64,000 bases of DNA from SAR86 cluster bacterium (GTDB lineage: Bacteria; Pseudomonadota; Gammaproteobacteria; Magnimaribacterales; Magnimaribacteraceae). The notes beneath the pieces are model-generated. The model had not been told where the DNA came from. It did not search any database and saw nothing but the letters and a program-made list of their open reading frames with translations. The first letter of the stretch is position 1. Each line of letters starts with the position of its first letter. The stretch is from NCBI GenBank assembly GCA_029268615.1, contig JAQWNM010000008.1, forward strand, positions 1 to 64,000. The letters run 5' to 3'. Positions 1 through 64,000 of the stretch are shown piece by piece. The translations under genes and the position numbers were made by a program.

Positions 1-409
1 AAATTTACCATTTACCTTAAACCACCCCACTCCTGATTATGCATGTTTAAAAAAAGCTAGCGATATGCCAAAAATAAATTATCCAAAGCCTGATGGAGTA
101 TATTCATTTGATAAGTTATCATCTGTATATCTTTCGAACACCAATCATGAAGAAGATCAACCATGTCATCTAGTTCTAAAAGATCCTGACATACCTATTT
201 CTAAAAATCTTCCAATCTATGATGAGCCTGCACAAAGGTATTGCCCAGCAGGAGTTTATGAGGTAATTGAGGAAGAGACTGGACCTAGATTTCAGATTAA
301 TGCTCAGAATTGCGTACACTGTAAAACTTGTGATATAAAAGATCCTTCACAAAATATTACTTGGATTACTCCGGAAGGTTCTGGCGGTCCTAATTATCCA
401 AACATGTAA
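1..409 (+). CDS. Electron transfer flavoprotein-ubiquinone oxidoreductase, C-terminal part (5' end outside window)
   Basis: This enzyme passes electrons from ETF, reduced by acyl-CoA dehydrogenases, to membrane ubiquinone. The frame is open from base 2 without a stop, so the gene enters from the left edge and the ATG at 65 is not its start. The visible tail has the family's [13 protein letters not shown] segment, CPAGVYE, and a closing Cys cluster (CPAG, then NCVHCKTCD) that ligates the 4Fe-4S cluster. It ends with the usual [10 protein letters not shown]. It converges on the next gene with a 3-base gap. The call is firm for the fragment; the FAD and quinone domains cannot be checked. Confidence 0.95.
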
Positions 410-412
410 CAT

Positions 413-985
413 TTAATCTTTAATCTTCGTGCCTTCTAAATTAAAGAAAGAGCCTGCACTCCATATGCCATAATTATCAGTATTATTTATCTTTTCATGT
501 TTCCCAAGATCAATTAACTTGTAGTAGATATTTCTGCTTATAAGGCCTTCTAGATTAGATCTAACAACAACATAAGGAGATGGCTCTTGTTTTTTATTAA
601 TAACTACTCTGAGGGGATTCTCGGCACTTAATTGAAAAATATCATCTGTATTAGTTTTAAAATAAATATTCTGATTTTTTCCTGAGTTATTAACTTCAAA
701 ATCAACTATAAGAAAAGGCTTATCTTCGACATCTAATCTAATTTTTTCAACTGGAGTTACTAAATAATAATGACCATCTTCATCAAATCTTAGAACTTTA
801 CTAAAAAGCCTCACCATTCTTTCCCTTCCAATTGGAGAATTCATAAAGAACCATTGCCCCTCTCTAGAAATCCTCATATCTACATTAGCGCAAATAGGTG
901 GATTCCATAAATGAACCGGAGGAATCCCATCTTCTTTGATATTAGTAATAGATTCAAAAATACTTGCTGGACTAATTTTATTCAT
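413..985 (-). CDS. DUF1285 family protein
   Basis: This 190-residue soluble protein has no signal peptide or membrane segment. It opens with a short helical stretch and then HLWNPPICANVDMRI and GQWFFMNSPIGRERMV, which match the DUF1285 family, a conserved proteobacterial family of unknown biochemical role with a two-domain beta-rich fold. Its start overlaps the stop of the upstream LysE-type gene by 4 bases, so it is probably the last gene of the envelope operon that begins with lolC. I recognise the family but not a function. Confidence 0.8.
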   Translation of the reverse strand: MNKISPASIFESITNIKEDGIPPVHLWNPPICANVDMRISREGQWFFMNSPIGRERMVRLFSKVLRFDEDGHYYLVTPVEKIRLDVEDKPFLIVDFEVNNSGKNQNIYFKTNTDDIFQLSAENPLRVVINKKQEPSPYVVVRSNLEGLISRNIYYKLIDLGKHEKINNTDNYGIWSAGSFFNLEGTKIKD

Positions 986-1602
986 AAAGGTAATTTAAAA
1001 AATAGAATTTGAATAGAAATAAAAACTAATATTACTCCCGTTATTCTTTCTAAAGAAGGCATAATTTTTTTAAATTTCTCAATATTACTGGATACATCAG
1101 TTAAATAGGAAATAAAACTAAACCAAATAAAAGTAGCTACTGCCATATACAACCCGGAAAAGATCTTTAGCTCCAAGGGAACTGTATTATCCAGAATTGC
1201 GTATATTGTTATAAAAAAGAGGAAAGCTTTAGGGTTGAATAAATTAACAATAAAACCATTCAAAAATGCTTTGAACTTACTTACAGACGATCTTGATATT
1301 GAAATATTGATTTCTGTTACTTGGGATCTATTAAACATTGATCTAAAACCAAGTATCGCTAGATATAAAGAAGCTACTAATTTAAAAATAAAAAAAAGAG
1401 AAGGTTGGTAGATTATAAAAAAACTTATTCCCAATAAAGCTATAGTTACATGAACTAATATTCCAGTTCCAATACCCATAGCAGTCCATATTCCTGAGAC
1501 TCTTCCATATTTTAAAGACTGCCTCATTATTAACGCAAAATCAGGTCCTGGACTAGCTACTGCAAATAAATGCATAAACGCTATTTTGATAAAAAATTCC
1601 AT
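982..1602 (-). CDS. LysE/RhtB family amino-acid exporter
   Basis: This 206-residue, strongly hydrophobic protein should form about six transmembrane helices in the inner membrane. The N-terminal ASPGPDFALIMRQSLKYG element, with an early Gly-Pro in the first helix, is typical of the LysE/RhtB translocators that export amino acids or their derivatives. The substrate cannot be read from the sequence. It lies 4 bases after murB and overlaps the DUF1285 gene by 4 bases, so it is co-transcribed with cell-wall and LPS genes. That position does not by itself show a role in the envelope. Confidence 0.85.
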   Translation of the reverse strand: MEFFIKIAFMHLFAVASPGPDFALIMRQSLKYGRVSGIWTAMGIGTGILVHVTIALLGISFFIIYQPSLFFIFKLVASLYLAILGFRSMFNRSQVTEINISISRSSVSKFKAFLNGFIVNLFNPKAFLFFITIYAILDNTVPLELKIFSGLYMAVATFIWFSFISYLTDVSSNIEKFKKIMPSLERITGVILVFISIQILFFKLPL

Positions 1603-1606
1603 ATAT

Positions 1607-2617
1607 TTATAAGATAAATTCAGGTTCTACTTCTAAAGAAAGTTTATATTTTTTTAAAACACTTTCTTTAATTTTCTTTACTAGATCTGTAATCTTATTA
1701 ATAGACACGCCACTATCGGTTATTAATACCAAAGAATGCTTTTTTGATATAGATACACCGTTGCTTTCATAGCCCTTCCATCCTTCTTGTTCTAATAAAT
1801 ATCCGGCAGAAATCTTATATTGTTTTCCTTCTTTAAAAAAAGGGATGTTTTCATTTATTTTTAATAATTCTTTTAACATTTTTTTACCAACGATAGGGTT
1901 CTTAAAAAAACTTCCTACATTAGGTGTAGACAAGGGATCTGGCAATAAAGAAGATCTTAATGAAATAACAGCCATACAAACTTCCATAGATGAAGCCAAA
2001 CTAGGATCAATATTATTTTTTAGTAAATAACTATTTAAATTAGAATAGCTAGTAGTCGGCGAATCTTTAGTATCTAATTTAAGATTTATATCTGTTATAA
2101 ATAATTGCTTATTTCGTTTAAAAATACTATCTCTATAACCAAAACAACAATCCTCATTGGTTAACATTAAACTATTAGAGTTACTTAAATCGATAGCATT
2201 GACACTTATTAATTTTGAGGATAGCTCAACTCCATAAGCTCCAATATTTTGTACTGGAGAAGCTCCTACCGTGCCAGGAATTAATGATAGATTTTCTAAT
2301 CCATACAGTTTATTTTGAAGTGTCCAAAGTACAGAATGATGCCAATTCTCGCCCGAGGATATAAGTACTTTATTACTAACTATTTTTTTTCCAATTAAAT
2401 TATTTTTAACTACTAAATAATCTAACTTTCTTGGTAAAACTATGTTTGTTCCTCCACCCAGAGGAAAGATTGGTAAATTAATAGATCTAGCATAATCAAT
2501 AGCTTCAAGTAAATCTTCTATGGACTCAATACAGCAATATCTCCTAGCTGAAGAGTGCAAACTAAGTGAATTTAAGTTTTGTAAAGAGAAATTTTTTTTA
2601 AATTCCATAACTTTCAA
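1607..2617 (-). CDS. murB: UDP-N-acetylenolpyruvoylglucosamine reductase MurB
   Basis: MurB reduces UDP-GlcNAc-enolpyruvate to UDP-MurNAc with NADPH and FAD, the second committed step of peptidoglycan synthesis in the cytoplasm. The 336 residues match the E. coli-type enzyme in length. Visible motifs are the FAD-binding FPLGGGTN (51-58), IPGTVGASPVQNIGAYG (113-129), YRDSIFK (161-167), the catalytic-Ser loop GSFFKNP (235-241) and the closing EVEPEF. The start overlaps the end of kdsB by 20 bases; the ATG at 2608, three codons in, would shorten the overlap. It follows kdsB in the envelope operon. Confidence 0.97.
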   Translation of the reverse strand: MKVMEFKKNFSLQNLNSLSLHSSARRYCCIESIEDLLEAIDYARSINLPIFPLGGGTNIVLPRKLDYLVVKNNLIGKKIVSNKVLISSGENWHHSVLWTLQNKLYGLENLSLIPGTVGASPVQNIGAYGVELSSKLISVNAIDLSNSNSLMLTNEDCCFGYRDSIFKRNKQLFITDINLKLDTKDSPTTSYSNLNSYLLKNNIDPSLASSMEVCMAVISLRSSLLPDPLSTPNVGSFFKNPIVGKKMLKELLKINENIPFFKEGKQYKISAGYLLEQEGWKGYESNGVSISKKHSLVLITDSGVSINKITDLVKKIKESVLKKYKLSLEVEPEFIL

Positions 2618-3332
2618 TTATCTTTTCAGCAAGAATTATGTCTTCAGGTGTATCTATTCCTAAATGTATTTCATTGCTTGAAGATTCACCAAAAATATTT
2701 TTATTCGCGTCCAATGCTCTAAGTTGCTCTAGTTTTAGAAATTTTTCATTTATAGAAGGTTGTAGTTTTACATATTCATTTAAAAAATTTACTCTATAAG
2801 AATAAATACCTAAATGTATACCAAGGTTTGTTTTATTATTGATTCTGTCTATTTTATCTCGAGAAAAATTGACGACTTTAGAATTAGCATCTAATAACAC
2901 TTTAACCCTATTTTTATTTGATATATCTGATTCTAATAAATTTAAGGTATAGAGAGTGCCCATATCAGCACTCTTATAGACGTCTAATAAATTTGCTACT
3001 TTATTTATGTCTTCTGGAAGCGTGAAGGGCTCATCACCCTGCAGATTAACTACTATTTGTTGGTCATCTAATTTTAAAAGAGATGCGGCTTCTGCCACTC
3101 TATCTGTACCAGTTTGATGATCAGTATCAGTCATAATAGATTTAGCATTAATATCTTTGCAATGAGTTGCAATCAGATCACTATCTGTAACGACATAAAC
3201 TTTATCAGCTTTACTTAAAATAGCTTTTTCATGGACTCTTTGAATGAGGGTCTTTCCTTTTATATTTAATAATGGCTTATTAGGGAGTCTTGATGATTTA
3301 AGTCTAGCTGGGATAAGGACGATAAAAGACAT
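2598..3332 (-). CDS. kdsB: 3-deoxy-manno-octulosonate cytidylyltransferase (CMP-KDO synthetase)
   Basis: KdsB activates KDO with CTP to give CMP-KDO, the donor used to attach KDO to lipid A. The 244-residue length is normal. The nucleotide-binding IPARLKSSRLPNKPL (7-21), VVNLQGDEPF, and the later HLGIYSYR and LEQLRALD segments are all family hallmarks. The start codon directly follows the Trm112-like gene, and the end overlaps murB. Together with lpxK and the linked msbA segment, this is the usual gammaproteobacterial lpxK-ycaR-kdsB order. Confidence 0.97.
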   Translation of the reverse strand: MSFIVLIPARLKSSRLPNKPLLNIKGKTLIQRVHEKAILSKADKVYVVTDSDLIATHCKDINAKSIMTDTDHQTGTDRVAEAASLLKLDDQQIVVNLQGDEPFTLPEDINKVANLLDVYKSADMGTLYTLNLLESDISNKNRVKVLLDANSKVVNFSRDKIDRINNKTNLGIHLGIYSYRVNFLNEYVKLQPSINEKFLKLEQLRALDANKNIFGESSSNEIHLGIDTPEDIILAEKIIESYGI

Positions 3333-3521
3333 TTAATCTAGATTTTCATCTATTAAAATTTTTCTTGCTTCTTCTGGTAACATAATTGGAATACCATCTT
3401 CAATTTTATAAGCTAACATAGACTCAAAACAAAGTAATTCATCTCCTTTAAGTAGAAGTTTACCTTTAGAAACTGGGCAAACTAATATTTCTAATAAATC
3501 GTCGTCAATTTTATTTGTCAT
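3333..3521 (-). CDS. Trm112/YcaR-like small protein
   Basis: This 62-residue protein has the pattern of YcaR/Trm112 family members: [15 protein letters not shown], then [21 protein letters not shown], then PEEAR. Family members are small zinc-ribbon-like partners, and in eukaryotes and archaea Trm112 activates methyltransferases. Only two of the possible zinc cysteines remain (CPVS instead of CPxC, then LLC), so zinc binding is uncertain. It sits between lpxK (4-base overlap) and kdsB (abutting), as in E. coli. The identification is firm; the role in bacteria is not settled. Confidence 0.9.
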
Positions 3522-6337
3522 TCATTTTTTAAATTGTTCGTTAAGTTTGTTATAAATTCTTCTGGGAGGCGAGCATTTATTTTAAAATACCATAAATTCT
3601 TTAAAGGCATATTTAAACATCTTACTGCATCTTTTTCAGTCATTATTATTGGATAATCATCATCAAAAATAAGATCATCTAATTTGTATTCATAATGATC
3701 AGAAAAGGTATGTTTTATTAGATTAAATCCTTGATCTTCTAGAGTTTTAAAAAACATTTCTGGATTACCTATTCCAGCAATTGCATGTGCATTTTTTGAC
3801 AAAGGCCAATTTATAAAAGGAAATCTTTGACCATCATGAATTCTTTCCCACTCAGAAGGCTCATATTTCATTATATAGTCAGAAGAAAATTTCTTTTCTT
3901 CCCATTTTTGATGTGTACTTATAATAAAATTAACATCGGAAAGCCTTTCTATAGGTTCTCTTAAAGGGCCAGCTGGAATAGTAAGTCCATTTCCAAGACC
4001 TCTCAATCCATCGATCATCGCAATCTCTATATCTCTATTTAAATTATAATGTTGCAGTCCATCATCACTGATAATTACATCACAATCTGTTTCATTTAAT
4101 AATTGAGTAATTACTTTAAGCCTATTTGGACCAACATAAACAGGCAAAGAAGTGTTCTTAAATATCAGTACCGGTTCATCTCCTGCCATATCGGAATCAA
4201 TTTCATTAGTAACTTTTAATGGGTATTTTTTTGATCTACCACCATACCCTCTACTAATTATCCCTGGTTTATATCCTATTGATTTTAATGTATTTGCTAG
4301 AGAAATCACCATGGACGTTTTGCCTGTTCCTCCTAAAGATATATTTCCTACTACAATAACAGGCACATGAGATTTATAGATTTTATTGATATTTTTCTTA
4401 AATAAATTTCTTCGGTATTTACTAATGGTCCTTGTTATTAAAGAAAGGGGCCACAGCAGCCATAACCATGATTTTTTTTCTATCCAAGCCCTTTCAAGGA
4501 AACTAATTTTACTTTTAGGTGTTTCATCGGAGCGAAAAACTGTAATATCATTCCGGTCTGGAATTATTTGTTTAGTCTTTTCATCTATAAATTGATTTGC
4601 GTGAAGATCTGCATATGCACCTTTTGCACCTAATAATTCTGAATGTGTTCCTTGTTCAATTATTTTGCCTTCATCTAGTACAATTATAAGATTAGCCTTC
4701 TCTACAGTAGATAATCTATGAGCAATTATTAAAGTTGTTCTATCCTTGCTTACCTCTTCAATTGCCTCCTGAATAAACTTCTCTGACTCAGAATCTAGAG
4801 CCGATGTAGCTTCATCTAATATTAAAATAGGAGAGTCTTTTAATATTGCCCTTGCAATAGCAATTCTTTGTCTTTGACCTCCTGATAGTAATACTCCATC
4901 GTCTCCCACCATGGTTTCGTAACCATCAGGCATAGCTCTTATAAAGTCATCTGCATTTGCTCTTTTAGCTGCATTAATAATTTCTTCATGCTGTCCATCT
5001 ATGGAACCATAATTTATATTTTTAGTAACAGTGTCATTAAAGAGTGTAATATTTTGTCCTACTATGGATATATGAGATCTGAGGTTCTGAATAGTGAAAT
5101 CATTTATAGGTGTATTATCAATTAAAATCTCACCTTCATAATTCTGATAAAAACGTGGTATCAGATTCACTAATGTTGTTTTTCCAGCTCCCGATTTGCC
5201 AACCAAGGCAATTGTTTGACCTTTATGGATATTTAAATCAATATTCTTTAGAACATTCTTTGACAAGCCATCGGCTCCTTCATAAGAAAAAGAGACATTT
5301 TTAAATGATATTTCGCCGTTAATATTTTCTAACTCTACTTTTCCATTATCTTCTTCATCATCTTCATCTAATTGATTAAAAATATCTTCAGCAGCTGCCA
5401 ACCCTTTTTGTATCTGACTATTTATTTCTGATAATTGCCTTACTGGTCTTGCTAACATTCCGGCAGCACCAAAAAAAGCGATGAAGGTTCCTGAGCTCAT
5501 CACATTTATTACAGAAGAATCTAATGCAAGCCATGTAATGATTGCTAGTCCAGTAGATACAAAGATCTGTATTAAAGGAGAAGAAGCATAGTTTGTAGCT
5601 TCAAGTTTTAAGTTTTGACGTTTATTATTTTCACTTGCTTCGGTGAATCTATTATCTTCATAGATTTCACCTCCGAAAGCCTTTACCTCTTTATATGCAT
5701 TGATAGTTTCTGAAGCTACATGAGTAACATCACCCATAGAATTTTGTATTCTAGTACTTATTTTTCTCAGACGCCTTGCAGCTATACTAACTACTAATGC
5801 TATAAAAGGCGCTGTAATTAAAAGCACAACTGTTAATTCCCAATTTAAAAATAATAAATATGCAATCAATCCTAATACTAATAAACCTTCTCTAAAAATA
5901 ACCTTAATAGCATTGGTGGCTGCTCCTGTAACCTGAACCACATTAAATGTTATTCTTGAAATAAGATGACCAGATGATTGTTGGTCAAAATAACTACTTG
6001 GTAATACCATAATCTTTTTAAAAAGGTCAGTTCTTAAGTCATGAACTAATTTATTAGAAATTAGGGCCATTAAATAGTTTCCTATAAAAAAACCTATACC
6101 TCTAAACATAGCTATAACAACTAGAGCTGAAGGCAATAAAATTCTGTATTCATCATTTGGAGAATTAACAAAATCAATCACTTGTTTAAGCCATTCTGCT
6201 GCTGCAACTTGGGAAGCAGCTAATATAATGAAGCCTAAAGTACTAATTAAGAAAAGAGGTATATAAGGTATGACATATGAAAGAAGCCTAGAATAGGTCT
6301 TTACGCCACTAGTAGAATTACCTTTTTTTATACTCAC
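3518..6337 (-). CDS. MsbA-LpxK fusion: lipid A exporter (ABC transporter) joined to tetraacyldisaccharide 4'-kinase
   Basis: This single 939-residue frame carries two complete enzymes. Residues 1 to about 590 are an MsbA-type ABC exporter: six membrane helices, then a nucleotide-binding domain with Walker A GKSGAGKT (380-387), signature LSGGQ (484-488), Walker B ILILDEA (504-510) and H-loop His540. From Ile611 to the end, 329 residues match the length of LpxK, which phosphorylates the lipid A disaccharide at 4'. Its P-loop [12 protein letters not shown] lies at 664-675 and DDGLQH at 758-763. The linker of about 20 residues has no stop and no ATG, GTG or TTG at the expected LpxK start, so fusion is more likely than a misread boundary. 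Flipping and 4'-phosphorylation of lipid A would be physically linked at the inner membrane. A sequencing error that removed a stop remains possible. Confidence 0.93.
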
Positions 6338-6389
6338 AGTTTTATATTATAGGAAAAATTTAGAAATTCAGAATTTTGCTGTTTATATA

Positions 6390-7055
6390 TTATTCATCCA
6401 AAGAAATAATTCTATCTAACCTATTTGCTAAATTAAGATCATGTGTGGCAATCACCAAAGACATTGAATTCTGATCAGATAGACTCATGATAAGATCGAG
6501 TATTTTTTCAGAGTTATATTTATCTAAATCTCCAGTAGGTTCATCCATAATCAAACAGGATGGTTTATTTATAAGGGCCCTTACTACAGCAACCCTTTGC
6601 CTCTCTCCTCCTGAAAGTTCTCCAGGGATATGAAATAATCTTTTTTCTAAGCCTACTTGAGAAAGTAGATCTCTAGAGAGCTCTAGAGAATCTTCTTTGT
6701 TATATTTTGCATTTATAAATAAAGGCATAGCTGCATTTTCTAAAGAATTATATTCAGGAAGTAAATGATGAAATTGATATACAAAACCAAACTCCTCATT
6801 CCTTAAGGAGGCTTTCTGGTTTGAACTAAGTTCATTTAACAGCTGTCCTTTAAATTTAATAGAACCAGAAGTAGGTGGATCTAAAGCTCCTAGAATGTGC
6901 AAAAGAGATGATTTACCAGAACCAGATTGTCCTATTATAGCTATTGACTCATTATTCATAATGCTTAAATTAAAATTTAAAAGGACCTTTACTTCATTCA
7001 AACCTTCCTTAAAGACTTTCGAAATTTGATTTAGTTCAAATATTTTTTCATTCAT
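6390..7055 (-). CDS. lolD: Lipoprotein-releasing system ATP-binding protein LolD
   Basis: LolD is the cytoplasmic ATPase that drives release of outer-membrane lipoproteins from the inner membrane to LolA. In 221 residues it shows Walker A GQSGSGKSS (42-50), the LolD-like Q-loop region YQFHHLLPEYNSLENAAMP (93-111), signature LSGGERQRV (147-155) and Walker B CLIMDEPTGD (167-176). Its start overlaps the end of lolC by 8 bases. The carrier LolA is encoded at 33076-33723 in the same window. Confidence 0.96.
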   Translation of the reverse strand: MNEKIFELNQISKVFKEGLNEVKVLLNFNLSIMNNESIAIIGQSGSGKSSLLHILGALDPPTSGSIKFKGQLLNELSSNQKASLRNEEFGFVYQFHHLLPEYNSLENAAMPLFINAKYNKEDSLELSRDLLSQVGLEKRLFHIPGELSGGERQRVAVVRALINKPSCLIMDEPTGDLDKYNSEKILDLIMSLSDQNSMSLVIATHDLNLANRLDRIISLDE

Positions 7056-8292
7056 ATCTCAAAACCTCTGCAGGCTCAAGCTTAGAAGCTAAATTTGCAG
7101 GATAAAGCGAACTTACTATAGCTAATAAAAAAGAGATAAGACAAATCACTATTATCCAAGTGGGCCTTAAATCTATAGGAAAATAATTAATAAAATAAGC
7201 ATCCAGAAGATGCATGCCAAGAGATTCTTCTAAGAAATTTATTATTGTTCCTAGATTCAGAGTAAATAATAAACCAAGCAATAAACCAGATAATGTCCCT
7301 ACAAAACCTACTATTGCTCCAAAAAAAATGAATACCCTACCCAAAGATGCTCTTGTGGCACCTAATGTTAAAAGGATTGCTATTTGAGACTTTTTTTCAT
7401 TAATTATCATAACTAAAGTTGAAACTAAATTAAAAGCTGCCACTAAAATAATTGTAAAAAGTAAAAGGGAAACTAAAAATTTTTCCATTTGAATTGCCTT
7501 AAATAATGTTCCATATGAATTTGTCCAATCGTTAGAAGTGTAGGTTTGATCATTTAGTTGATTTATTAATTTCACGTCCTCTTTTATTTGCCTCTTTGCA
7601 ATAAAAAGATCTGAATATTTAATTCTTAGACCATGCACCTTATCTTCAGTACGTAATAATTTTGAAGCTTTATTTAGATTTATAAATACGAAACTTTGGT
7701 CAATTTCAGGAGAGCCTATACTAAAGATTGTAGAAACTTTAAATCTCTTTGTCCTAGGAAAAGTTCCTAATAGGCCCATAGTAGTATCTGGGACTAATAA
7801 GTTTACAAAATCTCCTATGTTAACTCTCAGTTGCATAGCAAGAATATCACCTATTGCAATATTATATTCTTGATCATTTAAACTATCCCAATTACCAACT
7901 ATTATATGATTTGGTATTGTAGAAACAGTCCTTTCTAGATCTGGATGTACTCCGTAAACTATTACGCCCTTCAATTGATCACTAGAATTTATTAAGCCTT
8001 GTGTTTCTATAAAAGGACTAGACCCTAGTATAAGTACTTGCTGATCAGTTTTTTTGATTAGATCTTTCCAGTCATCTATGAAAGGTTGTCCTTGAATGTT
8101 AGCATGTGGAATTGCTTGTAGAACCCTTTGCTTTAGTTCTTTCTCAAATCCATTCATAACTGAAGTTACGAGTATCAAAACTGTAACTCCAAGTGTTATG
8201 CCAACAAATGACATTATTGAAGTAAAAGATAAAAATCCTCGACGTTTACTCCTGAAATATCTAAAAGCAATACTTAAAGATAGTAAATTCAT
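7048..8292 (-). CDS. lolC: Lipoprotein-releasing system permease LolC/LolE
   Basis: This 414-residue inner-membrane protein has the FtsX/LolCE layout: one N-terminal helix (about 25-47), a large periplasmic domain (about 48-265) and three C-terminal helices, with the last stretch ending PANLASKLEPAEVLRYE. It opens with LSIAFRYFRSKRRGFLSFTS, typical of LolC/LolE. Only one such permease is present here, while E. coli has a LolC+LolE pair, so it may act as a homodimer (LolF-type) or have a partner elsewhere. It is the first gene of the envelope operon. Confidence 0.93.
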   Translation of the reverse strand: MNLLSLSIAFRYFRSKRRGFLSFTSIMSFVGITLGVTVLILVTSVMNGFEKELKQRVLQAIPHANIQGQPFIDDWKDLIKKTDQQVLILGSSPFIETQGLINSSDQLKGVIVYGVHPDLERTVSTIPNHIIVGNWDSLNDQEYNIAIGDILAMQLRVNIGDFVNLLVPDTTMGLLGTFPRTKRFKVSTIFSIGSPEIDQSFVFINLNKASKLLRTEDKVHGLRIKYSDLFIAKRQIKEDVKLINQLNDQTYTSNDWTNSYGTLFKAIQMEKFLVSLLLFTIILVAAFNLVSTLVMIINEKKSQIAILLTLGATRASLGRVFIFFGAIVGFVGTLSGLLLGLLFTLNLGTIINFLEESLGMHLLDAYFINYFPIDLRPTWIIVICLISFLLAIVSSLYPANLASKLEPAEVLRYE

Positions 8293-8302
8293 TGGTTAAG
8301 TT

Positions 8303-9721
8303 TTATAACTCTTTACTTTTAGATGTTTTTTTATAAGGAGGAACAAAACCTGCTAATTTATTAAGATTTATCTTTGATTGCCTATAAGTAGCTTTTGCAT
8401 GACTAAATTCTTTAAATCCATCGAAACCATGATAAGAACCCATGCCGCTTGGACCAACACCTCCAAAAGGTAAATCTTCCATGGTTATATGTGATATGAC
8501 ATCATTTAATGTAACTCCGCCTGAGGTGGTAGAATTTATAACCAAATTCTGTTCAGAATTGTCATCACCGAAATAATATAAACCTAATGGCCGATCTTTA
8601 GAATTAACATAAGAAATGGCCTCTGAAACGTTATCGTAAGTTTTAACGGGTAAAATAGGACCAAATATTTCCTCTTGCATTATAGACATATCATCAGTTG
8701 GATTTAAAACTAAAGTAGGAGGTATCTTGTAATGAGCTTGTTGACTAAAATCTTCATCTCCCGGATTGATCTCTACAATGTCTGCTCCTTTTTCTTTTGC
8801 ATCTTCTACATGTTTCAGGATCCTGTCATAATGTTTTTCATTTATGACTGAAGTATAGTCATTATTATCTTTAAGAGTTGGATACATTTTTGTGACAACA
8901 TTAACGCTTTCCTCTACAAATTGATCTAAATCATCTTTAGCAATTAGTGCATAATCAGGTGCTAAACATATTTGCCCTGCATTCATTGCTTTACCTTGCA
9001 TAACTCTTTGGGCAACTTCTGGTATATCAGTACCCTTGCCAATAATAACCGGGGACTTTCCACCAAGTTCAAGAGTCAATGGAACAAGATTTTCTGAAGC
9101 TGCTCTCATAACATGCTTAGCTATTTCCGTGCCGCCCGTAAATAACAAATGATCAAATGGCAGTGCGCTAAAACTTGCTCCAACGCTAGGATCTCCTGTA
9201 AATACAGAAATTTCTGTTTCGTCGAAATACTTATTGAACATTATTTTAGTTAATTCAGATGATGCCGGGGTGTACTCAGAAGGCTTGAGCATTATTCTAT
9301 TTCCAGCAGCAATTGCTCCTGCCATAGGTGCAATTGCTAGTTGAAAAGGAAAATTCCATGGACTTATAATACCCACTACACCTTTTGGTTGATATTTAAT
9401 CCAAGCTTTTGCTCCCAAAAGTCTTAAAAGAGATCCTAGTGGGGCAATAGCAGCTTTCCTAGATTCAACTTTCATCCATTTCTTTAAATTCTTTTTAGCA
9501 TGTTTAATAGGGCCAACAACGGTCTCGATCTCTGTTATTGAGGACATCACCGGATCTCTATTACCAAAATCTTCTTGAAGAACTTTTATAATTTCATCTT
9601 TATGTTCCTGCACCATTGCTGTGCAGCGATCTAATCTGTCTGTTCTTAATTTATAGTCAGGTGCCCCTTCTTCTATATTCAATTTTTTTTGGGCCTCTAA
9701 AACCCTAATCATTTCACTCAT
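8303..9721 (-). CDS. Aldehyde dehydrogenase, coniferyl-aldehyde-dehydrogenase type
   Basis: This NAD(P)-dependent enzyme oxidises an aldehyde to the acid. The 472 residues include PWNF (121-124), general base Glu218 in TLELGGKSP, catalytic Cys252 in NAGQICLAPDY, and the late EEIFGPILPV segment. The short N-terminus and NAGQIC with LAPDY point to the class-3 / CalB-like group, which acts on aromatic or fatty aldehydes. It is the last gene of a set with two SDRs (20- and 21-base gaps), so an alcohol-to-aldehyde-to-acid route is plausible. The substrate is unknown. Confidence 0.9.
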   Translation of the reverse strand: MSEMIRVLEAQKKLNIEEGAPDYKLRTDRLDRCTAMVQEHKDEIIKVLQEDFGNRDPVMSSITEIETVVGPIKHAKKNLKKWMKVESRKAAIAPLGSLLRLLGAKAWIKYQPKGVVGIISPWNFPFQLAIAPMAGAIAAGNRIMLKPSEYTPASSELTKIMFNKYFDETEISVFTGDPSVGASFSALPFDHLLFTGGTEIAKHVMRAASENLVPLTLELGGKSPVIIGKGTDIPEVAQRVMQGKAMNAGQICLAPDYALIAKDDLDQFVEESVNVVTKMYPTLKDNNDYTSVINEKHYDRILKHVEDAKEKGADIVEINPGDEDFSQQAHYKIPPTLVLNPTDDMSIMQEEIFGPILPVKTYDNVSEAISYVNSKDRPLGLYYFGDDNSEQNLVINSTTSGGVTLNDVISHITMEDLPFGGVGPSGMGSYHGFDGFKEFSHAKATYRQSKINLNKLAGFVPPYKKTSKSKEL

Positions 9722-9741
9722 TATCTATACCTTTAATTATT

Positions 9742-10635
9742 TTAGACAGATCTCTTTGCTTTGTCCTTTTCGTTAGTTGCCTTGATATTTCCTTTAATAG
9801 CTTCCCAATCTTCATCTTTTAATGAAGATAGATGAGAAAAAGTTCCCCCTGTTAGATATTGGCCACCATCTATAGCAATAGTTTGGCCTGTTAGATAATC
9901 ACACCCATCAGACATTAAAAATGTTGCTAAATTACCTAGTTCTTCCATTTCTCCAACTCGATCCATAGGATTACCTGGAAGAGAATTATTTGTTTCACCT
10001 AAACCCGAATTCCCATCACCGGTATCAGGAGATAACCTGGCCCATGCTCCTTCCGTAGGAAATGGTCCAGGAGCTATAGCATTAACTCTTATACCTCTTG
10101 ATCCCCACTCTACAGCTAATGATTTAGTCATGCCATGAACAGCTGTTTTAGACATAGTGGAAGGAGTAACATATGCAGAGCCTGTCCAGACCCAAGTTGC
10201 TAAAATAGATATGATGCTCCCTGGCCTGTTTAGCTCTAACCATCTTTTACCGACAGAATGTGTGACATAGAAGGTTCCATGAAAAACAATGCTTGCTATA
10301 GCATCAAAACCTCTATGTGAGAGGTCTTCTGTTCTACTTATAAAATTACCGGCTGCATTATTAATTAAACCATCGAGCGGAGCCTCTTCGAAGATATTAT
10401 TTATTACATCATCTACATCTTGAGCCCCACGAATATCTAAACCATAGAATTTAACAATTCCACCGGTCTCTTCCATAAGTTCTTTTGAAGTATTCTCTAA
10501 AATCTCTTCTCTTCTGCCACATATAATTACTTCGGCTCCGTATTTTAGTAAGTAACGTGCCATCTCCTTACCTAGGCCTGTTCCTCCTCCTGTTATAAGT
10601 ATTCTTTTTCCTTTTAATAAATTATCTTTATACAT
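9742..10635 (-). CDS. SDR oxidoreductase, 2,4-dienoyl-CoA reductase-like
   Basis: This 297-residue SDR has the cofactor loop TGGGTGLG (15-22) and NNAAG (92-96). Around the active site it reads SAYVTPSTMSK (153-163), with Ser159 where classical SDRs have the Tyr of YxxxK. A Ser there is the hallmark of the DECR-type 2,4-dienoyl-CoA reductases of unsaturated fatty-acid breakdown. Measured against human DECR1, the Tyr expected 15 residues before Lys163 is Trp148, so the proton donor is unclear (Tyr155 is nearby). It lies between another SDR and an aldehyde dehydrogenase in one operon. Confidence 0.85.
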   Translation of the reverse strand: MYKDNLLKGKRILITGGGTGLGKEMARYLLKYGAEVIICGRREEILENTSKELMEETGGIVKFYGLDIRGAQDVDDVINNIFEEAPLDGLINNAAGNFISRTEDLSHRGFDAIASIVFHGTFYVTHSVGKRWLELNRPGSIISILATWVWTGSAYVTPSTMSKTAVHGMTKSLAVEWGSRGIRVNAIAPGPFPTEGAWARLSPDTGDGNSGLGETNNSLPGNPMDRVGEMEELGNLATFLMSDGCDYLTGQTIAIDGGQYLTGGTFSHLSSLKDEDWEAIKGNIKATNEKDKAKRSV

Positions 10636-10655
10636 ATTTTTTTAATCCTTAAATA

Positions 10656-11432
10656 TTAACCTAAATGAACCCCTCCATCTAAAGGTATTGTTGCACCTGT
10701 AATATATGAACTTGCTTTTGAAGCCATAAATAATGAAGTAGCCATCATATCATCTTCTGTTCCATGCCTTCCAATTGGAGTACCCTGACCTGCCCTATCT
10801 AGGAAAGAAACTCCATCACCGGTATCAAACTCCGTCATTTTACTTGGAAAAGGACCTGGTGAAATAGTATTGATATTTATATTGTCTTTAGCAAATTCCT
10901 TAGCAAGCACTCTAGTTAAATGATGGATAGCAGCTTTACTTGCATTGTATGCATAAGCTCCAAGAGATGAACCTAAAACTGCAGCAGGAGAACCTATATT
11001 TATTATTCTAGAAGGATCCTCCTTTGAGCCAGAAATCTTTAGAAGAGGATGAAGTTCTTTTATCAAATGAAAAGGTGAGCCTACATTAACTTTCATAACC
11101 ATATCCCACTTATCTATTGGATAATCCTTTAACGTTGAACCCCAAGTCTTTCCAGCATTATTTACGAGTATGTCTAACTTATCTTCTTTTAATTTAAAGC
11201 TTTCAGCGAGACTAATAACCCCTTCTTGATTTGATAAATCTGTAGGTATGGATTCACAAGTACCATCTTTCGATAATTCTTTAGCAATAGATTCACAAAC
11301 TTCTCCGTCTCTAGAAGAGATATATACTTTTGCTCCAGACTTGACAAAAGCCTTAGCTATCATTAAACCCACCCCTCTGCTGCCACCAGTTACAATAGCA
11401 ACCTTGCCTTTTACTGAAAAAATATTATCCAT
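10656..11432 (-). CDS. SDR oxidoreductase, RhlG / 3-oxoacyl-reductase-like
   Basis: This 258-residue classical SDR has TGGSRGVG near residue 15, NNAGKTWG (about 91-98), catalytic Ser in NIGSPAAV, and the Tyr-Lys pair in YAYNASKAA. The SSRDGEVCESIAKELS segment after the cofactor site resembles RhlG-type NADPH-dependent 3-oxoacyl reductases. It is the first of three co-directed genes with the dienoyl-CoA-reductase-like SDR and the aldehyde dehydrogenase, suggesting a fatty-acyl or alicyclic alcohol route. The exact substrate cannot be inferred. Confidence 0.87.
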   Translation of the reverse strand: MDNIFSVKGKVAIVTGGSRGVGLMIAKAFVKSGAKVYISSRDGEVCESIAKELSKDGTCESIPTDLSNQEGVISLAESFKLKEDKLDILVNNAGKTWGSTLKDYPIDKWDMVMKVNVGSPFHLIKELHPLLKISGSKEDPSRIINIGSPAAVLGSSLGAYAYNASKAAIHHLTRVLAKEFAKDNININTISPGPFPSKMTEFDTGDGVSFLDRAGQGTPIGRHGTEDDMMATSLFMASKASSYITGATIPLDGGVHLG

Positions 11433-11502
11433 ATTATTTTAAAAAAGTTTTATTCTAGCACTTATTTAGAAGGAGTATAAAAACAAGGTGTATTTGTTCT
11501 GA

Positions 11503-12723
11503 CTAATTTATTAAATAACTTTTATCTCTAATCCACTTATGTCTTTTATTAAATAGAATATATATAAAGGCTATTAACATAAGAAAACTAGAAAGAAAAT
11601 AAGGATAAGAACTATTAACAGAGTACAAGGGCATACTTAAAAAAGGAGAAAGAATATGTCCCAGTGGTATCACCATAGACATAAAGCCATTGGCTAATCC
11701 TTGCTTTCCTTGCCCTACAGAAATAGATAGAGAAGAAGACAAACCAGGTCCTAGCATCCCTGCTCCTAGACCATAAATAGATAATGCCAAGTAAATAGAA
11801 AATAAACTTTCAGAATAAGCAATTAACAATAAACCACCTGAAATTAGTATAGACCCAGTTCTAATTAGATAACCAGGTTGAACCTTAAATCTATCAGCGA
11901 TTAAAAGTTGTCCAAATAGGTAACCTGCGCCCATAATCATAAAACCTAAGCTGGAGTAGAAAATGAAATCTCCTGAATTTTGGTAGATAACATCCTGAAA
12001 ATAAAAAGATGAAGTTTGTACCAAAGTAGCATTAGCTATGCCATACATTCCAGCAATTAAAATAAATGGAAAAACTTTTTTATCAAAGAAAGAAATATTG
12101 GAAATTGATTCTGAGAAATGGTTAGTTTTCTTGATATCAGGAAGGAAAAAAATTAAAGAGCCAGCTAAAATAGCTAAAAGAGAAAATAAATAGAAAGGCA
12201 AGTTATAGCTAATAAGAAGCAGGAATCCAGCTATGCCCGGACCTATTATTCTGCCCGCTGAAAACCCTGAATCAAATCTTGCAAATGCTCTACTTCTTTC
12301 TTCTATAGAGGTTATATCAGCAATCCAACCTCCGCAGGCTGGCCTAGTAGCACTGCCAAATAAACCGTTGATAGTCCTTGATAAAATGAGCAACATAAAT
12401 AGTAACAATCCAGAAATATATCCTGAATTTCCTAAAGATATACATACACTAAAAAGGCATAGAGATATAGCAAATCCAAATAAGCCAATTAATACAACTC
12501 TTTTTCTTCCAACAGAATCACTTAGATTGCCCCAATAGGGACTAAAGATCATCCAGGCAATAGCGGAAGATGAAAAAATTAAACCTATTTGTATTTCGCT
12601 TAAGCCTAGATCTCTTGCAGCCGGCGGAACAGTAATAAAGATGATAGATTGACCAGCACCTACACAAAGTAGAGCCAATGCAAGAATCCAAATAGTTTTG
12701 GGTAAAGAATCTTTATTACTCAT
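11503..12723 (-). CDS. Major facilitator superfamily transporter (drug/efflux type)
   Basis: This 406-residue inner-membrane protein has about 12 predicted helices. The cytoplasmic loop after helix 2 carries the MFS motif GNLSDSVGRKRVV (about 64-76), and the fifth-helix region has GPGIAGFLL, close to antiporter motif C. These features suit the DHA1 efflux group (TetA/Bcr-like) rather than sugar importers. It overlaps the preceding unknown gene by 8 bases in a trpS-led operon. The substrate is unknown. Confidence 0.88.
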   Translation of the reverse strand: MSNKDSLPKTIWILALALLCVGAGQSIIFITVPPAARDLGLSEIQIGLIFSSSAIAWMIFSPYWGNLSDSVGRKRVVLIGLFGFAISLCLFSVCISLGNSGYISGLLLFMLLILSRTINGLFGSATRPACGGWIADITSIEERSRAFARFDSGFSAGRIIGPGIAGFLLLISYNLPFYLFSLLAILAGSLIFFLPDIKKTNHFSESISNISFFDKKVFPFILIAGMYGIANATLVQTSSFYFQDVIYQNSGDFIFYSSLGFMIMGAGYLFGQLLIADRFKVQPGYLIRTGSILISGGLLLIAYSESLFSIYLALSIYGLGAGMLGPGLSSSLSISVGQGKQGLANGFMSMVIPLGHILSPFLSMPLYSVNSSYPYFLSSFLMLIAFIYILFNKRHKWIRDKSYLIN

Positions 12724-13288
12724 ATACTAGATATAAACAATTAATTTTCTTATCTCTTAAATTGATTAATATAAATTCAAAAAAATAATTTATTGCATGA
12801 GCCCATTCATCTTCATATTTTTGACCACTTTCTAATCTATTAAATAAATTACAATTACTTAGGGAAAAAATTAAACTATTATCTACATCTAAGTATTTTA
12901 ATAACGATCTAACCTTATCGGTTTTTTCTTCTCTAATTAAAGGAGTATCTTTTTTTACTTGCTTTAGTGCTCTAAAAAAAACTTCCTGAAAAAATTCCTT
13001 TTTAAGTTCATTAAAATTAACTGGGTCAATATTTTTTATAAGAAATGGGCCATGATAACCATTACTGGAGCTAGTAAAGTGATCAAACATTACTTCCTGA
13101 TAATATGAAGAGTTTATTAAGAATTGAAATAATACAAGTGCATTAATATCACCTACAAAGTCTTGAATATTTAAAGAAATTAGCCTTAATTTTCCAAGAT
13201 CATGAAGTCTAAGATTAAAACGATATTCTTCAGAAAAAAGATATGGAGATTGTAGATTTAATACAGAATTATCTTTATCAGTCACCAA
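12716..13288 (-). CDS. Hypothetical protein in the trpS operon
   Basis: I do not recognise this 190-residue protein. It has no signal peptide or membrane helix and is rich in Phe, Leu, Asn and Lys, with alternating aromatic and acidic residues (for example DEWAHAINYFFEFILINL near the C-terminus). Its start overlaps the end of trpS by 11 bases and its end overlaps the MFS gene by 8 bases, which together with uninterrupted coding argues that it is real. In some gammaproteobacteria scpA follows trpS, but no ScpA motif is visible here. Confidence 0.75.
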   Translation of the reverse strand: MVTDKDNSVLNLQSPYLFSEEYRFNLRLHDLGKLRLISLNIQDFVGDINALVLFQFLINSSYYQEVMFDHFTSSSNGYHGPFLIKNIDPVNFNELKKEFFQEVFFRALKQVKKDTPLIREEKTDKVRSLLKYLDVDNSLIFSLSNCNLFNRLESGQKYEDEWAHAINYFFEFILINLRDKKINCLYLVYE

Positions 13289-14282
13289 TCTTCCTTATGC
13301 CTACTAACTTCCTTATTTCTTGAATCAAGGGCTCACTAACTTGTATGGCTTTTTCTGCTCCAGAAGTTAAAGCTCCTTCTAAATACTGTTTGTCATCTAT
13401 TAATTTATTGTACTCTTTTCTATAGTTGGACAAATTATCATCCAGAAGTTGAAACAATAATTCTTTTGCTTCGCCCCAAGAAATCCCGTTTTCATACTGC
13501 TTACTAAGATTATTAAGATCTTCCTTTGAGGAGAAGTGAGAATAAAGATTAAATATTGTACAGCTTTTAGGGTCTTTAGGCTCCCCTGGTTTTAAAGAAT
13601 TAGTTTTGATTTTCATGACTTTTTTTCTTAACGTATTTGAGTCTAAAAAAATAGAAATTTCATTCCCATAACTCTTGCTCATTTTCTGACCATCCAATCC
13701 CAGTAAAATACCTTTATTTTTTTGAATCCTTGCCTCGGGCAGATTAAAAATTTTTTGGTAATGATGATTAAATTTTGTAGCAACATCTCTAGCAATTTCA
13801 ACATGCTGAATTTGATCTTGACCTACTGGAATTATATTTGCATTAAACATTAAAATATCAGAAGCCATTAAAATTGGATAATTGAATAAACCCATATTAA
13901 TATTTTTATCGGGATACTTCTGATTATTCTTATCAACCGCCGCTTTATATGCATGAGCTCTGTTAAGTAGGCCTTTCTCAGTAACACAACTTAGAATCCA
14001 ATTAAGCTCCATAATATGTGGAATATCAGATTGACGGTAAAAAGTAGTCTTCTTCAAATCTAGACCGCATGCCAGCCAACATGCTGCCATTTCTATTGAT
14101 GAATGATGAGTCGTGATAGGGTCTTGCGACTTAATTAATGAATGATAATCAGCTAAGAATAAAAAGGAATCTACATCCTTATTATTGCTTTCATTTATGG
14201 CGGGAAGTATAGCGCCACAAAGATTTCCAATGTGAGGCCTGCCGCTAGTAGTTATGCCTGTTAGAACTCTTAATCTTGCCAT
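13278..14282 (-). CDS. trpS: Tryptophanyl-tRNA synthetase
   Basis: TrpS charges tRNA-Trp with tryptophan using ATP. The 334-residue length is normal for the bacterial class I enzyme. The HIGH-type motif is SGRPHIGN near residue 13, the KMSKS loop is GQKMSKSYGNEI near residue 200, and PVGQDQIQHVE and MASDILMF are family landmarks. It heads a three-gene operon with an unknown protein and an MFS exporter. The upstream gap of 90 bases separates it from a divergent gene. Confidence 0.97.
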   Translation of the reverse strand: MARLRVLTGITTSGRPHIGNLCGAILPAINESNNKDVDSFLFLADYHSLIKSQDPITTHHSSIEMAACWLACGLDLKKTTFYRQSDIPHIMELNWILSCVTEKGLLNRAHAYKAAVDKNNQKYPDKNINMGLFNYPILMASDILMFNANIIPVGQDQIQHVEIARDVATKFNHHYQKIFNLPEARIQKNKGILLGLDGQKMSKSYGNEISIFLDSNTLRKKVMKIKTNSLKPGEPKDPKSCTIFNLYSHFSSKEDLNNLSKQYENGISWGEAKELLFQLLDDNLSNYRKEYNKLIDDKQYLEGALTSGAEKAIQVSEPLIQEIRKLVGIRKIGD

Positions 14283-14372
14283 TAAAATATACCTGTTTTC
14301 TATATTACAAAAAAACCTTGAAAGAATAGAAGTTTACCTTATGATTCACAAGATTATTTTTTAAATTGGATT

Positions 14373-14921
14373 ATGTCACTACTTATCACATTAACTCCAG
14401 ACTTAGTTTTAAATAAAAGTCTGTCACATTATGTTAATTTGTTAAAAAAAGAAACTTCTAAAGCTGCAAATTTGTTTTGGTATAAAAGTTCAGATTACTT
14501 GGTAACATTAAATTTCGTTGCACATATTGAACCGGAACAATCTCAAGAATTAATAACTATCCTTAATGATAAATTACCTGGAATTGGAAAAATTAGCTTA
14601 AATATAAATCACATTAATTACTTCCCCAATGAAAAAGGAAGAACATTAGTAGCTTATTTAGATTCTTCAACAAAACTTAAATCTTTGCATCATACTGTAT
14701 CTCAATCCTTAGGAATTGTAGGATTTGACAATGATTTAAGGAACTATAGGCCTCATATAAGCCTTGTAGGCTTTAAGAAAGATGAAGATAAATTAAATGA
14801 ATTACCAGAGTATGAATATTCAAATAAAATAATTTATGAATCTATAGATGTATTTAAAGTCTCTTTTGAAGGAAAACAAAGAATTATCGAAAGAATAGAA
14901 AGAATTAACTTACAAAATTAA
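14373..14921 (+). CDS. 2H phosphoesterase-like protein (2'-5' RNA ligase fold), first motif degenerate
   Basis: This 182-residue soluble protein resembles the LigT/ThpR two-histidine phosphoesterases. The second HxT/S motif is intact as YRPHISLVG (about residues 128-136). At the first motif the sequence reads LVTLNFV where family members have HxTLxF, so the first catalytic His is replaced by Leu and the protein may be inactive or only bind RNA or nucleotides. A perfect 8-base inverted repeat (14905-14912 with 14919-14926) spans its stop codon. It converges on a LOG-family gene across 267 bases. Confidence 0.7.
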   Translation: MSLLITLTPDLVLNKSLSHYVNLLKKETSKAANLFWYKSSDYLVTLNFVAHIEPEQSQELITILNDKLPGIGKISLNINHINYFPNEKGRTLVAYLDSSTKLKSLHHTVSQSLGIVGFDNDLRNYRPHISLVGFKKDEDKLNELPEYEYSNKIIYESIDVFKVSFEGKQRIIERIERINLQN

Positions 14922-14926
14922 GTTAA

Positions 14927-15050
14927 CCAGTATTGAGCGAAGTAGAAGGGATCTGCGTTGGCAAACGCTTTATCAACTATAACCTAAATAGTTGATAGGT
15001 GGCTGACTTTCGTCGATCTTGTCACCCTTCTTCTTCTGTCCATATCCTAC
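14927..15050. ncRNA. Candidate structured small RNA between convergent genes
   Basis: The sequence can form a multi-stem fold. A closing helix pairs 14939-14950 with 15025-15036 (11 of 12 bases). Inside it lie a 5-bp hairpin with a GGCA loop (14955-14968) and a perfect 10-bp hairpin with a 7-base loop (14971-14997). Neighbouring convergent genes in this window are separated by 15 bases or fewer or overlap, so a 267-base gap here is exceptional. I compared it by eye with 6S, SRP, tmRNA and RNase P RNA cores and found none. Strand, ends and function are unknown. Confidence 0.35.
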
Positions 15051-15188
15051 CTAATTCGGGTCTCGAGTTCCGATTTATTTCAGAAATAGCTTAAGAATTA
15101 TCTTAACAATATTCACGCTAAATGCAAGAAGCGATACAATTATCAGTGTTTAAAATTACAAATTAACTTGGTAATTAGAAATTAAATT

Positions 15189-15743
15189 TTATAGATTAAA
15201 ATTATCAATATAATCTATTGATTCTTCAGGTGAATTGGCTATGCAAAGTCTTTTTAGGGCACCTTCTGGCAGAAAACCAGATTTTATAGTTTGAATTATA
15301 AAATTGTATAATGGTTCATAATATTTAGATATATTGAGTAATACTATGGGCTTAGAGTGAATGCCTAGATGATTCCAAGTTAATGACTCAAAAAGCTCAT
15401 CTAAAGTCCCCACTCCGCCAGGTAAACAAATAATTCCATCAGAGACATTAAACATAATTTCTTTCCTTTGGTGCATAGAATCAACAATAATTAGTTCACT
15501 TAAGTTTTTATGACCTACTTCAATTTCTTCTAATTGTTTAGTAATTACTCCTGTCACTAGACCGTCATAAGCTAATACTGAGTCTGCTATAATCCCCATA
15601 AGGCCTTTTCTTCCGCCGCCATAGACTAATTTTTTTTTAGACGTTGCTATTATTTTTCCTAATTCTTCGGCATTTTTTGCAAAGGCTAATTCGGAGCCTA
15701 AGTTTGATCCTGCAAAAACACATATATTTTTCATATTGTTCAT
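15189..15743 (-). CDS. LOG family protein (nucleoside 5'-monophosphate phosphoribohydrolase)
   Basis: LOG-type enzymes cleave the base from (cytokinin-like) nucleoside monophosphates in the cytoplasm. The 184-residue protein has the two family motifs, GGGRKGLMG (about 42-50) and PGGVGTLDELFE (about 106-117), the latter with catalytic Arg/Glu positions nearby (QRKE). An in-frame ATG three codons downstream is an alternative start. In bacteria these proteins are often annotated as Rossmann-fold TIGR00730 proteins, and many have AMP nucleosidase-like activity. It stands alone. Confidence 0.9.
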   Translation of the reverse strand: MNNMKNICVFAGSNLGSELAFAKNAEELGKIIATSKKKLVYGGGRKGLMGIIADSVLAYDGLVTGVITKQLEEIEVGHKNLSELIIVDSMHQRKEIMFNVSDGIICLPGGVGTLDELFESLTWNHLGIHSKPIVLLNISKYYEPLYNFIIQTIKSGFLPEGALKRLCIANSPEESIDYIDNFNL

Positions 15744-15797
15744 TTCACGGTAATTATTCTTTAATTTATAGTAATATCATAGTCTGAAAGATATAAA

Positions 15798-16466
15798 ATG
15801 CTTCAAAAATTAACAATCGATATAGTTTCCGATATAGTCTGTCCATGGTGCGTAGTAGGCTATAAGAATTTAAAAGTAGCGCAAAGATTTCTAAAAAAAG
15901 AAATCACTTTGGAAATTAACTGGAGGCCCTACCAGCTACATCCTGAAATTCCACCAGAAGGAATTGATAAGAAATTATTCTTTAAAAATAAAAATCATTT
16001 TAACTCTCCACCTAGAGACAATAGTAAGCATTTAATAAAAGAAGGCCTGAACCATGGTTTTATCTTTAATTTTAAGAAACCTAAATTAGTACCAAATACG
16101 TTGCAATCTCATAGATTAATAGAGTTAACTAAAGATTTAGAACTAAAAAGTAATTTAGCTGAGTCTTTATTTACTCATCATTTTACTCATGGCACCAATA
16201 TTAGCTCAAAGGAAGAGCTATTTAAGATAGCCAAAGAAATAGGCATAGAACAGAGTCTATTAGATAAGTTTATGAATACTGATGATGGGCTGGAAACAGT
16301 AATCAAAGAAGAAAGGTCTTATAGAGAAAGAGATATTAGCGGTGTTCCTACTTTCATAATCAATGATCAATACCTATTGCAAGGAGCGCAACATCATGAA
16401 ACTGTTTTATCCTTTTTGAGGCGTATAAAAATCAAAGTAGAAAACAAAAATCGTGAGTTTAATTAG
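15798..16466 (+). CDS. DsbA-family oxidoreductase (FrnE-like)
   Basis: This 222-residue thioredoxin-fold protein has no signal peptide, so it is probably cytoplasmic. The redox motif CPWC is at residues 15-18 in DIVSDIVCPWCVVGYKN, and the later GVPTFIIND carries the cis-Pro. The long helical insertion with NTLQSHRL is typical of FrnE and HCCA-isomerase relatives. It probably reduces or isomerises disulfides or uses glutathione. Its 3' end overlaps the convergent cupin gene by 8 bases. Confidence 0.9.
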   Translation: MLQKLTIDIVSDIVCPWCVVGYKNLKVAQRFLKKEITLEINWRPYQLHPEIPPEGIDKKLFFKNKNHFNSPPRDNSKHLIKEGLNHGFIFNFKKPKLVPNTLQSHRLIELTKDLELKSNLAESLFTHHFTHGTNISSKEELFKIAKEIGIEQSLLDKFMNTDDGLETVIKEERSYRERDISGVPTFIINDQYLLQGAQHHETVLSFLRRIKIKVENKNREFN

Positions 16467-16812
16467 TGTAAGGCTGTCCTGGTTGGTGATGATAAACGAC
16501 GAAGTATTTTATAGGGCCAATTGACTTACCGCTGTGAATTTTATTCTTCGGCTCTAACCAAGAATCTCCTGCTTTATATAAAGTTTTTTCCCCCTCTATA
16601 TCTACTTCTACTTGACCAGATATAAGATAAACAGTGCCTAAATAGGGATGAGTATGTTGAGGAATAAGCACTCCTCCATCCGACTCTTTGAACTGTATAG
16701 TCATATTTAATTCATCTGTTAGGCTTACTTCCTGACTGAAAAGCGTATTAATAGAAGTATCTGCAAAAGATAACAAAGGACATATAGTGAATAACAAGAA
16801 ATTTTTTTTCAT
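16459..16812 (-). CDS. Secreted cupin-domain protein
   Basis: The start is placed at the ATG at 16812, which gives a good signal peptide (MKKNFLLFTICPLLSFA, cleavage near residue 17). The frame stays open eight codons further upstream, but those would spoil the signal. The mature part of about 100 residues is a single cupin: PQHTHPYLGTVYLISGQ holds the first metal-binding His pair, and GDSWLEPKNKIHSGK the second. It is a likely periplasmic beta-barrel binding protein or small metalloenzyme of unknown substrate. Confidence 0.82.
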   Translation of the reverse strand: MKKNFLLFTICPLLSFADTSINTLFSQEVSLTDELNMTIQFKESDGGVLIPQHTHPYLGTVYLISGQVEVDIEGEKTLYKAGDSWLEPKNKIHSGKSIGPIKYFVVYHHQPGQPYTN

Positions 16813-16897
16813 AATTTTATTTAAATAGAACAACAATGCTACTAAATTAGAACAATATATTTAGAATATAGAAAATCTTAATAAAGATTAAAGATGA

Positions 16898-17515
16898 ATG
16901 ACACAATTATTAAATAAAAAATTATTAGATGCTGCATTAATAAATAAGAAATTTTTTCCTTTTATTCATGTAAATAATATTTTTCTGCATATGGAGCGGT
17001 CAAAAGACCTATTAAAAGATTTTCCAAACATTAATCAAGGGGGAAGTTTTAATCTTTCATCTGATAATAAAAATAGTCTACATGCTCTAGTAGAAGATTT
17101 CGAGAGTGATGAAATAAAAAAAATATTAGAAAAAAAGTTTTCTATTAACCTTAATGATTCAATAGTAGTGCCTACATTAAGAGGTTATTCTAGAAGTAAA
17201 GATGGAAATATTCATTCAGATTCAAAGTCTAAAATACTAACTATTTTGATATATTTGAATAAAACTTGGGATCATAAAAATGGCTTATTAAGACTACTAA
17301 AGTCCAGAGATAATCTAGATGACTATATTATTGAGATCCCTGCTTATTTAGGGAATATGGTCATTTTTAAAGTAACTAATAATTGTTGGCATGGATATAA
17401 AAGTTTTGAAGGTAAACGAAGGTCTATCCAAATAAATTATGTTCGCAAGAGTTCGCAAAGAGTTCATCTATTAAGACATTCTATAAGTTCTTTTTTTAAA
17501 AAACTTAAGTCATGA
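16898..17515 (+). CDS. 2-oxoglutarate/Fe(II)-dependent oxygenase, prolyl-hydroxylase-like
   Basis: These enzymes hydroxylate a substrate using O2, Fe(II) and 2-oxoglutarate. In 205 residues the iron ligands are visible as His106-x-Asp108 (IHSDSKSK) and His165 (CWHGYKSF), and the 2-oxoglutarate-binding Arg is in GKRRSIQINY (Arg174 or Arg175). There is no signal peptide. Its stop overlaps the waaC start by 4 bases (ATGA), so the two are translationally coupled. This hints at an LPS-sugar or envelope substrate, but that is inference. Confidence 0.85.
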   Translation: MTQLLNKKLLDAALINKKFFPFIHVNNIFLHMERSKDLLKDFPNINQGGSFNLSSDNKNSLHALVEDFESDEIKKILEKKFSINLNDSIVVPTLRGYSRSKDGNIHSDSKSKILTILIYLNKTWDHKNGLLRLLKSRDNLDDYIIEIPAYLGNMVIFKVTNNCWHGYKSFEGKRRSIQINYVRKSSQRVHLLRHSISSFFKKLKS

Positions 17516-18483
17516 AAGTTCTGTTAATTAAGCTATCTTCTATGGGTGATTTAATGCATGCATTTCCTGCGATCAGCGAAGCTTCTAGCCACTACCCAGA
17601 TATACAGTTTGACTGGGTAGTAGATACCAATTTTGGCGAAGTACCGTCTTGGCACCCCAATGTTAGAAATATTCTAATTAGTAATCATAGAAATTGGAAA
17701 AAACAGCTTTTTAGCATATCTTCCCTAAAGGAGCTTAAGATTCTAAAAAATGAAATAAATGCTGAAGCATATGATTTTGTTATTGATATGCAAAATAATA
17801 TTAAAAGTGCTTTCATCTCATACCTTTATAAAGGTGAGGTTTTTGGCATGGATAAAAATAGTGTAAGAGAATACCCTGCTCATTGGGCTTATAGCAAGTC
17901 AACTTCAATATCAAAAGAATTGCATGCAATACAAAGACAAAATATCTTAATGTCCAGAGCTCTTGAGTATAAACCCAATAAAGAAAATTTTAATTATGGC
18001 GTTGATAAAACAAAATTTACTAAGCCAAAAATTGAAATCCCTGAAGAATTTGTCGTGATAGTTCAAAATGCTAGTTGGCATACTAAATTATGGTCTAAAG
18101 ATAACTGGAGAGATTTAATTCTATATATAGAGAAATTAGGTTTTAGGTCACTTTTACCTTCCGGAAATCTACAAGAATTAGACAGAGCTACAGAGATCAC
18201 CAGAAAAACAAATGCCATAGCTCTTGATCTAATGTCGTTGAATGAAATTAGTTATATAATTAATGAAGCAAAATTTTGCGTATGTTCTGACACAGGATTA
18301 GCCCACCTATCAGCATTAGTTGGCACTCCATCAATCACTCTATATGGGCCAACAAATAAAGATTTAATAGGTACTATGGGAGCAAATCAATATCACGTAG
18401 TTGGTGAAAACAAAAAAATGGAAAATATCTTATTGAAAGATATTATTAAAAAAATAGATCTACTAGGATTAGCCAATCTTTAG
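17512..18483 (+). CDS. waaC: Lipopolysaccharide heptosyltransferase I
   Basis: WaaC transfers the first L-glycero-D-manno-heptose onto KDO of the LPS inner core, at the cytoplasmic face of the inner membrane. The 323-residue GT-B glycosyltransferase starts MKVLLIKLSSMGDLMHAFPA and has the donor-site VCSDTGLAHLSALVGTPSITLYGPT (about 258-282), both typical of family GT9. It is coupled to the upstream 2OG oxygenase and its end overlaps the convergent SnoaL-like gene by 4 bases. It complements the KDO/lipid A genes at 1.6-6.3 kb. Confidence 0.94.
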   Translation: MKVLLIKLSSMGDLMHAFPAISEASSHYPDIQFDWVVDTNFGEVPSWHPNVRNILISNHRNWKKQLFSISSLKELKILKNEINAEAYDFVIDMQNNIKSAFISYLYKGEVFGMDKNSVREYPAHWAYSKSTSISKELHAIQRQNILMSRALEYKPNKENFNYGVDKTKFTKPKIEIPEEFVVIVQNASWHTKLWSKDNWRDLILYIEKLGFRSLLPSGNLQELDRATEITRKTNAIALDLMSLNEISYIINEAKFCVCSDTGLAHLSALVGTPSITLYGPTNKDLIGTMGANQYHVVGENKKMENILLKDIIKKIDLLGLANL

Positions 18484-19004
18484 ATTAATTTAAAGTATCC
18501 ATAAGAAGGATCATCCTTATTAGTTCCACCTATTGCTCCTCCCGATCTCAAACTATCTACTAACTCCCCCGAAGGAATGGCAGATTCTAAAGCATAGTCT
18601 GCTATCACTTTTCTATACAAAAATTGCCACCCTTTGGTAGTTTTTGTATATTTATCAAGATAGCGACTTCCTGTGCTTAAATTAACATCTTTGCCCATAG
18701 AATCTTTCATTATATGAACATTAAGTGTGTATACTTCGCCTTCTGCATAAGAGTTATTATCCGGATCTAGTTCAATGAGATGATTAAAAATCTGATGAGA
18801 GGTATGGGTGGTCTGCTTTAAAGCCTCTTTTACCCAAGTAACATAATCTTCCCCTGATCCTTTAAACATTCCACCGTGGTGATCTTCAGAACCTTTAGAA
18901 TATAATTGACTAAGCAACTTGAAGTCTCTTCTATCAATAGCCCGACTATACTTACAAACAAGTTGCTGTATTTCTAATATAGATTTTAGGCCTTCATTTG
19001 TCAT
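18480..19004 (-). CDS. SnoaL-like (NTF2 superfamily) protein
   Basis: This 174-residue protein shows the SnoaL_4-type pattern: an N-terminal helix with LEIQQLVCKYSRAIDRRDF, a strand with LYSKGSEDHHGG, then THTSHQIFNHLIEL and a late GWQFLYRKVIADYA. The fold is a cone-shaped barrel used by polyketide cyclases, ketosteroid isomerases and dehydratases. Relatives are common next to aromatic or steroid degradation genes. It precedes or follows a deazaflavin-type protein (11-base gap) in the same operon. Substrate unknown. Confidence 0.85.
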   Translation of the reverse strand: MTNEGLKSILEIQQLVCKYSRAIDRRDFKLLSQLYSKGSEDHHGGMFKGSGEDYVTWVKEALKQTTHTSHQIFNHLIELDPDNNSYAEGEVYTLNVHIMKDSMGKDVNLSTGSRYLDKYTKTTKGWQFLYRKVIADYALESAIPSGELVDSLRSGGAIGGTNKDDPSYGYFKLI

Positions 19005-19015
19005 ATGTTGCTTAA

Positions 19016-19450
19016 TTAATTAGTGGAACTGTTAACTTTCTTTAATAGGATGACTGGAATTACTCTCTTTGTTTTTTCTCTATACTGAGAAAACATAGGC
19101 ATTTTTTCTTCCATCTTTTTATAAAGATCAGTGCGTAGAGGTTCGTCCGTAATTTGAGCAATAGCTTGAAATTTCTCATCACCTACTTCAACTTCAACAT
19201 TGGGATATGCTTTAAGATTGTAGAACCAAGGCGGATTCTGTTCAGCTCCTGCCATAGATGCTATAACCACTATGTCATCCCCTTCTTCACTATATGCCAA
19301 AGGATTTAAGCGAGATTTACCAGACTTAGCTCCTGTGGTCGCTAATAAGAGCAAAGGAATTCCTGAAAATGGTTCACCTACTATTCCATGGTTTTTACGG
19401 AATTCTTGTATAATTTTTTTATTAAATTTTGTAGTCTCGTTATCTGTCAT
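19016..19450 (-). CDS. Deazaflavin (F420)-dependent nitroreductase-family protein
   Basis: This 144-residue protein has the DDN family core: LLLLATTGAKSGKSRLNPL, then IVVIASMAGAEQNPPWFYNL, then NVEVEVGDEKFQA. DDN relatives in actinobacteria bind coenzyme F420 or flavin and reduce nitro-compounds and quinones or unsaturated lactones. Family members also occur in marine gammaproteobacteria, where the cofactor is unclear. The downstream SnoaL-like gene is likely co-transcribed. No F420 biosynthesis gene is visible in this window. Confidence 0.88.
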   Translation of the reverse strand: MTDNETTKFNKKIIQEFRKNHGIVGEPFSGIPLLLLATTGAKSGKSRLNPLAYSEEGDDIVVIASMAGAEQNPPWFYNLKAYPNVEVEVGDEKFQAIAQITDEPLRTDLYKKMEEKMPMFSQYREKTKRVIPVILLKKVNSSTN

Positions 19451-19610
19451 AATCTTTTTCTATCTACAATATATATTAATTGAAAATTAATGAAGTGGAT
19501 ATATGCAAATGAAATATCTCAGATTATGAATTTCTCAGAAGAGGATTGTGGGGAAAGTATGGGAATATTAATCCAAGCTAATCTGGTGAGTTAGGGTTCT
19601 TAATAAACGG

Positions 19611-19799
19611 TTAGCCGTCTATGGTCAATGGGCAGAGTTGTACAGCACCTATAGTTATTGCTTTTGTTCCTGATACACACGAGTAATAGCAGATTTTATT
19701 CATTCCACTAGTCGTTTCATTTTCAAGGAAACACACTGCTGCACTAGCAGTCATTGAGTAAAGTAAAGCGATTACTGACACTATTTTTAGTTTTTTCAT
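19611..19799 (-). CDS. Small secreted cysteine-rich protein
   Basis: This 62-residue protein has a clear signal peptide (MKKLKIVSVIALLYSMTASA, cleavage after residue 20). The mature part of about 42 residues carries four Cys (23, 37, 41, 56), enough for two disulfides, with CYYSC in the middle and CPLTIDG at the end. A plausible GAAAGA-like ribosome site precedes the ATG. It resembles small conserved periplasmic proteins of unknown function in other proteobacteria, from memory only. It has about 160-190 bases of non-coding sequence on each side. Confidence 0.7.
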   Translation of the reverse strand: MKKLKIVSVIALLYSMTASAAVCFLENETTSGMNKICYYSCVSGTKAITIGAVQLCPLTIDG

Positions 19800-19992
19800 T
19801 CTTTCATCTTAACTCAATACCTCAGATCAGAAAAATTTTATCCAACACGAATCCAACAATATCTAAAAATAGTTAGGTAAAGGGAGCAAAAATAAATGAA
19901 GCTATATTCACTAATAGTCTTAATTTATAGAGATTTATTCACATGATAGAAACACAGATATCTTATTTAAGCCTGCATTTCATGTAATGCGG

Positions 19993-20079
19993 CGGATAGT
20001 GAGGGATTCGAACCCCCGAAGGGTTTCCCCTTGCCGGTTTTCAAGACCGGTGCATTCAACCAGACTCTGCCAACTATCC
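19993..20079 (-). tRNA. tRNA-Ser (anticodon UGA)
   Basis: Read on the minus strand, the acceptor arms GGATAGT and ACTATCC pair perfectly with discriminator G. The anticodon arm CCGGT-CTTGAAA-ACCGG gives anticodon TGA. A long variable arm (GGGGAAACCC type) and a T-arm with GGTTCGAATCC follow, as expected for a type II Ser tRNA. The base run after the discriminator reads CCG, so the CCA tail is not encoded and is added enzymatically. Confidence 0.97.
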
Positions 20080-20098
20080 TCTAAAAAAGAGAATTCTA

Positions 20099-20923
20099 TC
20101 ACATCTTTTCATTCGTTTTAGGCAAAAGGTCTTCTCTAATAAGAGGCCAAAATATTTCTTCTTTCCAAGGAAGTCTAGGGGAAATTGGCAGACCATAATT
20201 AGCCTGTCTAGCATTAGGTATCTTTGCAGTACCAAAGAAGGTGTCAAAAAAGAAAACTGAAATTGCATAGTTACCATTGGGATGTGCATTATCTCCAAAA
20301 GCATGATGGGCATGATGTGTATCTGGTAAAGTTATATATCTCTCTATGACTTTCCAAAAATGCTCTGAAGAAGGAAATCTTTTCCTTAAATAAAGATCCC
20401 ATCTAAAAGATGTGTGAGTTGCAGCATTAATAAAATAAGTAATTAAGACAGCTAATATAAATGGTCCCCCTAAGCCAAAATAGACTGCAAAGGCTCCTGT
20501 CCAAGTATGAGGAAGTAAGATAACCCAAAAAATATTATATCTATAAAGAACACCAATATTTAAATCTTCAGCGCTATGATGAGTTCTATGAACTTTCCAA
20601 AGCCAACGCCATTCATGAGCTTTCCTATGAACCCAGTAATGCATAAACTCATTAGTAAAAAAGAGAACTAAAAAAGCAGGAAGAAATGGTATTGATGATA
20701 AATAACCAGCATAGTCTGAAAAAAAAGTTACTGTAATATACCCTAACAATCCTCCTAATAAGGAACCAGAAATAATCGTTTGAGATAAAAACCCTGCAAT
20801 TGTAAAGAAAAAATCTTTTATAGGGACACGTGACCTTGAAAGTCTTCCAGATAAAAATTCAAGAAGGTAAAGCACAGGAAAAGTACCAAATATAATAATT
20901 ACCGCTATAGATTTAGGTTCCAT
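20099..20923 (-). CDS. Sterol desaturase / fatty acid hydroxylase family membrane protein
   Basis: This 274-residue inner-membrane protein has about four to five helices and the di-iron histidine set of the superfamily: HYWVHRKAHEWR, WKVHRTHHSAED, THTSFRW and DTHHAHHAFGDNAH. Members introduce a hydroxyl or double bond into sterols, carotenoids or fatty acids using O2. The short spacing and WLWKVHRTHHSAE are typical of bacterial members of unknown substrate. It lies just downstream of tRNA-Ser on the same strand orientation and stands alone. Confidence 0.92.
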   Translation of the reverse strand: MEPKSIAVIIIFGTFPVLYLLEFLSGRLSRSRVPIKDFFFTIAGFLSQTIISGSLLGGLLGYITVTFFSDYAGYLSSIPFLPAFLVLFFTNEFMHYWVHRKAHEWRWLWKVHRTHHSAEDLNIGVLYRYNIFWVILLPHTWTGAFAVYFGLGGPFILAVLITYFINAATHTSFRWDLYLRKRFPSSEHFWKVIERYITLPDTHHAHHAFGDNAHPNGNYAISVFFFDTFFGTAKIPNARQANYGLPISPRLPWKEEIFWPLIREDLLPKTNEKM

Positions 20924-21040
20924 AAAAAAAATATACTACGGATTCATTATTATTTCTATATAAAGATTTAGCTAGATACGCTAATATTATCGCTGTTTTT
21001 ATAGAATCTAAATTTGCTTTTTAAAATTAATGCAATATTT

Positions 21041-22126
21041 ATGTCCAATCTAGCCCAAAGCCATATTTCAAAATTTCTAACTGAAGATTTGATAAAAGGT
21101 CATCAGAAAAAACTATCAGCAGGTGCACCGCCGAAAGACATCGTTGATAAACTCTCTTCGTCTATTGTTAAAAACTTGTCATTAAATAATTCTACTTTAA
21201 TCGCTCATTATTATACTGATCCATGGATTCAAAAGTTAGCAGAAGAAACCGGAGGGATGGTAGGAGACTCTCTTGAAATGGCAAAATTTGGATACAAAAG
21301 TAAAGCCAATAATCTCATAGTAGTTGGAGTAAAATTTATGGCAGAAACAGCCAAGATTTTAAGCCCGAACAAATCAGTATTTGTACCTACCAAGGATGCT
21401 ACATGCTCTTTAGATTTAGGTTGTCCTGAAAATAAATTTAAGGAATTCATCTCAAAACATCCTGATAGAGAAGTTGTCGTATATGCAAATACTTCTGCAA
21501 AGGTAAAAGCTCTGTCAGATTGGGTTGTAACCTCTAGCATTGCAAAAGAAGTTATTGATCAATTAGATGCTGATGGTAAAAAAATACTTTGGGCTCCGGA
21601 TAAGTATCTTGGAAGCTATTTACAGAAAGAAACTGGTGCGGACATGATCTTATGGAATAGTGCATGCGTTGTACATGAAGAATTTAAATCAAAGGCCTTA
21701 AAAGACTTAAAAATAATTCATCCTGACGCAGGTATTCTGGTGCATCCTGAAGCCCCCGAAGATGTCATTAACATGGCTGATGCAGTTGGTTCAACATCAC
21801 AACTTATTAAGGCTGCAAAAGATCTGAATTATAACAAGCTAATCGTGGCTACTGATAAATCAATTTTCTATAAAATGCAAATGGCCGCTCCAGGCAAAGA
21901 ATTAATAGAGGCTCCAACTGGAGGAGCAAGTTCTTCATGTAAAAGTTGTGCTCATTGCCCCTGGATGGCACTAAATTCATTAGAAAATCTTCATGAATGT
22001 GTCTTAAGTCTTCATAATGAAATTAATTTAGATGATGAATTGATAGATAAAGCTAAAAAGCCCTTAGATAGAATGCTTAACTTTAATGCATATGACAACA
22101 CTTTCACACAAAGAAAAAGTCTATAA
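21041..22126 (+). CDS. nadA: Quinolinate synthase NadA
   Basis: NadA condenses iminoaspartate with dihydroxyacetone phosphate to quinolinate, the first unique precursor of NAD. The ATG at 21041 is preferred over a TTG at 21014, giving 361 residues. The 4Fe-4S cysteines are visible in [21 protein letters not shown] and [30 protein letters not shown] and VHPEAPEDV are further family motifs. The 3' end overlaps nadC by 41 bases, so the pair is one transcription unit. No nadB is in this window. Confidence 0.96.
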
Positions 22127-22925
22127 ATCAGTAATAAATGCTTTAGAAGAGGATATTGGTTCTGGAGATATCACTGCCAAGATAATTCCAATTAATAAAA
22201 CTTCTAAAGCTAATTTAATTATAAGAAATCCATCTATTTTATGTGGTGTAGATTGGTTCAATGATAGCTTTACTCATTTAAATAAAGACATATCGATACT
22301 TTGGTGTAAGCAAGAAGGTGAAAAATTAGAAGTTAATGATGTAGTTGCTCAGATAAACGGCCCGACGCGTGAAATATTGACAGGAGAAAGAACGGCTTTA
22401 AATTTTCTACAGTTCATGTCAGGTATAGCTTATAAAACTTCCATTTACAAAGAAATTATAAACAATACTTCTATATCTATTATGGATACTAGAAAAACTA
22501 TCCCTAATTTAAGGTACGAACAAAAATATGCTGTTAAGTGCGGAGGTGGAAAAAATCATAGAATAGGTTTGTTTGATGCTGTACTAATTAAAGAGAATCA
22601 TATTCAGGCAGCTGGATCAATTAAAGAAGCCATTAATACTTTTAAAATCAATAAAATCAATTCTATAGAAGTAGAAGTTCAAAATATTACTGAATTAAAA
22701 GAAGCAATTCACTTTCAAGCAGATATAGTAATGTTGGATAATTTCAGCATTGATGATATTAAAGAGGCAATTAAGATAAACAATAATAGAGTCTTATTGG
22801 AAGTCTCCGGAAACATAGATCTCAATAAAATTAATGAATTAATAACCTTAGACCTAGATTATATCTCGACAGGTGATTTAACTAAAAATGTAGACGCTGC
22901 AGATTACTCTCTTCTCATTGAATAA
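22086..22925 (+). CDS. nadC: Nicotinate-nucleotide pyrophosphorylase (carboxylating) NadC
   Basis: NadC converts quinolinate and PRPP to nicotinic acid mononucleotide with loss of CO2. The 279 residues include [32 protein letters not shown], the catalytic [30 protein letters not shown] and LLEVSGNI, all diagnostic. ATG codons at 22086 and 22092 both fit the start. It overlaps nadA by 41 bases, which couples the two steps of NAD synthesis. Confidence 0.96.
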
Positions 22926-22936
22926 AGAATTTATTA

Positions 22937-24382
22937 TCAATTAAGATCATATTCAGAAAATTTCGGGTAAGTATTTTCTAAAAAATATTCTAGATGACCT
23001 TTGTCATAATTATTTAATATTTTTCCATCTTCATTTTTATACCAACTATTACAATTAGAAGAAAAAACTGTACCTAAAAGACCCTCTTGCAATCCTTTGT
23101 TATAAGAATTCATGGCTTGTTCTCTAGGAGTTATTATGCTCTTTTTTAACTTTACAACCTTCTTGATACACTTAATTGTATATTTTACTTGGCATTCAAT
23201 CATAAAAATTATTGAGTTATGTCCCAAATTAGTATTTGGACCATATAGCATAAAAAAATTAGGGAATTCAGCTATCATTACACCTCTATGTGCTTTTACA
23301 CCCTGTTTCCAATATTCATTAAGAGAGATATTTTTATGATTAGTAACTTCTAAAGGTGTGAAAAATTTAGATGTCTGAAAGCCTGTTCCGTAAATTATGA
23401 CATCTACTTCCTCTTCATTATTATTGACATCTATAACAGAATTTTCTGAAATTTCTTTAATAGGAACATCTATGACATGGACATTGTCTTTAACTAAAGT
23501 TTCATAATAGTCTTCTACGACAAGAAGTCTTTTACAGCCAATCTCATAGTCTGGAATTAGTTTTTTTAATAAGATCGGATCCTTAATAATAGAAGATAAG
23601 TATTCTCTTATCTTCTTTTTTACTACTTTGGTATACCAGGTTTGTTTTACGATGGCATAAAAATTACTACCTAGTTGTAACCAAATAAAGAACCGATAGA
23701 TTCTTTGAACAAAAGGTAAATATTTAAAAATATTTTTTTGAAAAGAAGAATAAGCAAAATCATTTCTACTCATAGCCCAATGAGCTGATCGCTGATATAC
23801 AGTCAATTTCTTAGCTTTTGTTCCAACATGAGGAATGAACTGGACTGCACTTCCTCCATTGCCTATAACTGCAATTCTTTTGTCTTCTAGTCCTAGGGAG
23901 TGATCCCAATGAGATGAATGAAAAGAGCGTCCTTTAAATTCACTCTGCCCCTTTATATATGGAATATGAGCTGAATTTAATTGACCTAACCCTGAAACGA
24001 GGAATCTAGCTTTATATTTTTGCTTAGTTGAAGACTCTAATACCCAAACTCCTTCATCATTATCAAAATTTGCAGATACTATTTCTGTATTAAATGTTAT
24101 ATTTTGACGGATTTCATATTTATCAGCACAAAAATTTAGATAATCATTTATTTCTTTAGAACCTGAATATTTCCTAGTCCAATCATCCTTAATCTCAAAA
24201 GAAAAAGAATATAGGTGAGAGGGTACATCACATGCCGCACCTGGATATGTATTATCATGCCAAGTACCTCCCAATGCAGGCGATTTTTCAAAAACTTCAA
24301 AAGAATTAATTCCAAATTTTTTTAACTGAATAGAAATACAGATTCCAGAAAAACCTGCCCCTAATATAGCTACTTCTATCAA
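22937..24382 (-). CDS. Flavin-dependent monooxygenase, Baeyer-Villiger type
   Basis: This 481-residue FAD/NADPH enzyme should insert one oxygen into a ketone (giving ester or lactone) or oxidise N or S. The fingerprint FKGRSFHSSHW at 149-159 fits the BVMO pattern FxGxxxHxxxW. It lies between the FAD loop GAGFSG (8-13) and the NADPH loop GNGGSA (174-179). TYPGAACDVPSHLYSF is typical of the cyclohexanone / phenylacetone monooxygenase group. It starts 2 bases after the crotonase gene ends, so ring opening followed by acyl-CoA metabolism is plausible. Confidence 0.92.
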   Translation of the reverse strand: MIEVAILGAGFSGICISIQLKKFGINSFEVFEKSPALGGTWHDNTYPGAACDVPSHLYSFSFEIKDDWTRKYSGSKEINDYLNFCADKYEIRQNITFNTEIVSANFDNDEGVWVLESSTKQKYKARFLVSGLGQLNSAHIPYIKGQSEFKGRSFHSSHWDHSLGLEDKRIAVIGNGGSAVQFIPHVGTKAKKLTVYQRSAHWAMSRNDFAYSSFQKNIFKYLPFVQRIYRFFIWLQLGSNFYAIVKQTWYTKVVKKKIREYLSSIIKDPILLKKLIPDYEIGCKRLLVVEDYYETLVKDNVHVIDVPIKEISENSVIDVNNNEEEVDVIIYGTGFQTSKFFTPLEVTNHKNISLNEYWKQGVKAHRGVMIAEFPNFFMLYGPNTNLGHNSIIFMIECQVKYTIKCIKKVVKLKKSIITPREQAMNSYNKGLQEGLLGTVFSSNCNSWYKNEDGKILNNYDKGHLEYFLENTYPKFSEYDLN

Positions 24383-24384
24383 AA

Positions 24385-25158
24385 CTATGATCTTGTAAAA
24401 ATAGGTTTACGCCTTTCAGTTGAGGCTGCAATGCCTTCTCTAAAGTCAGAAGTAGACTGTAATCTTTTTTGTTCAGCTAACTCCCAAGAGATTATTTTTT
24501 CTACGTCATCTGCTAAACCTTGTCTTATAGTACTTCTTATAGCCTCAACTGCTAAAGGCCCTGCTGAAGCTATTTCAGAAGCTAATTCGTATGCTTTATT
24601 CATTAATTCTGCTTGAGGAACTAAAAAATCAGCTAAACCAATTTCTAATGCCTCTTCACCCTTGAGGCGTTTACCTGTTAATAACATCATGGATGCATTT
24701 TGATTCCCTACTACTCTAGGTAAAGTGACTGTGGTTCCAAAGCCCTGATGAAACCCTAGTTGAGAGAAGTTTGAACTAAACCTTGATTCAGGAGATGCTA
24801 TCCTAAAATCAGCTACAAGGGATACTCCTAAGCCGCCGCCTATTGCTCCTCCTTGTACGGCTGCAATAATAGGTTTTTTATTCCTAAATAATTTTACAGC
24901 CTCTTTATAGAGTTTGTCTATTGGATCAATACCATCAACTAACTCTCTGTCTCCACTAAAGTTAGCTCCAGCACAAAAGTGCTTACCTTCTGAGCATAAA
25001 ACAATCACCCTGCATTCATCAGACTTATCTAATTCATTAAATGCTTCAGCTATCTGCCCGATCAGACTAAAATCAAAAAAATTATTAGGAGCTCTGTGTA
25101 TAGTAATGGTAGCTATAAACTCTGATACAGAAACCTTTATATCCTCAAAATTATTCAT
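24385..25158 (-). CDS. Enoyl-CoA hydratase/isomerase (crotonase) family protein, both catalytic Glu positions replaced
   Basis: This 257-residue crotonase has the oxyanion-hole segments HFCAGANF (60-67) and QGGAIGGGLGVSLVADF (102-118). Aligned by motif to rat enoyl-CoA hydratase, Glu144 corresponds to Gly111 and Glu164 to Phe131, so ordinary hydration of enoyl-CoA is unlikely. Other crotonase reactions (isomerase, hydrolase, C-C bond cleavage) remain possible. It sits between the alkylsulfatase and the Baeyer-Villiger enzyme in one minus-strand operon. Confidence 0.88.
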   Translation of the reverse strand: MNNFEDIKVSVSEFIATITIHRAPNNFFDFSLIGQIAEAFNELDKSDECRVIVLCSEGKHFCAGANFSGDRELVDGIDPIDKLYKEAVKLFRNKKPIIAAVQGGAIGGGLGVSLVADFRIASPESRFSSNFSQLGFHQGFGTTVTLPRVVGNQNASMMLLTGKRLKGEEALEIGLADFLVPQAELMNKAYELASEIASAGPLAVEAIRSTIRQGLADDVEKIISWELAEQKRLQSTSDFREGIAASTERRKPIFTRS

Positions 25159-25160
25159 GT

Positions 25161-26861
25161 TTACTCCTTAAATGTATTAAAAAAAGATATTAGTCGTAGT
25201 TGCTGACCCGAAACTTCAATAGAACCAGTTGCAATAGCCACTGGTAAACTCCTTAAACCTACAACTACTTCTTTCCAAGTTTGCTCAACTGTTATTACTT
25301 GAATATCAGAACCCTCTAAAGCATAAGGCTGGACTTCTAATACTCCATTCCTAAGTATCAAAGTGAAAGATTTATTTGTATCTGTAAATTTAAATAATAC
25401 CCTCATATCATTACCAAGAGCATTCTCAGGAATAACATTAACCTTCAATGTTTCGAAAAGGATATCTATAGGATATTGAGTTAGTAACTCTTTAGAAGGT
25501 GTTGTTAGTAGTGTCGTTTCAGGAGGTTTAATAAGATCTTGAGCACTACTTAAATAATAATATCTAGCATTTGGATTGCTTTGAATCTCTGCTAATTTAT
25601 TCAATGCAGATATTCTTATATCTACTGCTTCCTGATTATCTTGATACTCTAATAAATAATCAGTTAATTGAAGGACCCATTGATAATCTTCATTTTCATA
25701 AGACTCCTTAATTTCTGATAGCACTCTTTCAACTCCCCCAGCTAATTGTAAAATTTTTATAGATTCTTCTTGTGGATCCAAGGGGTGTAAATTAGTTGGG
25801 TTTCCATCAAACCAGCCTAAGTAGCCACTAAAAACATTTCTAGAAGACCAACTAGGAGAACCATAAAATTCTTGTAAATAAATAGAATCTTTTAATTTTG
25901 GTGGAAGTTTAATCTGAGATGCAATTTGATTAGGCGTCATGCCTTTATTCATTAATCTAATAGTCTGATCATGTACATACTGAATACCATCTCTATACTC
26001 AGTAAGCGCTTCATATATTTTATTTTTACCAAGGATAGGTCTAGTATGGCTTGGGATGAGAAATTCTGGTTTAAGATATCTCATAATATCTAAACTAGCT
26101 ACCCATCTTACTAAATCTCTATAAGGGGTACCTCTTATAGTGTATAAATTTGGAAAAGCTTTATAAAAATTGTCACCAGGTAATAGAACTTTTTTCTCGG
26201 GAAGCCAAACTAATAATTGATCATTTGTCTCTCCTGGAGCATGAATAAGTTCAATTTCTATACCTGAAATATTTATATTTAATTTCTCATCAAAGGTTAT
26301 ATTTGGAACTAGAAGTCCACTGTTTCTAGAGTCTCTTCCTATCTCTAAAAAAGGGCCAATTCCATTATTAGTAATGTCATTTAGAGGAAATCTATTACCA
26401 AACATTTTTGAAGACCTATCTGAAATAATGGGCCTGACGATTCCTAAAACTCTATTAATATAATCTTGGGTTGTTCTATGGGCGTAAATATCTGGAGAAG
26501 AATTTTCAGCAAAAACTTTAGCCCCATAAATATGATCTCCGTGATTATGAGTATAGATAATTGCAACAACAGGATTAGAATTAATTTTATCAAATTCCTT
26601 TTTTACTTCAGTAGCTGTTTCTATAGTTCCTGTTGTGTCGACGATAATATTGCCGCCCTCTCCCTCGATTAAAATAGCATTAGCTAAGGCATATCCAATT
26701 GCGACATGTACTCCTTTTGCAACTTCTATTACTCCCTTCTTAAATTCTAAGGAATGGTCTTTTAGTTTTGTATTTTGTTCAATCGGATCAACAGAGGTTA
26801 AAGTTTCTTTCTGACAAGAAAATAAGATAATTAGTAAAAAGAACGAAAAAAGTTTTTTCAT
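25161..26861 (-). CDS. Alkyl sulfatase, metallo-beta-lactamase fold, predicted lipoprotein
   Basis: SdsA-type alkylsulfatases cleave sulfate from alkyl sulfate esters with a two-zinc site. The 566-residue protein begins with a lipoprotein signal (lipobox LFSC, Cys16), so it is probably anchored in the envelope. The zinc motif THNHGDH lies at 104-110. NRFPLNDITNNGIGPF, HAPGETNDQLLVWLP and SHTRPILG follow, then an alkylsulfatase dimerisation domain (YLGWFDGNPTNLHPL) and a C-terminal SCP2-like domain. It is about 80-90 residues shorter than SdsA. It is likely to let the cell use sulfated lipids or surfactant-like compounds. Confidence 0.93.
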   Translation of the reverse strand: MKKLFSFFLLIILFSCQKETLTSVDPIEQNTKLKDHSLEFKKGVIEVAKGVHVAIGYALANAILIEGEGGNIIVDTTGTIETATEVKKEFDKINSNPVVAIIYTHNHGDHIYGAKVFAENSSPDIYAHRTTQDYINRVLGIVRPIISDRSSKMFGNRFPLNDITNNGIGPFLEIGRDSRNSGLLVPNITFDEKLNINISGIEIELIHAPGETNDQLLVWLPEKKVLLPGDNFYKAFPNLYTIRGTPYRDLVRWVASLDIMRYLKPEFLIPSHTRPILGKNKIYEALTEYRDGIQYVHDQTIRLMNKGMTPNQIASQIKLPPKLKDSIYLQEFYGSPSWSSRNVFSGYLGWFDGNPTNLHPLDPQEESIKILQLAGGVERVLSEIKESYENEDYQWVLQLTDYLLEYQDNQEAVDIRISALNKLAEIQSNPNARYYYLSSAQDLIKPPETTLLTTPSKELLTQYPIDILFETLKVNVIPENALGNDMRVLFKFTDTNKSFTLILRNGVLEVQPYALEGSDIQVITVEQTWKEVVVGLRSLPVAIATGSIEVSGQQLRLISFFNTFKE

Positions 26862-26883
26862 AGAAATAATTATAATGATTTAG

Positions 26884-28260
26884 TTAATCACTTAAAGCTT
26901 TCATCCATCTCTTAGATCTGTAGCGAATCATAAATAAAAGAGCTTTCAGAGAATAATCAGCAATTAGAGTTCCAAAGACCCACGCAACTCCTAAGCCGCT
27001 TTTATAAAGAATATAAGCCAAAGGCACCCTTACGAGAACTAATCCGACTAAAGTTATGATTAGGGGAGATCTTGTATCTCCAGCACCTCTCAATGCTCCG
27101 CTCAGCGCAAATTCTAAAGCCATAAAAGGCTGTATCACTGCAAAGATAATTACAAATTTTACAGTGTAATTAATTACCTCTAGATCATCTATAAAAAAAC
27201 TTGATAACTCTCTAGCATAAAAAGCAACTAATACACCTAATAAACCCATAGAAATAACAGTCATGCCTGCTGCTTCATAACCACTCTTCATAGCACCGGC
27301 AGGGTTTTTTGCACCTAATTGCTGTCCTGTCAAAGTAGCTCCTGCCATAGCAAAACCTCCTCCGACTGTAAATGAGACCATTAATAAGTTTACACCTATA
27401 TTATATGCGGCTACAGGAGCTGTTCCGTACAAAGCTACTATCCAAAAGAAAGAAAGAAGACCTAATTGAAAGACTATGGCCTCCATAGCAGCTGGATAAG
27501 CTACGTGAATTATTCTATTAATTCTAGCTTTTGATAAAGAACCGGATTCTCCTACCTTTATTAATAAATAATTTCCTAACCAAAGAGCTACTGCTAGGAT
27601 CGATGCTAAAGAAAAGGCAATACCTCCAGATAAGGCAGCTCCAACAGATCCAAGCTGAGGTAAGCCAAATCTTCCATTAACAAAACCTAAGAGAAGAAAA
27701 ATATTTATAACATTTGCGAATACACTAATCAGTAGTGGCGTTTTAGCATCTCCTGCTGCCCTTTGAGCTGTTCCTATTACCATGGATATTGAAAAAGCAG
27801 GAGTAAATATTATCAATACATACAAATAATTTAATGCAAGCTTCTTAGTTTCTTGATCTAAGCCAAAGATATTAATAATTGCTTCACCGCTCATGAATAC
27901 TACTGTCATAGCAACGAATGCTAAAGCTACACATAATCCAATTGATGCTCTTGTGACCTGAGCGGCTTCTTCAAGATCCCTTGCTCCCACAGCTCTTGCA
28001 ACTAATGCTGTTGTACCAGCCATGATTGCCATGATAATAGCTTGAAAAATCCAAAAGATTCTTTGCCCTGTTCCAACTGCTGCTACTGCTTCAGTTCCTA
28101 TATGTCCTACCGCATAAATAGATACCAGCCCTACTAAACTGAATAGCAGATTATTTAAAATAGAAGGCCATGCTAAGCCCCATACAGTAAGAGTTTCCTG
28201 ATGAGGTATTTCTTGAGGTTCATCTATTACAGATGAATTAATTTCTTTTTCTTGAGTCAT
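26884..28260 (-). CDS. MATE family multidrug/Na+ antiporter
   Basis: This 458-residue inner-membrane protein has about 12 helices and the MATE signature regions AMMAGTTALVARAVGARD-like (near 80) and GTAQRAAGDAKTPL (about 163-176), with a matching GALRGAGDTRSPL in the second half (about 386-398). It likely exports cationic drugs or metabolites in exchange for Na+ or H+. It is upstream of the alkylsulfatase-crotonase-BVMO genes with a 22-base gap, so it may be co-transcribed. Substrate unknown. Confidence 0.92.
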   Translation of the reverse strand: MTQEKEINSSVIDEPQEIPHQETLTVWGLAWPSILNNLLFSLVGLVSIYAVGHIGTEAVAAVGTGQRIFWIFQAIIMAIMAGTTALVARAVGARDLEEAAQVTRASIGLCVALAFVAMTVVFMSGEAIINIFGLDQETKKLALNYLYVLIIFTPAFSISMVIGTAQRAAGDAKTPLLISVFANVINIFLLLGFVNGRFGLPQLGSVGAALSGGIAFSLASILAVALWLGNYLLIKVGESGSLSKARINRIIHVAYPAAMEAIVFQLGLLSFFWIVALYGTAPVAAYNIGVNLLMVSFTVGGGFAMAGATLTGQQLGAKNPAGAMKSGYEAAGMTVISMGLLGVLVAFYARELSSFFIDDLEVINYTVKFVIIFAVIQPFMALEFALSGALRGAGDTRSPLIITLVGLVLVRVPLAYILYKSGLGVAWVFGTLIADYSLKALLFMIRYRSKRWMKALSD

Positions 28261-28331
28261 GAATAAACGAAAAATGATATTAACACATAAAAACTAGACC
28301 TTTAGTGAATGAATAAATAAAATCTAATTCA

Positions 28332-28907
28332 ATGGCTAAGCTTTATTTTTATTATTCATCTATGGACGCAGGTAAATCTACTGCACTTCTACAGGCAAAC
28401 CATAATTATCTAGAAAGAGGCATGAATACAGTTTTATTTACTGTTAGAAATGAAAAAAATGAAAAAAATAAAATTATTTCTAGAATTGGTTTATCTCTAG
28501 AATCAAATACTTTTTCCAAGAAAACAAAATTCATGGCAGAAATCACAAATATAAATTCCCAAGAGACTTTAGACTGTATTTTAATAGATGAAGCCCAATT
28601 TTTAACAAAACTACAAGTTAAAGATTTAGGAAATATCGTAGACAGCATGGATATACCTATATTGACTTATGGATTAAGAACTGACTTTTTAGGAGAGCTT
28701 TTTGAAGGTAGTAAATATCTTTTAGCATGGGCAGATACTATTAAAGAAATAAAAACAATCTGTTTTTGTGGAGCTAAAGCAACTATGGTAGCTAGGATAT
28801 CAAAATCTGGAGAGTTTGAATCAGATGGGAAGCAAATAAAGATTGGAGGAAACGATAGATATGTCTCTTTATGCCGAAAACATTTCATAACTAGAGTCTT
28901 AAGTTAA
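28332..28907 (+). CDS. tdk: Thymidine kinase
   Basis: Tdk phosphorylates thymidine with ATP for dTMP salvage. The 191-residue type II enzyme has P-loop YSSMDAGKST (about 9-18), Walker B IDEAQFL (about 85-91), LRTDFLG and the zinc-site cysteines in CFCGAKATMVAR and LCRKHF. Length and motifs match bacterial Tdk. It converges on nupC with only 2 bases between stop codons, and together with the adenosine-kinase-like gene this forms a nucleoside-salvage group. Confidence 0.95.
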   Translation: MAKLYFYYSSMDAGKSTALLQANHNYLERGMNTVLFTVRNEKNEKNKIISRIGLSLESNTFSKKTKFMAEITNINSQETLDCILIDEAQFLTKLQVKDLGNIVDSMDIPILTYGLRTDFLGELFEGSKYLLAWADTIKEIKTICFCGAKATMVARISKSGEFESDGKQIKIGGNDRYVSLCRKHFITRVLS

Positions 28908-28909
28908 TC

Positions 28910-30160
28910 TTAGATTACTCCCACTATATATCCTGTCATGCAAGAAGCTAAAATAGCCCCTACTAGAGCTCGGCCACTAACTGCTATAAAATCATTTTTT
29001 CTTGTTGGTGCCATAACACCCAAGCCACTTAATAGAATGCCGACACTCCCTAAATTAGCAAAACCACATAGAGCATATAACATAATTAAATTTGATCTTT
29101 CAGACATCTTTGGCTCAAGATTTGCTAAATTCATATAAGCAATGAATTCATTAAAGATTGTTTTAATGCCCAATAATTCTCCAGCTATTTGAGCCTCGTC
29201 CCATGGTATGCCCATGCACCATGCAACAGGAGAAAAAAACCAGCCAGTTACTCTTTCTAAGGACAAAGGCAAACCGTTAAAATCTGGCATAGATAATAAA
29301 ATAATATTTAGTAAGGTTATCAAGGCTATGATCACTATTAATAATGCGATGATATTTAAAAAAATATTTAATCCATTTGAAGTACCTGTAGTAATAGCAT
29401 CCATAGAACTAGAATATAGATTTGATTCAGAGGACCCAGGAAATTCTGTTTTTTTATCTTCCGGAATCATAATATTTGCATACATAATAGCTGCAGGTAC
29501 TGAAATAATTGAAGCTATCAAAAAATGACCTATCAATGAGGATGGATCATAAATATTGTCTAAAAAAGTTACAAAAACAACCATAACTGACCCGGAAATA
29601 GTTGCCATTCCAACCGTCATTAATATCAATAATTCTCTCTTTGTCATAGAAGATAAGTAGGGCTTGATAAGTAACGGAGCCTCTACTTGACCAAAAATAA
29701 TATTTGCAGTTGCGCCTAAGCCAGCAGGCCCACCTACATTCAAAGGCTTTTTAAACAAAACTGACAGTGCATTTATAAAAAAAGGAATAATTTTCCAGTG
29801 CCACAATAATGCAGAGAGAGCAGACACCACAATTACTAAGGATAAACCTGCAAATGCAAATATAAAAGTGTTAGCAGGCTCTATTATTTCAAAGGGTGCA
29901 TTTGGAGCCCCGTCGGCTAGATATCCAAAAACAAAAGAAACCCCCTGATCACTTGCATATTTCAGTGACAAGACACCTTCTGATAGATATTTAAAGAGTC
30001 CTGTGACAATTGGTACTTTAATCAAAAGCAAGGCCAGAATTAACTGTATAGAAACAGCACTGATAATATATCGTATTCTTATAGCTTTTAAATTATTTGA
30101 AAACATTATTCCAGCCAGTAATAAAGAAAAAAAACCAATAGTTTGCTGAATATAATCCAT
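28910..30160 (-). CDS. nupC: Concentrative nucleoside transporter NupC
   Basis: NupC imports nucleosides with Na+ or H+ across the inner membrane. The 416-residue hydrophobic protein carries the CNT family core: NIIFGQVEAPLLIKPYL (about 158-174), the GLSLVIV-type gate helices, and the C-terminal YALCGFANLGSVGILLSGLG. It neighbours tdk and an adenosine-kinase-like gene, which fits nucleoside uptake and phosphorylation. Its start is divergent from the kinase gene at 30250 with 89 bases between them. Confidence 0.95.
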   Translation of the reverse strand: MDYIQQTIGFFSLLLAGIMFSNNLKAIRIRYIISAVSIQLILALLLIKVPIVTGLFKYLSEGVLSLKYASDQGVSFVFGYLADGAPNAPFEIIEPANTFIFAFAGLSLVIVVSALSALLWHWKIIPFFINALSVLFKKPLNVGGPAGLGATANIIFGQVEAPLLIKPYLSSMTKRELLILMTVGMATISGSVMVVFVTFLDNIYDPSSLIGHFLIASIISVPAAIMYANIMIPEDKKTEFPGSSESNLYSSSMDAITTGTSNGLNIFLNIIALLIVIIALITLLNIILLSMPDFNGLPLSLERVTGWFFSPVAWCMGIPWDEAQIAGELLGIKTIFNEFIAYMNLANLEPKMSERSNLIMLYALCGFANLGSVGILLSGLGVMAPTRKNDFIAVSGRALVGAILASCMTGYIVGVI

Positions 30161-30249
30161 TTCAATAATGCGCTCTATGTCAATAAAATATCTAGAATGT
30201 TAATTTAAATAGATTTTAACTTAGTTGTTATAATTTTACTCTTATATAT

Positions 30250-31152
30250 ATGATTAAGATTTACGGCCTTGGCAATGCACTAATAGATGTTCAAATATCA
30301 ATAAATGAAGAAGATCTAAAAAAAATAAATATTCCTAAGGATAGCATGAGACATATTTCAGCAAAAGAAAGAGACCAATTGTTGAATGAATACAGAGCTC
30401 ATATACTAAATTTTGAAAGCGGCGGATCTATTGCTAATACTCTTTTTAGCGCTAATGAATATGGCTGCGAGACATATTTTGGATGTTCACTTGGTAATGA
30501 TGACAATGGAAAAATGTTTTTAAACGGATTTACAGATACAAAACATACAAATGTTATTAATCAATCCTTAAGCCCTACAGGTATATGCTTAATCTTTATT
30601 ACTCCAGATGGAAAACGAACTATGGCAGCAAATTTAGGAGCAAATAAAGATCTATCTTTAAGCTGTATTAAAGAAGAATATTTAAGAAGCTCTGATTGGT
30701 TAATTTTTGATTCATATTTACTATCAACAAAAAATGGTTTTGTTGTAGCAAAGAAAGCTATAGAAATTGCTCAATCAAGTAAACTCCAAATTTGTTTTGG
30801 ATTAGGAGATGTCAGCTTAATCAAGCTTAATAAACAAAAGATCAAATGGCTCCTTAGTCAAGAAATAGATTATATAGTTGGAAATAGAAATGAATTTGAA
30901 GAATTTATTAAATTTTTTCCAAATTCAAAAACAAGTAAATTAATTACATTAGACAGTAAAGGTGCAAGACTAAATAATATACATGTAAATGCTCCAAAAA
31001 TTAAATCCATAAATTCAAACGGAGCTGGAGATGCTTTACTAGGAGTTTTTATAGCAAATCTTCAAAAGAATGGAGAAGAAAAATCATTAAAAGAAAGTGT
31101 AAAATATGCTTCTAGTTTATGCTTAACAATTGTATCTAGATTTAAAAAATAA
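30250..31152 (+). CDS. PfkB-family kinase, adenosine-kinase-like
   Basis: This 300-residue ribokinase-fold kinase starts YGLGNALIDVQ, has the glycine-rich FESGGSIANTLFSANEYG (about 56-73) and the catalytic C-terminal NSNGAGDALLGVF (about 257-269) where the Asp acts as base. The N-terminal pattern with GGSxANT is typical of adenosine or sugar kinases. With nupC and tdk next to it, adenosine salvage to AMP is the best guess, but other nucleosides or ribose cannot be excluded. tusD begins 9 bases downstream. Confidence 0.88.
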   Translation: MIKIYGLGNALIDVQISINEEDLKKINIPKDSMRHISAKERDQLLNEYRAHILNFESGGSIANTLFSANEYGCETYFGCSLGNDDNGKMFLNGFTDTKHTNVINQSLSPTGICLIFITPDGKRTMAANLGANKDLSLSCIKEEYLRSSDWLIFDSYLLSTKNGFVVAKKAIEIAQSSKLQICFGLGDVSLIKLNKQKIKWLLSQEIDYIVGNRNEFEEFIKFFPNSKTSKLITLDSKGARLNNIHVNAPKIKSINSNGAGDALLGVFIANLQKNGEEKSLKESVKYASSLCLTIVSRFKK

Positions 31153-31160
31153 GTCATAAA

Positions 31161-31472
31161 ATGTCTAAATTTATAACTGTGGTTAATTATTCAAAGATTA
31201 GTGAATTTATTACTACTCTTGAGAAAGATAAAGAGATTTACTTGAATCTTAATGGAGTTTTTTTTTATTCAGAAGGAGTGAGATATTTATCACAAGAATC
31301 TACTTACAAATATTTCCTTTACATGTGTGAGGAAAATAACGTTCCTATTTATGTATGTATTAACTCTATTAGAAAAAGAAAAATACAGAATTTAAATCCA
31401 TATATAAAAATAACAGGCCTTGCAATCTTAATGGAAGGAGTAATATCTTCAGATCAGAATATAGTATTTTAA
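31161..31472 (+). CDS. tusD: TusD-like sulfur relay protein (DsrE family)
   Basis: TusD belongs to the TusBCD sulfurtransferase that passes sulfur from TusA toward tRNA 2-thiouridine formation. The 103-residue protein has the family pattern NGVFFYSEGV, NVPIYVCINSIRKRKI with the sulfur-carrying Cys66, and the closing ITGLAILMEGVISSDQNIVF. It is about 25 residues shorter than the E. coli protein, mainly in the first helix. It is followed by a TusC-like gene and sits beside serS, as in Pseudomonas-type genomes. Confidence 0.82.
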   Translation: MSKFITVVNYSKISEFITTLEKDKEIYLNLNGVFFYSEGVRYLSQESTYKYFLYMCEENNVPIYVCINSIRKRKIQNLNPYIKITGLAILMEGVISSDQNIVF

Positions 31473-31476
31473 GGAA

Positions 31477-31788
31477 ATGAATAAAAAATTTGTTATTGAA
31501 TTATCTTTACCAACTAAGGATAAAAAGATAGTGAATCAAGAAATCATAGATCTAGTGACAATGGTACTTATTTTTGATCAAAATATAGATATTATTATTG
31601 CTAGTGATCACTTTTTAGTGGCAGCACTCTCTATATTTCCAGTTGATATTGCAAATCATGCCAAAGTTAGATTTATACAAAGTGGATCGAGTAGAATAAA
31701 AAAAGAATTTTCTAAGAATATTCATAATTTTTCTTTTAAAAAAATAGATTTGGTAAAAAAAGAGGCTAATTTCTTTTTAAAGATTTAG
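31477..31788 (+). CDS. tusC: TusC-like sulfur relay protein (DsrF family)
   Basis: This 103-residue DsrE/F-fold protein has EIIDLVTMVLIFDQNIDIII, which matches the long helix and second strand of TusC where E. coli reads LDALLATSAL then AVFFI. It has no Cys, consistent with TusC not being the sulfur carrier. It follows tusD by 4 bases, and its stop overlaps that of the convergent serS by 4 bases. No tusB or tusE is present nearby, so the partner set is incomplete here. The call rests on fold pattern plus neighbourhood. Confidence 0.7.
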   Translation: MNKKFVIELSLPTKDKKIVNQEIIDLVTMVLIFDQNIDIIIASDHFLVAALSIFPVDIANHAKVRFIQSGSSRIKKEFSKNIHNFSFKKIDLVKKEANFFLKI

Positions 31789-33062
31789 GTAGGCATAATT
31801 GTCTTAACATTCATGTAGTTATGCAGTACTTTTGGTAATGAAATAGAGCCGTCTTCGTTTTGATTTAATTCTAAAAGAGATAATAAAGTTCTTCCTATAG
31901 CAAGACCTGATCCATTTAGTGTATTTATTAACTGAGGTTTTTTTGTTTCATTACTTCTCCATCTAGCTTTCATTCGCCTAGCCTGAAAATCTCGATAATT
32001 TGAGCATGAAGAGATCTCTCTATAAGTATTTTGTGAAGGAACCCAAACTTCTATGTCATAAGTTTTTGCAGAGGCAAATCCAAGATCCTTGCCACAAAGA
32101 GAAACAACTCGATAAGGCATTTCAAGAGCTTGAAGTATAGATTCTGCATCATTTGTAATATCTTCCAATGCCTTAGATGAATCTTGTGGTTCTACAGCTT
32201 TTACGAGCTCAACTTTTTCAAATTGATGCTGACGCATAATACCTTTTGTATCTTTCCCATAGCTCCCAGCTTCACTTCTAAAACAAGGCGTATGGCAGAC
32301 ATATTTAGTTGGTAAATCTTTGAAATCTAAAATTGTATCTCTAAATAAATTTGTCACTGGAACTTCAGCTGTCGGAGATAAATAAAAATTTTGATCCCCT
32401 TCTATTCTAAAGAGATCTTCTTCAAATTTTGGTAATTGACCAGTTCCTTCAAGAGACTTACTCGAAACTATGTAAGGAACATAGACTTCAGTATAACCAT
32501 GTAAATTTACATGAGTATCTAACATAAACTGAATAAGTGCTCTTTGAAGTTTTGCAAATGAGTCTTTCATGACTACAAACCTTGATCCTGTAATCTGACT
32601 CGCAGATTCAAAATCTAATAGTCCATGCATTTCACCTAATTCAACATGATCTTTAATTAAGAAATCAAATTTCGGGATATTCCCCCATTCTCTAATTAAT
32701 AAATTATCATTTTCATTATCACCTTCAGGGACATCTTGATCGGGTATATTTGGAATTTCTAAGAGAAATAAATTTAAATCATCTAATATTAAATCTAGAG
32801 CTGAACTTTGTTCCTTTATGTCTTCACTCAAATACGATGCAATTTCCTCTAATTCAGTTGTCCCTTCATTTTTAGACTTTAATAGACCTATCTGTTTTGA
32901 GATATTGTTAAGTTCTGCCTGTTGATTTTCAAACTTAACTTGTAATGAAGCTCTTTTAGCTTCAAGTTTATTCCAAGTTTCTATGTCTAAATGATAACCT
33001 CTTTTTTTTAATGACTGAGAACATTCATTTATTGAATTTTTTAAAAGCTTCTGGTCTATCAT
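31785..33062 (-). CDS. serS: Seryl-tRNA synthetase
   Basis: SerS charges tRNA-Ser with serine. The 425-residue class II enzyme has the N-terminal coiled-coil arm (about residues 25-100), motif 2 FRSEAGSYGKDTKGIMRQHQ (about 263-282) and motif 3 LNGSGLAIGRTLLSLLE (about 388-404). The serine-binding region TAEVPVTN is also present. It lies downstream of lolA (13 bases) and converges on tusC. A tRNA-Ser gene is at 19993-20079. Confidence 0.97.
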   Translation of the reverse strand: MIDQKLLKNSINECSQSLKKRGYHLDIETWNKLEAKRASLQVKFENQQAELNNISKQIGLLKSKNEGTTELEEIASYLSEDIKEQSSALDLILDDLNLFLLEIPNIPDQDVPEGDNENDNLLIREWGNIPKFDFLIKDHVELGEMHGLLDFESASQITGSRFVVMKDSFAKLQRALIQFMLDTHVNLHGYTEVYVPYIVSSKSLEGTGQLPKFEEDLFRIEGDQNFYLSPTAEVPVTNLFRDTILDFKDLPTKYVCHTPCFRSEAGSYGKDTKGIMRQHQFEKVELVKAVEPQDSSKALEDITNDAESILQALEMPYRVVSLCGKDLGFASAKTYDIEVWVPSQNTYREISSCSNYRDFQARRMKARWRSNETKKPQLINTLNGSGLAIGRTLLSLLELNQNEDGSISLPKVLHNYMNVKTIMPT

Positions 33063-33075
33063 CTAATTAAAGTCT

Positions 33076-33723
33076 TTATGGTAAAGTTTTCTGGTGTCTA
33101 ATTATATCTGTTCCAGGTGGAGGGTTGAACATAAACAACTCTTCATTTATAAAATCATTTCTTACATCTATAAAGGAGATAAAGACTTCTTGACCATAGT
33201 AATCATTAAATTTAATCTTTTTTATACTTTTATTTTGAAATGAAATCGTTGCTGATTGAATCAAATTTTCTTTTTTTGAAGGTTCTATTGTGCAATTTAT
33301 GAATAAATTAAATTGTACACATTCAGTAATGTTAAATATTTTTAATAAAGAAATATAATTCAAAGTGATCAAGCCTATAGGTGTCTGTTCTAATAGATCT
33401 TCTAATGGAATTATTTCAAGTTGCTCTAGAAGAGGATCATATCTTAATAAATTTTTACCGTCAGAAATATACAACTCATTTAAAGGTTCTAAGTACTTTA
33501 ATCTAAATTTATTATTTTTTGATCTATAAACAACCCCTTGGATGTCTCGAACTTCTCCATTATGGATTGTTTTTTGAGTGAAAGATGCTGTCATAAAGTC
33601 ATTAGAAAGCGCTTCTTTAATTAATTGATTATTTTGTGAGGTGTTCAGAGATATTGATTTTTCGCTACTAAATAAAGGAAGAGTTATAAAAATTAAAAAG
33701 AAAGAAAATAAAGGAAATCTCAA
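33076..33723 (-). CDS. lolA: Outer-membrane lipoprotein carrier protein LolA
   Basis: LolA is the periplasmic chaperone that ferries lipoproteins from LolCDE to the outer membrane. The 215-residue protein has an N-terminal signal peptide (MRFPLFSFFLIFITLPLFSS, about 20 residues). FMTASFTQKTI, VYRSKNNKFRLKYLEP and LYISDGKNLLRYDP follow, then the late FINEELFMFNPPPGTDII; all are LolA landmarks. It lies between ftsK and serS, a conserved gammaproteobacterial order. Confidence 0.94.
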   Translation of the reverse strand: MRFPLFSFFLIFITLPLFSSEKSISLNTSQNNQLIKEALSNDFMTASFTQKTIHNGEVRDIQGVVYRSKNNKFRLKYLEPLNELYISDGKNLLRYDPLLEQLEIIPLEDLLEQTPIGLITLNYISLLKIFNITECVQFNLFINCTIEPSKKENLIQSATISFQNKSIKKIKFNDYYGQEVFISFIDVRNDFINEELFMFNPPPGTDIIRHQKTLP

Positions 33724-33724
33724 C

Positions 33725-36100
33725 TTAAACTTCTGGTGGCTTAGGAACTAATACTTCTCTATTACCACTAGAAGACATTGGACTAACTATGCCTGCTTGC
33801 TCCATAGTTTCAACTAATCTAGCAGCTCTATTATACCCAACTCTGAGTCTTCTCTGCACAGCAGAAATAGATGCTCTTCTTGATTCAGTTACAAAAGCAA
33901 CTGCCTCATCATACAGTTCATCGTCTTCTCCATCTTCAGAAGATTCATTAGATTGAAGGCTTGGCATTCCATCGACCTGACCTTCTTCCTTTGTAACCTC
34001 ATCTAGATAATCTGGCTTACCACGTTGCCTCCAATCACTAGCTACTCTCTCTACCTCTGAATCGCTTACGAAAGCACCATGAACTCTCTGAGGTATCGAG
34101 GTTCCTGGAGCTAAATAAAGCATATCTCCATTTCCTAAAAGTTGCTCTGCCCCACCCTGATCAAGTATAACTCTTGAATCCATTTTAGAAGCTACTTGGA
34201 ATGCTGCTCTCGCTGAAATGTTAGCCTTTATTAGTCCCGTTATGACATCTACAGAAGGCCTTTGAGTAGCCAAAAGCATATGTATACCTGCAGCTCTTGC
34301 TTTTTGAGCTATTCTTGCTATTAATTGTTCTGCTACCTTACCAACCACCATCATTAAGTCTGCCAGTTCATCAACCGCTAATACTATATTTGGCAGGACA
34401 ACTAAATCATCAGCTTCACTGTCATCTTCATCATCGTCTTTAGCTTTCCAGAGAGGATTTTTTAGAGGCGACCCTACCTTAATAGAATCTTCTACCTTCT
34501 TGTTATAACCTTTCAAGTTTCTTACTCCTAATTCAGCCATTAACTTGTAGCGTCTTTCCATTTCATTAACACACCATCTCAAGCCACTTGAAGCCTCTTT
34601 CATATCAGTAATAACTGGGCACAGAAGATGAGGTATGTCATCATAAACAGACAACTCTAGCATTTTAGGATCTATTAAAATAAGCCTAACCTCTTCTGGT
34701 GATGATTTAAATAAAATACTTATAATCATGGCATTTAAAGCCACAGATTTTCCAGATCCTGTAGTTCCAGCTACCAACAAATGAGGCATGGAAGACAAAT
34801 CAGCTACAATTGGTTTTCCACTAATATCTTTACCTAATGCAATGGTTGATGAACTAGAAGATTCATCGTATTCTGAGCTAGAAATAACCTCACTAAGTAA
34901 AACAGCCTGTCTATCCTCTCTAGGAACTTCAATACCAATAGTATCCCTTCCTTCAATAACTTCTACAATTCTGACACTTGTTTTAGATAAGGATCGTGCT
35001 AAATCTTTACTTACGTTAGTAACTTGATTAACTTTTAAACCACTAGGTAACCTTAATTCAAGTCTAATAACTACTGGGCCAGGCTGAATTGACTCAACAA
35101 CAACATCATCAATTCCATACTCAGATAACTTACTTATAACAAGTTCTCCTAACCTTTGTAATGAATTTTCAGATGTTTCATCTGAATCTGTATTTTTTCT
35201 TTCGTCCAATAGGTTTAATTTAGGGGGAGATGAAACTTCTTTATTGGCAAAAAGTTCTTCTTGCTTTTCTTCCTGCACTCTTTTACTCGGTTCCCTAGAC
35301 TTTAAAGGTGGAATAATTTCAGCAGGCTTTAAAGATTCTTTTTTCTTTGCTTGATCTAATAAAGTCTTTTTTCTTTGTGCAGTATCCTTTTTTATTTCAC
35401 GCTTTTCTTTTAAATTTTCAAGAAATAAAGAAATTCTTTCTCCTGAATTTCCACCGAAGGCTACAATAAAATTTTGTAAAATATAAATGATACTTATCCA
35501 AGATATATTTAGAGATAAAGTGAAGCCAAGCAACAAAACACAAAAGAAAAGTAAAGAACTGCCTGTAAAACTTAAAGGGTCCAAAGTTAAGATTGAGATG
35601 GACATGCCAACTATACCTCCGCTTTCATAGGGCAAATAATTAGTATCTGCGGTCAAGAAAAGAGATAAAAGAGTCGATCCTGAAATTAATACTAAAAACC
35701 ATCCAAACATTTTTAAACTTATAACTATTGATTCAGCCTGAGTAAAAACTAAAAAATCTCTAGATAAGAAAAAATGTTTAAAAACAGGCCATAAAAGCCA
35801 ATAAGGAACTAGAAAAGACATATAACCAATAGCATAGAGTAAGAAATCACTAATATAAGCTCCCCAAGTCCCTACAATATTTTTAATCTGTATTTTAGTT
35901 TCTATCTCACCAGGAGAGTAGCTATTTGATGACCAGCCTGGATCTTGATTTGAATAGGATATTAGGGCTATTAATATAAATAACCCAAAAAAAGCTTGGA
36001 TGATTAACCATGATTCTAAAAATAATTGTTCCAAGCGTATTTTTGAGATACTTACTGCTTGATCTCCATTATTCTTAATTGCTTGAGATTTTTTTGCCAT
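33725..36100 (-). CDS. ftsK: DNA translocase FtsK
   Basis: FtsK pumps DNA at the septum and activates XerCD dimer resolution. The 791-residue protein has four or five N-terminal membrane helices (about 25-215), a short charged linker (about 235-300), then the alpha/beta motor with Walker A GTTGSGKS near residue 443 and LILIDPKMLEL. RAAGIHMLLATQRPSVDVITG follows. The C-terminal winged-helix gamma domain (AVAFVTESRRASISAVQRRL onward) reads KOPS. It is shorter than E. coli FtsK because the linker is short. It is divergent from trxB. Confidence 0.96.
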   Translation of the reverse strand: MAKKSQAIKNNGDQAVSISKIRLEQLFLESWLIIQAFFGLFILIALISYSNQDPGWSSNSYSPGEIETKIQIKNIVGTWGAYISDFLLYAIGYMSFLVPYWLLWPVFKHFFLSRDFLVFTQAESIVISLKMFGWFLVLISGSTLLSLFLTADTNYLPYESGGIVGMSISILTLDPLSFTGSSLLFFCVLLLGFTLSLNISWISIIYILQNFIVAFGGNSGERISLFLENLKEKREIKKDTAQRKKTLLDQAKKKESLKPAEIIPPLKSREPSKRVQEEKQEELFANKEVSSPPKLNLLDERKNTDSDETSENSLQRLGELVISKLSEYGIDDVVVESIQPGPVVIRLELRLPSGLKVNQVTNVSKDLARSLSKTSVRIVEVIEGRDTIGIEVPREDRQAVLLSEVISSSEYDESSSSSTIALGKDISGKPIVADLSSMPHLLVAGTTGSGKSVALNAMIISILFKSSPEEVRLILIDPKMLELSVYDDIPHLLCPVITDMKEASSGLRWCVNEMERRYKLMAELGVRNLKGYNKKVEDSIKVGSPLKNPLWKAKDDDEDDSEADDLVVLPNIVLAVDELADLMMVVGKVAEQLIARIAQKARAAGIHMLLATQRPSVDVITGLIKANISARAAFQVASKMDSRVILDQGGAEQLLGNGDMLYLAPGTSIPQRVHGAFVSDSEVERVASDWRQRGKPDYLDEVTKEEGQVDGMPSLQSNESSEDGEDDELYDEAVAFVTESRRASISAVQRRLRVGYNRAARLVETMEQAGIVSPMSSSGNREVLVPKPPEV

Positions 36101-36239
36101 TTATATGAAAATTTCTAACATTGTATAGTGAAATTATTTCTTGTTCTAATATTCTTATAGAAGTTTAATTTAATGGATTAGTTATTTATTCTACATTAGA
36201 AGTTATAATTTGATTTCTATAAAGTTAAGTCAAATAAAT

Positions 36240-37196
36240 ATGGAAAATCTTCTTAAAAGAAAACTTATCATCTTGGGATCTGGACCAGCTGGATATAGTG
36301 CTGGAGTTTATGCTGCTAGGGCTGGATTGCAACCTTTGATAATTACTGGAATGGAACAAGGTGGACAATTAACCACAACAACTGATGTTGAAAATTGGCC
36401 TGGTGATAGCAATGGACTTCAAGGTCCTGAACTTATGGACAGGATGTTAAAACATGTTGAGTCCTTAGAAGTGGAGGTAATTTTTGATCATATTGAAAAA
36501 GCTAATATAAAATCAAAACCTTTTATGCTCGAAGGAAATATCAATTCTTACGAGGCTGAATCAATCATCATAGCTACAGGTGCTTCTGCTCAATACTTAG
36601 GCCTACAATCAGAACAAGAATACATGGGTAAAGGGGTTAGCGCTTGTGCGACTTGTGACGGCTTTTTTTATAAGGATAAAGAAGTGGCCGTAATAGGAGG
36701 TGGCAATACAGCTGTTGAAGAAGCATTGTACTTATCTAATTTATGCAGTTCCGTAACTTTGATCCATAGAAGAGATGAATTAAGAGCAGAAAAAATCTTA
36801 CAGGATAGATTATTTAAAAAGGAGCAAGAAGGAAATATTAAAATTCTTTGGAGTCATACATTAGATGAAATATCTGGAGATGGAAATACAGTTAATTCTT
36901 TAATGCTTACTAATTTAAAAAACTCAAAGAAAATTAATATTGATGTTTCAGGGGTATTTATTGCAATAGGACATAAACCCAATACAGATTTATTTAACGA
37001 TCAACTAGATATGAAAGATGGATATATCCAGATAAAATCAGGAATAAATGGCAACGCTACATCTTCAATGGTGCCAGGTATATTTGCTGCGGGTGATGTC
37101 GCTGATCATATTTATAGACAAGCTATAACTTCAGCTGGATCAGGTTGTATGGCGGCATTAGATGCTGAAAAATATTTAGCTGAACTCAATTCATGA
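36240..37196 (+). CDS. trxB: Thioredoxin reductase
   Basis: TrxB reduces thioredoxin with NADPH through FAD and a redox disulfide. The ATG at 36240 is preferred over a TTG at 36210, giving 318 residues, the usual length. The FAD loop [18 protein letters not shown] comes first, the active disulfide CATC is Cys136 and Cys139, and the NADPH loop [11 protein letters not shown] follows. [20 protein letters not shown] closes the FAD domain. Its stop overlaps the start of the next crotonase gene by 4 bases. Confidence 0.97.
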
Positions 37197-37966
37197 AGCT
37201 TATAAATATAAAAAAAGAAGGTCATATATGCTGGGCATCATTCAACAGGCCAAAACAATTAAATGCACTAAATAAGGAGTTATTAACAGAAATAAAAGAA
37301 TTCAGTGAGAGTCTTGATGAGGATCTTAATACAAGAGTAGTAATCTTTTTAGGAAAAGGTAAGAGTTTTTCTTCTGGTTCTGATTTAAAAGAGAGTACTA
37401 AAAAGTCTTCTAAATTAGATAATTGGAGACATAATTTTGGTAAGGCTGCAATTAAATCTATTCTCAATATTAATCAAATTACTATTGCAGCTATAAATGG
37501 TTATTGTCTGGGAGGAGCTGCCTGTATTGCTTCGGCTTGTGATTTTAGAATAGCGTCTACAGATGCAAAACTTGGTTATCCTGAAATAAATTTGGGCATG
37601 AATCTTAATTGGTTAGGACTGCCTTTAGTCTTAAGATTAGTTGGTCCAGCAAAGACAAAAAGATTAGTCATCGGTGGACAAATAGAAGATTCTTTAACTT
37701 TGCTAGATTGGGGGTTTTATGACGAAATTTATCCACCTGATGAATTTTTAACTGCTGTCGAGAGTATGGCATATAAATATTCTTTGAAACCTCCTTTAGC
37801 TGCACAAATGATTAAAAAGAGTGTTAACCACCTTAGTTACTCTAATGATGAGGCAATAATGCATATGGATTATGATCAGAATTTATTGACCCTTGGAACT
37901 GAAGATTCAAAAGAAGCAATTAGTGCATTCTTTGATAAAAGAGACCCTAAATTTACAGGGAATTAA
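37193..37966 (+). CDS. Enoyl-CoA hydratase/isomerase family protein
   Basis: This 257-residue crotonase has oxyanion-hole segments [10 protein letters not shown] (57-66) and [17 protein letters not shown] (102-118). By motif alignment to rat enoyl-CoA hydratase, the first catalytic Glu is Cys111, while the second Glu is kept (Glu131 in LGYPEINLG). One Glu is typical of isomerases such as 3,2-enoyl-CoA isomerase. It is coupled to trxB by a 4-base overlap and converges on the nitronate monooxygenase with a 3-base gap. Confidence 0.9.
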
Positions 37967-37969
37967 GAA

Positions 37970-38947
37970 CTATATTTTTGCTTCTAATTTTTCTTTTGCT
38001 TTATTGTATTCTTCCACTAAAGTATCTACAGACTCTTTTACAGATGGCACATCATGAAGAGTACCTATTCCTTGACCAGAACCCCAGATATCTTTCCATG
38101 CCTTTTTTTGGTTATCTCCACCTGCTCCTGAGGAACCAAAATTCATATCATTCTTATCTGCAAAAGGAAGGTTATCAGGATCCAAACCAGCTTTTTCTAC
38201 ACTGGGTTTAAGATAATTTCCATGAACACCTGTAAATGTTGACGAATACATTATATCTTTGGCAGAACTTTCAACTATCATGTCTTTATAGCCTTGTGAT
38301 GCATTTGCTTCAGCAGTGGCTATAAATCTTGTACCTATATAAGCAAAGTCGGCACCCATAGCTTGAGCTGATAGTACTGAAGATCCATGAGAAATACTTC
38401 CAGAAAGAGCAATTGGACCATCAAAGAATTCTCTGACTTCTCTTACTAAAGCAAAAGGACTTAATGTGCCTGCATGACCTCCTGCTCCAGCACATACTAA
38501 TATTAAGCCATCTGCACCTTCATCAATTGCTTTTTTAGCATGCCTGATATTAATTACATCATGCATAACTGCTCCATCGTAACTATGCACTGCATCTACG
38601 ACAAATTTAGGCGCCCTGAGACTTGTGATAATTATTGGCACTTCATGTTCAACGCAGACATCCATATCATGCTCCAATCTTTCATTAGAATGATGACAGA
38701 TTTGATTTACAGCAAATGGAGCTACTACTGCATCTGGATTCTCTTGTTTAAAAATTGAAAGCTCTTCTTTCATTGAAGAAATCCATTCACTAAGTTTTTC
38801 TTCCGGTCTAGCGTTAAGTGCCGGAAAAGAGCCAACTACTCCAGATTTACATTGAGCTAGAACTAACTCAGGATACGAAACTGTAAATAAAGGAGCCCCT
38901 ATGACTGGAATTCTGGTTTTATCTTTTAAGAATTTTACTACATCCAT
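37970..38947 (-). CDS. Nitronate monooxygenase family flavoprotein
   Basis: NMO-type enzymes oxidise alkyl nitronates or related carbanions with FMN and O2; many family members have other substrates. The 325-residue TIM barrel starts TRIPVIGAPLF and has SFPALNARP, LILVCAGAGGHAGTLSPFALV with the catalytic-type His, and SHGSSVLSAQAMGADFAYIGTRF-type FMN phosphate site. It is the last of five co-directed genes from 41912. Assignment to family is firm, but the actual substrate is not. Confidence 0.9.
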   Translation of the reverse strand: MDVVKFLKDKTRIPVIGAPLFTVSYPELVLAQCKSGVVGSFPALNARPEEKLSEWISSMKEELSIFKQENPDAVVAPFAVNQICHHSNERLEHDMDVCVEHEVPIIITSLRAPKFVVDAVHSYDGAVMHDVINIRHAKKAIDEGADGLILVCAGAGGHAGTLSPFALVREVREFFDGPIALSGSISHGSSVLSAQAMGADFAYIGTRFIATAEANASQGYKDMIVESSAKDIMYSSTFTGVHGNYLKPSVEKAGLDPDNLPFADKNDMNFGSSGAGGDNQKKAWKDIWGSGQGIGTLHDVPSVKESVDTLVEEYNKAKEKLEAKI

Positions 38948-38960
38948 GTTTTATATTAAT

Positions 38961-39089
38961 TTATTGATTTGAAACCCAAAAAACAGCTATTGCAGATGTC
39001 GCTATTATCAATACTGTAGCAGCAATAGCATCTAACTTACTGTCTTCTTCATTTTCTTGCTCTTCTATTTCCTTTTGTTCGTCCATCAT
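38961..39089 (-). CDS. Small acidic single-pass membrane protein (42 residues)
   Basis: This short gene was found by reading the 166-base gap between the NMO and quinone-oxidoreductase-like genes. It opens with ATG ATG at 39089/39086 and a good ribosome site AAGGA is placed 7 bases upstream. The first 20 residues are strongly acidic (QKEIEEQENEEDSKLD), followed by one hydrophobic helix (AIAATVLIIATSAIAVFWV) and SNQ. Such small single-pass proteins often associate with membrane complexes. The neighbour SohB is a membrane protease, which may or may not be related. Confidence 0.7.
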   Translation of the reverse strand: MMDEQKEIEEQENEEDSKLDAIAATVLIIATSAIAVFWVSNQ

Positions 39090-39113
39090 TATGTTGTCCT
39101 TATTATATAAATT

Positions 39114-40100
39114 TTAAATTTTAACTAAGATTCTTCCAGTTTGATTTCCAGATAGAATTAAATCTATTTCATCAGATAATTCTGATAATAAAACTTCTTT
39201 AGATATACTTTCTAAAGAACCTAAAGACCATTCTGAAGAAAATTTCTTCCAAATAAATTCTTTTGCTTTCAAAGAAATCTCTACAGAATCAATACCTAGT
39301 AAAGAAACCCCTCTTAGGATGAAAGGAAAAATAGATGATTCAAAAGATGTTCCTGCCACAAGCCCACTACAAGCAACTGCTCCCGAGGGCTTTAATGCAG
39401 CCAATATGTATGGAACCATATCTCCACCTGCAACATCAACTGCTATATCCCATAGAGGTTTATTTAAAGGCTTTCGAACGGTTTCAAAGAGATCATCTCT
39501 AGTCAATATTTCATTTGCACCTAATGATTTTAAAAAGTTTGCTTTATCTTCTTTACCGGTAACGGCAGTAACTTTTGCGCCCAATTTAGATAGAAGAAGT
39601 GTAGCTATAGAGCCTACTCCACCTGTAGAACCAGTAATAAGTGAATTTAAGCCTTGAATGCCTCTATGCCTCTCTAGGGCATTTATAGATAATCCAGCCG
39701 TAAGTCCAGCAGTACCTAAAATCATAGAATCTTTCATGGATAAGCCCTCAGGAAGAGGAATTATCCAACTGGACGGAACTCTAATATATTCTGCAAAACC
39801 TCCTGACGTATTCATACCTAAATCATACCCAGTAACTATAACTGAATCCCCTTCTTTAAAATCTTGACTGGCTGATTCTACTATAAAGCCAGCTGCATCT
39901 ATTCCTGGAGTATGAGGATATTCTTTAGTTACACCTGGGTATCCTTTAGCAGACATGGCATCTTTATAATTTAATGAAGAATATTCAACCTTAATCAGGA
40001 TGTCTCCTTCGGGTAGATCAGAAATTTCTCGCTCTACAATTGAAAGTAAATTTTCCTTTTCATTCTTAGATGATTGAAGAGCTAAATATTGTTTTGTCAT
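39114..40100 (-). CDS. Quinone oxidoreductase / acrylyl-CoA reductase, YhdH/AcuI family
   Basis: This 328-residue NADPH-dependent MDR enzyme has the YhdH/AcuI pattern: VEYSSLNYKDAMSAKGYPGV near residue 50, PHTPGIDAAG, then ITGSTGGVGSIATLLLSKLG (about 154-173) for NADPH, with no zinc-binding Cys set. AcuI reduces acrylyl-CoA and protects cells that degrade DMSP. Whether this copy does that cannot be told from sequence. It is in an operon with sohB and an SDR (2-base gap to sohB). Confidence 0.9.
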   Translation of the reverse strand: MTKQYLALQSSKNEKENLLSIVEREISDLPEGDILIKVEYSSLNYKDAMSAKGYPGVTKEYPHTPGIDAAGFIVESASQDFKEGDSVIVTGYDLGMNTSGGFAEYIRVPSSWIIPLPEGLSMKDSMILGTAGLTAGLSINALERHRGIQGLNSLITGSTGGVGSIATLLLSKLGAKVTAVTGKEDKANFLKSLGANEILTRDDLFETVRKPLNKPLWDIAVDVAGGDMVPYILAALKPSGAVACSGLVAGTSFESSIFPFILRGVSLLGIDSVEISLKAKEFIWKKFSSEWSLGSLESISKEVLLSELSDEIDLILSGNQTGRILVKI

Positions 40101-40102
40101 TT

Positions 40103-41143
40103 TTACCTTATATATCTATCTTTATTTAAAATTTCTTGAAATTTTATAACTACTTTATCCAGAAATGTCTGAGTACCGAAAGCAAACCTTTCAGATAGAG
40201 GTTTTTTTTCAAAATACTCTATACCATATAAATTAAACTTATCTGAAAGTTTAAGAAGGTAGTCATCTGAAGTTTGTATGCCATCTATCAAACCTAAATC
40301 AAGAGCTTTTTTTCCTTGCCAAACTTCACCTGTAGATACTTTAAGTTCATCCACTTTAGGTCTATGCTCTTTAACAAAATCTTTAAAAACTATATGCAAA
40401 TCTTCTAATTCTTCAATAAACTTTTGTCTTCCATCTTCTGTATTTTCACCAAATACAGTAAGCGTTCTTTTAAACTCACCAGCTGTATGCATTTCAAAAT
40501 CTATCAAGTTATCTTTTAAAAGACGATGAATATTTGGCATTTGAGCAATTACTCCTATGGAGCCAACTAATGCCCATGGTGCTGCAACAATTTTACTAGC
40601 AACACATGACATTAGATATCCACCACTAGCAGCAACCTTATCGATACATACGGTTAATTTAATTTTATGATCTACAAGACGTTTTAATTCAGCAGCACAT
40701 AGCCCATAAGCATAAGCTGAACCTCCTCCACTTTCTACTTTTAAAACAACTTCTTTACAGGGAGTTTTGGATGCAAGAATGGCATTAATTTCTTGTTTTA
40801 ACTTATCAACTTCGGAGGCCATTACATCTCCATGGAAATCCATTACATAGATTGATTGTTTAGTACTCTTAGAATTTTTCTTTCCTTTTTTTTGATTTTT
40901 TTTCTTTTTTTCTTCTTCTTTTATAAATTTCTTATAAGTCTTTGCATCCATCTGAGATGCTTTTAAAGCATTACCCATATTATTGATACGTTCTGATAAA
41001 TTCTTCACTATTAGCTGACCTTTTTCATGTGAAGTCTTTTGACGGCTAGCACTTATTATCATCAAGATAGGGACTAAGAAAGCAATTGCTATTGTTAAAG
41101 TCCTCAGCAAAAAGAAGCCATATTCTATAAAAAGATCTAACAT
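40103..41143 (-). CDS. sohB: Inner-membrane serine protease SohB (S49 family)
   Basis: SohB is an S49 signal-peptide-peptidase-like protease of the inner membrane. The 346 residues start with one membrane helix (about 8-30), followed by a Lys/Glu-rich stretch (about 72-92). The S49 domain has the catalytic Ser in AASGGYLMSCVASKIVAAPW and the Lys/Gly region GSIGVIAQMPNIHRLL; GEFKRTL is the typical substrate-groove motif. It is likely involved in membrane protein turnover. The SDR gene follows 1 base upstream. Confidence 0.93.
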   Translation of the reverse strand: MLDLFIEYGFFLLRTLTIAIAFLVPILMIISASRQKTSHEKGQLIVKNLSERINNMGNALKASQMDAKTYKKFIKEEEKKKKNQKKGKKNSKSTKQSIYVMDFHGDVMASEVDKLKQEINAILASKTPCKEVVLKVESGGGSAYAYGLCAAELKRLVDHKIKLTVCIDKVAASGGYLMSCVASKIVAAPWALVGSIGVIAQMPNIHRLLKDNLIDFEMHTAGEFKRTLTVFGENTEDGRQKFIEELEDLHIVFKDFVKEHRPKVDELKVSTGEVWQGKKALDLGLIDGIQTSDDYLLKLSDKFNLYGIEYFEKKPLSERFAFGTQTFLDKVVIKFQEILNKDRYIR

Positions 41144-41144
41144 G

Positions 41145-41912
41145 TTACTTAGGTTGCATTCTTATTGAACCATCCAGCCTAATAGTCTCCCCGTTTAAGA
41201 AGCGGTTCTCTATAATATGTTTAGCTAATGATCCGTATTCTTCAGGCAACCCTAGTCTTTTAGGGAATTGAGTCATTTCTATTAAAGGAGTTCTAACCTT
41301 ATCTGGTGCCATAGCCATCATTGGAGTATCAAATATTCCAGGTGCAATTGTATTTATTCTTATACCCATCCTTGATAAATCTCTAGCAATTGGAAGTGTC
41401 ATTCCTGAAACTCCTGCTTTACTTGCACTATAGGCTGCTTGTCCAATTTGACCATCAAAAGCGGCAACGGAAGCTGTATTAATTATGACTCCACATTCTC
41501 CATCCTCTCCAGGAGTATTTTTACCCATTTCTACGGCGGCAAGCCTTAATACATTGAATGTTCCAACTAAATTTATTTCTATTACTAGTTTGAAGTAATC
41601 TAAGGGGTGAGGACCATCTTTTCCAACTGTCTTACTTGCACTCCCTATACCAGCACAATTGACAACTACATCTATTGATCCAAAACTGTTCTTAGCATTT
41701 TCAATAGCTAATTTAACAGACTCTTCTTCAGTCACATTTGCTATAGAATATTTTGAAGATTCCCCCAACTCTAGGCAGGCCTCTTTTGCAGCATCTTCGT
41801 TTAAATCTAGAAGCATCACCTTTCCTCCAGAATTAATTATTTCCCTTGCTGTTGCCAAACCTAAACCAGAAGCTCCACCGGTTATAAGAACTGTTTTATT
41901 ATTTATATCCAT
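41145..41912 (-). CDS. SDR oxidoreductase, 3-hydroxyacyl-CoA dehydrogenase type 2-like
   Basis: This 255-residue classical SDR has TGGASGLGLATA (about 10-21), NCAGIG, catalytic Ser in NTASVAAFDG, and YSASKAG for Tyr and Lys. GVIINTASVAAFDGQIGQAA and RDLSRMGIRINTIAPGIFDTPM match HSD17B10 / FabG-like 3-hydroxyacyl-CoA dehydrogenases, which oxidise branched or straight 3-hydroxyacyl-CoA. It is the first gene of the run sohB, acuI-like, small membrane protein, NMO. Confidence 0.9.
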   Translation of the reverse strand: MDINNKTVLITGGASGLGLATAREIINSGGKVMLLDLNEDAAKEACLELGESSKYSIANVTEEESVKLAIENAKNSFGSIDVVVNCAGIGSASKTVGKDGPHPLDYFKLVIEINLVGTFNVLRLAAVEMGKNTPGEDGECGVIINTASVAAFDGQIGQAAYSASKAGVSGMTLPIARDLSRMGIRINTIAPGIFDTPMMAMAPDKVRTPLIEMTQFPKRLGLPEEYGSLAKHIIENRFLNGETIRLDGSIRMQPK

Positions 41913-42134
41913 TTAACTAACTCAGATTGAATTTTAAAAGCTGAATATTACACGATATTAAGTTTATATTGCTCAATTTATTCATTTTAAGAACAGATTA
42001 AGTCATTTTTTTTTAAGTCTGCACTGTTATAGAGCTTATTTACTATATTTCTGATAAAAATTTATGGCATAGAAATTGCTTGTATTTAAATGTATACCAT
42101 TATTTTAATTATAAAAATTTTAGGGAGTAACAAC

Positions 42135-42752
42135 ATGACAATGAAAAGATTACTTATTATTTTAGGTTCTTGCATTGCAATTTTAAATATAAATGCAGCT
42201 GAATTTGAGTCAAACATCTCAATAACTAATGATTATATTTGGAGGGGGATGACTCAATCCAATGAAGAGCCCGCAATTTCAGGTGGATTTGATATAGCAG
42301 CTGATAATGGTCTTTACTTTGGCACATGGGGTTCAAGTATAGAATTTGGAGGAGATTCTGCCTCAATGGAATTAGATTATTATTTTGGACTATCTAATGA
42401 ATTAGATAACGGACTGAGTTATGACTTAGGATATATTTCTTTTACATATCCAGGTGATGATGATGCTGATTTTGAAGAGATATATCTAGGACTTAGCTAT
42501 AGTTACTTTGGAATTACCTTTTATAGCGGACAAGATGATGCCGCAGATAATGTAGAATTTTCATTAGATATAGGTGATACAGGCATTGGATTAACTTTTG
42601 GGGATTATGAAGATACCGGAGAATATACAATTATTTCATATGATTTACCTTTAGACTTCTTAGGTTTATCTGTGGGAATAGCATGGAGCGATTTTGAATC
42701 AGAAGACGGAATGTCGGATGAAGATGGCGTATATATAACCTTTAGCATGTAA
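42135..42752 (+). CDS. TorF-family putative outer-membrane porin
   Basis: The start is set at the ATG at 42135, preceded by AGGGAG at 42122-42127, rather than the open frame from 42090. That gives 205 residues with a signal peptide (MTMKRLLIILGSCIAILNINA). The mature part has NDYIWRGMTQSNEEPAISGGFDI, alternating strands rich in aromatic, Gly and Asp residues, and ends in an aromatic-bearing strand (YITFSM). This pattern fits the TorF/Gcw_chp (TIGR02001) family of small outer-membrane beta-barrels. It is unlinked to its neighbours and is followed by a terminator. Confidence 0.85.
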   Translation: MTMKRLLIILGSCIAILNINAAEFESNISITNDYIWRGMTQSNEEPAISGGFDIAADNGLYFGTWGSSIEFGGDSASMELDYYFGLSNELDNGLSYDLGYISFTYPGDDDADFEEIYLGLSYSYFGITFYSGQDDAADNVEFSLDIGDTGIGLTFGDYEDTGEYTIISYDLPLDFLGLSVGIAWSDFESEDGMSDEDGVYITFSM

Positions 42753-42820
42753 TTAAAGAAACTATTTATCTGATATTATCACCTAATTTCTAATATTCTA
42801 TGGCCTTAAGGATAGGCTGA

Positions 42821-42855
42821 TGTAGGGTTGTCTATATTTCGACCCTACATTTTTT
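42821..42855 (+). terminator. Rho-independent terminator after the porin gene
   Basis: TGTAGGGT (42821-42828) pairs perfectly with ACCCTACA (42842-42849) around a 13-base loop, and six T follow (42850-42855). The G/C-containing stem stands out in this AT-rich sequence. It lies 69 bases after the porin stop and 16 bases before the end of the convergent acyltransferase gene, so it ends the porin transcript on the plus strand. Confidence 0.85.
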
Positions 42856-42871
42856 AAAATACTTAAAGATA

Positions 42872-43984
42872 TTAAATCAGCCCTTTTCTTTTTTTATTGA
42901 GAACTGGTGCAGCATAAATTTGTAAAATATTATCAAGATATTTTTTCTCTAACCCAGAAAAACGGTCCAAAAAGTGATCTCTATTTTCATTACTACATTC
43001 CTCTTCCATTTCTTTATCAATTTTACAGGAAACCCCTAACTCTTTAGCAGCCAAATAATTTGTGGGCCAAAGTTTATAATTTTTGATAATTTCATAATCT
43101 AAATATTCAGTTAACTCCTCTATGCTATTTACTGGATCCTGAATAGAAGGAGCTACAGAAAGTTGAACTCTTCCTTTATATCCTAATATTCCAGATAGAA
43201 TCTGTTTATATCCAGACTTTATTACCTCTTTATCCTTTATTTTATTTAAACTATGCAAATTACTACCTTTAAATTCATCTAAGGGATCATATTCATATGA
43301 AATGCTCAATGGTGTTAAATTAACTTCTTTGATCCACTCATTAAGAGTTAATTCCTTTTTAACATTAAAAAATAACATTTTAAGAACTGCTGAATCTGTT
43401 AAATCCCAACCATTAATTGCTCTTCCTTCTTTTTGAGCTATCCATACTGATTCTTTGTCCATAAAAAGAATCTTATTTATATAAGCAGATAGCCTAGAAA
43501 TAATTCTGAATATTTCTTTAAACCCTTTCACCTCCCTATGAACAATAAAACTTTTATTAAGTTTCATTAATTTTTCTCCATAACTCCCATCTATAAGGTT
43601 GTCCCCTATAGCAATATGTGCTGTTTCTATATTTTTACTAAACAATGATAAATTTAGAAATAAAGGATCTAAAGCTATATCTCTATGGTTTGATATAAAG
43701 AGACTAGGTTTATTAACTAAATTGTTAATGCCGGATGTAAAAAAACCATTTGTAGTTTTATCAATCATGTCTTGTATTAAGGGCTCCAAAGCAATTTGAA
43801 AATCACTAATTGAATTAACATCTTTAAAGATTCTTTTGAACTCTAAAGACAATTCTGTAGGGCTCCTTTCTGGAGATATAGAGGATAGTAAACTATAAAA
43901 GTCCTTACTTTTAAAAAGAAAGTCCATCATCATTGGAACCTCTCCATCACAATAAGATCTTATCTCTTCAAAATCATTCCTCAA
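42872..43984 (-). CDS. Glycerol-3-phosphate / lysophosphatidate-type acyltransferase family protein
   Basis: This protein has the PlsC-type acyltransferase motifs: SNHRDIALDPLF (NHxxxD), FIVHREVK and AQKEGRAING (EGxR-like). They are set in a longer protein with CDGEVPMMMDFL near its start. I place the start at a TTG (43984), with GGAG at 43992-43995, 7 bases upstream. That gives 370 residues and an 11-base overlap with the GNAT gene. The open frame continues up to an ATG at 44110, but that extra stretch lies inside the GNAT coding region. It probably acylates a glycerolipid intermediate in the membrane. Confidence 0.8.
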   Translation of the reverse strand: MRNDFEEIRSYCDGEVPMMMDFLFKSKDFYSLLSSISPERSPTELSLEFKRIFKDVNSISDFQIALEPLIQDMIDKTTNGFFTSGINNLVNKPSLFISNHRDIALDPLFLNLSLFSKNIETAHIAIGDNLIDGSYGEKLMKLNKSFIVHREVKGFKEIFRIISRLSAYINKILFMDKESVWIAQKEGRAINGWDLTDSAVLKMLFFNVKKELTLNEWIKEVNLTPLSISYEYDPLDEFKGSNLHSLNKIKDKEVIKSGYKQILSGILGYKGRVQLSVAPSIQDPVNSIEELTEYLDYEIIKNYKLWPTNYLAAKELGVSCKIDKEMEEECSNENRDHFLDRFSGLEKKYLDNILQIYAAPVLNKKRKGLI

Positions 43985-44477
43985 AAGATTTCTCCATATA
44001 GACAACTTCTCTTTTTCCTTTAACTTGGATGCCAAGACCCACTTCTTTAAAATTAAATTTTTTATGGAAAGACATGGAAACTTCATTAGGTGGTTGTTGA
44101 TTAACCTCACAACAGAGGAATAAATTATTCTCTATAGCATTCTGAATAGCCAAATTATAAAAACTTGAGCCTATACCCTTTTTTCTAAAATCTTGATCGA
44201 TTACGATTCTATCAATATACAGAAACCTTTTATATTTTGACTTAAAGTATTTATAGTTTTCTGATTTATAATCAACATCTTCTCTCATCAAGATTATAAA
44301 CCCAGCTATAGAATCATTAAATCTAGATATATAAATAAAAGAACTTAGTCCTATTAATTGGGCTAAATTTTGTAGCGATAGTAGCTCACCTACTTCAGGA
44401 ATATTTTCCTGGTTTAATTTAAATATAGAATCTAAATTTTCATGATAGGTTTGAGGATTTAGTAACTCTATGACCAT
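43974..44477 (-). CDS. GNAT family N-acetyltransferase
   Basis: This 167-residue GNAT has the acetyl-CoA pyrophosphate loop RKKGIGSS in YIDRIVIDQDFRKKGIGSSF and a C-terminal strand-helix with HKKFNFKEVG. The substrate (an amine, possibly a protein N-terminus or amino sugar) is unknown. It is upstream of and overlaps the acyltransferase gene by 11 bases if that gene starts at the TTG. It lies 19 bases after oadB, on the same strand. Confidence 0.85.
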   Translation of the reverse strand: MVIELLNPQTYHENLDSIFKLNQENIPEVGELLSLQNLAQLIGLSSFIYISRFNDSIAGFIILMREDVDYKSENYKYFKSKYKRFLYIDRIVIDQDFRKKGIGSSFYNLAIQNAIENNLFLCCEVNQQPPNEVSMSFHKKFNFKEVGLGIQVKGKREVVYMEKSFEE

Positions 44478-44496
44478 AGCTTACGGAATAAGACGG

Positions 44497-45615
44497 CTAA
44501 CTTAATAAATTAATCATAACCCCTGCCGCCACTGTTGAACCTATTACTCCTGCAACATTAGGTCCCATGGCATGCATCAATAGAAAGTTTTGAGGATTTT
44601 CTTCAAGACCAACCTTATTTACAACTCTTGCGGCCATTGGAACTGCAGATACTCCTGCCGCTCCAATTAAAGGGTTAATTGGATTTTTACTCACTACATT
44701 AAGTAGTTTAGCCATCAAAACACCTGAAGCCGTTCCAATTGAAAAAGCAACTGCTCCAAGGAGTAATATTCCTAAAGTCTCAAAATCTAAGAATTTATCT
44801 GCTCCTAACTTTGAACCTACTGCAAGCCCCAAAAATATAGTAACTATATTTATGAGAGAATTTTGAGCAGTATCATTTAATCTATTGACTACTCCACTTT
44901 CTCTAATCAGATTACCAAAACAAAACATACCTAACAAAGGAGCAGCAGAAGGAAGAAATAATGCCACAGAAAGAATTAAGATTAATGGAAATAATATTCT
45001 TTCCATCTGACCTACTTCCCTTAGCTGCACCATTGAAATTGCTCTTTCTTTCTTAGAGGTAAATAGTCGCATGATGGGAGGTTGAATCAATGGAACTAAT
45101 GCCATATAAGAATAAGCGGCTACTGCTATCGCCCCGAGTAAGTCTGGTGCCAAGATACTCGAAACATAAATAGCAGTAGGCCCATCTGCTCCTCCAATAA
45201 TTCCTATAGCGGCTGCATCCTTTAAAGAAAAATCTAGAATCCCTAGATAAGAAAGCCCGACAGCCCCAAAAACTGTTGCAAAGATCCCAACTTGGGCAGC
45301 TGCTCCTAACAATAAAGTCTTAGGATTAGCTAAAAGCGGGCCAAAATCTGTCATGGCACCTACTCCCATAAAAATAATTAAAGGAAAAGCAGTGGTTTCT
45401 ATCCCAGAAGAATAAAAGAAATATAATATTCCTCCAGGATCAGCTAGACCTGCACCTGGAATATTAGCTAAAAGCCCTCCAAAACCAATCGGCAGAAGTA
45501 AAAGGGGTTCAAATTTTTTTGCAATGGCTAAATAGAGCAATAGTAAACATATGCCCAGCATCATCAGTTGACCTAATTCTATATTAGCTAATCCTGAATT
45601 AGTTATTATTTCCAT
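44497..45615 (-). CDS. oadB: Oxaloacetate decarboxylase beta subunit (Na+-translocating)
   Basis: OadB is the membrane subunit that releases CO2 from carboxybiotin and moves Na+ outward. The 372-residue protein has about nine helices and the family motifs [36 protein letters not shown] (with the key Asp) and [18 protein letters not shown]. It is about 60 residues shorter than the Klebsiella protein, mostly at the N-terminus. It follows oadA by 9 bases and completes the gamma-alpha-beta operon. The pump can energise Na+-coupled transporters such as NupC or MATE. Confidence 0.95.
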
Positions 45616-45624
45616 TTAGTAAAG

Positions 45625-47376
45625 CTATTGAATGAGCATTAATTGTTGATCTACTTTTACAGAGTCACCTTCTATAACCTGAACCTGAGAAACAATTCCA
45701 GATTTTACGGATTGTATTTCTGTTTCCATTTTCATTGCTTCTAATATAAGAAGTACATCACCTTCCTTTACTGATTCTCCCTTGTTTTTACAAATTTTAT
45801 GTACGGTACCTGACAATGGACTTAATAATGGAGTGCCGCCCTCAATAACAGGCTGATCCTTTTCTTCTACTTCTTTTATTTCACCTGATGACGAAATAAT
45901 TGAAGATTTACCTTCTTCAACTCTTACAATAAATTCTTGTTTACCAACAATAACATTATAAATACCAGGTTTTTGTTCTTTTATTTCAAGCGGCTCTGGC
46001 TCAAAAAAATCAGAATTAGTTCTATTTGCAAAAAATTTAATAGCGACTTGTGGAAAAAGAGCATAAGTTAATACATCTTCATCCTTAGAAGAATTTGCAT
46101 CCAAGGAGCCCTGTTTTATTTTTTCTTCCAATTCATTTCTGATTTTTTCCATTTCATTGTCTATAAGATCTGCTGGACGAACGGTGATTGGTTTACTATC
46201 TCCTAAAGCTAATTTCCTGACCTCTTCATTGACAGGTGCAGGAGTCTCTCCGTACTCACCAGCTAATAAGCTTGAAGTTTCCTTGGAAATGGATTTATAT
46301 CTTTCACCAGACAAAACATTTAAAACAGATTGACTTCCAACAATTTGAGAAGTGGGAGTAACTAAAGGAATTAGGCCTAAATCTTCTCTTACTTTGGGGA
46401 TTTCTTGTAAAACCTCATCAAATCTATCCAAGGCATTTTGCTCTTTAAGCTGATTTTCCATATTTGTAAGCATGCCACCAGGAACTTGAGCTACTAAAAT
46501 TCTAGAATCAACACCTCTTAAGGAGCCTTCAAATTTACTATATTTTGATCTTACTTTCCTAAAATATGATGAAATTTCATCTAGTTGGTTTAGGTCAAGT
46601 TCTGTACTTCTTGATGTATCGCTCAATATGGCAACTAAACTTTCAGTGGGGGAATGTCCATAAGTCATGCTCATGGATGAAATAGAAGTATCTACATTAT
46701 CTATTCCAGCTTCAATAGCTTTAACTGCTGTTGCTGTAGACATTCCTGTCGTTGCATGAGATTGCATATGAATAGGGATTTCTAACGATTCTTTTAATCT
46801 AGAAACTAGCTCAAATGCTGTAAAAGGTTTTAACAGTCCAGCCATATCTTTTATCGCAATAGAATGGGCACCTATGTCTTGAAGCTTTAAACTTAAATCA
46901 AGCCAGTAATCAAGATTGTGAACAGGACTTACAGTATAAGAAATAGTTCCTTGAGCATGCTTTTCGCCATCTATTACAGCTTTTAAGGCGGTTTCTAGAT
47001 TACGAATATCATTCATTGCATCAAAGACTCTAAAAACATCAACTCCATTCTTAATAGAAGTATCAACAAAGCGTTTAACTAAGTCATCAGCATAATGACG
47101 ATATCCTAAAATATTTTGTCCTCTCAAAAGCATTTGCTGAGGAGTCTTGGGCATGGCTTTCTTTAGAATACGTATTCTTTCCCAAGGATCTTCACCTAAA
47201 TACCTTATACAAGCATCGAAAGTAGCTCCTCCCCAAGATTCAATTGACCAATAACCAATTTCGTCAATCTTAGTCAAGATTGGTTCCATATCCTCGATGC
47301 GCATTCTTGTTGCTAAGAGAGATTGATGCCCATCTCTTAAAACTACTTCTGTTATACCTAATTTTTTACTATTCAT
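45625..47376 (-). CDS. oadA: Oxaloacetate decarboxylase alpha subunit
   Basis: OadA transfers the carboxyl group from oxaloacetate to biotin. The 583-residue protein starts with the carboxyltransferase barrel (EVVLRDGHQSLLATRMR near 6-22; AIKDMAGLL near 195). A PYC_OADA domain follows (about 300-480), then a linker and the C-terminal biotin-carrier domain with EAMKMETEIQ, where the Lys is biotinylated. It lies between oadG (3-base gap) and oadB. Confidence 0.96.
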   Translation of the reverse strand: MNSKKLGITEVVLRDGHQSLLATRMRIEDMEPILTKIDEIGYWSIESWGGATFDACIRYLGEDPWERIRILKKAMPKTPQQMLLRGQNILGYRHYADDLVKRFVDTSIKNGVDVFRVFDAMNDIRNLETALKAVIDGEKHAQGTISYTVSPVHNLDYWLDLSLKLQDIGAHSIAIKDMAGLLKPFTAFELVSRLKESLEIPIHMQSHATTGMSTATAVKAIEAGIDNVDTSISSMSMTYGHSPTESLVAILSDTSRSTELDLNQLDEISSYFRKVRSKYSKFEGSLRGVDSRILVAQVPGGMLTNMENQLKEQNALDRFDEVLQEIPKVREDLGLIPLVTPTSQIVGSQSVLNVLSGERYKSISKETSSLLAGEYGETPAPVNEEVRKLALGDSKPITVRPADLIDNEMEKIRNELEEKIKQGSLDANSSKDEDVLTYALFPQVAIKFFANRTNSDFFEPEPLEIKEQKPGIYNVIVGKQEFIVRVEEGKSSIISSSGEIKEVEEKDQPVIEGGTPLLSPLSGTVHKICKNKGESVKEGDVLLILEAMKMETEIQSVKSGIVSQVQVIEGDSVKVDQQLMLIQ

Positions 47377-47379
47377 ATT

Positions 47380-47607
47380 TTATGAAGATTTATTATGATG
47401 ATGCAAGGCTAAAGTTTCTGCTATTTTTTTTGATTGGTTCGAAGCAGAAATAACATTCTCTTCTTCATTTTTAGGCGATCCATAAAGATGGCCTACAACT
47501 CTAGACATAAGAATTGTGAAGAAAATCAATAAAATTAAAAATATGAAAACTGTGCTCATACCTACAATAGCTAATTCAATTGCTTGCTCTATAAGCTGAT
47601 TATTCAT
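47380..47607 (-). CDS. oadG: Oxaloacetate decarboxylase gamma subunit
   Basis: OadG is the small membrane subunit that joins alpha and beta and binds zinc through a C-terminal His tail. The 75-residue protein has one helix (about residues 10-34; GMSTVFIFLILLIFFTIL) and ends AETLALHHHNKSS, a short His cluster consistent with zinc binding. It is the first gene of oadGAB. The region upstream holds an AT-rich divergent promoter area with an inverted repeat. Confidence 0.88.
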   Translation of the reverse strand: MNNQLIEQAIELAIVGMSTVFIFLILLIFFTILMSRVVGHLYGSPKNEEENVISASNQSKKIAETLALHHHNKSS

Positions 47608-47665
47608 ATCTATAATCTCAATTTTATAATATTTATTAAAAAATTAAAAAACCATCCAAGATGAG

Positions 47666-47724
47666 TTAAGTAATTTAAGTATATAATTTTAATATATAGG
47701 ATACTAAATTAAAAAATTACTTAA
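47666..47724. repeat. Perfect 11-bp inverted repeat between oadG and a phosphodiesterase gene
   Basis: TTAAGTAATTT (47666-47676) is matched exactly by AAATTACTTAA (47714-47724), separated by 37 bases, in the 164-base intergenic region between divergent genes. It could be an operator pair or part of the promoters. The surrounding sequence is very AT-rich, so chance is not excluded. Confidence 0.4.
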
Positions 47725-47771
47725 TATGAAAATAATTTAATAAAATATTTCAACTCTATAATCACTCGCTC

Positions 47772-48527
47772 ATGAATCCAATTAAACTTTTTTTTAAAGA
47801 TAGCTCCTTTACTGCATTTATCCATAGAGGTGGAGCAGAGGATGTAACTGAAAATACCCTAGATGCATTTCAGTATTCAGCTAATCTAGGTTTTGTTTTT
47901 ATGGAGACAGATGTTCAATCTACTAAAGATGGCAAGATAGTAGTTTTCCATGATGACTCCTTAAAAAGAGTTGCGGGAATAAATAAACAAATAAAACAAC
48001 TAGATTTAAAACAATTGAAAGATATAAAACTTTTAAAAGGTGGAACAATTCCTACTCTAGATGAGCTCTTACATTCCTTTCCTAAATTAAAATTTAATAT
48101 TGATATCAAAACACATGAAGCAACTAATGAAAGTATAAAAATAATTAGGCAACATAATGCTTTTGATAGAGTCTGTCTTGCTTCCTTTTCTTCAAAACGT
48201 TTAAAGAAAATTAGAAAAATTTTGAATGGGCATCTATGTTCATCTATGGGCATGACAGAAGTTCTAAACCTCGCCTTAAATTCTTATGGTTTAAATTTGA
48301 AAATAAGTGACGGCCAATGTGCTCAAGTACCTAAATCGTATTTTGGTATTCCAGTATTAAGTAAGAGATTCATTGATTATGCTCATCATTGTTCTAAATT
48401 AGTCCATGTCTGGACAATAAATAATGAAAACGACATGCATAATATTATTAATTTAGGTGTTGACGGTATCATGACTGATTTTCCTAGTGTCCTTAAAAAG
48501 GTCCTACTAGAGAAAGGTTTAATGTAG
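47772..48527 (+). CDS. Glycerophosphodiester phosphodiesterase
   Basis: This 251-residue GDPD-family protein should hydrolyse glycerophosphodiesters to glycerol-3-phosphate and an alcohol. It has FIHRGGAEDVTENTLDAF (about 16-33) with the first active-site His, FMETDVQSTKDGKIVVFHDDS (with Glu, Asp and second His), and a late VWTINNENDM and GVDGIMTDFPS. There is no signal peptide, so it is probably cytoplasmic like UgpQ. It converges on the MFS gene 15 bases away. Confidence 0.93.
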   Translation: MNPIKLFFKDSSFTAFIHRGGAEDVTENTLDAFQYSANLGFVFMETDVQSTKDGKIVVFHDDSLKRVAGINKQIKQLDLKQLKDIKLLKGGTIPTLDELLHSFPKLKFNIDIKTHEATNESIKIIRQHNAFDRVCLASFSSKRLKKIRKILNGHLCSSMGMTEVLNLALNSYGLNLKISDGQCAQVPKSYFGIPVLSKRFIDYAHHCSKLVHVWTINNENDMHNIINLGVDGIMTDFPSVLKKVLLEKGLM

Positions 48528-48542
48528 TCTTAATAATTAGAA

Positions 48543-49802
48543 TTAGTCTTCCTGTGGCACTAACCAAAGTAGAATTAATCCAGGAATAAATAACAATAAA
48601 AGACTAAGAATTCCAAATCTAGGATTACCAAAAATCAAAGCTACCCAAGCCACTAAAGAAGGACCCAAAACCGCAGCAGACCTTCCTACCAGATTATAAA
48701 AACCAAAAAATTCAGTTGCCTTATTTTCTGGGATTAGGTTACTAAAGAAAGATCTACTTATTGCTTGTATACCACCTTGAACAAGACCAATTGTTCCAGC
48801 TAAAAGATAAAATTCCTTTGCAGTTGTCATATAAGCACTATAAAAACAAACTAAAATATAAAGAATTATTCCTAAAGTTAATATCCTTTTAAAGCCAATT
48901 CTATCCGCATAGTATCCAAATATAATTGTGGAAGGGAAGCCTATAAATTGGGTTAAAAGTAAGGCTGTTATCATCGAAGAAGTATCTAAACCAATATCAG
49001 ACCCATATGCTGTTGCCATTTTTATAATTGTATAAACACCATCAATATATAACCAGTAAGCTGCTAAAAAGATTGCTACTCTTTTATATTTTTTTATCTT
49101 CCGTAGAGTAGTGGCAATATTTTTAAATGAGTTAAATATTAAGGTAGAAGTCTTTTTATTTTCAACCTTATTTTTTACATCAACTTTTATAGAAATAGCA
49201 ATGGGCAAAGAAAATAAACCCCACCAAATAGCTACACTTAAAAAGGACCATGAAACTGCTTCTGTATTAGAACTGAAACCAAATGAAGATGGGTTTAAAT
49301 ACATTAGAACATTTAGAAAAAAAAGTAGCCCTCCTCCTAGGTATCCTAAGGAGTAACCTAAGGCGGATACCCTATTTCTTTCTTTTGCGCTTGATACAGA
49401 TAAGATTAAAGAGTCATAAAAAATATTTCCACCATAAAACCCAATACTTCCTAAAATAAAAAAAGACGCCGCTAAGAACCATTGTTTCTCTGGTAATAAA
49501 AATAAACAAGATGTTGATAAAATTCCTAAAATTGCAAAGAAACCAAGGAATTTCTTTTGGTTGTTTCCAAGATCAGCATATGCCCCAAGTAGAGGTGCTG
49601 TAAGCATTATGAATAAAGCTGCAATTGAATTTGCTGAACCTAATATTGCAGTACTTTCTGTTCCGGTAAAATCAGATGCCCAGTACAACTTAAAAAAAAT
49701 AGGAAATAAGCCTGCCATCACCGTAGTAGCGAATGCTGAATTGGCCCAATCATAAAAAGCCCAACTCAATTGTTGTTTAGTAAATTTATTTTGACCTGAC
49801 AT
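48543..49802 (-). CDS. UMF1-type major facilitator transporter
   Basis: The start is the ATG at 49802, giving about 419 residues; the open frame extends a further 40 codons but those lie over a small gene on the plus strand. The N-terminal WAFYDWANSAFATTVMAGLFPIFFK is the hallmark of the UMF1/Atg22-like MFS family. About 12 helices follow, with GKENRVSAxG-like loop SAKERNRVSALGYSLGYLGG. Members are thought to export amino acids or peptides, but the substrate is unproven. Confidence 0.88.
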   Translation of the reverse strand: MSGQNKFTKQQLSWAFYDWANSAFATTVMAGLFPIFFKLYWASDFTGTESTAILGSANSIAALFIMLTAPLLGAYADLGNNQKKFLGFFAILGILSTSCLFLLPEKQWFLAASFFILGSIGFYGGNIFYDSLILSVSSAKERNRVSALGYSLGYLGGGLLFFLNVLMYLNPSSFGFSSNTEAVSWSFLSVAIWWGLFSLPIAISIKVDVKNKVENKKTSTLIFNSFKNIATTLRKIKKYKRVAIFLAAYWLYIDGVYTIIKMATAYGSDIGLDTSSMITALLLTQFIGFPSTIIFGYYADRIGFKRILTLGIILYILVCFYSAYMTTAKEFYLLAGTIGLVQGGIQAISRSFFSNLIPENKATEFFGFYNLVGRSAAVLGPSLVAWVALIFGNPRFGILSLLLLFIPGLILLWLVPQED

Positions 49803-49847
49803 TATTTTTAATGATAATCTAATTACTAAATATAAGGAGAGTATATT

Positions 49848-49958
49848 TTGGAACAAGATAAAAAAACATGGGTGACTCTGGGAGTTTTTGCAATTGCAAT
49901 AGCTGTAATAATTGCATTGCAAATCGTATTTTCTATTTATTTACAAAATATATACTAG
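49848..49958 (+). CDS. Small single-pass membrane protein (36 residues, TTG start)
   Basis: This gene was found by eye. A strong ribosome site AAGGAG (49834-49839) stands 8 bases before a TTG at 49848. The frame encodes 36 residues: a short polar EQDKKTWVTL, one hydrophobic helix (GVFAIAIAVIIALQIVFSIYL) and QNIY. It is divergent from the UMF1-type gene and overlaps the spurious upstream extension of that gene, which supports the later start for the transporter. Such single-helix proteins can be subunits of transporters or respiratory complexes, but no partner is shown. Confidence 0.65.
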   Translation: MEQDKKTWVTLGVFAIAIAVIIALQIVFSIYLQNIY

Positions 49959-49995
49959 AAAGTATTAAATAGATAACTATAGTCTTCTTAGTTAT

Positions 49996-50772
49996 TTATT
50001 CCCAATCTCCCGTCATGCCTGCACTTAGATCTGCGGTTTTTCCTCCGTCTGCTGCAATACATTCCCCTGTTATAAAACTAGAATCAGAGCTTAATAAAAA
50101 CCTAGCTATCGTAGCCATTTCCTCAGGTTCAGCTATTCTCTTTAGTGGGATTGAATTTGCTGTTGAATCAAGTAATTCCTGAGTATTGAGCATAACTTTA
50201 CTAGCTTCAGTCAAAACAGCACCTGGAGCAATACAATTAACTCTTACATACGGTGCAGCTTCTATTGCAGCTGTTTGAGTAAGGCTAATTAACCCTGCTT
50301 TGGCAGCTGCATAAGCACCTAAAGTAGAAGTGCCTCTTAAACCAACAACCGAACTAATATTAACTATAGAACCTTCCTTTTCAGCCATCATATAAGGTAC
50401 CACTTCCCTAATACCTACAAATGCCGCATCCAGAGAAACTGTAAAGTTTTCTCTCCATTCCTCTAATGTTAAATCTTTAATTAATCCTCCATGGATGGAC
50501 ATTGCGTTATTAACTAGACCATCGATTTTGCCCCATCTCTCTTTATATGATTTTAAGCACTTTATAAAACTATCTTCGTCACTAATATCAATAGAACAGA
50601 TCTCTACATTTCCTCCTAACTTTTTAATTTCATCCGCTACTGAGATTAGTGCATCCTCTCTTCTTCCTAAAATAGCAACATGAGCTCCAGATTGTGAACA
50701 TTCTTTTGCTATAGCTGCCCCTATACCCGACCCCCCCCCAGTAATAATTATTTTTTTATCTTTCATCATCAT
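49996..50772 (-). CDS. SDR oxidoreductase
   Basis: This 258-residue classical SDR has TGGGSGIGAAIA (about 11-22), NNAMSIHGG, catalytic Ser in NISSVVGLRG, and YAAAKAG for Tyr/Lys. RVNCIAPGAVLTEAS and GECIAADGGKT are standard FabG/3-ketoacyl-reductase-like segments. The second of three adjacent SDR-OYE genes, it follows the next SDR by 6 bases. The substrate is unknown, but co-transcription with a dienoyl-CoA-reductase-like flavoprotein suggests cyclic or unsaturated acyl substrates. Confidence 0.87.
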   Translation of the reverse strand: MMMKDKKIIITGGGSGIGAAIAKECSQSGAHVAILGRREDALISVADEIKKLGGNVEICSIDISDEDSFIKCLKSYKERWGKIDGLVNNAMSIHGGLIKDLTLEEWRENFTVSLDAAFVGIREVVPYMMAEKEGSIVNISSVVGLRGTSTLGAYAAAKAGLISLTQTAAIEAAPYVRVNCIAPGAVLTEASKVMLNTQELLDSTANSIPLKRIAEPEEMATIARFLLSSDSSFITGECIAADGGKTADLSAGMTGDWE

Positions 50773-50778
50773 AGTAAA

Positions 50779-51534
50779 TTAATGCATATAAGAACCGCCA
50801 TTAGGCGATAAAGTTTGACCTGTAAAGAAACTAGAATCATCAGAAAGAAGAAAAAGACTTGTTCTAGCTACTTCTTCTGGCTGTCCGAGCCTTCCTAGAG
50901 GAATAGATGCAGCAAGAGAATCTTGATATTCTTGTGGAATACTATCCATCATTCTTCCAGAAATTGGGCCTGGACAAATTGCATTTACTCTAATACCTTT
51001 TGAACTTAAGTTCAGTGCTAGTGCCCTTGTAAAGGACAAAAGAGCTCCCTTTGATGTGCAATAAGCTAATGGTCCATCTCCAGTGTAAGCAGAAGTACTA
51101 GAAATATTAACTATAGAACCTTTAGTTTTATTTTCAAACATCAACCTTACAGCTTCTCTTGTTATATAAAAAGCTCCATCAAGATTTACACCAATGACCC
51201 CTCTCCAACCTTCATCATTTGTTTCATGAATTTCTGCGTTCTCACCATCACCAGGAGATCTGCCGATCCCAGCATTATTAACAACGCCATCAATTCTTTT
51301 ATAAGAAGCCTTTATTTCAGCAAACATATCCATAACCATTGAACTATCTGAAATATCCCCAGCATAAACCTGATGGGTGCCTCCTTTGAGCATCGACAAA
51401 GTATTTTTTAGATCAGATTCATTTATATCATTTAGCATTAATGAAGCTCCCTCATCTGCAAATATTTTCGCTGTTTCTCTACCCATCCCAAAACCAGCAC
51501 CACTTATTAAAATAACTTTATCTCTTAATCTCAT
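50779..51534 (-). CDS. SDR oxidoreductase
   Basis: This 251-residue classical SDR starts MRLRDKVILISGAGFGMGRETA, and has NNAGIG, catalytic Ser in NISSTSAYTG and YCTSKGA for Tyr/Lys, with RVNAICPGPISGRM. Its start overlaps the upstream OYE-type gene by 4 bases, so the two are coupled. It probably reduces or oxidises a hydroxyl in the same pathway. Confidence 0.87.
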   Translation of the reverse strand: MRLRDKVILISGAGFGMGRETAKIFADEGASLMLNDINESDLKNTLSMLKGGTHQVYAGDISDSSMVMDMFAEIKASYKRIDGVVNNAGIGRSPGDGENAEIHETNDEGWRGVIGVNLDGAFYITREAVRLMFENKTKGSIVNISSTSAYTGDGPLAYCTSKGALLSFTRALALNLSSKGIRVNAICPGPISGRMMDSIPQEYQDSLAASIPLGRLGQPEEVARTSLFLLSDDSSFFTGQTLSPNGGSYMH

Positions 51535-53678
51535 GATTTTACCTCTACTAAATTTCTCGCAATTTCCCTTGCTCCTTTAATTGCACCTTCAATGTAACCT
51601 ATATTATAACAATCGCCTACTACTTGAGTTTTGATATCTAAGCTCTCAAGTTTTTTGGATAAAAGATTATCTGACTCTGCTCCTGTAGCAATAATAACTT
51701 GATCTGCTTTGCAATCATGGCTCATCCCATTTGAAGTATAAAGAATGTTAGTTTTATTAATTTTTTCAATCCTTGCCCCTAAAACTAAATTAACGCCCTT
51801 TTCCTTTAATTCATGAATTAACCTAGCTCGTCTAACAATACTTAAATTGGTGCCTAAATTATTTGTAGATTCCAAGATTGTTATTTTTCTTCTCCGTTCT
51901 GTTAGAAATTCTGCTAACTCTAGACCCACTAAGTCGCCTCCAATAATTGTTATATTTCTAGAAAAAGGCATCCAAAATCTACTAACAAATCTTAAAAAAG
52001 GAATATTTCTTAATAATTGACTCGCTCGACCTAACCTCAATATTAAATTACTAGAGAATGATAATTTTTTTAATATCTTAGTTTCTTTACTAAAAAGCAA
52101 ACTTCTAAGTTGTTCACCGTCAAAAACATGAGGTAAATCTTTTCCAAGGATTTTAGGCGAGTTTCTAATAGCACCAGTTGCAATGACAACTAAATCGGGA
52201 TTTAGACTCTTTATTTCTTGAGAAGTTGCTAACTTATCTAACTTTATCTCTACATCACTATTTTTAATAAAGTCTTTTAAATAATTAATGAATTTTAAAT
52301 TTGGATCATATGCTAATCCTGCAATCCTTGCTGTGCCCCCTAAATCTTTTTCTTTTTCCCAAAGACTAATTTTGTGACCTTGTATAGAAAGTAATCTTGC
52401 TACTTCCATACCGGCTGGTCCTCCACCTACAATTATCACATTGAGTTTTTTCTTAACCTTCTTTAATAGATCTTGATCTTCCTCTTCATAACCTAGGCTT
52501 GAATTAACTGCGCAAGACATAGGTCCATTTATAAAAATTTTACTAACGCAAACATAACAATAAATACAAGGCCTTATAGTTTTATCTAGTCCATTTACCA
52601 CTTTTTTAGGTAGGTCTGGATCTGCCAATAATTTTCTTCCTAAAGCTAAAAAATCAAAATCCTTTTTTTGAATACTCTTCTCCGCTAAACCTAGCTCCAA
52701 TCTTCCTACGGCAATAATTGGTATTTTTACAGATTTCTTTGCGAGTTTGGCAAATTCAAGAAACCCTCCTGGTTCATGAACTAAAGGACCTTCTGTGAAT
52801 GCTATCCCTATATTACTATTTCCATAGGCACTTACATCCAAAGCATCAGCCCCGGCATTTTCAGCTATTTTTGCTGTTTCAATAAAATCATCTGTTGTTA
52901 AGCCATTCTTTAGTCTAAATTCTGCAGCATCAAGCCTAACTAGAATGGGAAAATTTATACCAACCTCATTCCTTATTGACTGAATTATTTCTTCTAATAA
53001 TTTAGCTCTTTTCTGAGGTGATCCGCCGTATTTATCTTTGCGCCTATTTATGGAAGGGGATAAAAAACTTGAAATTAAATAACCATGTCCAGCATGAATT
53101 TCTAATGCATCAAATCCTGAAGTTTTTACCCTTCTAGCAGCCTCTACAAAATAAACTATTTCTCTATCTATTTCTTCTAAAGATAATTCATGATATCTAG
53201 GTCCTTTCCCATCAGGCCCTGCTGATTTTACAAAGGTCGCAATCTCATCTTGGGTAAGAATTTCAATTAAATCACTTTTTTCTTTTTCAGGGATTGACGG
53301 AACCAGTATTGGCCTGCCAGCCACTACATCTTCTTGAGAGACCTTACCACTTTGATTTAACTGAGCGGCAATCTTTGAATCATATGCATGCACTCTATTT
53401 GTTAAGTCTAAAAGATCTGGAATAAATTCATCCTTTGATAGTCCAATCATATTAGGCATAGATGAGCCTAATGGCCAACTAACAGAAGAAGTTTCTAATA
53501 TTATTAGTCCTGCACCTCCTTTTGCTCTCGCCTCAATATAAGTCTTTAGTTTTTCACTTACTTTACCTGTCGAATGAGCAAAATTTGATCCCATAGGAGC
53601 TAAAATCATACGGTTCTTTAATTCCATTTGGTTTATAGAACCTGATGATGATAGAAAGGGATAGTTAGTATTTTTCAT
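51531..53678 (-). CDS. NADH:flavin oxidoreductase / 2,4-dienoyl-CoA reductase-like (OYE family, FadH type)
   Basis: This 715-residue enzyme has an N-terminal Old Yellow Enzyme TIM barrel (about 1-360: LKNRMILAPMGS, ALEIHAGHGYLISSFLSP), then a 4Fe-4S Cys cluster (CIYCYVCV ... MSCAVN, about 370-388), and a FAD/NAD domain (GGGPAGMEVARLL, later GGDLVGLELAEFL). This architecture is that of FadH and of related enone and bile-acid reductases. It likely reduces a C=C bond in a cyclic or unsaturated acyl compound. It is coupled to the SDR downstream and follows the SnoaL-like gene by 25 bases. Confidence 0.92.
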   Translation of the reverse strand: MKNTNYPFLSSSGSINQMELKNRMILAPMGSNFAHSTGKVSEKLKTYIEARAKGGAGLIILETSSVSWPLGSSMPNMIGLSKDEFIPDLLDLTNRVHAYDSKIAAQLNQSGKVSQEDVVAGRPILVPSIPEKEKSDLIEILTQDEIATFVKSAGPDGKGPRYHELSLEEIDREIVYFVEAARRVKTSGFDALEIHAGHGYLISSFLSPSINRRKDKYGGSPQKRAKLLEEIIQSIRNEVGINFPILVRLDAAEFRLKNGLTTDDFIETAKIAENAGADALDVSAYGNSNIGIAFTEGPLVHEPGGFLEFAKLAKKSVKIPIIAVGRLELGLAEKSIQKKDFDFLALGRKLLADPDLPKKVVNGLDKTIRPCIYCYVCVSKIFINGPMSCAVNSSLGYEEEDQDLLKKVKKKLNVIIVGGGPAGMEVARLLSIQGHKISLWEKEKDLGGTARIAGLAYDPNLKFINYLKDFIKNSDVEIKLDKLATSQEIKSLNPDLVVIATGAIRNSPKILGKDLPHVFDGEQLRSLLFSKETKILKKLSFSSNLILRLGRASQLLRNIPFLRFVSRFWMPFSRNITIIGGDLVGLELAEFLTERRRKITILESTNNLGTNLSIVRRARLIHELKEKGVNLVLGARIEKINKTNILYTSNGMSHDCKADQVIIATGAESDNLLSKKLESLDIKTQVVGDCYNIGYIEGAIKGAREIARNLVEVKS

Positions 53679-53703
53679 ACTGTTGTTAATTAACTCACTT
53701 AAA

Positions 53704-54318
53704 TTATTTAACTTTTATTTTTGGGATTTTACTACTCCTCCTTAAGGTCATAAGGAATTTTTCGGCATCTATAGGAGGGTTTACATCTGTTAAGTTATTT
53801 TTACCAGCCCAAAATTCTTCCCAAGAAGGCCATAGAGAATGAAATTCTCCTTCATATCTCTCTATGGAAGGCCATCTCATCTTATTTATTCCTAAAGGAG
53901 GACTATTTAAGTCTGAAGCATACCAATATAAAGGCAGTCTTCTCTTAAAAAACCATTCTTGATTTAAATAAATGTAGTCATCCCAATACATCATTTGCAT
54001 AATGATCCACTCGTTATTAGTTTCATGTTCATTTTTTGAGTAAACAATACCATGAGCATTTGATGGATCAGTAAATTCAATTATATGATTACCTGTATGA
54101 TGAGATGTGCCAGTAAACTGATCTCTTAATGTTGAATCAAACCAATTTTTTAATGCCAATCTACCTGATTTATTCTTTCCAGCTTTGACATCCTCTGGAA
54201 ACAAGGAAACTAAGGCATCTAAATCTCTAATATCTAAAGCTAATGAGTATTTAGCCACTAATTGTTTGATGGAGTCTAAAGATTCTAACCTTTCAATTCT
54301 TTCTTCTAATGACTTCAT
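53704..54318 (-). CDS. SnoaL-like (NTF2 superfamily) protein
   Basis: This 204-residue protein has the SnoaL_4 opening ERIERLESLDSIKQLVAKYS, then ALDIRDLDALVSLFPEDV and TGTSHHTGNHIIEF, as in SnoaL-like dehydratases. The long C-terminal part from GINKMRWPS is less typical. The fold is shared by ketosteroid isomerases and polyketide cyclases. It is placed between the amidase gene (9-base gap) and the OYE-type gene (25-base gap) in the catabolic block. Confidence 0.85.
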   Translation of the reverse strand: MKSLEERIERLESLDSIKQLVAKYSLALDIRDLDALVSLFPEDVKAGKNKSGRLALKNWFDSTLRDQFTGTSHHTGNHIIEFTDPSNAHGIVYSKNEHETNNEWIIMQMMYWDDYIYLNQEWFFKRRLPLYWYASDLNSPPLGINKMRWPSIERYEGEFHSLWPSWEEFWAGKNNLTDVNPPIDAEKFLMTLRRSSKIPKIKVK

Positions 54319-54327
54319 AATTATAAG

Positions 54328-55758
54328 CTAAGAACCTGCATAAACTGGAGGTCGCTTATCTTTCCATGGCCTTGCAACCTCTAGCTGTGAAGCCAAGGAT
54401 AGCAATAATGCATCATCACCAAATTTTGCACTAAACATTGATCCTATTGGTAAATCTAAGTTACTCCAGTTTAATGGCACTGAAATACTGGGCTGTCCAG
54501 TTTGGTTATAAAGACCCGTAAAACCTGAATATGATAATAAATTATTTATATAAGTGCTTACATCCTTTGAAGACATATCAATTTCTCCTATCCTAACAGG
54601 AGGTTTATTCAATACTGGGCTTAGAATAACATCATAATTTTCCATAAAATTACCAAGAGTCCTTCCTGCCTGATGATTTAAGAGAGTTGCGTGAGCATAT
54701 TGATCTGCTGTGGCCTTTTTTCCGTTTTCATACATTCTATAAGTAATATGCTCTACATCACCCTCCTTAAGACTCCTTCCTAACTGTTGAGCTCTCATAT
54801 CTAAGGTTAATGCAACGTTTGCTGATATTATTGTACCCACAGCATTACCCAAAACCTCTACATCTAAATCAGGTGAAGCTAACTCTACATCATGTCCTAA
54901 TTCTTGACATAATTCAGCTGTATTCTTAATTGCATGAATAACTTCAGAATCTATTTCTTTGTCTTCGGGAAGAGATAAAGCAACCTTTAATTTCTTAGGA
55001 TAATTGGAGCAAGAAGATAAAAAAGTTTTCTTATTATGTGGAACTGAGTAAGGATCTCCCGGAGCAGGTCCAGAAGTGGCATCTAATAAGGCAGCTGAAT
55101 CTCTAACTGTCCGTGAAACACAGTGGCTAATAGATTGACCTGCCCAACCTTCCCCTCTATCTGGTCCAAATGGAGTTCTTGCCCTACTGGGTTTTAATCC
55201 AATTAAACCGCAACATGAAGCTGGAATTCTAATAGAACCTCCACCATCACTAGCATTAGCCATTGGTAAAACACCAGATGCTACAGCAGAAGATGCTCCG
55301 CCACTTGAACCACCTGAAGAATAGTCAAGATTCCAAGGATTTCTTGTAGGCCCATAAAGAGATGGCTCAGTAGTCACTGTTAAACCAAATTCTGGAGTAT
55401 TTGTTTTTCCAAAAATAACCAATCCTGCATTTAAGTATCTCTCCACCAAAGTACTATTATGATCAGCTATATTTTCTTTAAAAAAATTTGATCCATTAGT
55501 TAGCGCTGTCCCTGTAAGCATTAAGTGCAAATCCTTGAGTAAAAAAGGAACTCCCATGAAAGGACCATCTGGCAAACCTTTTGCTATTGACTTTCTAGCT
55601 TCATCATAGAGTTTATGCACAACTGCATTTGTTTGTGGATTAATGTTTTCATTTCTCTCTATAGCTTCATTAAGAAGATCCTCGGGTGACACTTCTTTAG
55701 ATTTAACTAAACTTGCTAGACCTATACCATCATATTTATCATATTCTTTAAAACTCAT
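54328..55758 (-). CDS. Amidase signature family hydrolase
   Basis: This 476-residue enzyme cleaves an amide or ester. It has the Lys-cisSer-Ser triad: Lys in VPFLLKDLH, the Gly/Ser signature SGGSSGGASSAVASG, and the nucleophilic Ser in SDGGGSIRIPASCCG. The overall length and TNGSNFFKENI region fit the amidase family, but the substrate cannot be told. It follows a dihydroorotase-type gene by 2 bases. Confidence 0.92.
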   Translation of the reverse strand: MSFKEYDKYDGIGLASLVKSKEVSPEDLLNEAIERNENINPQTNAVVHKLYDEARKSIAKGLPDGPFMGVPFLLKDLHLMLTGTALTNGSNFFKENIADHNSTLVERYLNAGLVIFGKTNTPEFGLTVTTEPSLYGPTRNPWNLDYSSGGSSGGASSAVASGVLPMANASDGGGSIRIPASCCGLIGLKPSRARTPFGPDRGEGWAGQSISHCVSRTVRDSAALLDATSGPAPGDPYSVPHNKKTFLSSCSNYPKKLKVALSLPEDKEIDSEVIHAIKNTAELCQELGHDVELASPDLDVEVLGNAVGTIISANVALTLDMRAQQLGRSLKEGDVEHITYRMYENGKKATADQYAHATLLNHQAGRTLGNFMENYDVILSPVLNKPPVRIGEIDMSSKDVSTYINNLLSYSGFTGLYNQTGQPSISVPLNWSNLDLPIGSMFSAKFGDDALLLSLASQLEVARPWKDKRPPVYAGS

Positions 55759-55760
55759 CT

Positions 55761-57092
55761 TTAACCTCTTGTAAATTCTATTTTTCTTCCTCTTACATTT
55801 TCTGAGACTTTTCCTTCACTATAAGCTATCTCTCCATTAATTAATGTCTTAATTATAGTAGAACTAAACTTATCGCCTTCAAAAGGCGACCAACCACATT
55901 TATATTCAAGATTCTCATCACTAATTAACTGTTCTTTTTCTGTATCAACTAGAACTATATCAGCCCAATAACCTTCCCTTAGAAACCCTCTTTCTTTGAT
56001 ATCAAATCTTTTGGCTACATTGTGTGAAGTTACCCTGGGGACATCTTCAAGAGATAAATCTCCCTCTTTATATAGTTCTAAAACACCCAATAAGGTATGT
56101 TGTATACTAGGCATTCCTGAAGGGCATGTAAAGTAAGGGTTCTCTTTAGCCTTTTTATCATGAGGAGCATGATCAGTAGCAACAAAATCAATTAGACCAG
56201 ATTTTAGAGCTTGTCTTAATGCCAATTTATCTTGTTGATCTTTAATAGACGGATTACATTTAATTAATGTACCTTTTATTGCATAATCAGATGAAGAAAA
56301 AAATAAATGTGGAATACATACTTCGGCAGTTATTTTCTTTTTTTCAATATTGTCATTCGAAAATAATAATAACTCTTCTTTTGTTGAAACATGCAAAATG
56401 TGTAAATTGGAATTAAATTTTGTAGCCAAGTCTACAGCTTTCTTACTTGAAGCTAAACACGCCTCTCTAGACCTAATGAATTCATGATTTTCTATGGGAA
56501 TATCTTCACCATATCTAAGTCTATATTCTTTTTCGAGAGAAAGGATCATTGGAGTATCTTCGCAATGAGTAGTAATTATAACCGGCGAATCCTTAAATAT
56601 GTTTTCTAAGCTGACAGGATTATCAACTAAAAGATTACCGGTCGAAGAACCCATGAAAACTTTTACACCACAAACTTCATAAGGGTTTATAGACCTTATT
56701 TCATCTATATTGGTATTACTAGTACCCATGTAAAAAGAGAAATTCGCATGTGAGTTATTGCTAGCTATTTCTATTTTTTCTTTCCATAGATCATGAGTTA
56801 ATGTTGGTGGAAGTACATTTGGCATATCCATAAAAGAAGTTGTACCTCCTGCAACAGCTGCTCTTGATTCAGAATATATGTCTCCTTTGTCTGTTAAACC
56901 AGGTTCTCTAAAGTGCACCTGATCATCTATAACACCTGGCATGAGAGTTAAGCCAGCGCCATCAATGAAATCCCCTTGAGGTTCTATTAATTTATCTATT
57001 TTTTCTATCTTGCCATTTTTAATTAAGATATCTTTTTCTTCTACAAGGCCCTCATTTACTACTCTGCTATTTATTATTGTGAGATTATTCAT
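55761..57092 (-). CDS. Dihydroorotase-like cyclic amidohydrolase, class I, first metal His replaced by Gln
   Basis: Dihydroorotase closes carbamoyl-aspartate to dihydroorotate; relatives open hydantoins or dihydropyrimidines. The 443-residue barrel has GGTTSFMDMPN, the Lys that is normally carboxylated (Lys144 in GVKVFMGSSTGN), HCED (His176), HVS (His234) and ATDHAPH. The first metal motif reads DDQVHFREPG (Gln58-x-His60) instead of HxH. From memory, Bacteroidetes dihydroorotases share this QVH form. It may be the cell's PyrC or a catabolic cyclic amidase; the amidase lies 2 bases away. Confidence 0.85.
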   Translation of the reverse strand: MNNLTIINSRVVNEGLVEEKDILIKNGKIEKIDKLIEPQGDFIDGAGLTLMPGVIDDQVHFREPGLTDKGDIYSESRAAVAGGTTSFMDMPNVLPPTLTHDLWKEKIEIASNNSHANFSFYMGTSNTNIDEIRSINPYEVCGVKVFMGSSTGNLLVDNPVSLENIFKDSPVIITTHCEDTPMILSLEKEYRLRYGEDIPIENHEFIRSREACLASSKKAVDLATKFNSNLHILHVSTKEELLLFSNDNIEKKKITAEVCIPHLFFSSSDYAIKGTLIKCNPSIKDQQDKLALRQALKSGLIDFVATDHAPHDKKAKENPYFTCPSGMPSIQHTLLGVLELYKEGDLSLEDVPRVTSHNVAKRFDIKERGFLREGYWADIVLVDTEKEQLISDENLEYKCGWSPFEGDKFSSTIIKTLINGEIAYSEGKVSENVRGRKIEFTRG

Positions 57093-57108
57093 TTATTACT
57101 TCTAATTT

Positions 57109-58782
57109 TTATTTTGAAACATTTAAACCTGCCCTTCTACCCGAAAAGATGCAATCGCTGATTGATAAGCCGCTGACATAGATATTCGAACAAATACCAA
57201 CTGCAGTCCTTCCTGCTGCATACAATCCTTTTATATCTTCTCCCTTACAATCTTTAACATTGCCAGTTTCTTCATTTACCACCAAACCGCCTAAAGTTAA
57301 TACGGCGCACGGAAAATATTTACTGTCCACTGACACATCCATTGCATAGAAAGGACCTTTACTTATCTCCCTACAATCTTCTGAAGACTTACCAAATTTA
57401 TCTTTCTTCTTCCCTTTAGCAACTAAATTATATTGTTCTATTGATGAATATAGCTTTAATGGCGACATACCGCACTTTTTAGCTAAACCAGCAATGGTAT
57501 TTGATTTCTTTGAATTAAATAACATACTTAGTATTGCAGGGTTTCTCTGAAAAGGAAGAACTTTTCCCGGACCAATTTGTTTCCATGCCTCCTTCCTTAA
57601 AGAGCTATCCAGAATAAGAATAGCTTTACCTTCTTGCCTTTCACACATAGCATCTCCTAAAGTAGCTCCATAGACCATTTCATTTGAATATCTTGATCCT
57701 TCTTTATTAACAACTATTCCTTGACCCCATGCTAGAGGTGGGTTGAGAAACCTCCAAGCTGTAACTCTATCCATTAAATTAACGGCTGCGCCAACAGACT
57801 GCCCTAATCTTATGCCGGCACCGTTATCTCCTGTTGTCCCCAAAGGAATACCACCTTTGTATTTAGGAGCATAATAGCTCACCATCTTCTTGTTAAAAAT
57901 AAAACCTCCAGAGGATAAAACTACTCCCTTTGATGCTTTTATTAATTTTTTTATTCTAACTTTTTCTTCAATCTTAATAGCCTTATTTCTGTAGTAATTT
58001 GCTAGTGGCCTTATATACATTTGAAGAGCCTGTGCCCTCTGAGAATAAATTTTATGCAGCTTAGATAGTCTTGTTCCAGGTGGCATATGAAGGACTTCAA
58101 CTCCAATAATCTTATTTCTTCTATTAACAATAAGATTAGTAACTTCAGTTTGAAATAGAGTTTTGACTCCTTTCTTTATGGCTGACTCTAATAAAGGATT
58201 AAAAATTGCTATTCCAACTCCAGTCGCTAAAGATCTTCCTTTTATGTAGCCTTTGTGCCCTCTGGGAGCTGGCTTTGCTATTTTTGCATAACTTGGAACA
58301 AGGGAATTATCTGAATGATAAAGAAAATATTGCTTATTAGGATATGAAGTTTTTTTTGTATAAGTGGATGAATTAAACTTAACTCCATGACCAATCAGCC
58401 ACTCAAGATTAGACGGGCTCTCTTCGCAAAACTTATGCAAAGTTGAATCTTTAACAACTCCATCAGTTTCTATTTTTAAATATTTATACATTTCCTCTAC
58501 TGAATCCTTAACCTTAGCTTCTTTCTGAATTGAAGTTCCGCCACCGGCATAATAAATACCTCCGCTAGCTGCAGTTGCGCCTCCTCCAAAAAATCTATCT
58601 ATAACTAATACTTGTTTTTGATGGTCTGAAGCTTCAAGAGCAGATGCTATTCCTGCACCTCCACATCCCACTATAAGAACATCTGTCACTTCATCCCATT
58701 GAAGTTCTTTTTCAGATTGAGGTTTTAGAGGTTCTTTAATCTCTGAAAACCAATGATCATCTAATGGTGTTAAATTACTCAC
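57109..58782 (-). CDS. FAD-dependent oxidoreductase, 3-ketosteroid dehydrogenase-like
   Basis: This 557-residue flavoprotein begins with the dinucleotide loop DVLIVGCGGAGIASALEA (about 34-51) and GGGATAASGGIYYAGGGTS. It closes with LYAAGRTAVGICSNIYVSG and SISDCIFSGRRAG, a tail resembling the 3-oxo-5alpha-steroid 4-dehydrogenase group. A substrate-domain insertion lies between. Members dehydrogenate ring A of steroids or reduce C=C bonds, but sequence alone does not fix this one. It is between the Smr-like and dihydroorotase genes. Confidence 0.85.
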   Translation of the reverse strand: MSNLTPLDDHWFSEIKEPLKPQSEKELQWDEVTDVLIVGCGGAGIASALEASDHQKQVLVIDRFFGGGATAASGGIYYAGGGTSIQKEAKVKDSVEEMYKYLKIETDGVVKDSTLHKFCEESPSNLEWLIGHGVKFNSSTYTKKTSYPNKQYFLYHSDNSLVPSYAKIAKPAPRGHKGYIKGRSLATGVGIAIFNPLLESAIKKGVKTLFQTEVTNLIVNRRNKIIGVEVLHMPPGTRLSKLHKIYSQRAQALQMYIRPLANYYRNKAIKIEEKVRIKKLIKASKGVVLSSGGFIFNKKMVSYYAPKYKGGIPLGTTGDNGAGIRLGQSVGAAVNLMDRVTAWRFLNPPLAWGQGIVVNKEGSRYSNEMVYGATLGDAMCERQEGKAILILDSSLRKEAWKQIGPGKVLPFQRNPAILSMLFNSKKSNTIAGLAKKCGMSPLKLYSSIEQYNLVAKGKKKDKFGKSSEDCREISKGPFYAMDVSVDSKYFPCAVLTLGGLVVNEETGNVKDCKGEDIKGLYAAGRTAVGICSNIYVSGLSISDCIFSGRRAGLNVSK

Positions 58783-58787
58783 TATAT

Positions 58788-59012
58788 TTATAACTTTTGA
58801 ATCTTTATCTTGCCATATTCTAAACCTTCACCCGAATAATAATTTACAGAGTGTCTCTTTAATACGCTCAAAACAAGATTTATCATCGTACTGCTATTTC
58901 CGCAAATGATAGTTAAAGGTAATAAGTTTTGATTTAAAAAAATAAAATTCTCTACTAGAATATCTACTTCATTATGCTTTATTCCGTGTAAGTCTAAAAT
59001 ATGATTGCCCAT
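58788..59012 (-). CDS. Small Smr-domain-like protein
   Basis: This 74-residue protein has the DLHG opening of the Smr domain (ILDLHGIKHNEV) and the later LTIICGNSSTMINLVLSVLKRH where Smr proteins have a Gly-rich nucleic-acid-binding turn and helix. Stand-alone Smr domains are predicted nickases or RNA-cleaving proteins. It is the first of the run of minus-strand genes and is 5 bases from the flavoprotein gene. Function is uncertain. Confidence 0.72.
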   Translation of the reverse strand: MGNHILDLHGIKHNEVDILVENFIFLNQNLLPLTIICGNSSTMINLVLSVLKRHSVNYYSGEGLEYGKIKIQKL

Positions 59013-59272
59013 TAGTACTTAAATTTTATATGTAGATCCTTAAATTTCATGAAGAATGTTAGAATACCCTGTAATTTTAAGATTATATTTATTCTAATTT
59101 GTATTAGTTTCTTAAAGTAAAGTCTAAGAAATTATCAAACCTAAACATGTCTATATTATCATTCATGCTCTATATTCCATTTTTAAGTTAATTATAACTA
59201 ACTTTATGTTTGTAGCATTTAAATCAAAAATCTATAATCTGCCAAATAAATTTTATTACGAATATTAAAAAT

Positions 59273-61789
59273 ATGAAGATTTTGTACAGAAGATTCACTG
59301 CCTTTGCATTAATTTATACACTATTGGTAATTTCTCAGGCTACCTTATCTGATGAGATAGAGGAAGATAATCAACCGAAAGATTCTAATAAAGAATATGT
59401 AAAAGAAATGAATCATTACGAGGGTTTGATAGATATTTATCAGAATCCAAAAAATGCAGAAACATATTTTAAAATTAAGAAAGATCAGCTCAATCAAGAA
59501 TATATCTATTTTTCTCATGTAATAGATGGCATAGTTGAGGGGCGAAAAAATAGAGGAAGTTACCTAGATAATGGACTAATAAAGTTTGTTAAAATCTTTA
59601 ATTCAATAAGACTAATAAGAATAAATAGTTCCTTTAAGTATGATGAAGATAATGCACTATCTAACTCTCAGGGAGCAAATATCTCAGATGCTATCATTGA
59701 AGTCTTTCCAATAAAATCTGAAAACGAAGATGAATATATAATTGATGTAACATCACTTTTTTTATCTGAAAGTCTCACAAACATTAAGCCTTTACCTGAT
59801 CCTGAGAACCCTCATTTAAAAGGATTAAAATGGGGAAAAATTAATTCTAAAAAATCTCTTATTTCTAGAATACAAAATTATCCTAATAATTCTGACCTAG
59901 AAGTTGAATATTTATATGAAAATTCACCTATCTCCGAATCTTATGGTAAGGATAAATTTGAAGACATAATTGATTCAAGGAATATTATTCTTTCATTGAG
60001 GTATAGCTTTATAAAACCTCCCTCAAATAACTTTGAACCAAGATATGCTGATCAGAGGGTGGGATTCTTTAGTCAACGTATCACTAATCTAACTTCTAAA
60101 GATATTACTCCTTATGCAGATCTTATACACAAATGGTTTCTTGAAAAGAAAGAACCTGATAAAGAATTTTCTGAGCCAATTAAGCCAATTACTTTCTGGA
60201 TAGAAAATACCGCACCTAAAGAATTAATACCTTATATAAAAGAAGGCGTTTTAGCTTGGAATAATGCTTTCAAAAAGGCAGGTTTTTTAAATGCCCTGGA
60301 TGTAAAATTACAGCCTGATGATGCTGACTGGGATGCAGGGGACATCAGATATAATGTAATTAGATGGACTTCCTCTCCCAAACCGCCATTTGGTGGTTAC
60401 GGGCCTAGTTTTGTCAATCCAAGAACAGGGGAGATATTGGGTGCTGACATTATGCTGGAATGGGTCTATCTTACAAATAGACTTTTTGTTGATTCAATCT
60501 TTTCATATGAAAGCTATAATTCTATTGATTCATATTCTAACTGTTCAATTGATTCAATAACTCAAAGAAGTAATTTTCTAGCTACTTTGGTATCGAACTC
60601 TTCATCAGAAACGGAAAGTAAGATCATTGAGCAAGGTATAATTTCATTAGTTCTTCATGAAGTGGGTCACACCTTAGGTTTAAATCATAATTTTAAAGCT
60701 AGTTACTTACATGATCCTGTATCGATACATGATCAAAGTATAACTAGTAAAGAAGGAGTAACATCATCTGTAATGGATTATGCTCCTACTAACCTAGCAC
60801 CTTTAGGCAAGGAGCAAGGCGATTATTATGATACTTTTCCTGGTGTTTATGATGACTGGGCGATTGAATTTGCTTATACACCAGATTTAGGCTCAAATTC
60901 TATAGAAAAAATTTTATCTAAATCAGTAGACCCAAAATTAATGTTTGGAAATGATGCTGACGATATGAGAGGTCCAGGCAGAGGTATTGATCCAAGGGCT
61001 ATGGTTAGTGATTTGTCTAATGATCCAATTAAATATGCCGAAGAAAGAATCCAATTAATAAATAAAACGCTATCAGACTTACCTGAAAAGTTTAATAAAA
61101 AAGCAACCAGCTGGGAACAATATAGAAAAGCTTATATGCTATTAACTACTGACATAGGCAGATCTTTAGAAACTGCTTCACGCTACATAGGAGGTGTTTA
61201 TGTTAATCGAAGTTTTCCAGATCAAGATACGGATTTAGAACCTTTTGAACCAGTCCCATATAAAGTTCAAAAGAAAGCAATGCAAATGATTGCAAAGCAT
61301 GCTTTTGCACCAGATGCATTTACTCTAGATAAAAATTTAGCGAGTAAACTGCAACTAGAAAGAAGGGGGTTCGATTTTTATGGAGAACATGAAGACCCTC
61401 AAATTCTTAGAAGAATACTGTCTATTCAAACAGCCGTTATGAACCATTTATTGGATGGCTGGATGATGTACAGACTTTCAGATAGCGAATACTACGGAAA
61501 CAGCTACAGCTCTTCAGAGATGCTGAGAGATTTAACTGATGCCATCTTCTTAGAAGATGTCTCTTCACCAATAAACGCAATGAGAAGAAATTTACAAATT
61601 AGATATGTAAGAAGGCTACTAAATATTCTATCTCAAGATTATTATGATGATTTATCAGTTACTGCAGCTTATAGTTCTTTAAGATATATTGAAAAGATAA
61701 TTAGAAAAAACTCTAGAGATCAACCAACAATGGAACAAAGATCATTATTATCTTGGCTTATAGAATCTGGATTAGATAGAGCTCAATAA
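59273..61789 (+). CDS. Secreted zinc-dependent metalloprotease (DUF5117/DUF4953 type)
   Basis: This 838-residue protein has an N-terminal signal peptide (cleavage around residue 26). It carries the extended zinc motif HEVGHTLGLNH (462-472) with a Met turn in SSVMDYAP (about 498-505), as in metzincins. The long region before it (about 40-300) fits DUF5117/DUF5118-type domains, and a C-terminal helical domain follows. It should degrade protein outside the cytoplasm. It interrupts the minus-strand catabolic block, and its end is 1 base from the convergent Rieske gene. Confidence 0.9.
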   Translation: MKILYRRFTAFALIYTLLVISQATLSDEIEEDNQPKDSNKEYVKEMNHYEGLIDIYQNPKNAETYFKIKKDQLNQEYIYFSHVIDGIVEGRKNRGSYLDNGLIKFVKIFNSIRLIRINSSFKYDEDNALSNSQGANISDAIIEVFPIKSENEDEYIIDVTSLFLSESLTNIKPLPDPENPHLKGLKWGKINSKKSLISRIQNYPNNSDLEVEYLYENSPISESYGKDKFEDIIDSRNIILSLRYSFIKPPSNNFEPRYADQRVGFFSQRITNLTSKDITPYADLIHKWFLEKKEPDKEFSEPIKPITFWIENTAPKELIPYIKEGVLAWNNAFKKAGFLNALDVKLQPDDADWDAGDIRYNVIRWTSSPKPPFGGYGPSFVNPRTGEILGADIMLEWVYLTNRLFVDSIFSYESYNSIDSYSNCSIDSITQRSNFLATLVSNSSSETESKIIEQGIISLVLHEVGHTLGLNHNFKASYLHDPVSIHDQSITSKEGVTSSVMDYAPTNLAPLGKEQGDYYDTFPGVYDDWAIEFAYTPDLGSNSIEKILSKSVDPKLMFGNDADDMRGPGRGIDPRAMVSDLSNDPIKYAEERIQLINKTLSDLPEKFNKKATSWEQYRKAYMLLTTDIGRSLETASRYIGGVYVNRSFPDQDTDLEPFEPVPYKVQKKAMQMIAKHAFAPDAFTLDKNLASKLQLERRGFDFYGEHEDPQILRRILSIQTAVMNHLLDGWMMYRLSDSEYYGNSYSSSEMLRDLTDAIFLEDVSSPINAMRRNLQIRYVRRLLNILSQDYYDDLSVTAAYSSLRYIEKIIRKNSRDQPTMEQRSLLSWLIESGLDRAQ

Positions 61790-61790
61790 A

Positions 61791-62777
61791 TTAGATATAA
61801 AACTGCCCTACCCATTTTCTAAACTTATTTATTGGTCCATCCCCATCACAAAGCATAGGGTTTGGCCAATAAGATTTATTTTCCCATATGGGGATATCAT
61901 CATTAATGCCATTTGCTATACCATCTATGATGGCCATTCCTAGGGTGTCCTCTATATCTTTACTAACTTTCATTTGCCATCTTAATATAGAATTTTCTTT
62001 ATCAACCGGACATGAAGCGTTAACCATAACAAACTCTCCACCATCAGGAGGTAAATTTACCATCCTTAATAATACTTGACCCAACCCCCAAGATTCTCTG
62101 GTAAAAGTAGTAGTAAATTGTTCTTTATATGAACCCTTATATTTATCTGAAACACTATCACTATTTTCTGGATCCATTAATGTCTCGGCAACAGTTTTTC
62201 TATAGATTCCATCTATATATGCGTCTGTTTCAGGTAGTGAAGGAGATTGATGAACAGTTGGGAAATGGGCTTGATCTACATCATTTTCTGCAATCTCTTG
62301 AAGGCAAGTGCCAATATTATATTCAAAGAAATGAGATTTACCCCATTTATCAGAATCTCTATTAAATTCCTTAACCTCGGGTAGCTCAAAATAAGGTTCT
62401 TTACCTTCTGCATGATACCAGGCCATAATGATACCGTTTTGTTCAACAAGTTTATAAGTATCTAGAACTTGGTTTTGCGCTTTTATTGGAATTGAATCCG
62501 CGTAAGGAACATCTACACAAACTCCTTCTCCACTCCAAGCCCATCCATGAAATGGACAAACAATGGAATCTTTTGATACATGGCCACCATGACCTAAATG
62601 TGCTCCTAAGTGAGGGCAAAAAGGAGCAACCGCTTTTGACTGACCACTTTCAGTTCTAAATAGAACTACATCTTCTCCACAAAATTTTACTGTTTTAACT
62701 TCTCCTTCTTTAAGTTCATGACTCCAAGAAAGACAAAACCAGCCGTGAGGAATTTCTAAAGGTATTCTTGCATTCAT
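61791..62777 (-). CDS. Rieske [2Fe-2S] ring-hydroxylating oxygenase, large-subunit-like
   Basis: This 328-residue protein has the Rieske site C54-x-H56 and C74-x-x-H77 (FCPHLGAHLGHGG, then CPFHGWAW). The mononuclear iron site follows in NDVDQAHFPTVH (Asp168 bridge, His171, His176). The pattern resembles single-component steroid oxygenases of the KshA / cholesterol 7-desaturase type. Electrons would need a separate reductase, not seen here. An SDR gene ends 8 bases upstream in the same operon. The substrate is unknown. Confidence 0.92.
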   Translation of the reverse strand: MNARIPLEIPHGWFCLSWSHELKEGEVKTVKFCGEDVVLFRTESGQSKAVAPFCPHLGAHLGHGGHVSKDSIVCPFHGWAWSGEGVCVDVPYADSIPIKAQNQVLDTYKLVEQNGIIMAWYHAEGKEPYFELPEVKEFNRDSDKWGKSHFFEYNIGTCLQEIAENDVDQAHFPTVHQSPSLPETDAYIDGIYRKTVAETLMDPENSDSVSDKYKGSYKEQFTTTFTRESWGLGQVLLRMVNLPPDGGEFVMVNASCPVDKENSILRWQMKVSKDIEDTLGMAIIDGIANGINDDIPIWENKSYWPNPMLCDGDGPINKFRKWVGQFYI

Positions 62778-62785
62778 AAATTCTC

Positions 62786-63664
62786 CTAAAATAAATCTGG
62801 AATATCTGGGTTGGTTCTATTTATTAAACTATCTACAAAATCTTTATATGATTTATCGCTTTCTGGATTTTCTGGCATTAACCAATATTTATCATCTTTT
62901 ATTCCATTTAAACAAAATTCAGCAACTTCATCGGGATGAGTAGTTTTTAGTTCTTTACCCATTGAGCTAACCATTTCTTTCATTGCTTCTAGTGATTCTA
63001 TTTTAAAAACTGGTTCAGATTCTTGTGCTAAGTTTTCAGGTCTATTTCTCTCGGAACCATACAAACCTGTTTCAACTACATGAGGTCCAGGAAATAATAT
63101 TGAGACTCCTATAGACGCCTGCAAAGATAGAAGTTGAAAATATAATGCCTCTGATATCGTAGCAACTGAAGATTTAGTAGTCGCATATATAGGAGTAGAA
63201 GGATAAGTTACTAATACTCCATTTCCTGAGCAGGTATTAATAACTCTGGCTTCTTCTCCATGAGCAAGCATTAAAGGCACGAAAACTTTAATTCCATGAA
63301 TGACTCCCCATACATTTACTTTAAAAGCCCACTCCCAATCGTTAATAGACAGATCCCAGAGAGGGAAAGAAGCCTCTTGTGGAGCTATTCCTGCATTATT
63401 AAATAATAAATGTACATTACCTAAATCATTATTGACTGAGTTACTTAGGTCTTTAATAGAATCAAGTTCTGCAACATTTGTAACATAAGTCTTAACATTA
63501 AGGCCCTCCTCATTTAAGAGATTTGCAGCATTATCTAAAGCATCCTCTTCTATGTCTGCTAAAGCAACCTTAGCACCTTCTTTAGCTAAAAAACGTCCTA
63601 AAGATAATCCCACCCCGCTGGCACCACCAGTAATAACTGCCACTTTATTTTTATAATTTTTCAT
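62786..63664 (-). CDS. SDR oxidoreductase
   Basis: This 292-residue SDR has TGGASGVGLSLG (about 12-23), NNAGIAPQ (about 89-96), catalytic Ser in NTCSGNGVLV and YATTKSS for Tyr/Lys. The C-terminal part after the active site is longer than in FabG-like proteins and includes HVVETGLYGSERNRP, typical of a group found near oxygenases in steroid- or alkane-degrading bacteria. It lies between the Rieske oxygenase and the acetoacetate-decarboxylase-like gene (12-base gap). Confidence 0.87.
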   Translation of the reverse strand: MKNYKNKVAVITGGASGVGLSLGRFLAKEGAKVALADIEEDALDNAANLLNEEGLNVKTYVTNVAELDSIKDLSNSVNNDLGNVHLLFNNAGIAPQEASFPLWDLSINDWEWAFKVNVWGVIHGIKVFVPLMLAHGEEARVINTCSGNGVLVTYPSTPIYATTKSSVATISEALYFQLLSLQASIGVSILFPGPHVVETGLYGSERNRPENLAQESEPVFKIESLEAMKEMVSSMGKELKTTHPDEVAEFCLNGIKDDKYWLMPENPESDKSYKDFVDSLINRTNPDIPDLF

Positions 63665-63676
63665 AAAATTCTTGAC

Positions 63677-64000
63677 TTACTTTTTTGGTCCTCCATTTTC
63701 TCCAGGCCACCTCGTTCCACCAATAGTATCGGCAAAAGGCCAAAACTGTTTTCCATCTAGTTCACCTTCTAGAGTTATTTCTCTTCCAAGAAAAATTGGT
63801 GTCCATAGTTGAGTTGACACTTTTTCTTTAATTGGTAGAAGAGTGGCAACGGGATCCCAAGGACTATCTCTTAAAATAAGTTCACCTTCTAATTCCTGCA
63901 TAAAAGCAGTCCCGTATGTACTTTTGACTCTGACTACATGTGGAGGAAAATCGTATTTATTTTCAGCCATATCGACAGATCTCAATGATTTTATCCACCA
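63677..64000 (-). CDS. Acetoacetate-decarboxylase-like protein (5' part outside window)
   Basis: The frame runs open to the right edge with no stop, so the start lies outside; a TTG at 63985 and an ATG at 63970 are internal or uncertain. The visible 108 residues match the C-terminal barrel of the acetoacetate decarboxylase family: YGTAFMQELEGELILRDSPW, DPVATLLPI, and QFWPFADTIGGTRWPG. The catalytic Lys region cannot be judged with certainty. Family members decarboxylate or bind 3-oxo acids, and relatives occur beside Rieske oxygenases and SDRs. It is the gene before the SDR in a shared operon. Confidence 0.75.
   Translation of the reverse strand, partial: WWIKSLRSVDMAENKYDFPPHVVRVKSTYGTAFMQELEGELILRDSPWDPVATLLPIKEKVSTQLWTPIFLGREITLEGELDGKQFWPFADTIGGTRWPGENGGPKK

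What the first reader, a model, noticed from the sequence alone, without database searches (positions are those of the whole stretch)
57109..64000. Candidate steroid-like or alicyclic degradation cluster
A 3-ketosteroid-dehydrogenase-like flavoprotein, a Rieske ring oxygenase, an SDR and an acetoacetate-decarboxylase-like protein lie within 7 kb. A SnoaL-like protein and a FadH-like flavoprotein with two SDRs lie just beyond. These families co-occur in steroid and cyclic-terpenoid pathways. Each call is at family level, so the substrate is open, and a metalloprotease gene splits the block.
Basis: inference. Interest (0 to 1): 0.55.

Follow-up and report, generated by a model that had tools for sequence, protein, structure and literature searches.

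The report
Steroid-type ring-degradation cluster in SAR86
A free-living ocean bacterium of the SAR86 group carries genes that look made to break down steroid-like ring compounds, and relatives carry versions of one oxygenase in which the built-in electron-relay part has lost its iron-sulfur site while the reaction site is perfectly kept.

Summary
The genes are as described, and the cluster runs on past the window: the decarboxylase-like gene is complete at contig position 64450 and is followed by a cytochrome P450. The genome belongs to the SAR86 order. The flavoprotein is Delta4-(5alpha)-ketosteroid-dehydrogenase-like and keeps three catalytic positions (identities recalled). The Rieske protein is in the KshA_C family but falls in a well-supported sister clade outside characterised KshA. 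True KshA is elsewhere in the genome, beside hsaC/D/F/G-like genes; two Delta1-KstD-like genes are also present. Two things look new. First, the hsa-linked KshA is split into a Rieske-only and a catalytic-only protein across SAR86. Second, the window-type oxygenase exists in SAR86 as two alleles at one locus: in 9 of 21 sister-family genomes the [2Fe-2S] ligands are lost, while the mononuclear-iron motif is invariant and the catalytic domain stays under very strong purifying selection. The Rieske-domain allele has been exchanged by recombination between near-identical flanks. I infer that the oxygenase can take electrons from a Rieske protein in trans, most likely the split KshA subunit. The substrate remains unproven.

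The parts
57109..58782 (-). Delta4-(5alpha)-3-ketosteroid-dehydrogenase-like flavoprotein (557 aa)
   Evidence: Best PDB match 4AT0 at 204 bits, Delta1-KSTDs at 77 or less. Y371, Y535, S537 align with chain Y339, Y486, S488 of 4AT0, i.e. native Y319, Y466, S468 (that these are the catalytic residues is recalled). Co-occurs with the Rieske module in SAR86.
61791..62777 (-). KshA-sister Rieske oxygenase (328 aa), intact Rieske domain plus KshA_C catalytic domain
   Evidence: Outside the KshA clade in trees. Orthologs in SAR86.
62547..62618 (-). Rieske [2Fe-2S] loops CPH...CPFH (residues 54-77); the part that is lost in the Rieske-dead alleles of relatives
62250..62285 (-). mononuclear-iron motif NDVDQAHFPTVH (residues 165-176); the third ligand is taken to be D294 at 61896-61898
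   Evidence: ligand role from the aligned KshA residues and general knowledge of Rieske oxygenases
62786..63664 (-). SDR of the conserved Rieske-SDR-ADC module (292 aa)
63677..64000 (-). acetoacetate-decarboxylase-like protein, cut by the window end (complete at C8:63677-64450, 257 aa)
   Evidence: Pfam ADC 113 bits; K104 aligns with the PKK lysine of solved ADCs
59273..61789 (+). DUF5117/DUF4953 met-zincin metalloprotease; also next to the Rieske gene in G002; probably not part of the pathway
55761..57092 (-). dihydroorotase-family amidohydrolase
   Evidence: PRK09236, 642 bits, cut-off 535
54328..55758 (-). amidase
53704..54318 (-). SnoaL-like protein
51531..53678 (-). FadH/BaiCD-like OYE flavoprotein; same family as the OYE beside the SAR86 module
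50779..51534 (-). SDR
49996..50772 (-). SDR

Best explanation
This is a catabolic gene cluster of a SAR86-order marine bacterium for steroid-type polycyclic compounds. It feeds, or runs beside, a 9,10-seco-type pathway coded elsewhere in the same genome. Likely steps (inferred): the SDRs oxidise ring hydroxyls to ketones; the flavoprotein puts a 4,5 double bond into a 5-alpha-reduced 3-ketone; the KshA-sister Rieske monooxygenase and the P450 hydroxylate the skeleton at positions other than C-9; a beta-keto acid so formed is decarboxylated by the lysine-dependent ADC-like enzyme. Oxidative removal of a C-4 methyl group of algal 4-methyl-5alpha-stanols would fit, but is a guess. The real 9alpha-hydroxylase is a split KshA at the hsa-type locus. 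In relatives the window-type oxygenase can lose its own [2Fe-2S] cluster and most likely takes electrons from a Rieske protein in trans. Shown: gene content, families, conserved synteny, tree placement, allele exchange, selection. Inferred: reactions, substrate, electron donor.
For: Families. Delta4-KSTD is the best solved relative, with three matching positions. ADC lysine kept. Module conserved in SAR86 and in part in Sphingopyxis. The Delta4-KSTD-like gene is in 29 of 203 order genomes and in 19 of the 23 with the full-length Rieske ortholog; in 13 of those 19 both lie on one contig within 30 kb (my count). Genome has HsaC-, HsaD-, HsaF-, HsaG-like genes, split KshA, a further KshA-clade gene cut by a contig end, and Delta1-KSTD-like genes. 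SAR86 steroid catabolism predicted in print.
Against: The Rieske protein is outside the KshA clade. HsaC/HsaD matches are below NCBIfam cut-offs, and the HsaC-like protein scores higher to biphenyl-2,3-diol dioxygenase (241 against 209 bits). The Delta4-KSTD-like gene is not beside the module in all genomes (240 kb apart in G056) and is absent from 4 of 23. Genus-level kinship inflates co-occurrence. An amidase and an amidohydrolase in the block have no clear place in a steroid route.
Confidence: 0.62

Rival explanations
1. The module degrades a non-steroid alicyclic or terpenoid compound (carotenoid or hopanoid fragment, diterpene, polyketide-like ring). The KSTD- and KshA-like folds were recruited for another ring ketone.
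For: The P450's best solved relatives are EpoK and macrolide/terpenoid-type P450s. The Rieske clade is distinct from KshA and includes Pseudomaricurvus alkylphenolicus and Myxococcota. Amidase and amidohydrolase in the block.
Against: Co-occurrence and frequent linkage with the Delta4-KSTD-like gene, and presence in the same SAR86 genomes as split KshA.
Confidence: 0.3
2. For the Rieske-dead alleles: they are decaying pseudogenes.
For: Ligands are lost in different ways, and nonsynonymous divergence in the cluster loops is raised (mean pN 0.219 against 0.063).
Against: Full open frames in 9 of 9. Catalytic-domain dN/dS is 0.01-0.08 in the 14 closest dead pairs, near that of live alleles. The iron motif is kept in 9 of 9. 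Loop dN/dS is well under 1 (0.045-0.285 in the 13 of those 14 pairs where it could be computed). The gene stays in an intact cluster. The model folds well in the N-terminal domain.
Confidence: 0.07
3. The Rieske-dead enzymes no longer need Rieske electrons. The mononuclear iron does a reaction in which the substrate supplies all electrons (ring cleavage, isomerisation) or works with a small-molecule reductant.
For: No dedicated partner gene beside the dead alleles. Dead and live alleles share the same neighbours.
Against: Live alleles at the same locus, with near-identical neighbours and catalytic domains, keep the cluster, which argues for the same redox reaction. A stand-alone Rieske protein exists in 8 of 9 dead genomes.
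Confidence: 0.2
4. The window Rieske protein is an ordinary KshA (9alpha-hydroxylase) and the cluster a plain kst/ksh cluster.
For: KshA_C domain; KshA is the best solved relative.
Against: Two trees put it outside KshA. The same genome has two members of the true KshA clade.
Confidence: 0.08

Closest known systems
3-ketosteroid-Delta4-(5alpha)-dehydrogenase of Rhodococcus jostii RHA1 (PDB 4AT0; organism recalled)
   Same: Best solved relative (204 bits); the three active-site positions as I recall them are kept
   Different: 557 aa with an insertion; Gram-negative marine bacterium; beside a Rieske/ADC/P450 module; activity untested
KshA, 3-ketosteroid 9alpha-hydroxylase oxygenase
   Same: Same two-domain architecture and KshA_C family; best solved match (143 bits)
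   Different: Sister clade, not KshA; linked to ADC-like, SDR and P450 genes; Rieske domain eroded in 9 of 21 sister-family orthologs
SdmA 4beta-methylsterol monooxygenase with SDR SdmB (partner recalled)
   Same: Best NCBIfam hit of the window Rieske protein (60 bits); a Rieske + SDR pair next to a decarboxylase-like protein recalls C-4 demethylation
   Different: Far below the 600-bit cut-off; SdmA-like proteins form their own clade outside KshA + window type
NdmC/NdmD caffeine demethylase system
   Same: An oxygenase without its own Rieske cluster, which lies on another protein (PMC4408171, passages)
   Different: There the Rieske domain is fused to a reductase and a GST-like protein is needed; here a cluster-free Rieske fold is retained and live and dead forms swap at one locus
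Micromonas chlorophyllide a oxygenase in two polypeptides
   Same: Rieske oxygenase carried on two chains (PMC9615114, passages)
   Different: Eukaryotic pigment enzyme; the SAR86 split KshA lies in an hsa-type cluster
SAR86 steroid catabolism (PMC4810484; PMC11582366)
   Same: Predicted hsa, ksh and kst genes in SAR86 (passages)
   Different: The passages I read mention neither a split KshA, nor Rieske-dead alleles, nor the ADC/SDR/P450 module

Membership tests
Delta4-(5alpha)-KSTD (flavoprotein) | Closest to 4AT0 among solved flavoproteins | tested here: met
   204 bits; next best flavocytochrome c fumarate reductase 103, Delta1-KSTD 77
Delta4-(5alpha)-KSTD (flavoprotein) | Catalytic Tyr319, Tyr466, Ser468 (recalled; the paper was not held) | tested here: met
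   Y371, Y535, S537 by pairwise alignment
Delta4-(5alpha)-KSTD (flavoprotein) | Activity on 5alpha-3-ketosteroids | not testable with these tools
   Needs an assay
KshA (Rieske) | KshA_C catalytic domain | tested here: met
   114 bits, cut-off 23.3
KshA (Rieske) | Falls within the clade of characterised KshA | tested here: not met
   Separated at 100/100 and 100/98
KshA (Rieske) | Next to hsa/kst genes | tested here: inconclusive
   Delta4-KSTD-like gene 3 kb away, but no hsa genes seen in C8:48000-71488
SdmA 4beta-methylsterol monooxygenase | NCBIfam NF052579 over cut-off; clusters with SdmA-like proteins | tested here: not met
   60 of 600 bits; separate clade (the one over-cut-off SdmA, L165, was not recovered into the tree)
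9,10-seco steroid pathway (genome level) | KshA, HsaC, HsaD, KstD present | tested here: met
   KshA clade members; HsaC-/HsaD-like below equivalog cut-offs; Delta1-KSTD-like, also below cut-off
9,10-seco steroid pathway (genome level) | HsaA/HsaB hydroxylase present in the own genome | not tested
   Not searched
Acetoacetate-decarboxylase family | Pfam ADC and Schiff-base lysine | tested here: met
   113 bits; K104 aligned to the PKK lysine (role recalled)
Functional Rieske domain in dead alleles | Cx1H and Cx2H ligands | tested here: not met
   First His lost in 9 of 9, second His in 5 of 9, second Cys in 1 of 9

The most novel reading that the evidence does not exclude
In SAR86 the Rieske domain of a ring-hydroxylating oxygenase has become an exchangeable part. 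A cluster-free version circulates by homologous recombination as an alternative allele at a fixed locus, in front of a fully constrained catalytic domain. The enzyme then runs on a shared Rieske electron carrier supplied in trans, the stand-alone subunit of the split KshA. Rieske oxygenases here would be modular, with the iron-sulfur carrier shared between pathways.
Probability: 0.35. Interest if true: 0.82.

Novelty: new variant of a known kind. Interest (0 to 1): 0.6.

Why it matters
SAR86 is among the most abundant surface-ocean bacteria (PMC11582366 abstract), and its carbon sources are poorly known; a conserved steroid-type module narrows them. More generally, Rieske oxygenases are treated as needing a [2Fe-2S] cluster beside the catalytic iron, normally on the same chain. 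An allele that lost the cluster ligands yet keeps an invariant catalytic site (9 of 21 genomes), spread by recombination, and a second oxygenase split into two proteins in the same organisms, would be a natural system for asking how electrons reach the iron and whether the carrier can be shared.

Tried and rejected
KshA and SdmA membership of the window Rieske protein were tested and rejected. In one search hits under 95 bits, L154 and the Rieske-only L077 frame were left out. In one search the true SdmA (L165), L166 and L175 did not come through my ORF/hmm filter, so the SdmA side is represented by nine SdmA-like proteins only. The tree program warned of long branches in both.

A local partner gene specific to dead alleles was looked for and not found; the desaturase-like gene is in 3 of 9 dead loci only. 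Presence of the split KshA does not separate dead from live genomes (stand-alone Rieske protein in 8 of 9 dead and 11 of 12 live; my count).

Papers: SAR86 + F420 gave six papers, none on F420 in SAR86 by title or abstract start (listing only). Phrases for Rieske-less oxygenases gave none. SAR86 + Rieske gave one paper. The 4AT0 paper was not found or held, so its catalytic residues are recalled. L060 and L061 are fragments whose Rieske state is unknown.
Full report
What is in the window. The window is the first 64000 bases of a 71488-base contig (C8) of a 1.77-Mb genome. The ADC-like gene is completed just outside. It is followed on the same strand by a P450, a membrane protein with no Pfam hit, an alpha/beta hydrolase with haloalkane-dehalogenase-like matches, and an F420H2-dependent quinone-reductase-like protein.

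Whose genome. Relatives found by the Rieske gene are mostly titled SAR86 cluster bacterium. G056 has one contig of exactly the length of CP097973.1 (SAR86 isolate D2474-A1-1), and G056 lies in the same order as the window genome.

Flavoprotein. The best solved relative is Delta4-(5alpha)-KSTD 4AT0 (204 bits), ahead of fumarate reductases (103) and Delta1-KSTD (77). Query Y371, Y535 and S537 align with the positions I recall as catalytic in 4AT0. A paralog (60% identical) and two Delta1-KSTD-like genes lie on contig C9 at 127-136 kb.

Rieske protein. KshA_C 114 bits, PDB KshA 143 bits. Trees of the catalytic domain and of the whole protein put it in a clade with SAR86, Cellvibrionaceae, Myxococcota and Acidimicrobiales proteins, sister to and outside KshA. 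The split and fused KshA of SAR86 fall inside the KshA clade with Cupriavidus, Rhodococcus and Mycobacterium proteins.

Other ring-degradation genes. Contig C9 carries, in one run, an extradiol dioxygenase (HsaC 209 bits, BphC-type 241), an HsaD-like hydrolase (228 bits, above BphD 159), acetaldehyde dehydrogenase and 4-hydroxy-2-oxovalerate aldolase (over cut-off), and a KshA split in two frames. In G059 and G056 the same region continues into genes that look like ipdA/ipdB/ipdC, echA and fadE. Those ipd names are my reading of the sequences; NCBIfam gave no hit at 1e-60 for the two CoA-transferase-like proteins. Own-genome Rieske domains number 20.

Split KshA. The Rieske-only frame (about 132-154 aa) has both ligand pairs. 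It precedes a catalytic-only frame (277-290 aa) that keeps a short beta-barrel remnant but no cluster loops, with 196 bits to KshA_C. In a search of 199 order genomes, 34 had any match at 1e-20. I count 27 of these with a match over 180 bits in a frame of about 209-290 aa, which I read as the split type (two are cut by contig ends); six genomes have a 348-364 aa fused form. In 274 class genomes only the own genome showed the split form, and two others had fused relatives. The AlphaFold model of the catalytic half is poor (pLDDT 68) except its N-terminal part; Foldseek ranks KshA first.

Rieske-dead alleles. Of the 33 loci from genome contigs, 31 cover the Rieske loops; nine of these, all SAR86 (L051-L059), have lost the ligand set. 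A separate check on the 21 order genomes with a full ortholog outside the window's family gave 9 dead and 12 live; these are probably the same species set. The first ligand His is lost in 9 of 9, the second in 5 of 9, the second Cys in 1 of 9; the iron motif NDVDxAHFPxVH is kept in 9 of 9. Residues that could bind metal and are invariant in the dead N-domain were nearly all already there in live proteins; no new full ligand set appears.

Allele exchange. Along L053 (dead) against L049 (live) identity is mostly 86-99% in the flanks, falls to 65 and 49% over the cluster loops, is 76-84% through the rest of the first 800 bases and then recovers. In an N-domain tree the dead form is one clade (100/100, one change). 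In a C-domain tree it needs six changes and is one clade in 0% of bootstraps. AU tests reject a single dead clade for the C-domain (p 0.00014) and for SDR+ADC neighbours (p about 1e-64). The groups were named from the motif before these trees. Whole-gene, the dead form is one clade while SDR, SnoaL and TonB-receptor neighbours mix dead and live (the ADC part of that output was partly cut).

Selection. NG86 over all pairs: loops pN 0.219 (dead, 36 pairs) against 0.063 (live, 66 pairs), pS 0.66 and 0.69; catalytic part pN 0.079 and 0.061. Synonymous sites are near saturation for most pairs, so single dN/dS values are rough; the closest pairs give catalytic dN/dS of about 0.00-0.03 in both classes. 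So the dead loops evolve faster but are constrained, and the catalytic domain is hardly relaxed.

Structure. A model of the dead protein L052 has pLDDT 85, with the N-terminal domain mostly 90-98; Foldseek ranks KshA5 first (TM 0.83). Live sequences were in the alignment, so the fold of the dead domain is not independent evidence.

Electron source. In the closed genome G056 the Rieske-domain proteins are the dead one, a third KshA_C oxygenase, the stand-alone split-KshA subunit and a 196-aa frame that I read as the bc1 Rieske protein. A stand-alone Rieske frame is found in 8 of 9 dead genomes (the ninth is 63% complete) and 11 of 12 live ones. The trans-carrier idea is thus possible but not shown; live genomes have the same carrier.

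Module and linkage. SDR, ADC-like, P450, SnoaL and OYE recur around the SAR86 Rieske gene; the ADC-like proteins of the window type and of the others are only 25-27% identical, and the window's own SnoaL protein did not cluster with theirs. The Delta4-KSTD-like gene is in 29 of 203 order genomes. Of 23 genomes with the full Rieske ortholog (21 plus G000 and G002), 19 have it, 13 of them within 30 kb on one contig; these genomes are close kin.

Known or new. SAR86 steroid catabolism is in PMC4810484 and PMC11582366 (passages). Rieske function on a separate protein has precedents (NdmC/NdmD; Micromonas CAO; passages). I found no paper on Rieske-less alleles or split KshA in SAR86 in searches, in a library that lacks most subscription journals.

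Noticed in passing
L051-L059 (for example L058:9989-10987): Rieske-dead alleles of the KshA-sister oxygenase, exchanged by recombination (part of the extended finding, outside the given coordinates).
   Followed up: yes
L018:6897-8187 (G000 C9), L073, L075, L077: KshA split into a Rieske-only and a catalytic-only protein inside an hsa-type cluster.
   Followed up: yes
L014:13771-17772; also L072, L074, L076: F420-biosynthesis-type genes (CofC and CofH/FbiC domains; CofD/CofE-like by eye) near a third KshA_C oxygenase; cofactor F420 in SAR86 seems little described.
   Followed up: partly
G000 C17:64-83 kb and C5:17-40 kb (L010-L013): Dense clusters of ring-hydroxylating Rieske proteins with SnoaL-like, SDR, VOC-like and TonB-receptor genes in a 1.77-Mb genome: 20 Rieske domains in all (gene names by eye).
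   Followed up: no
L152, L153 (Sphingobium and Novosphingobium plasmids): Relatives of the third KshA_C family lie beside amidase or cyclic-dimer hydrolase, amidohydrolase, SDR and acyl-CoA ligase genes, a gene mix that recalls the window block.
   Followed up: no
window 59273-61789: DUF5117/DUF4953 met-zincin kept next to the Rieske gene also in G002.
   Followed up: no
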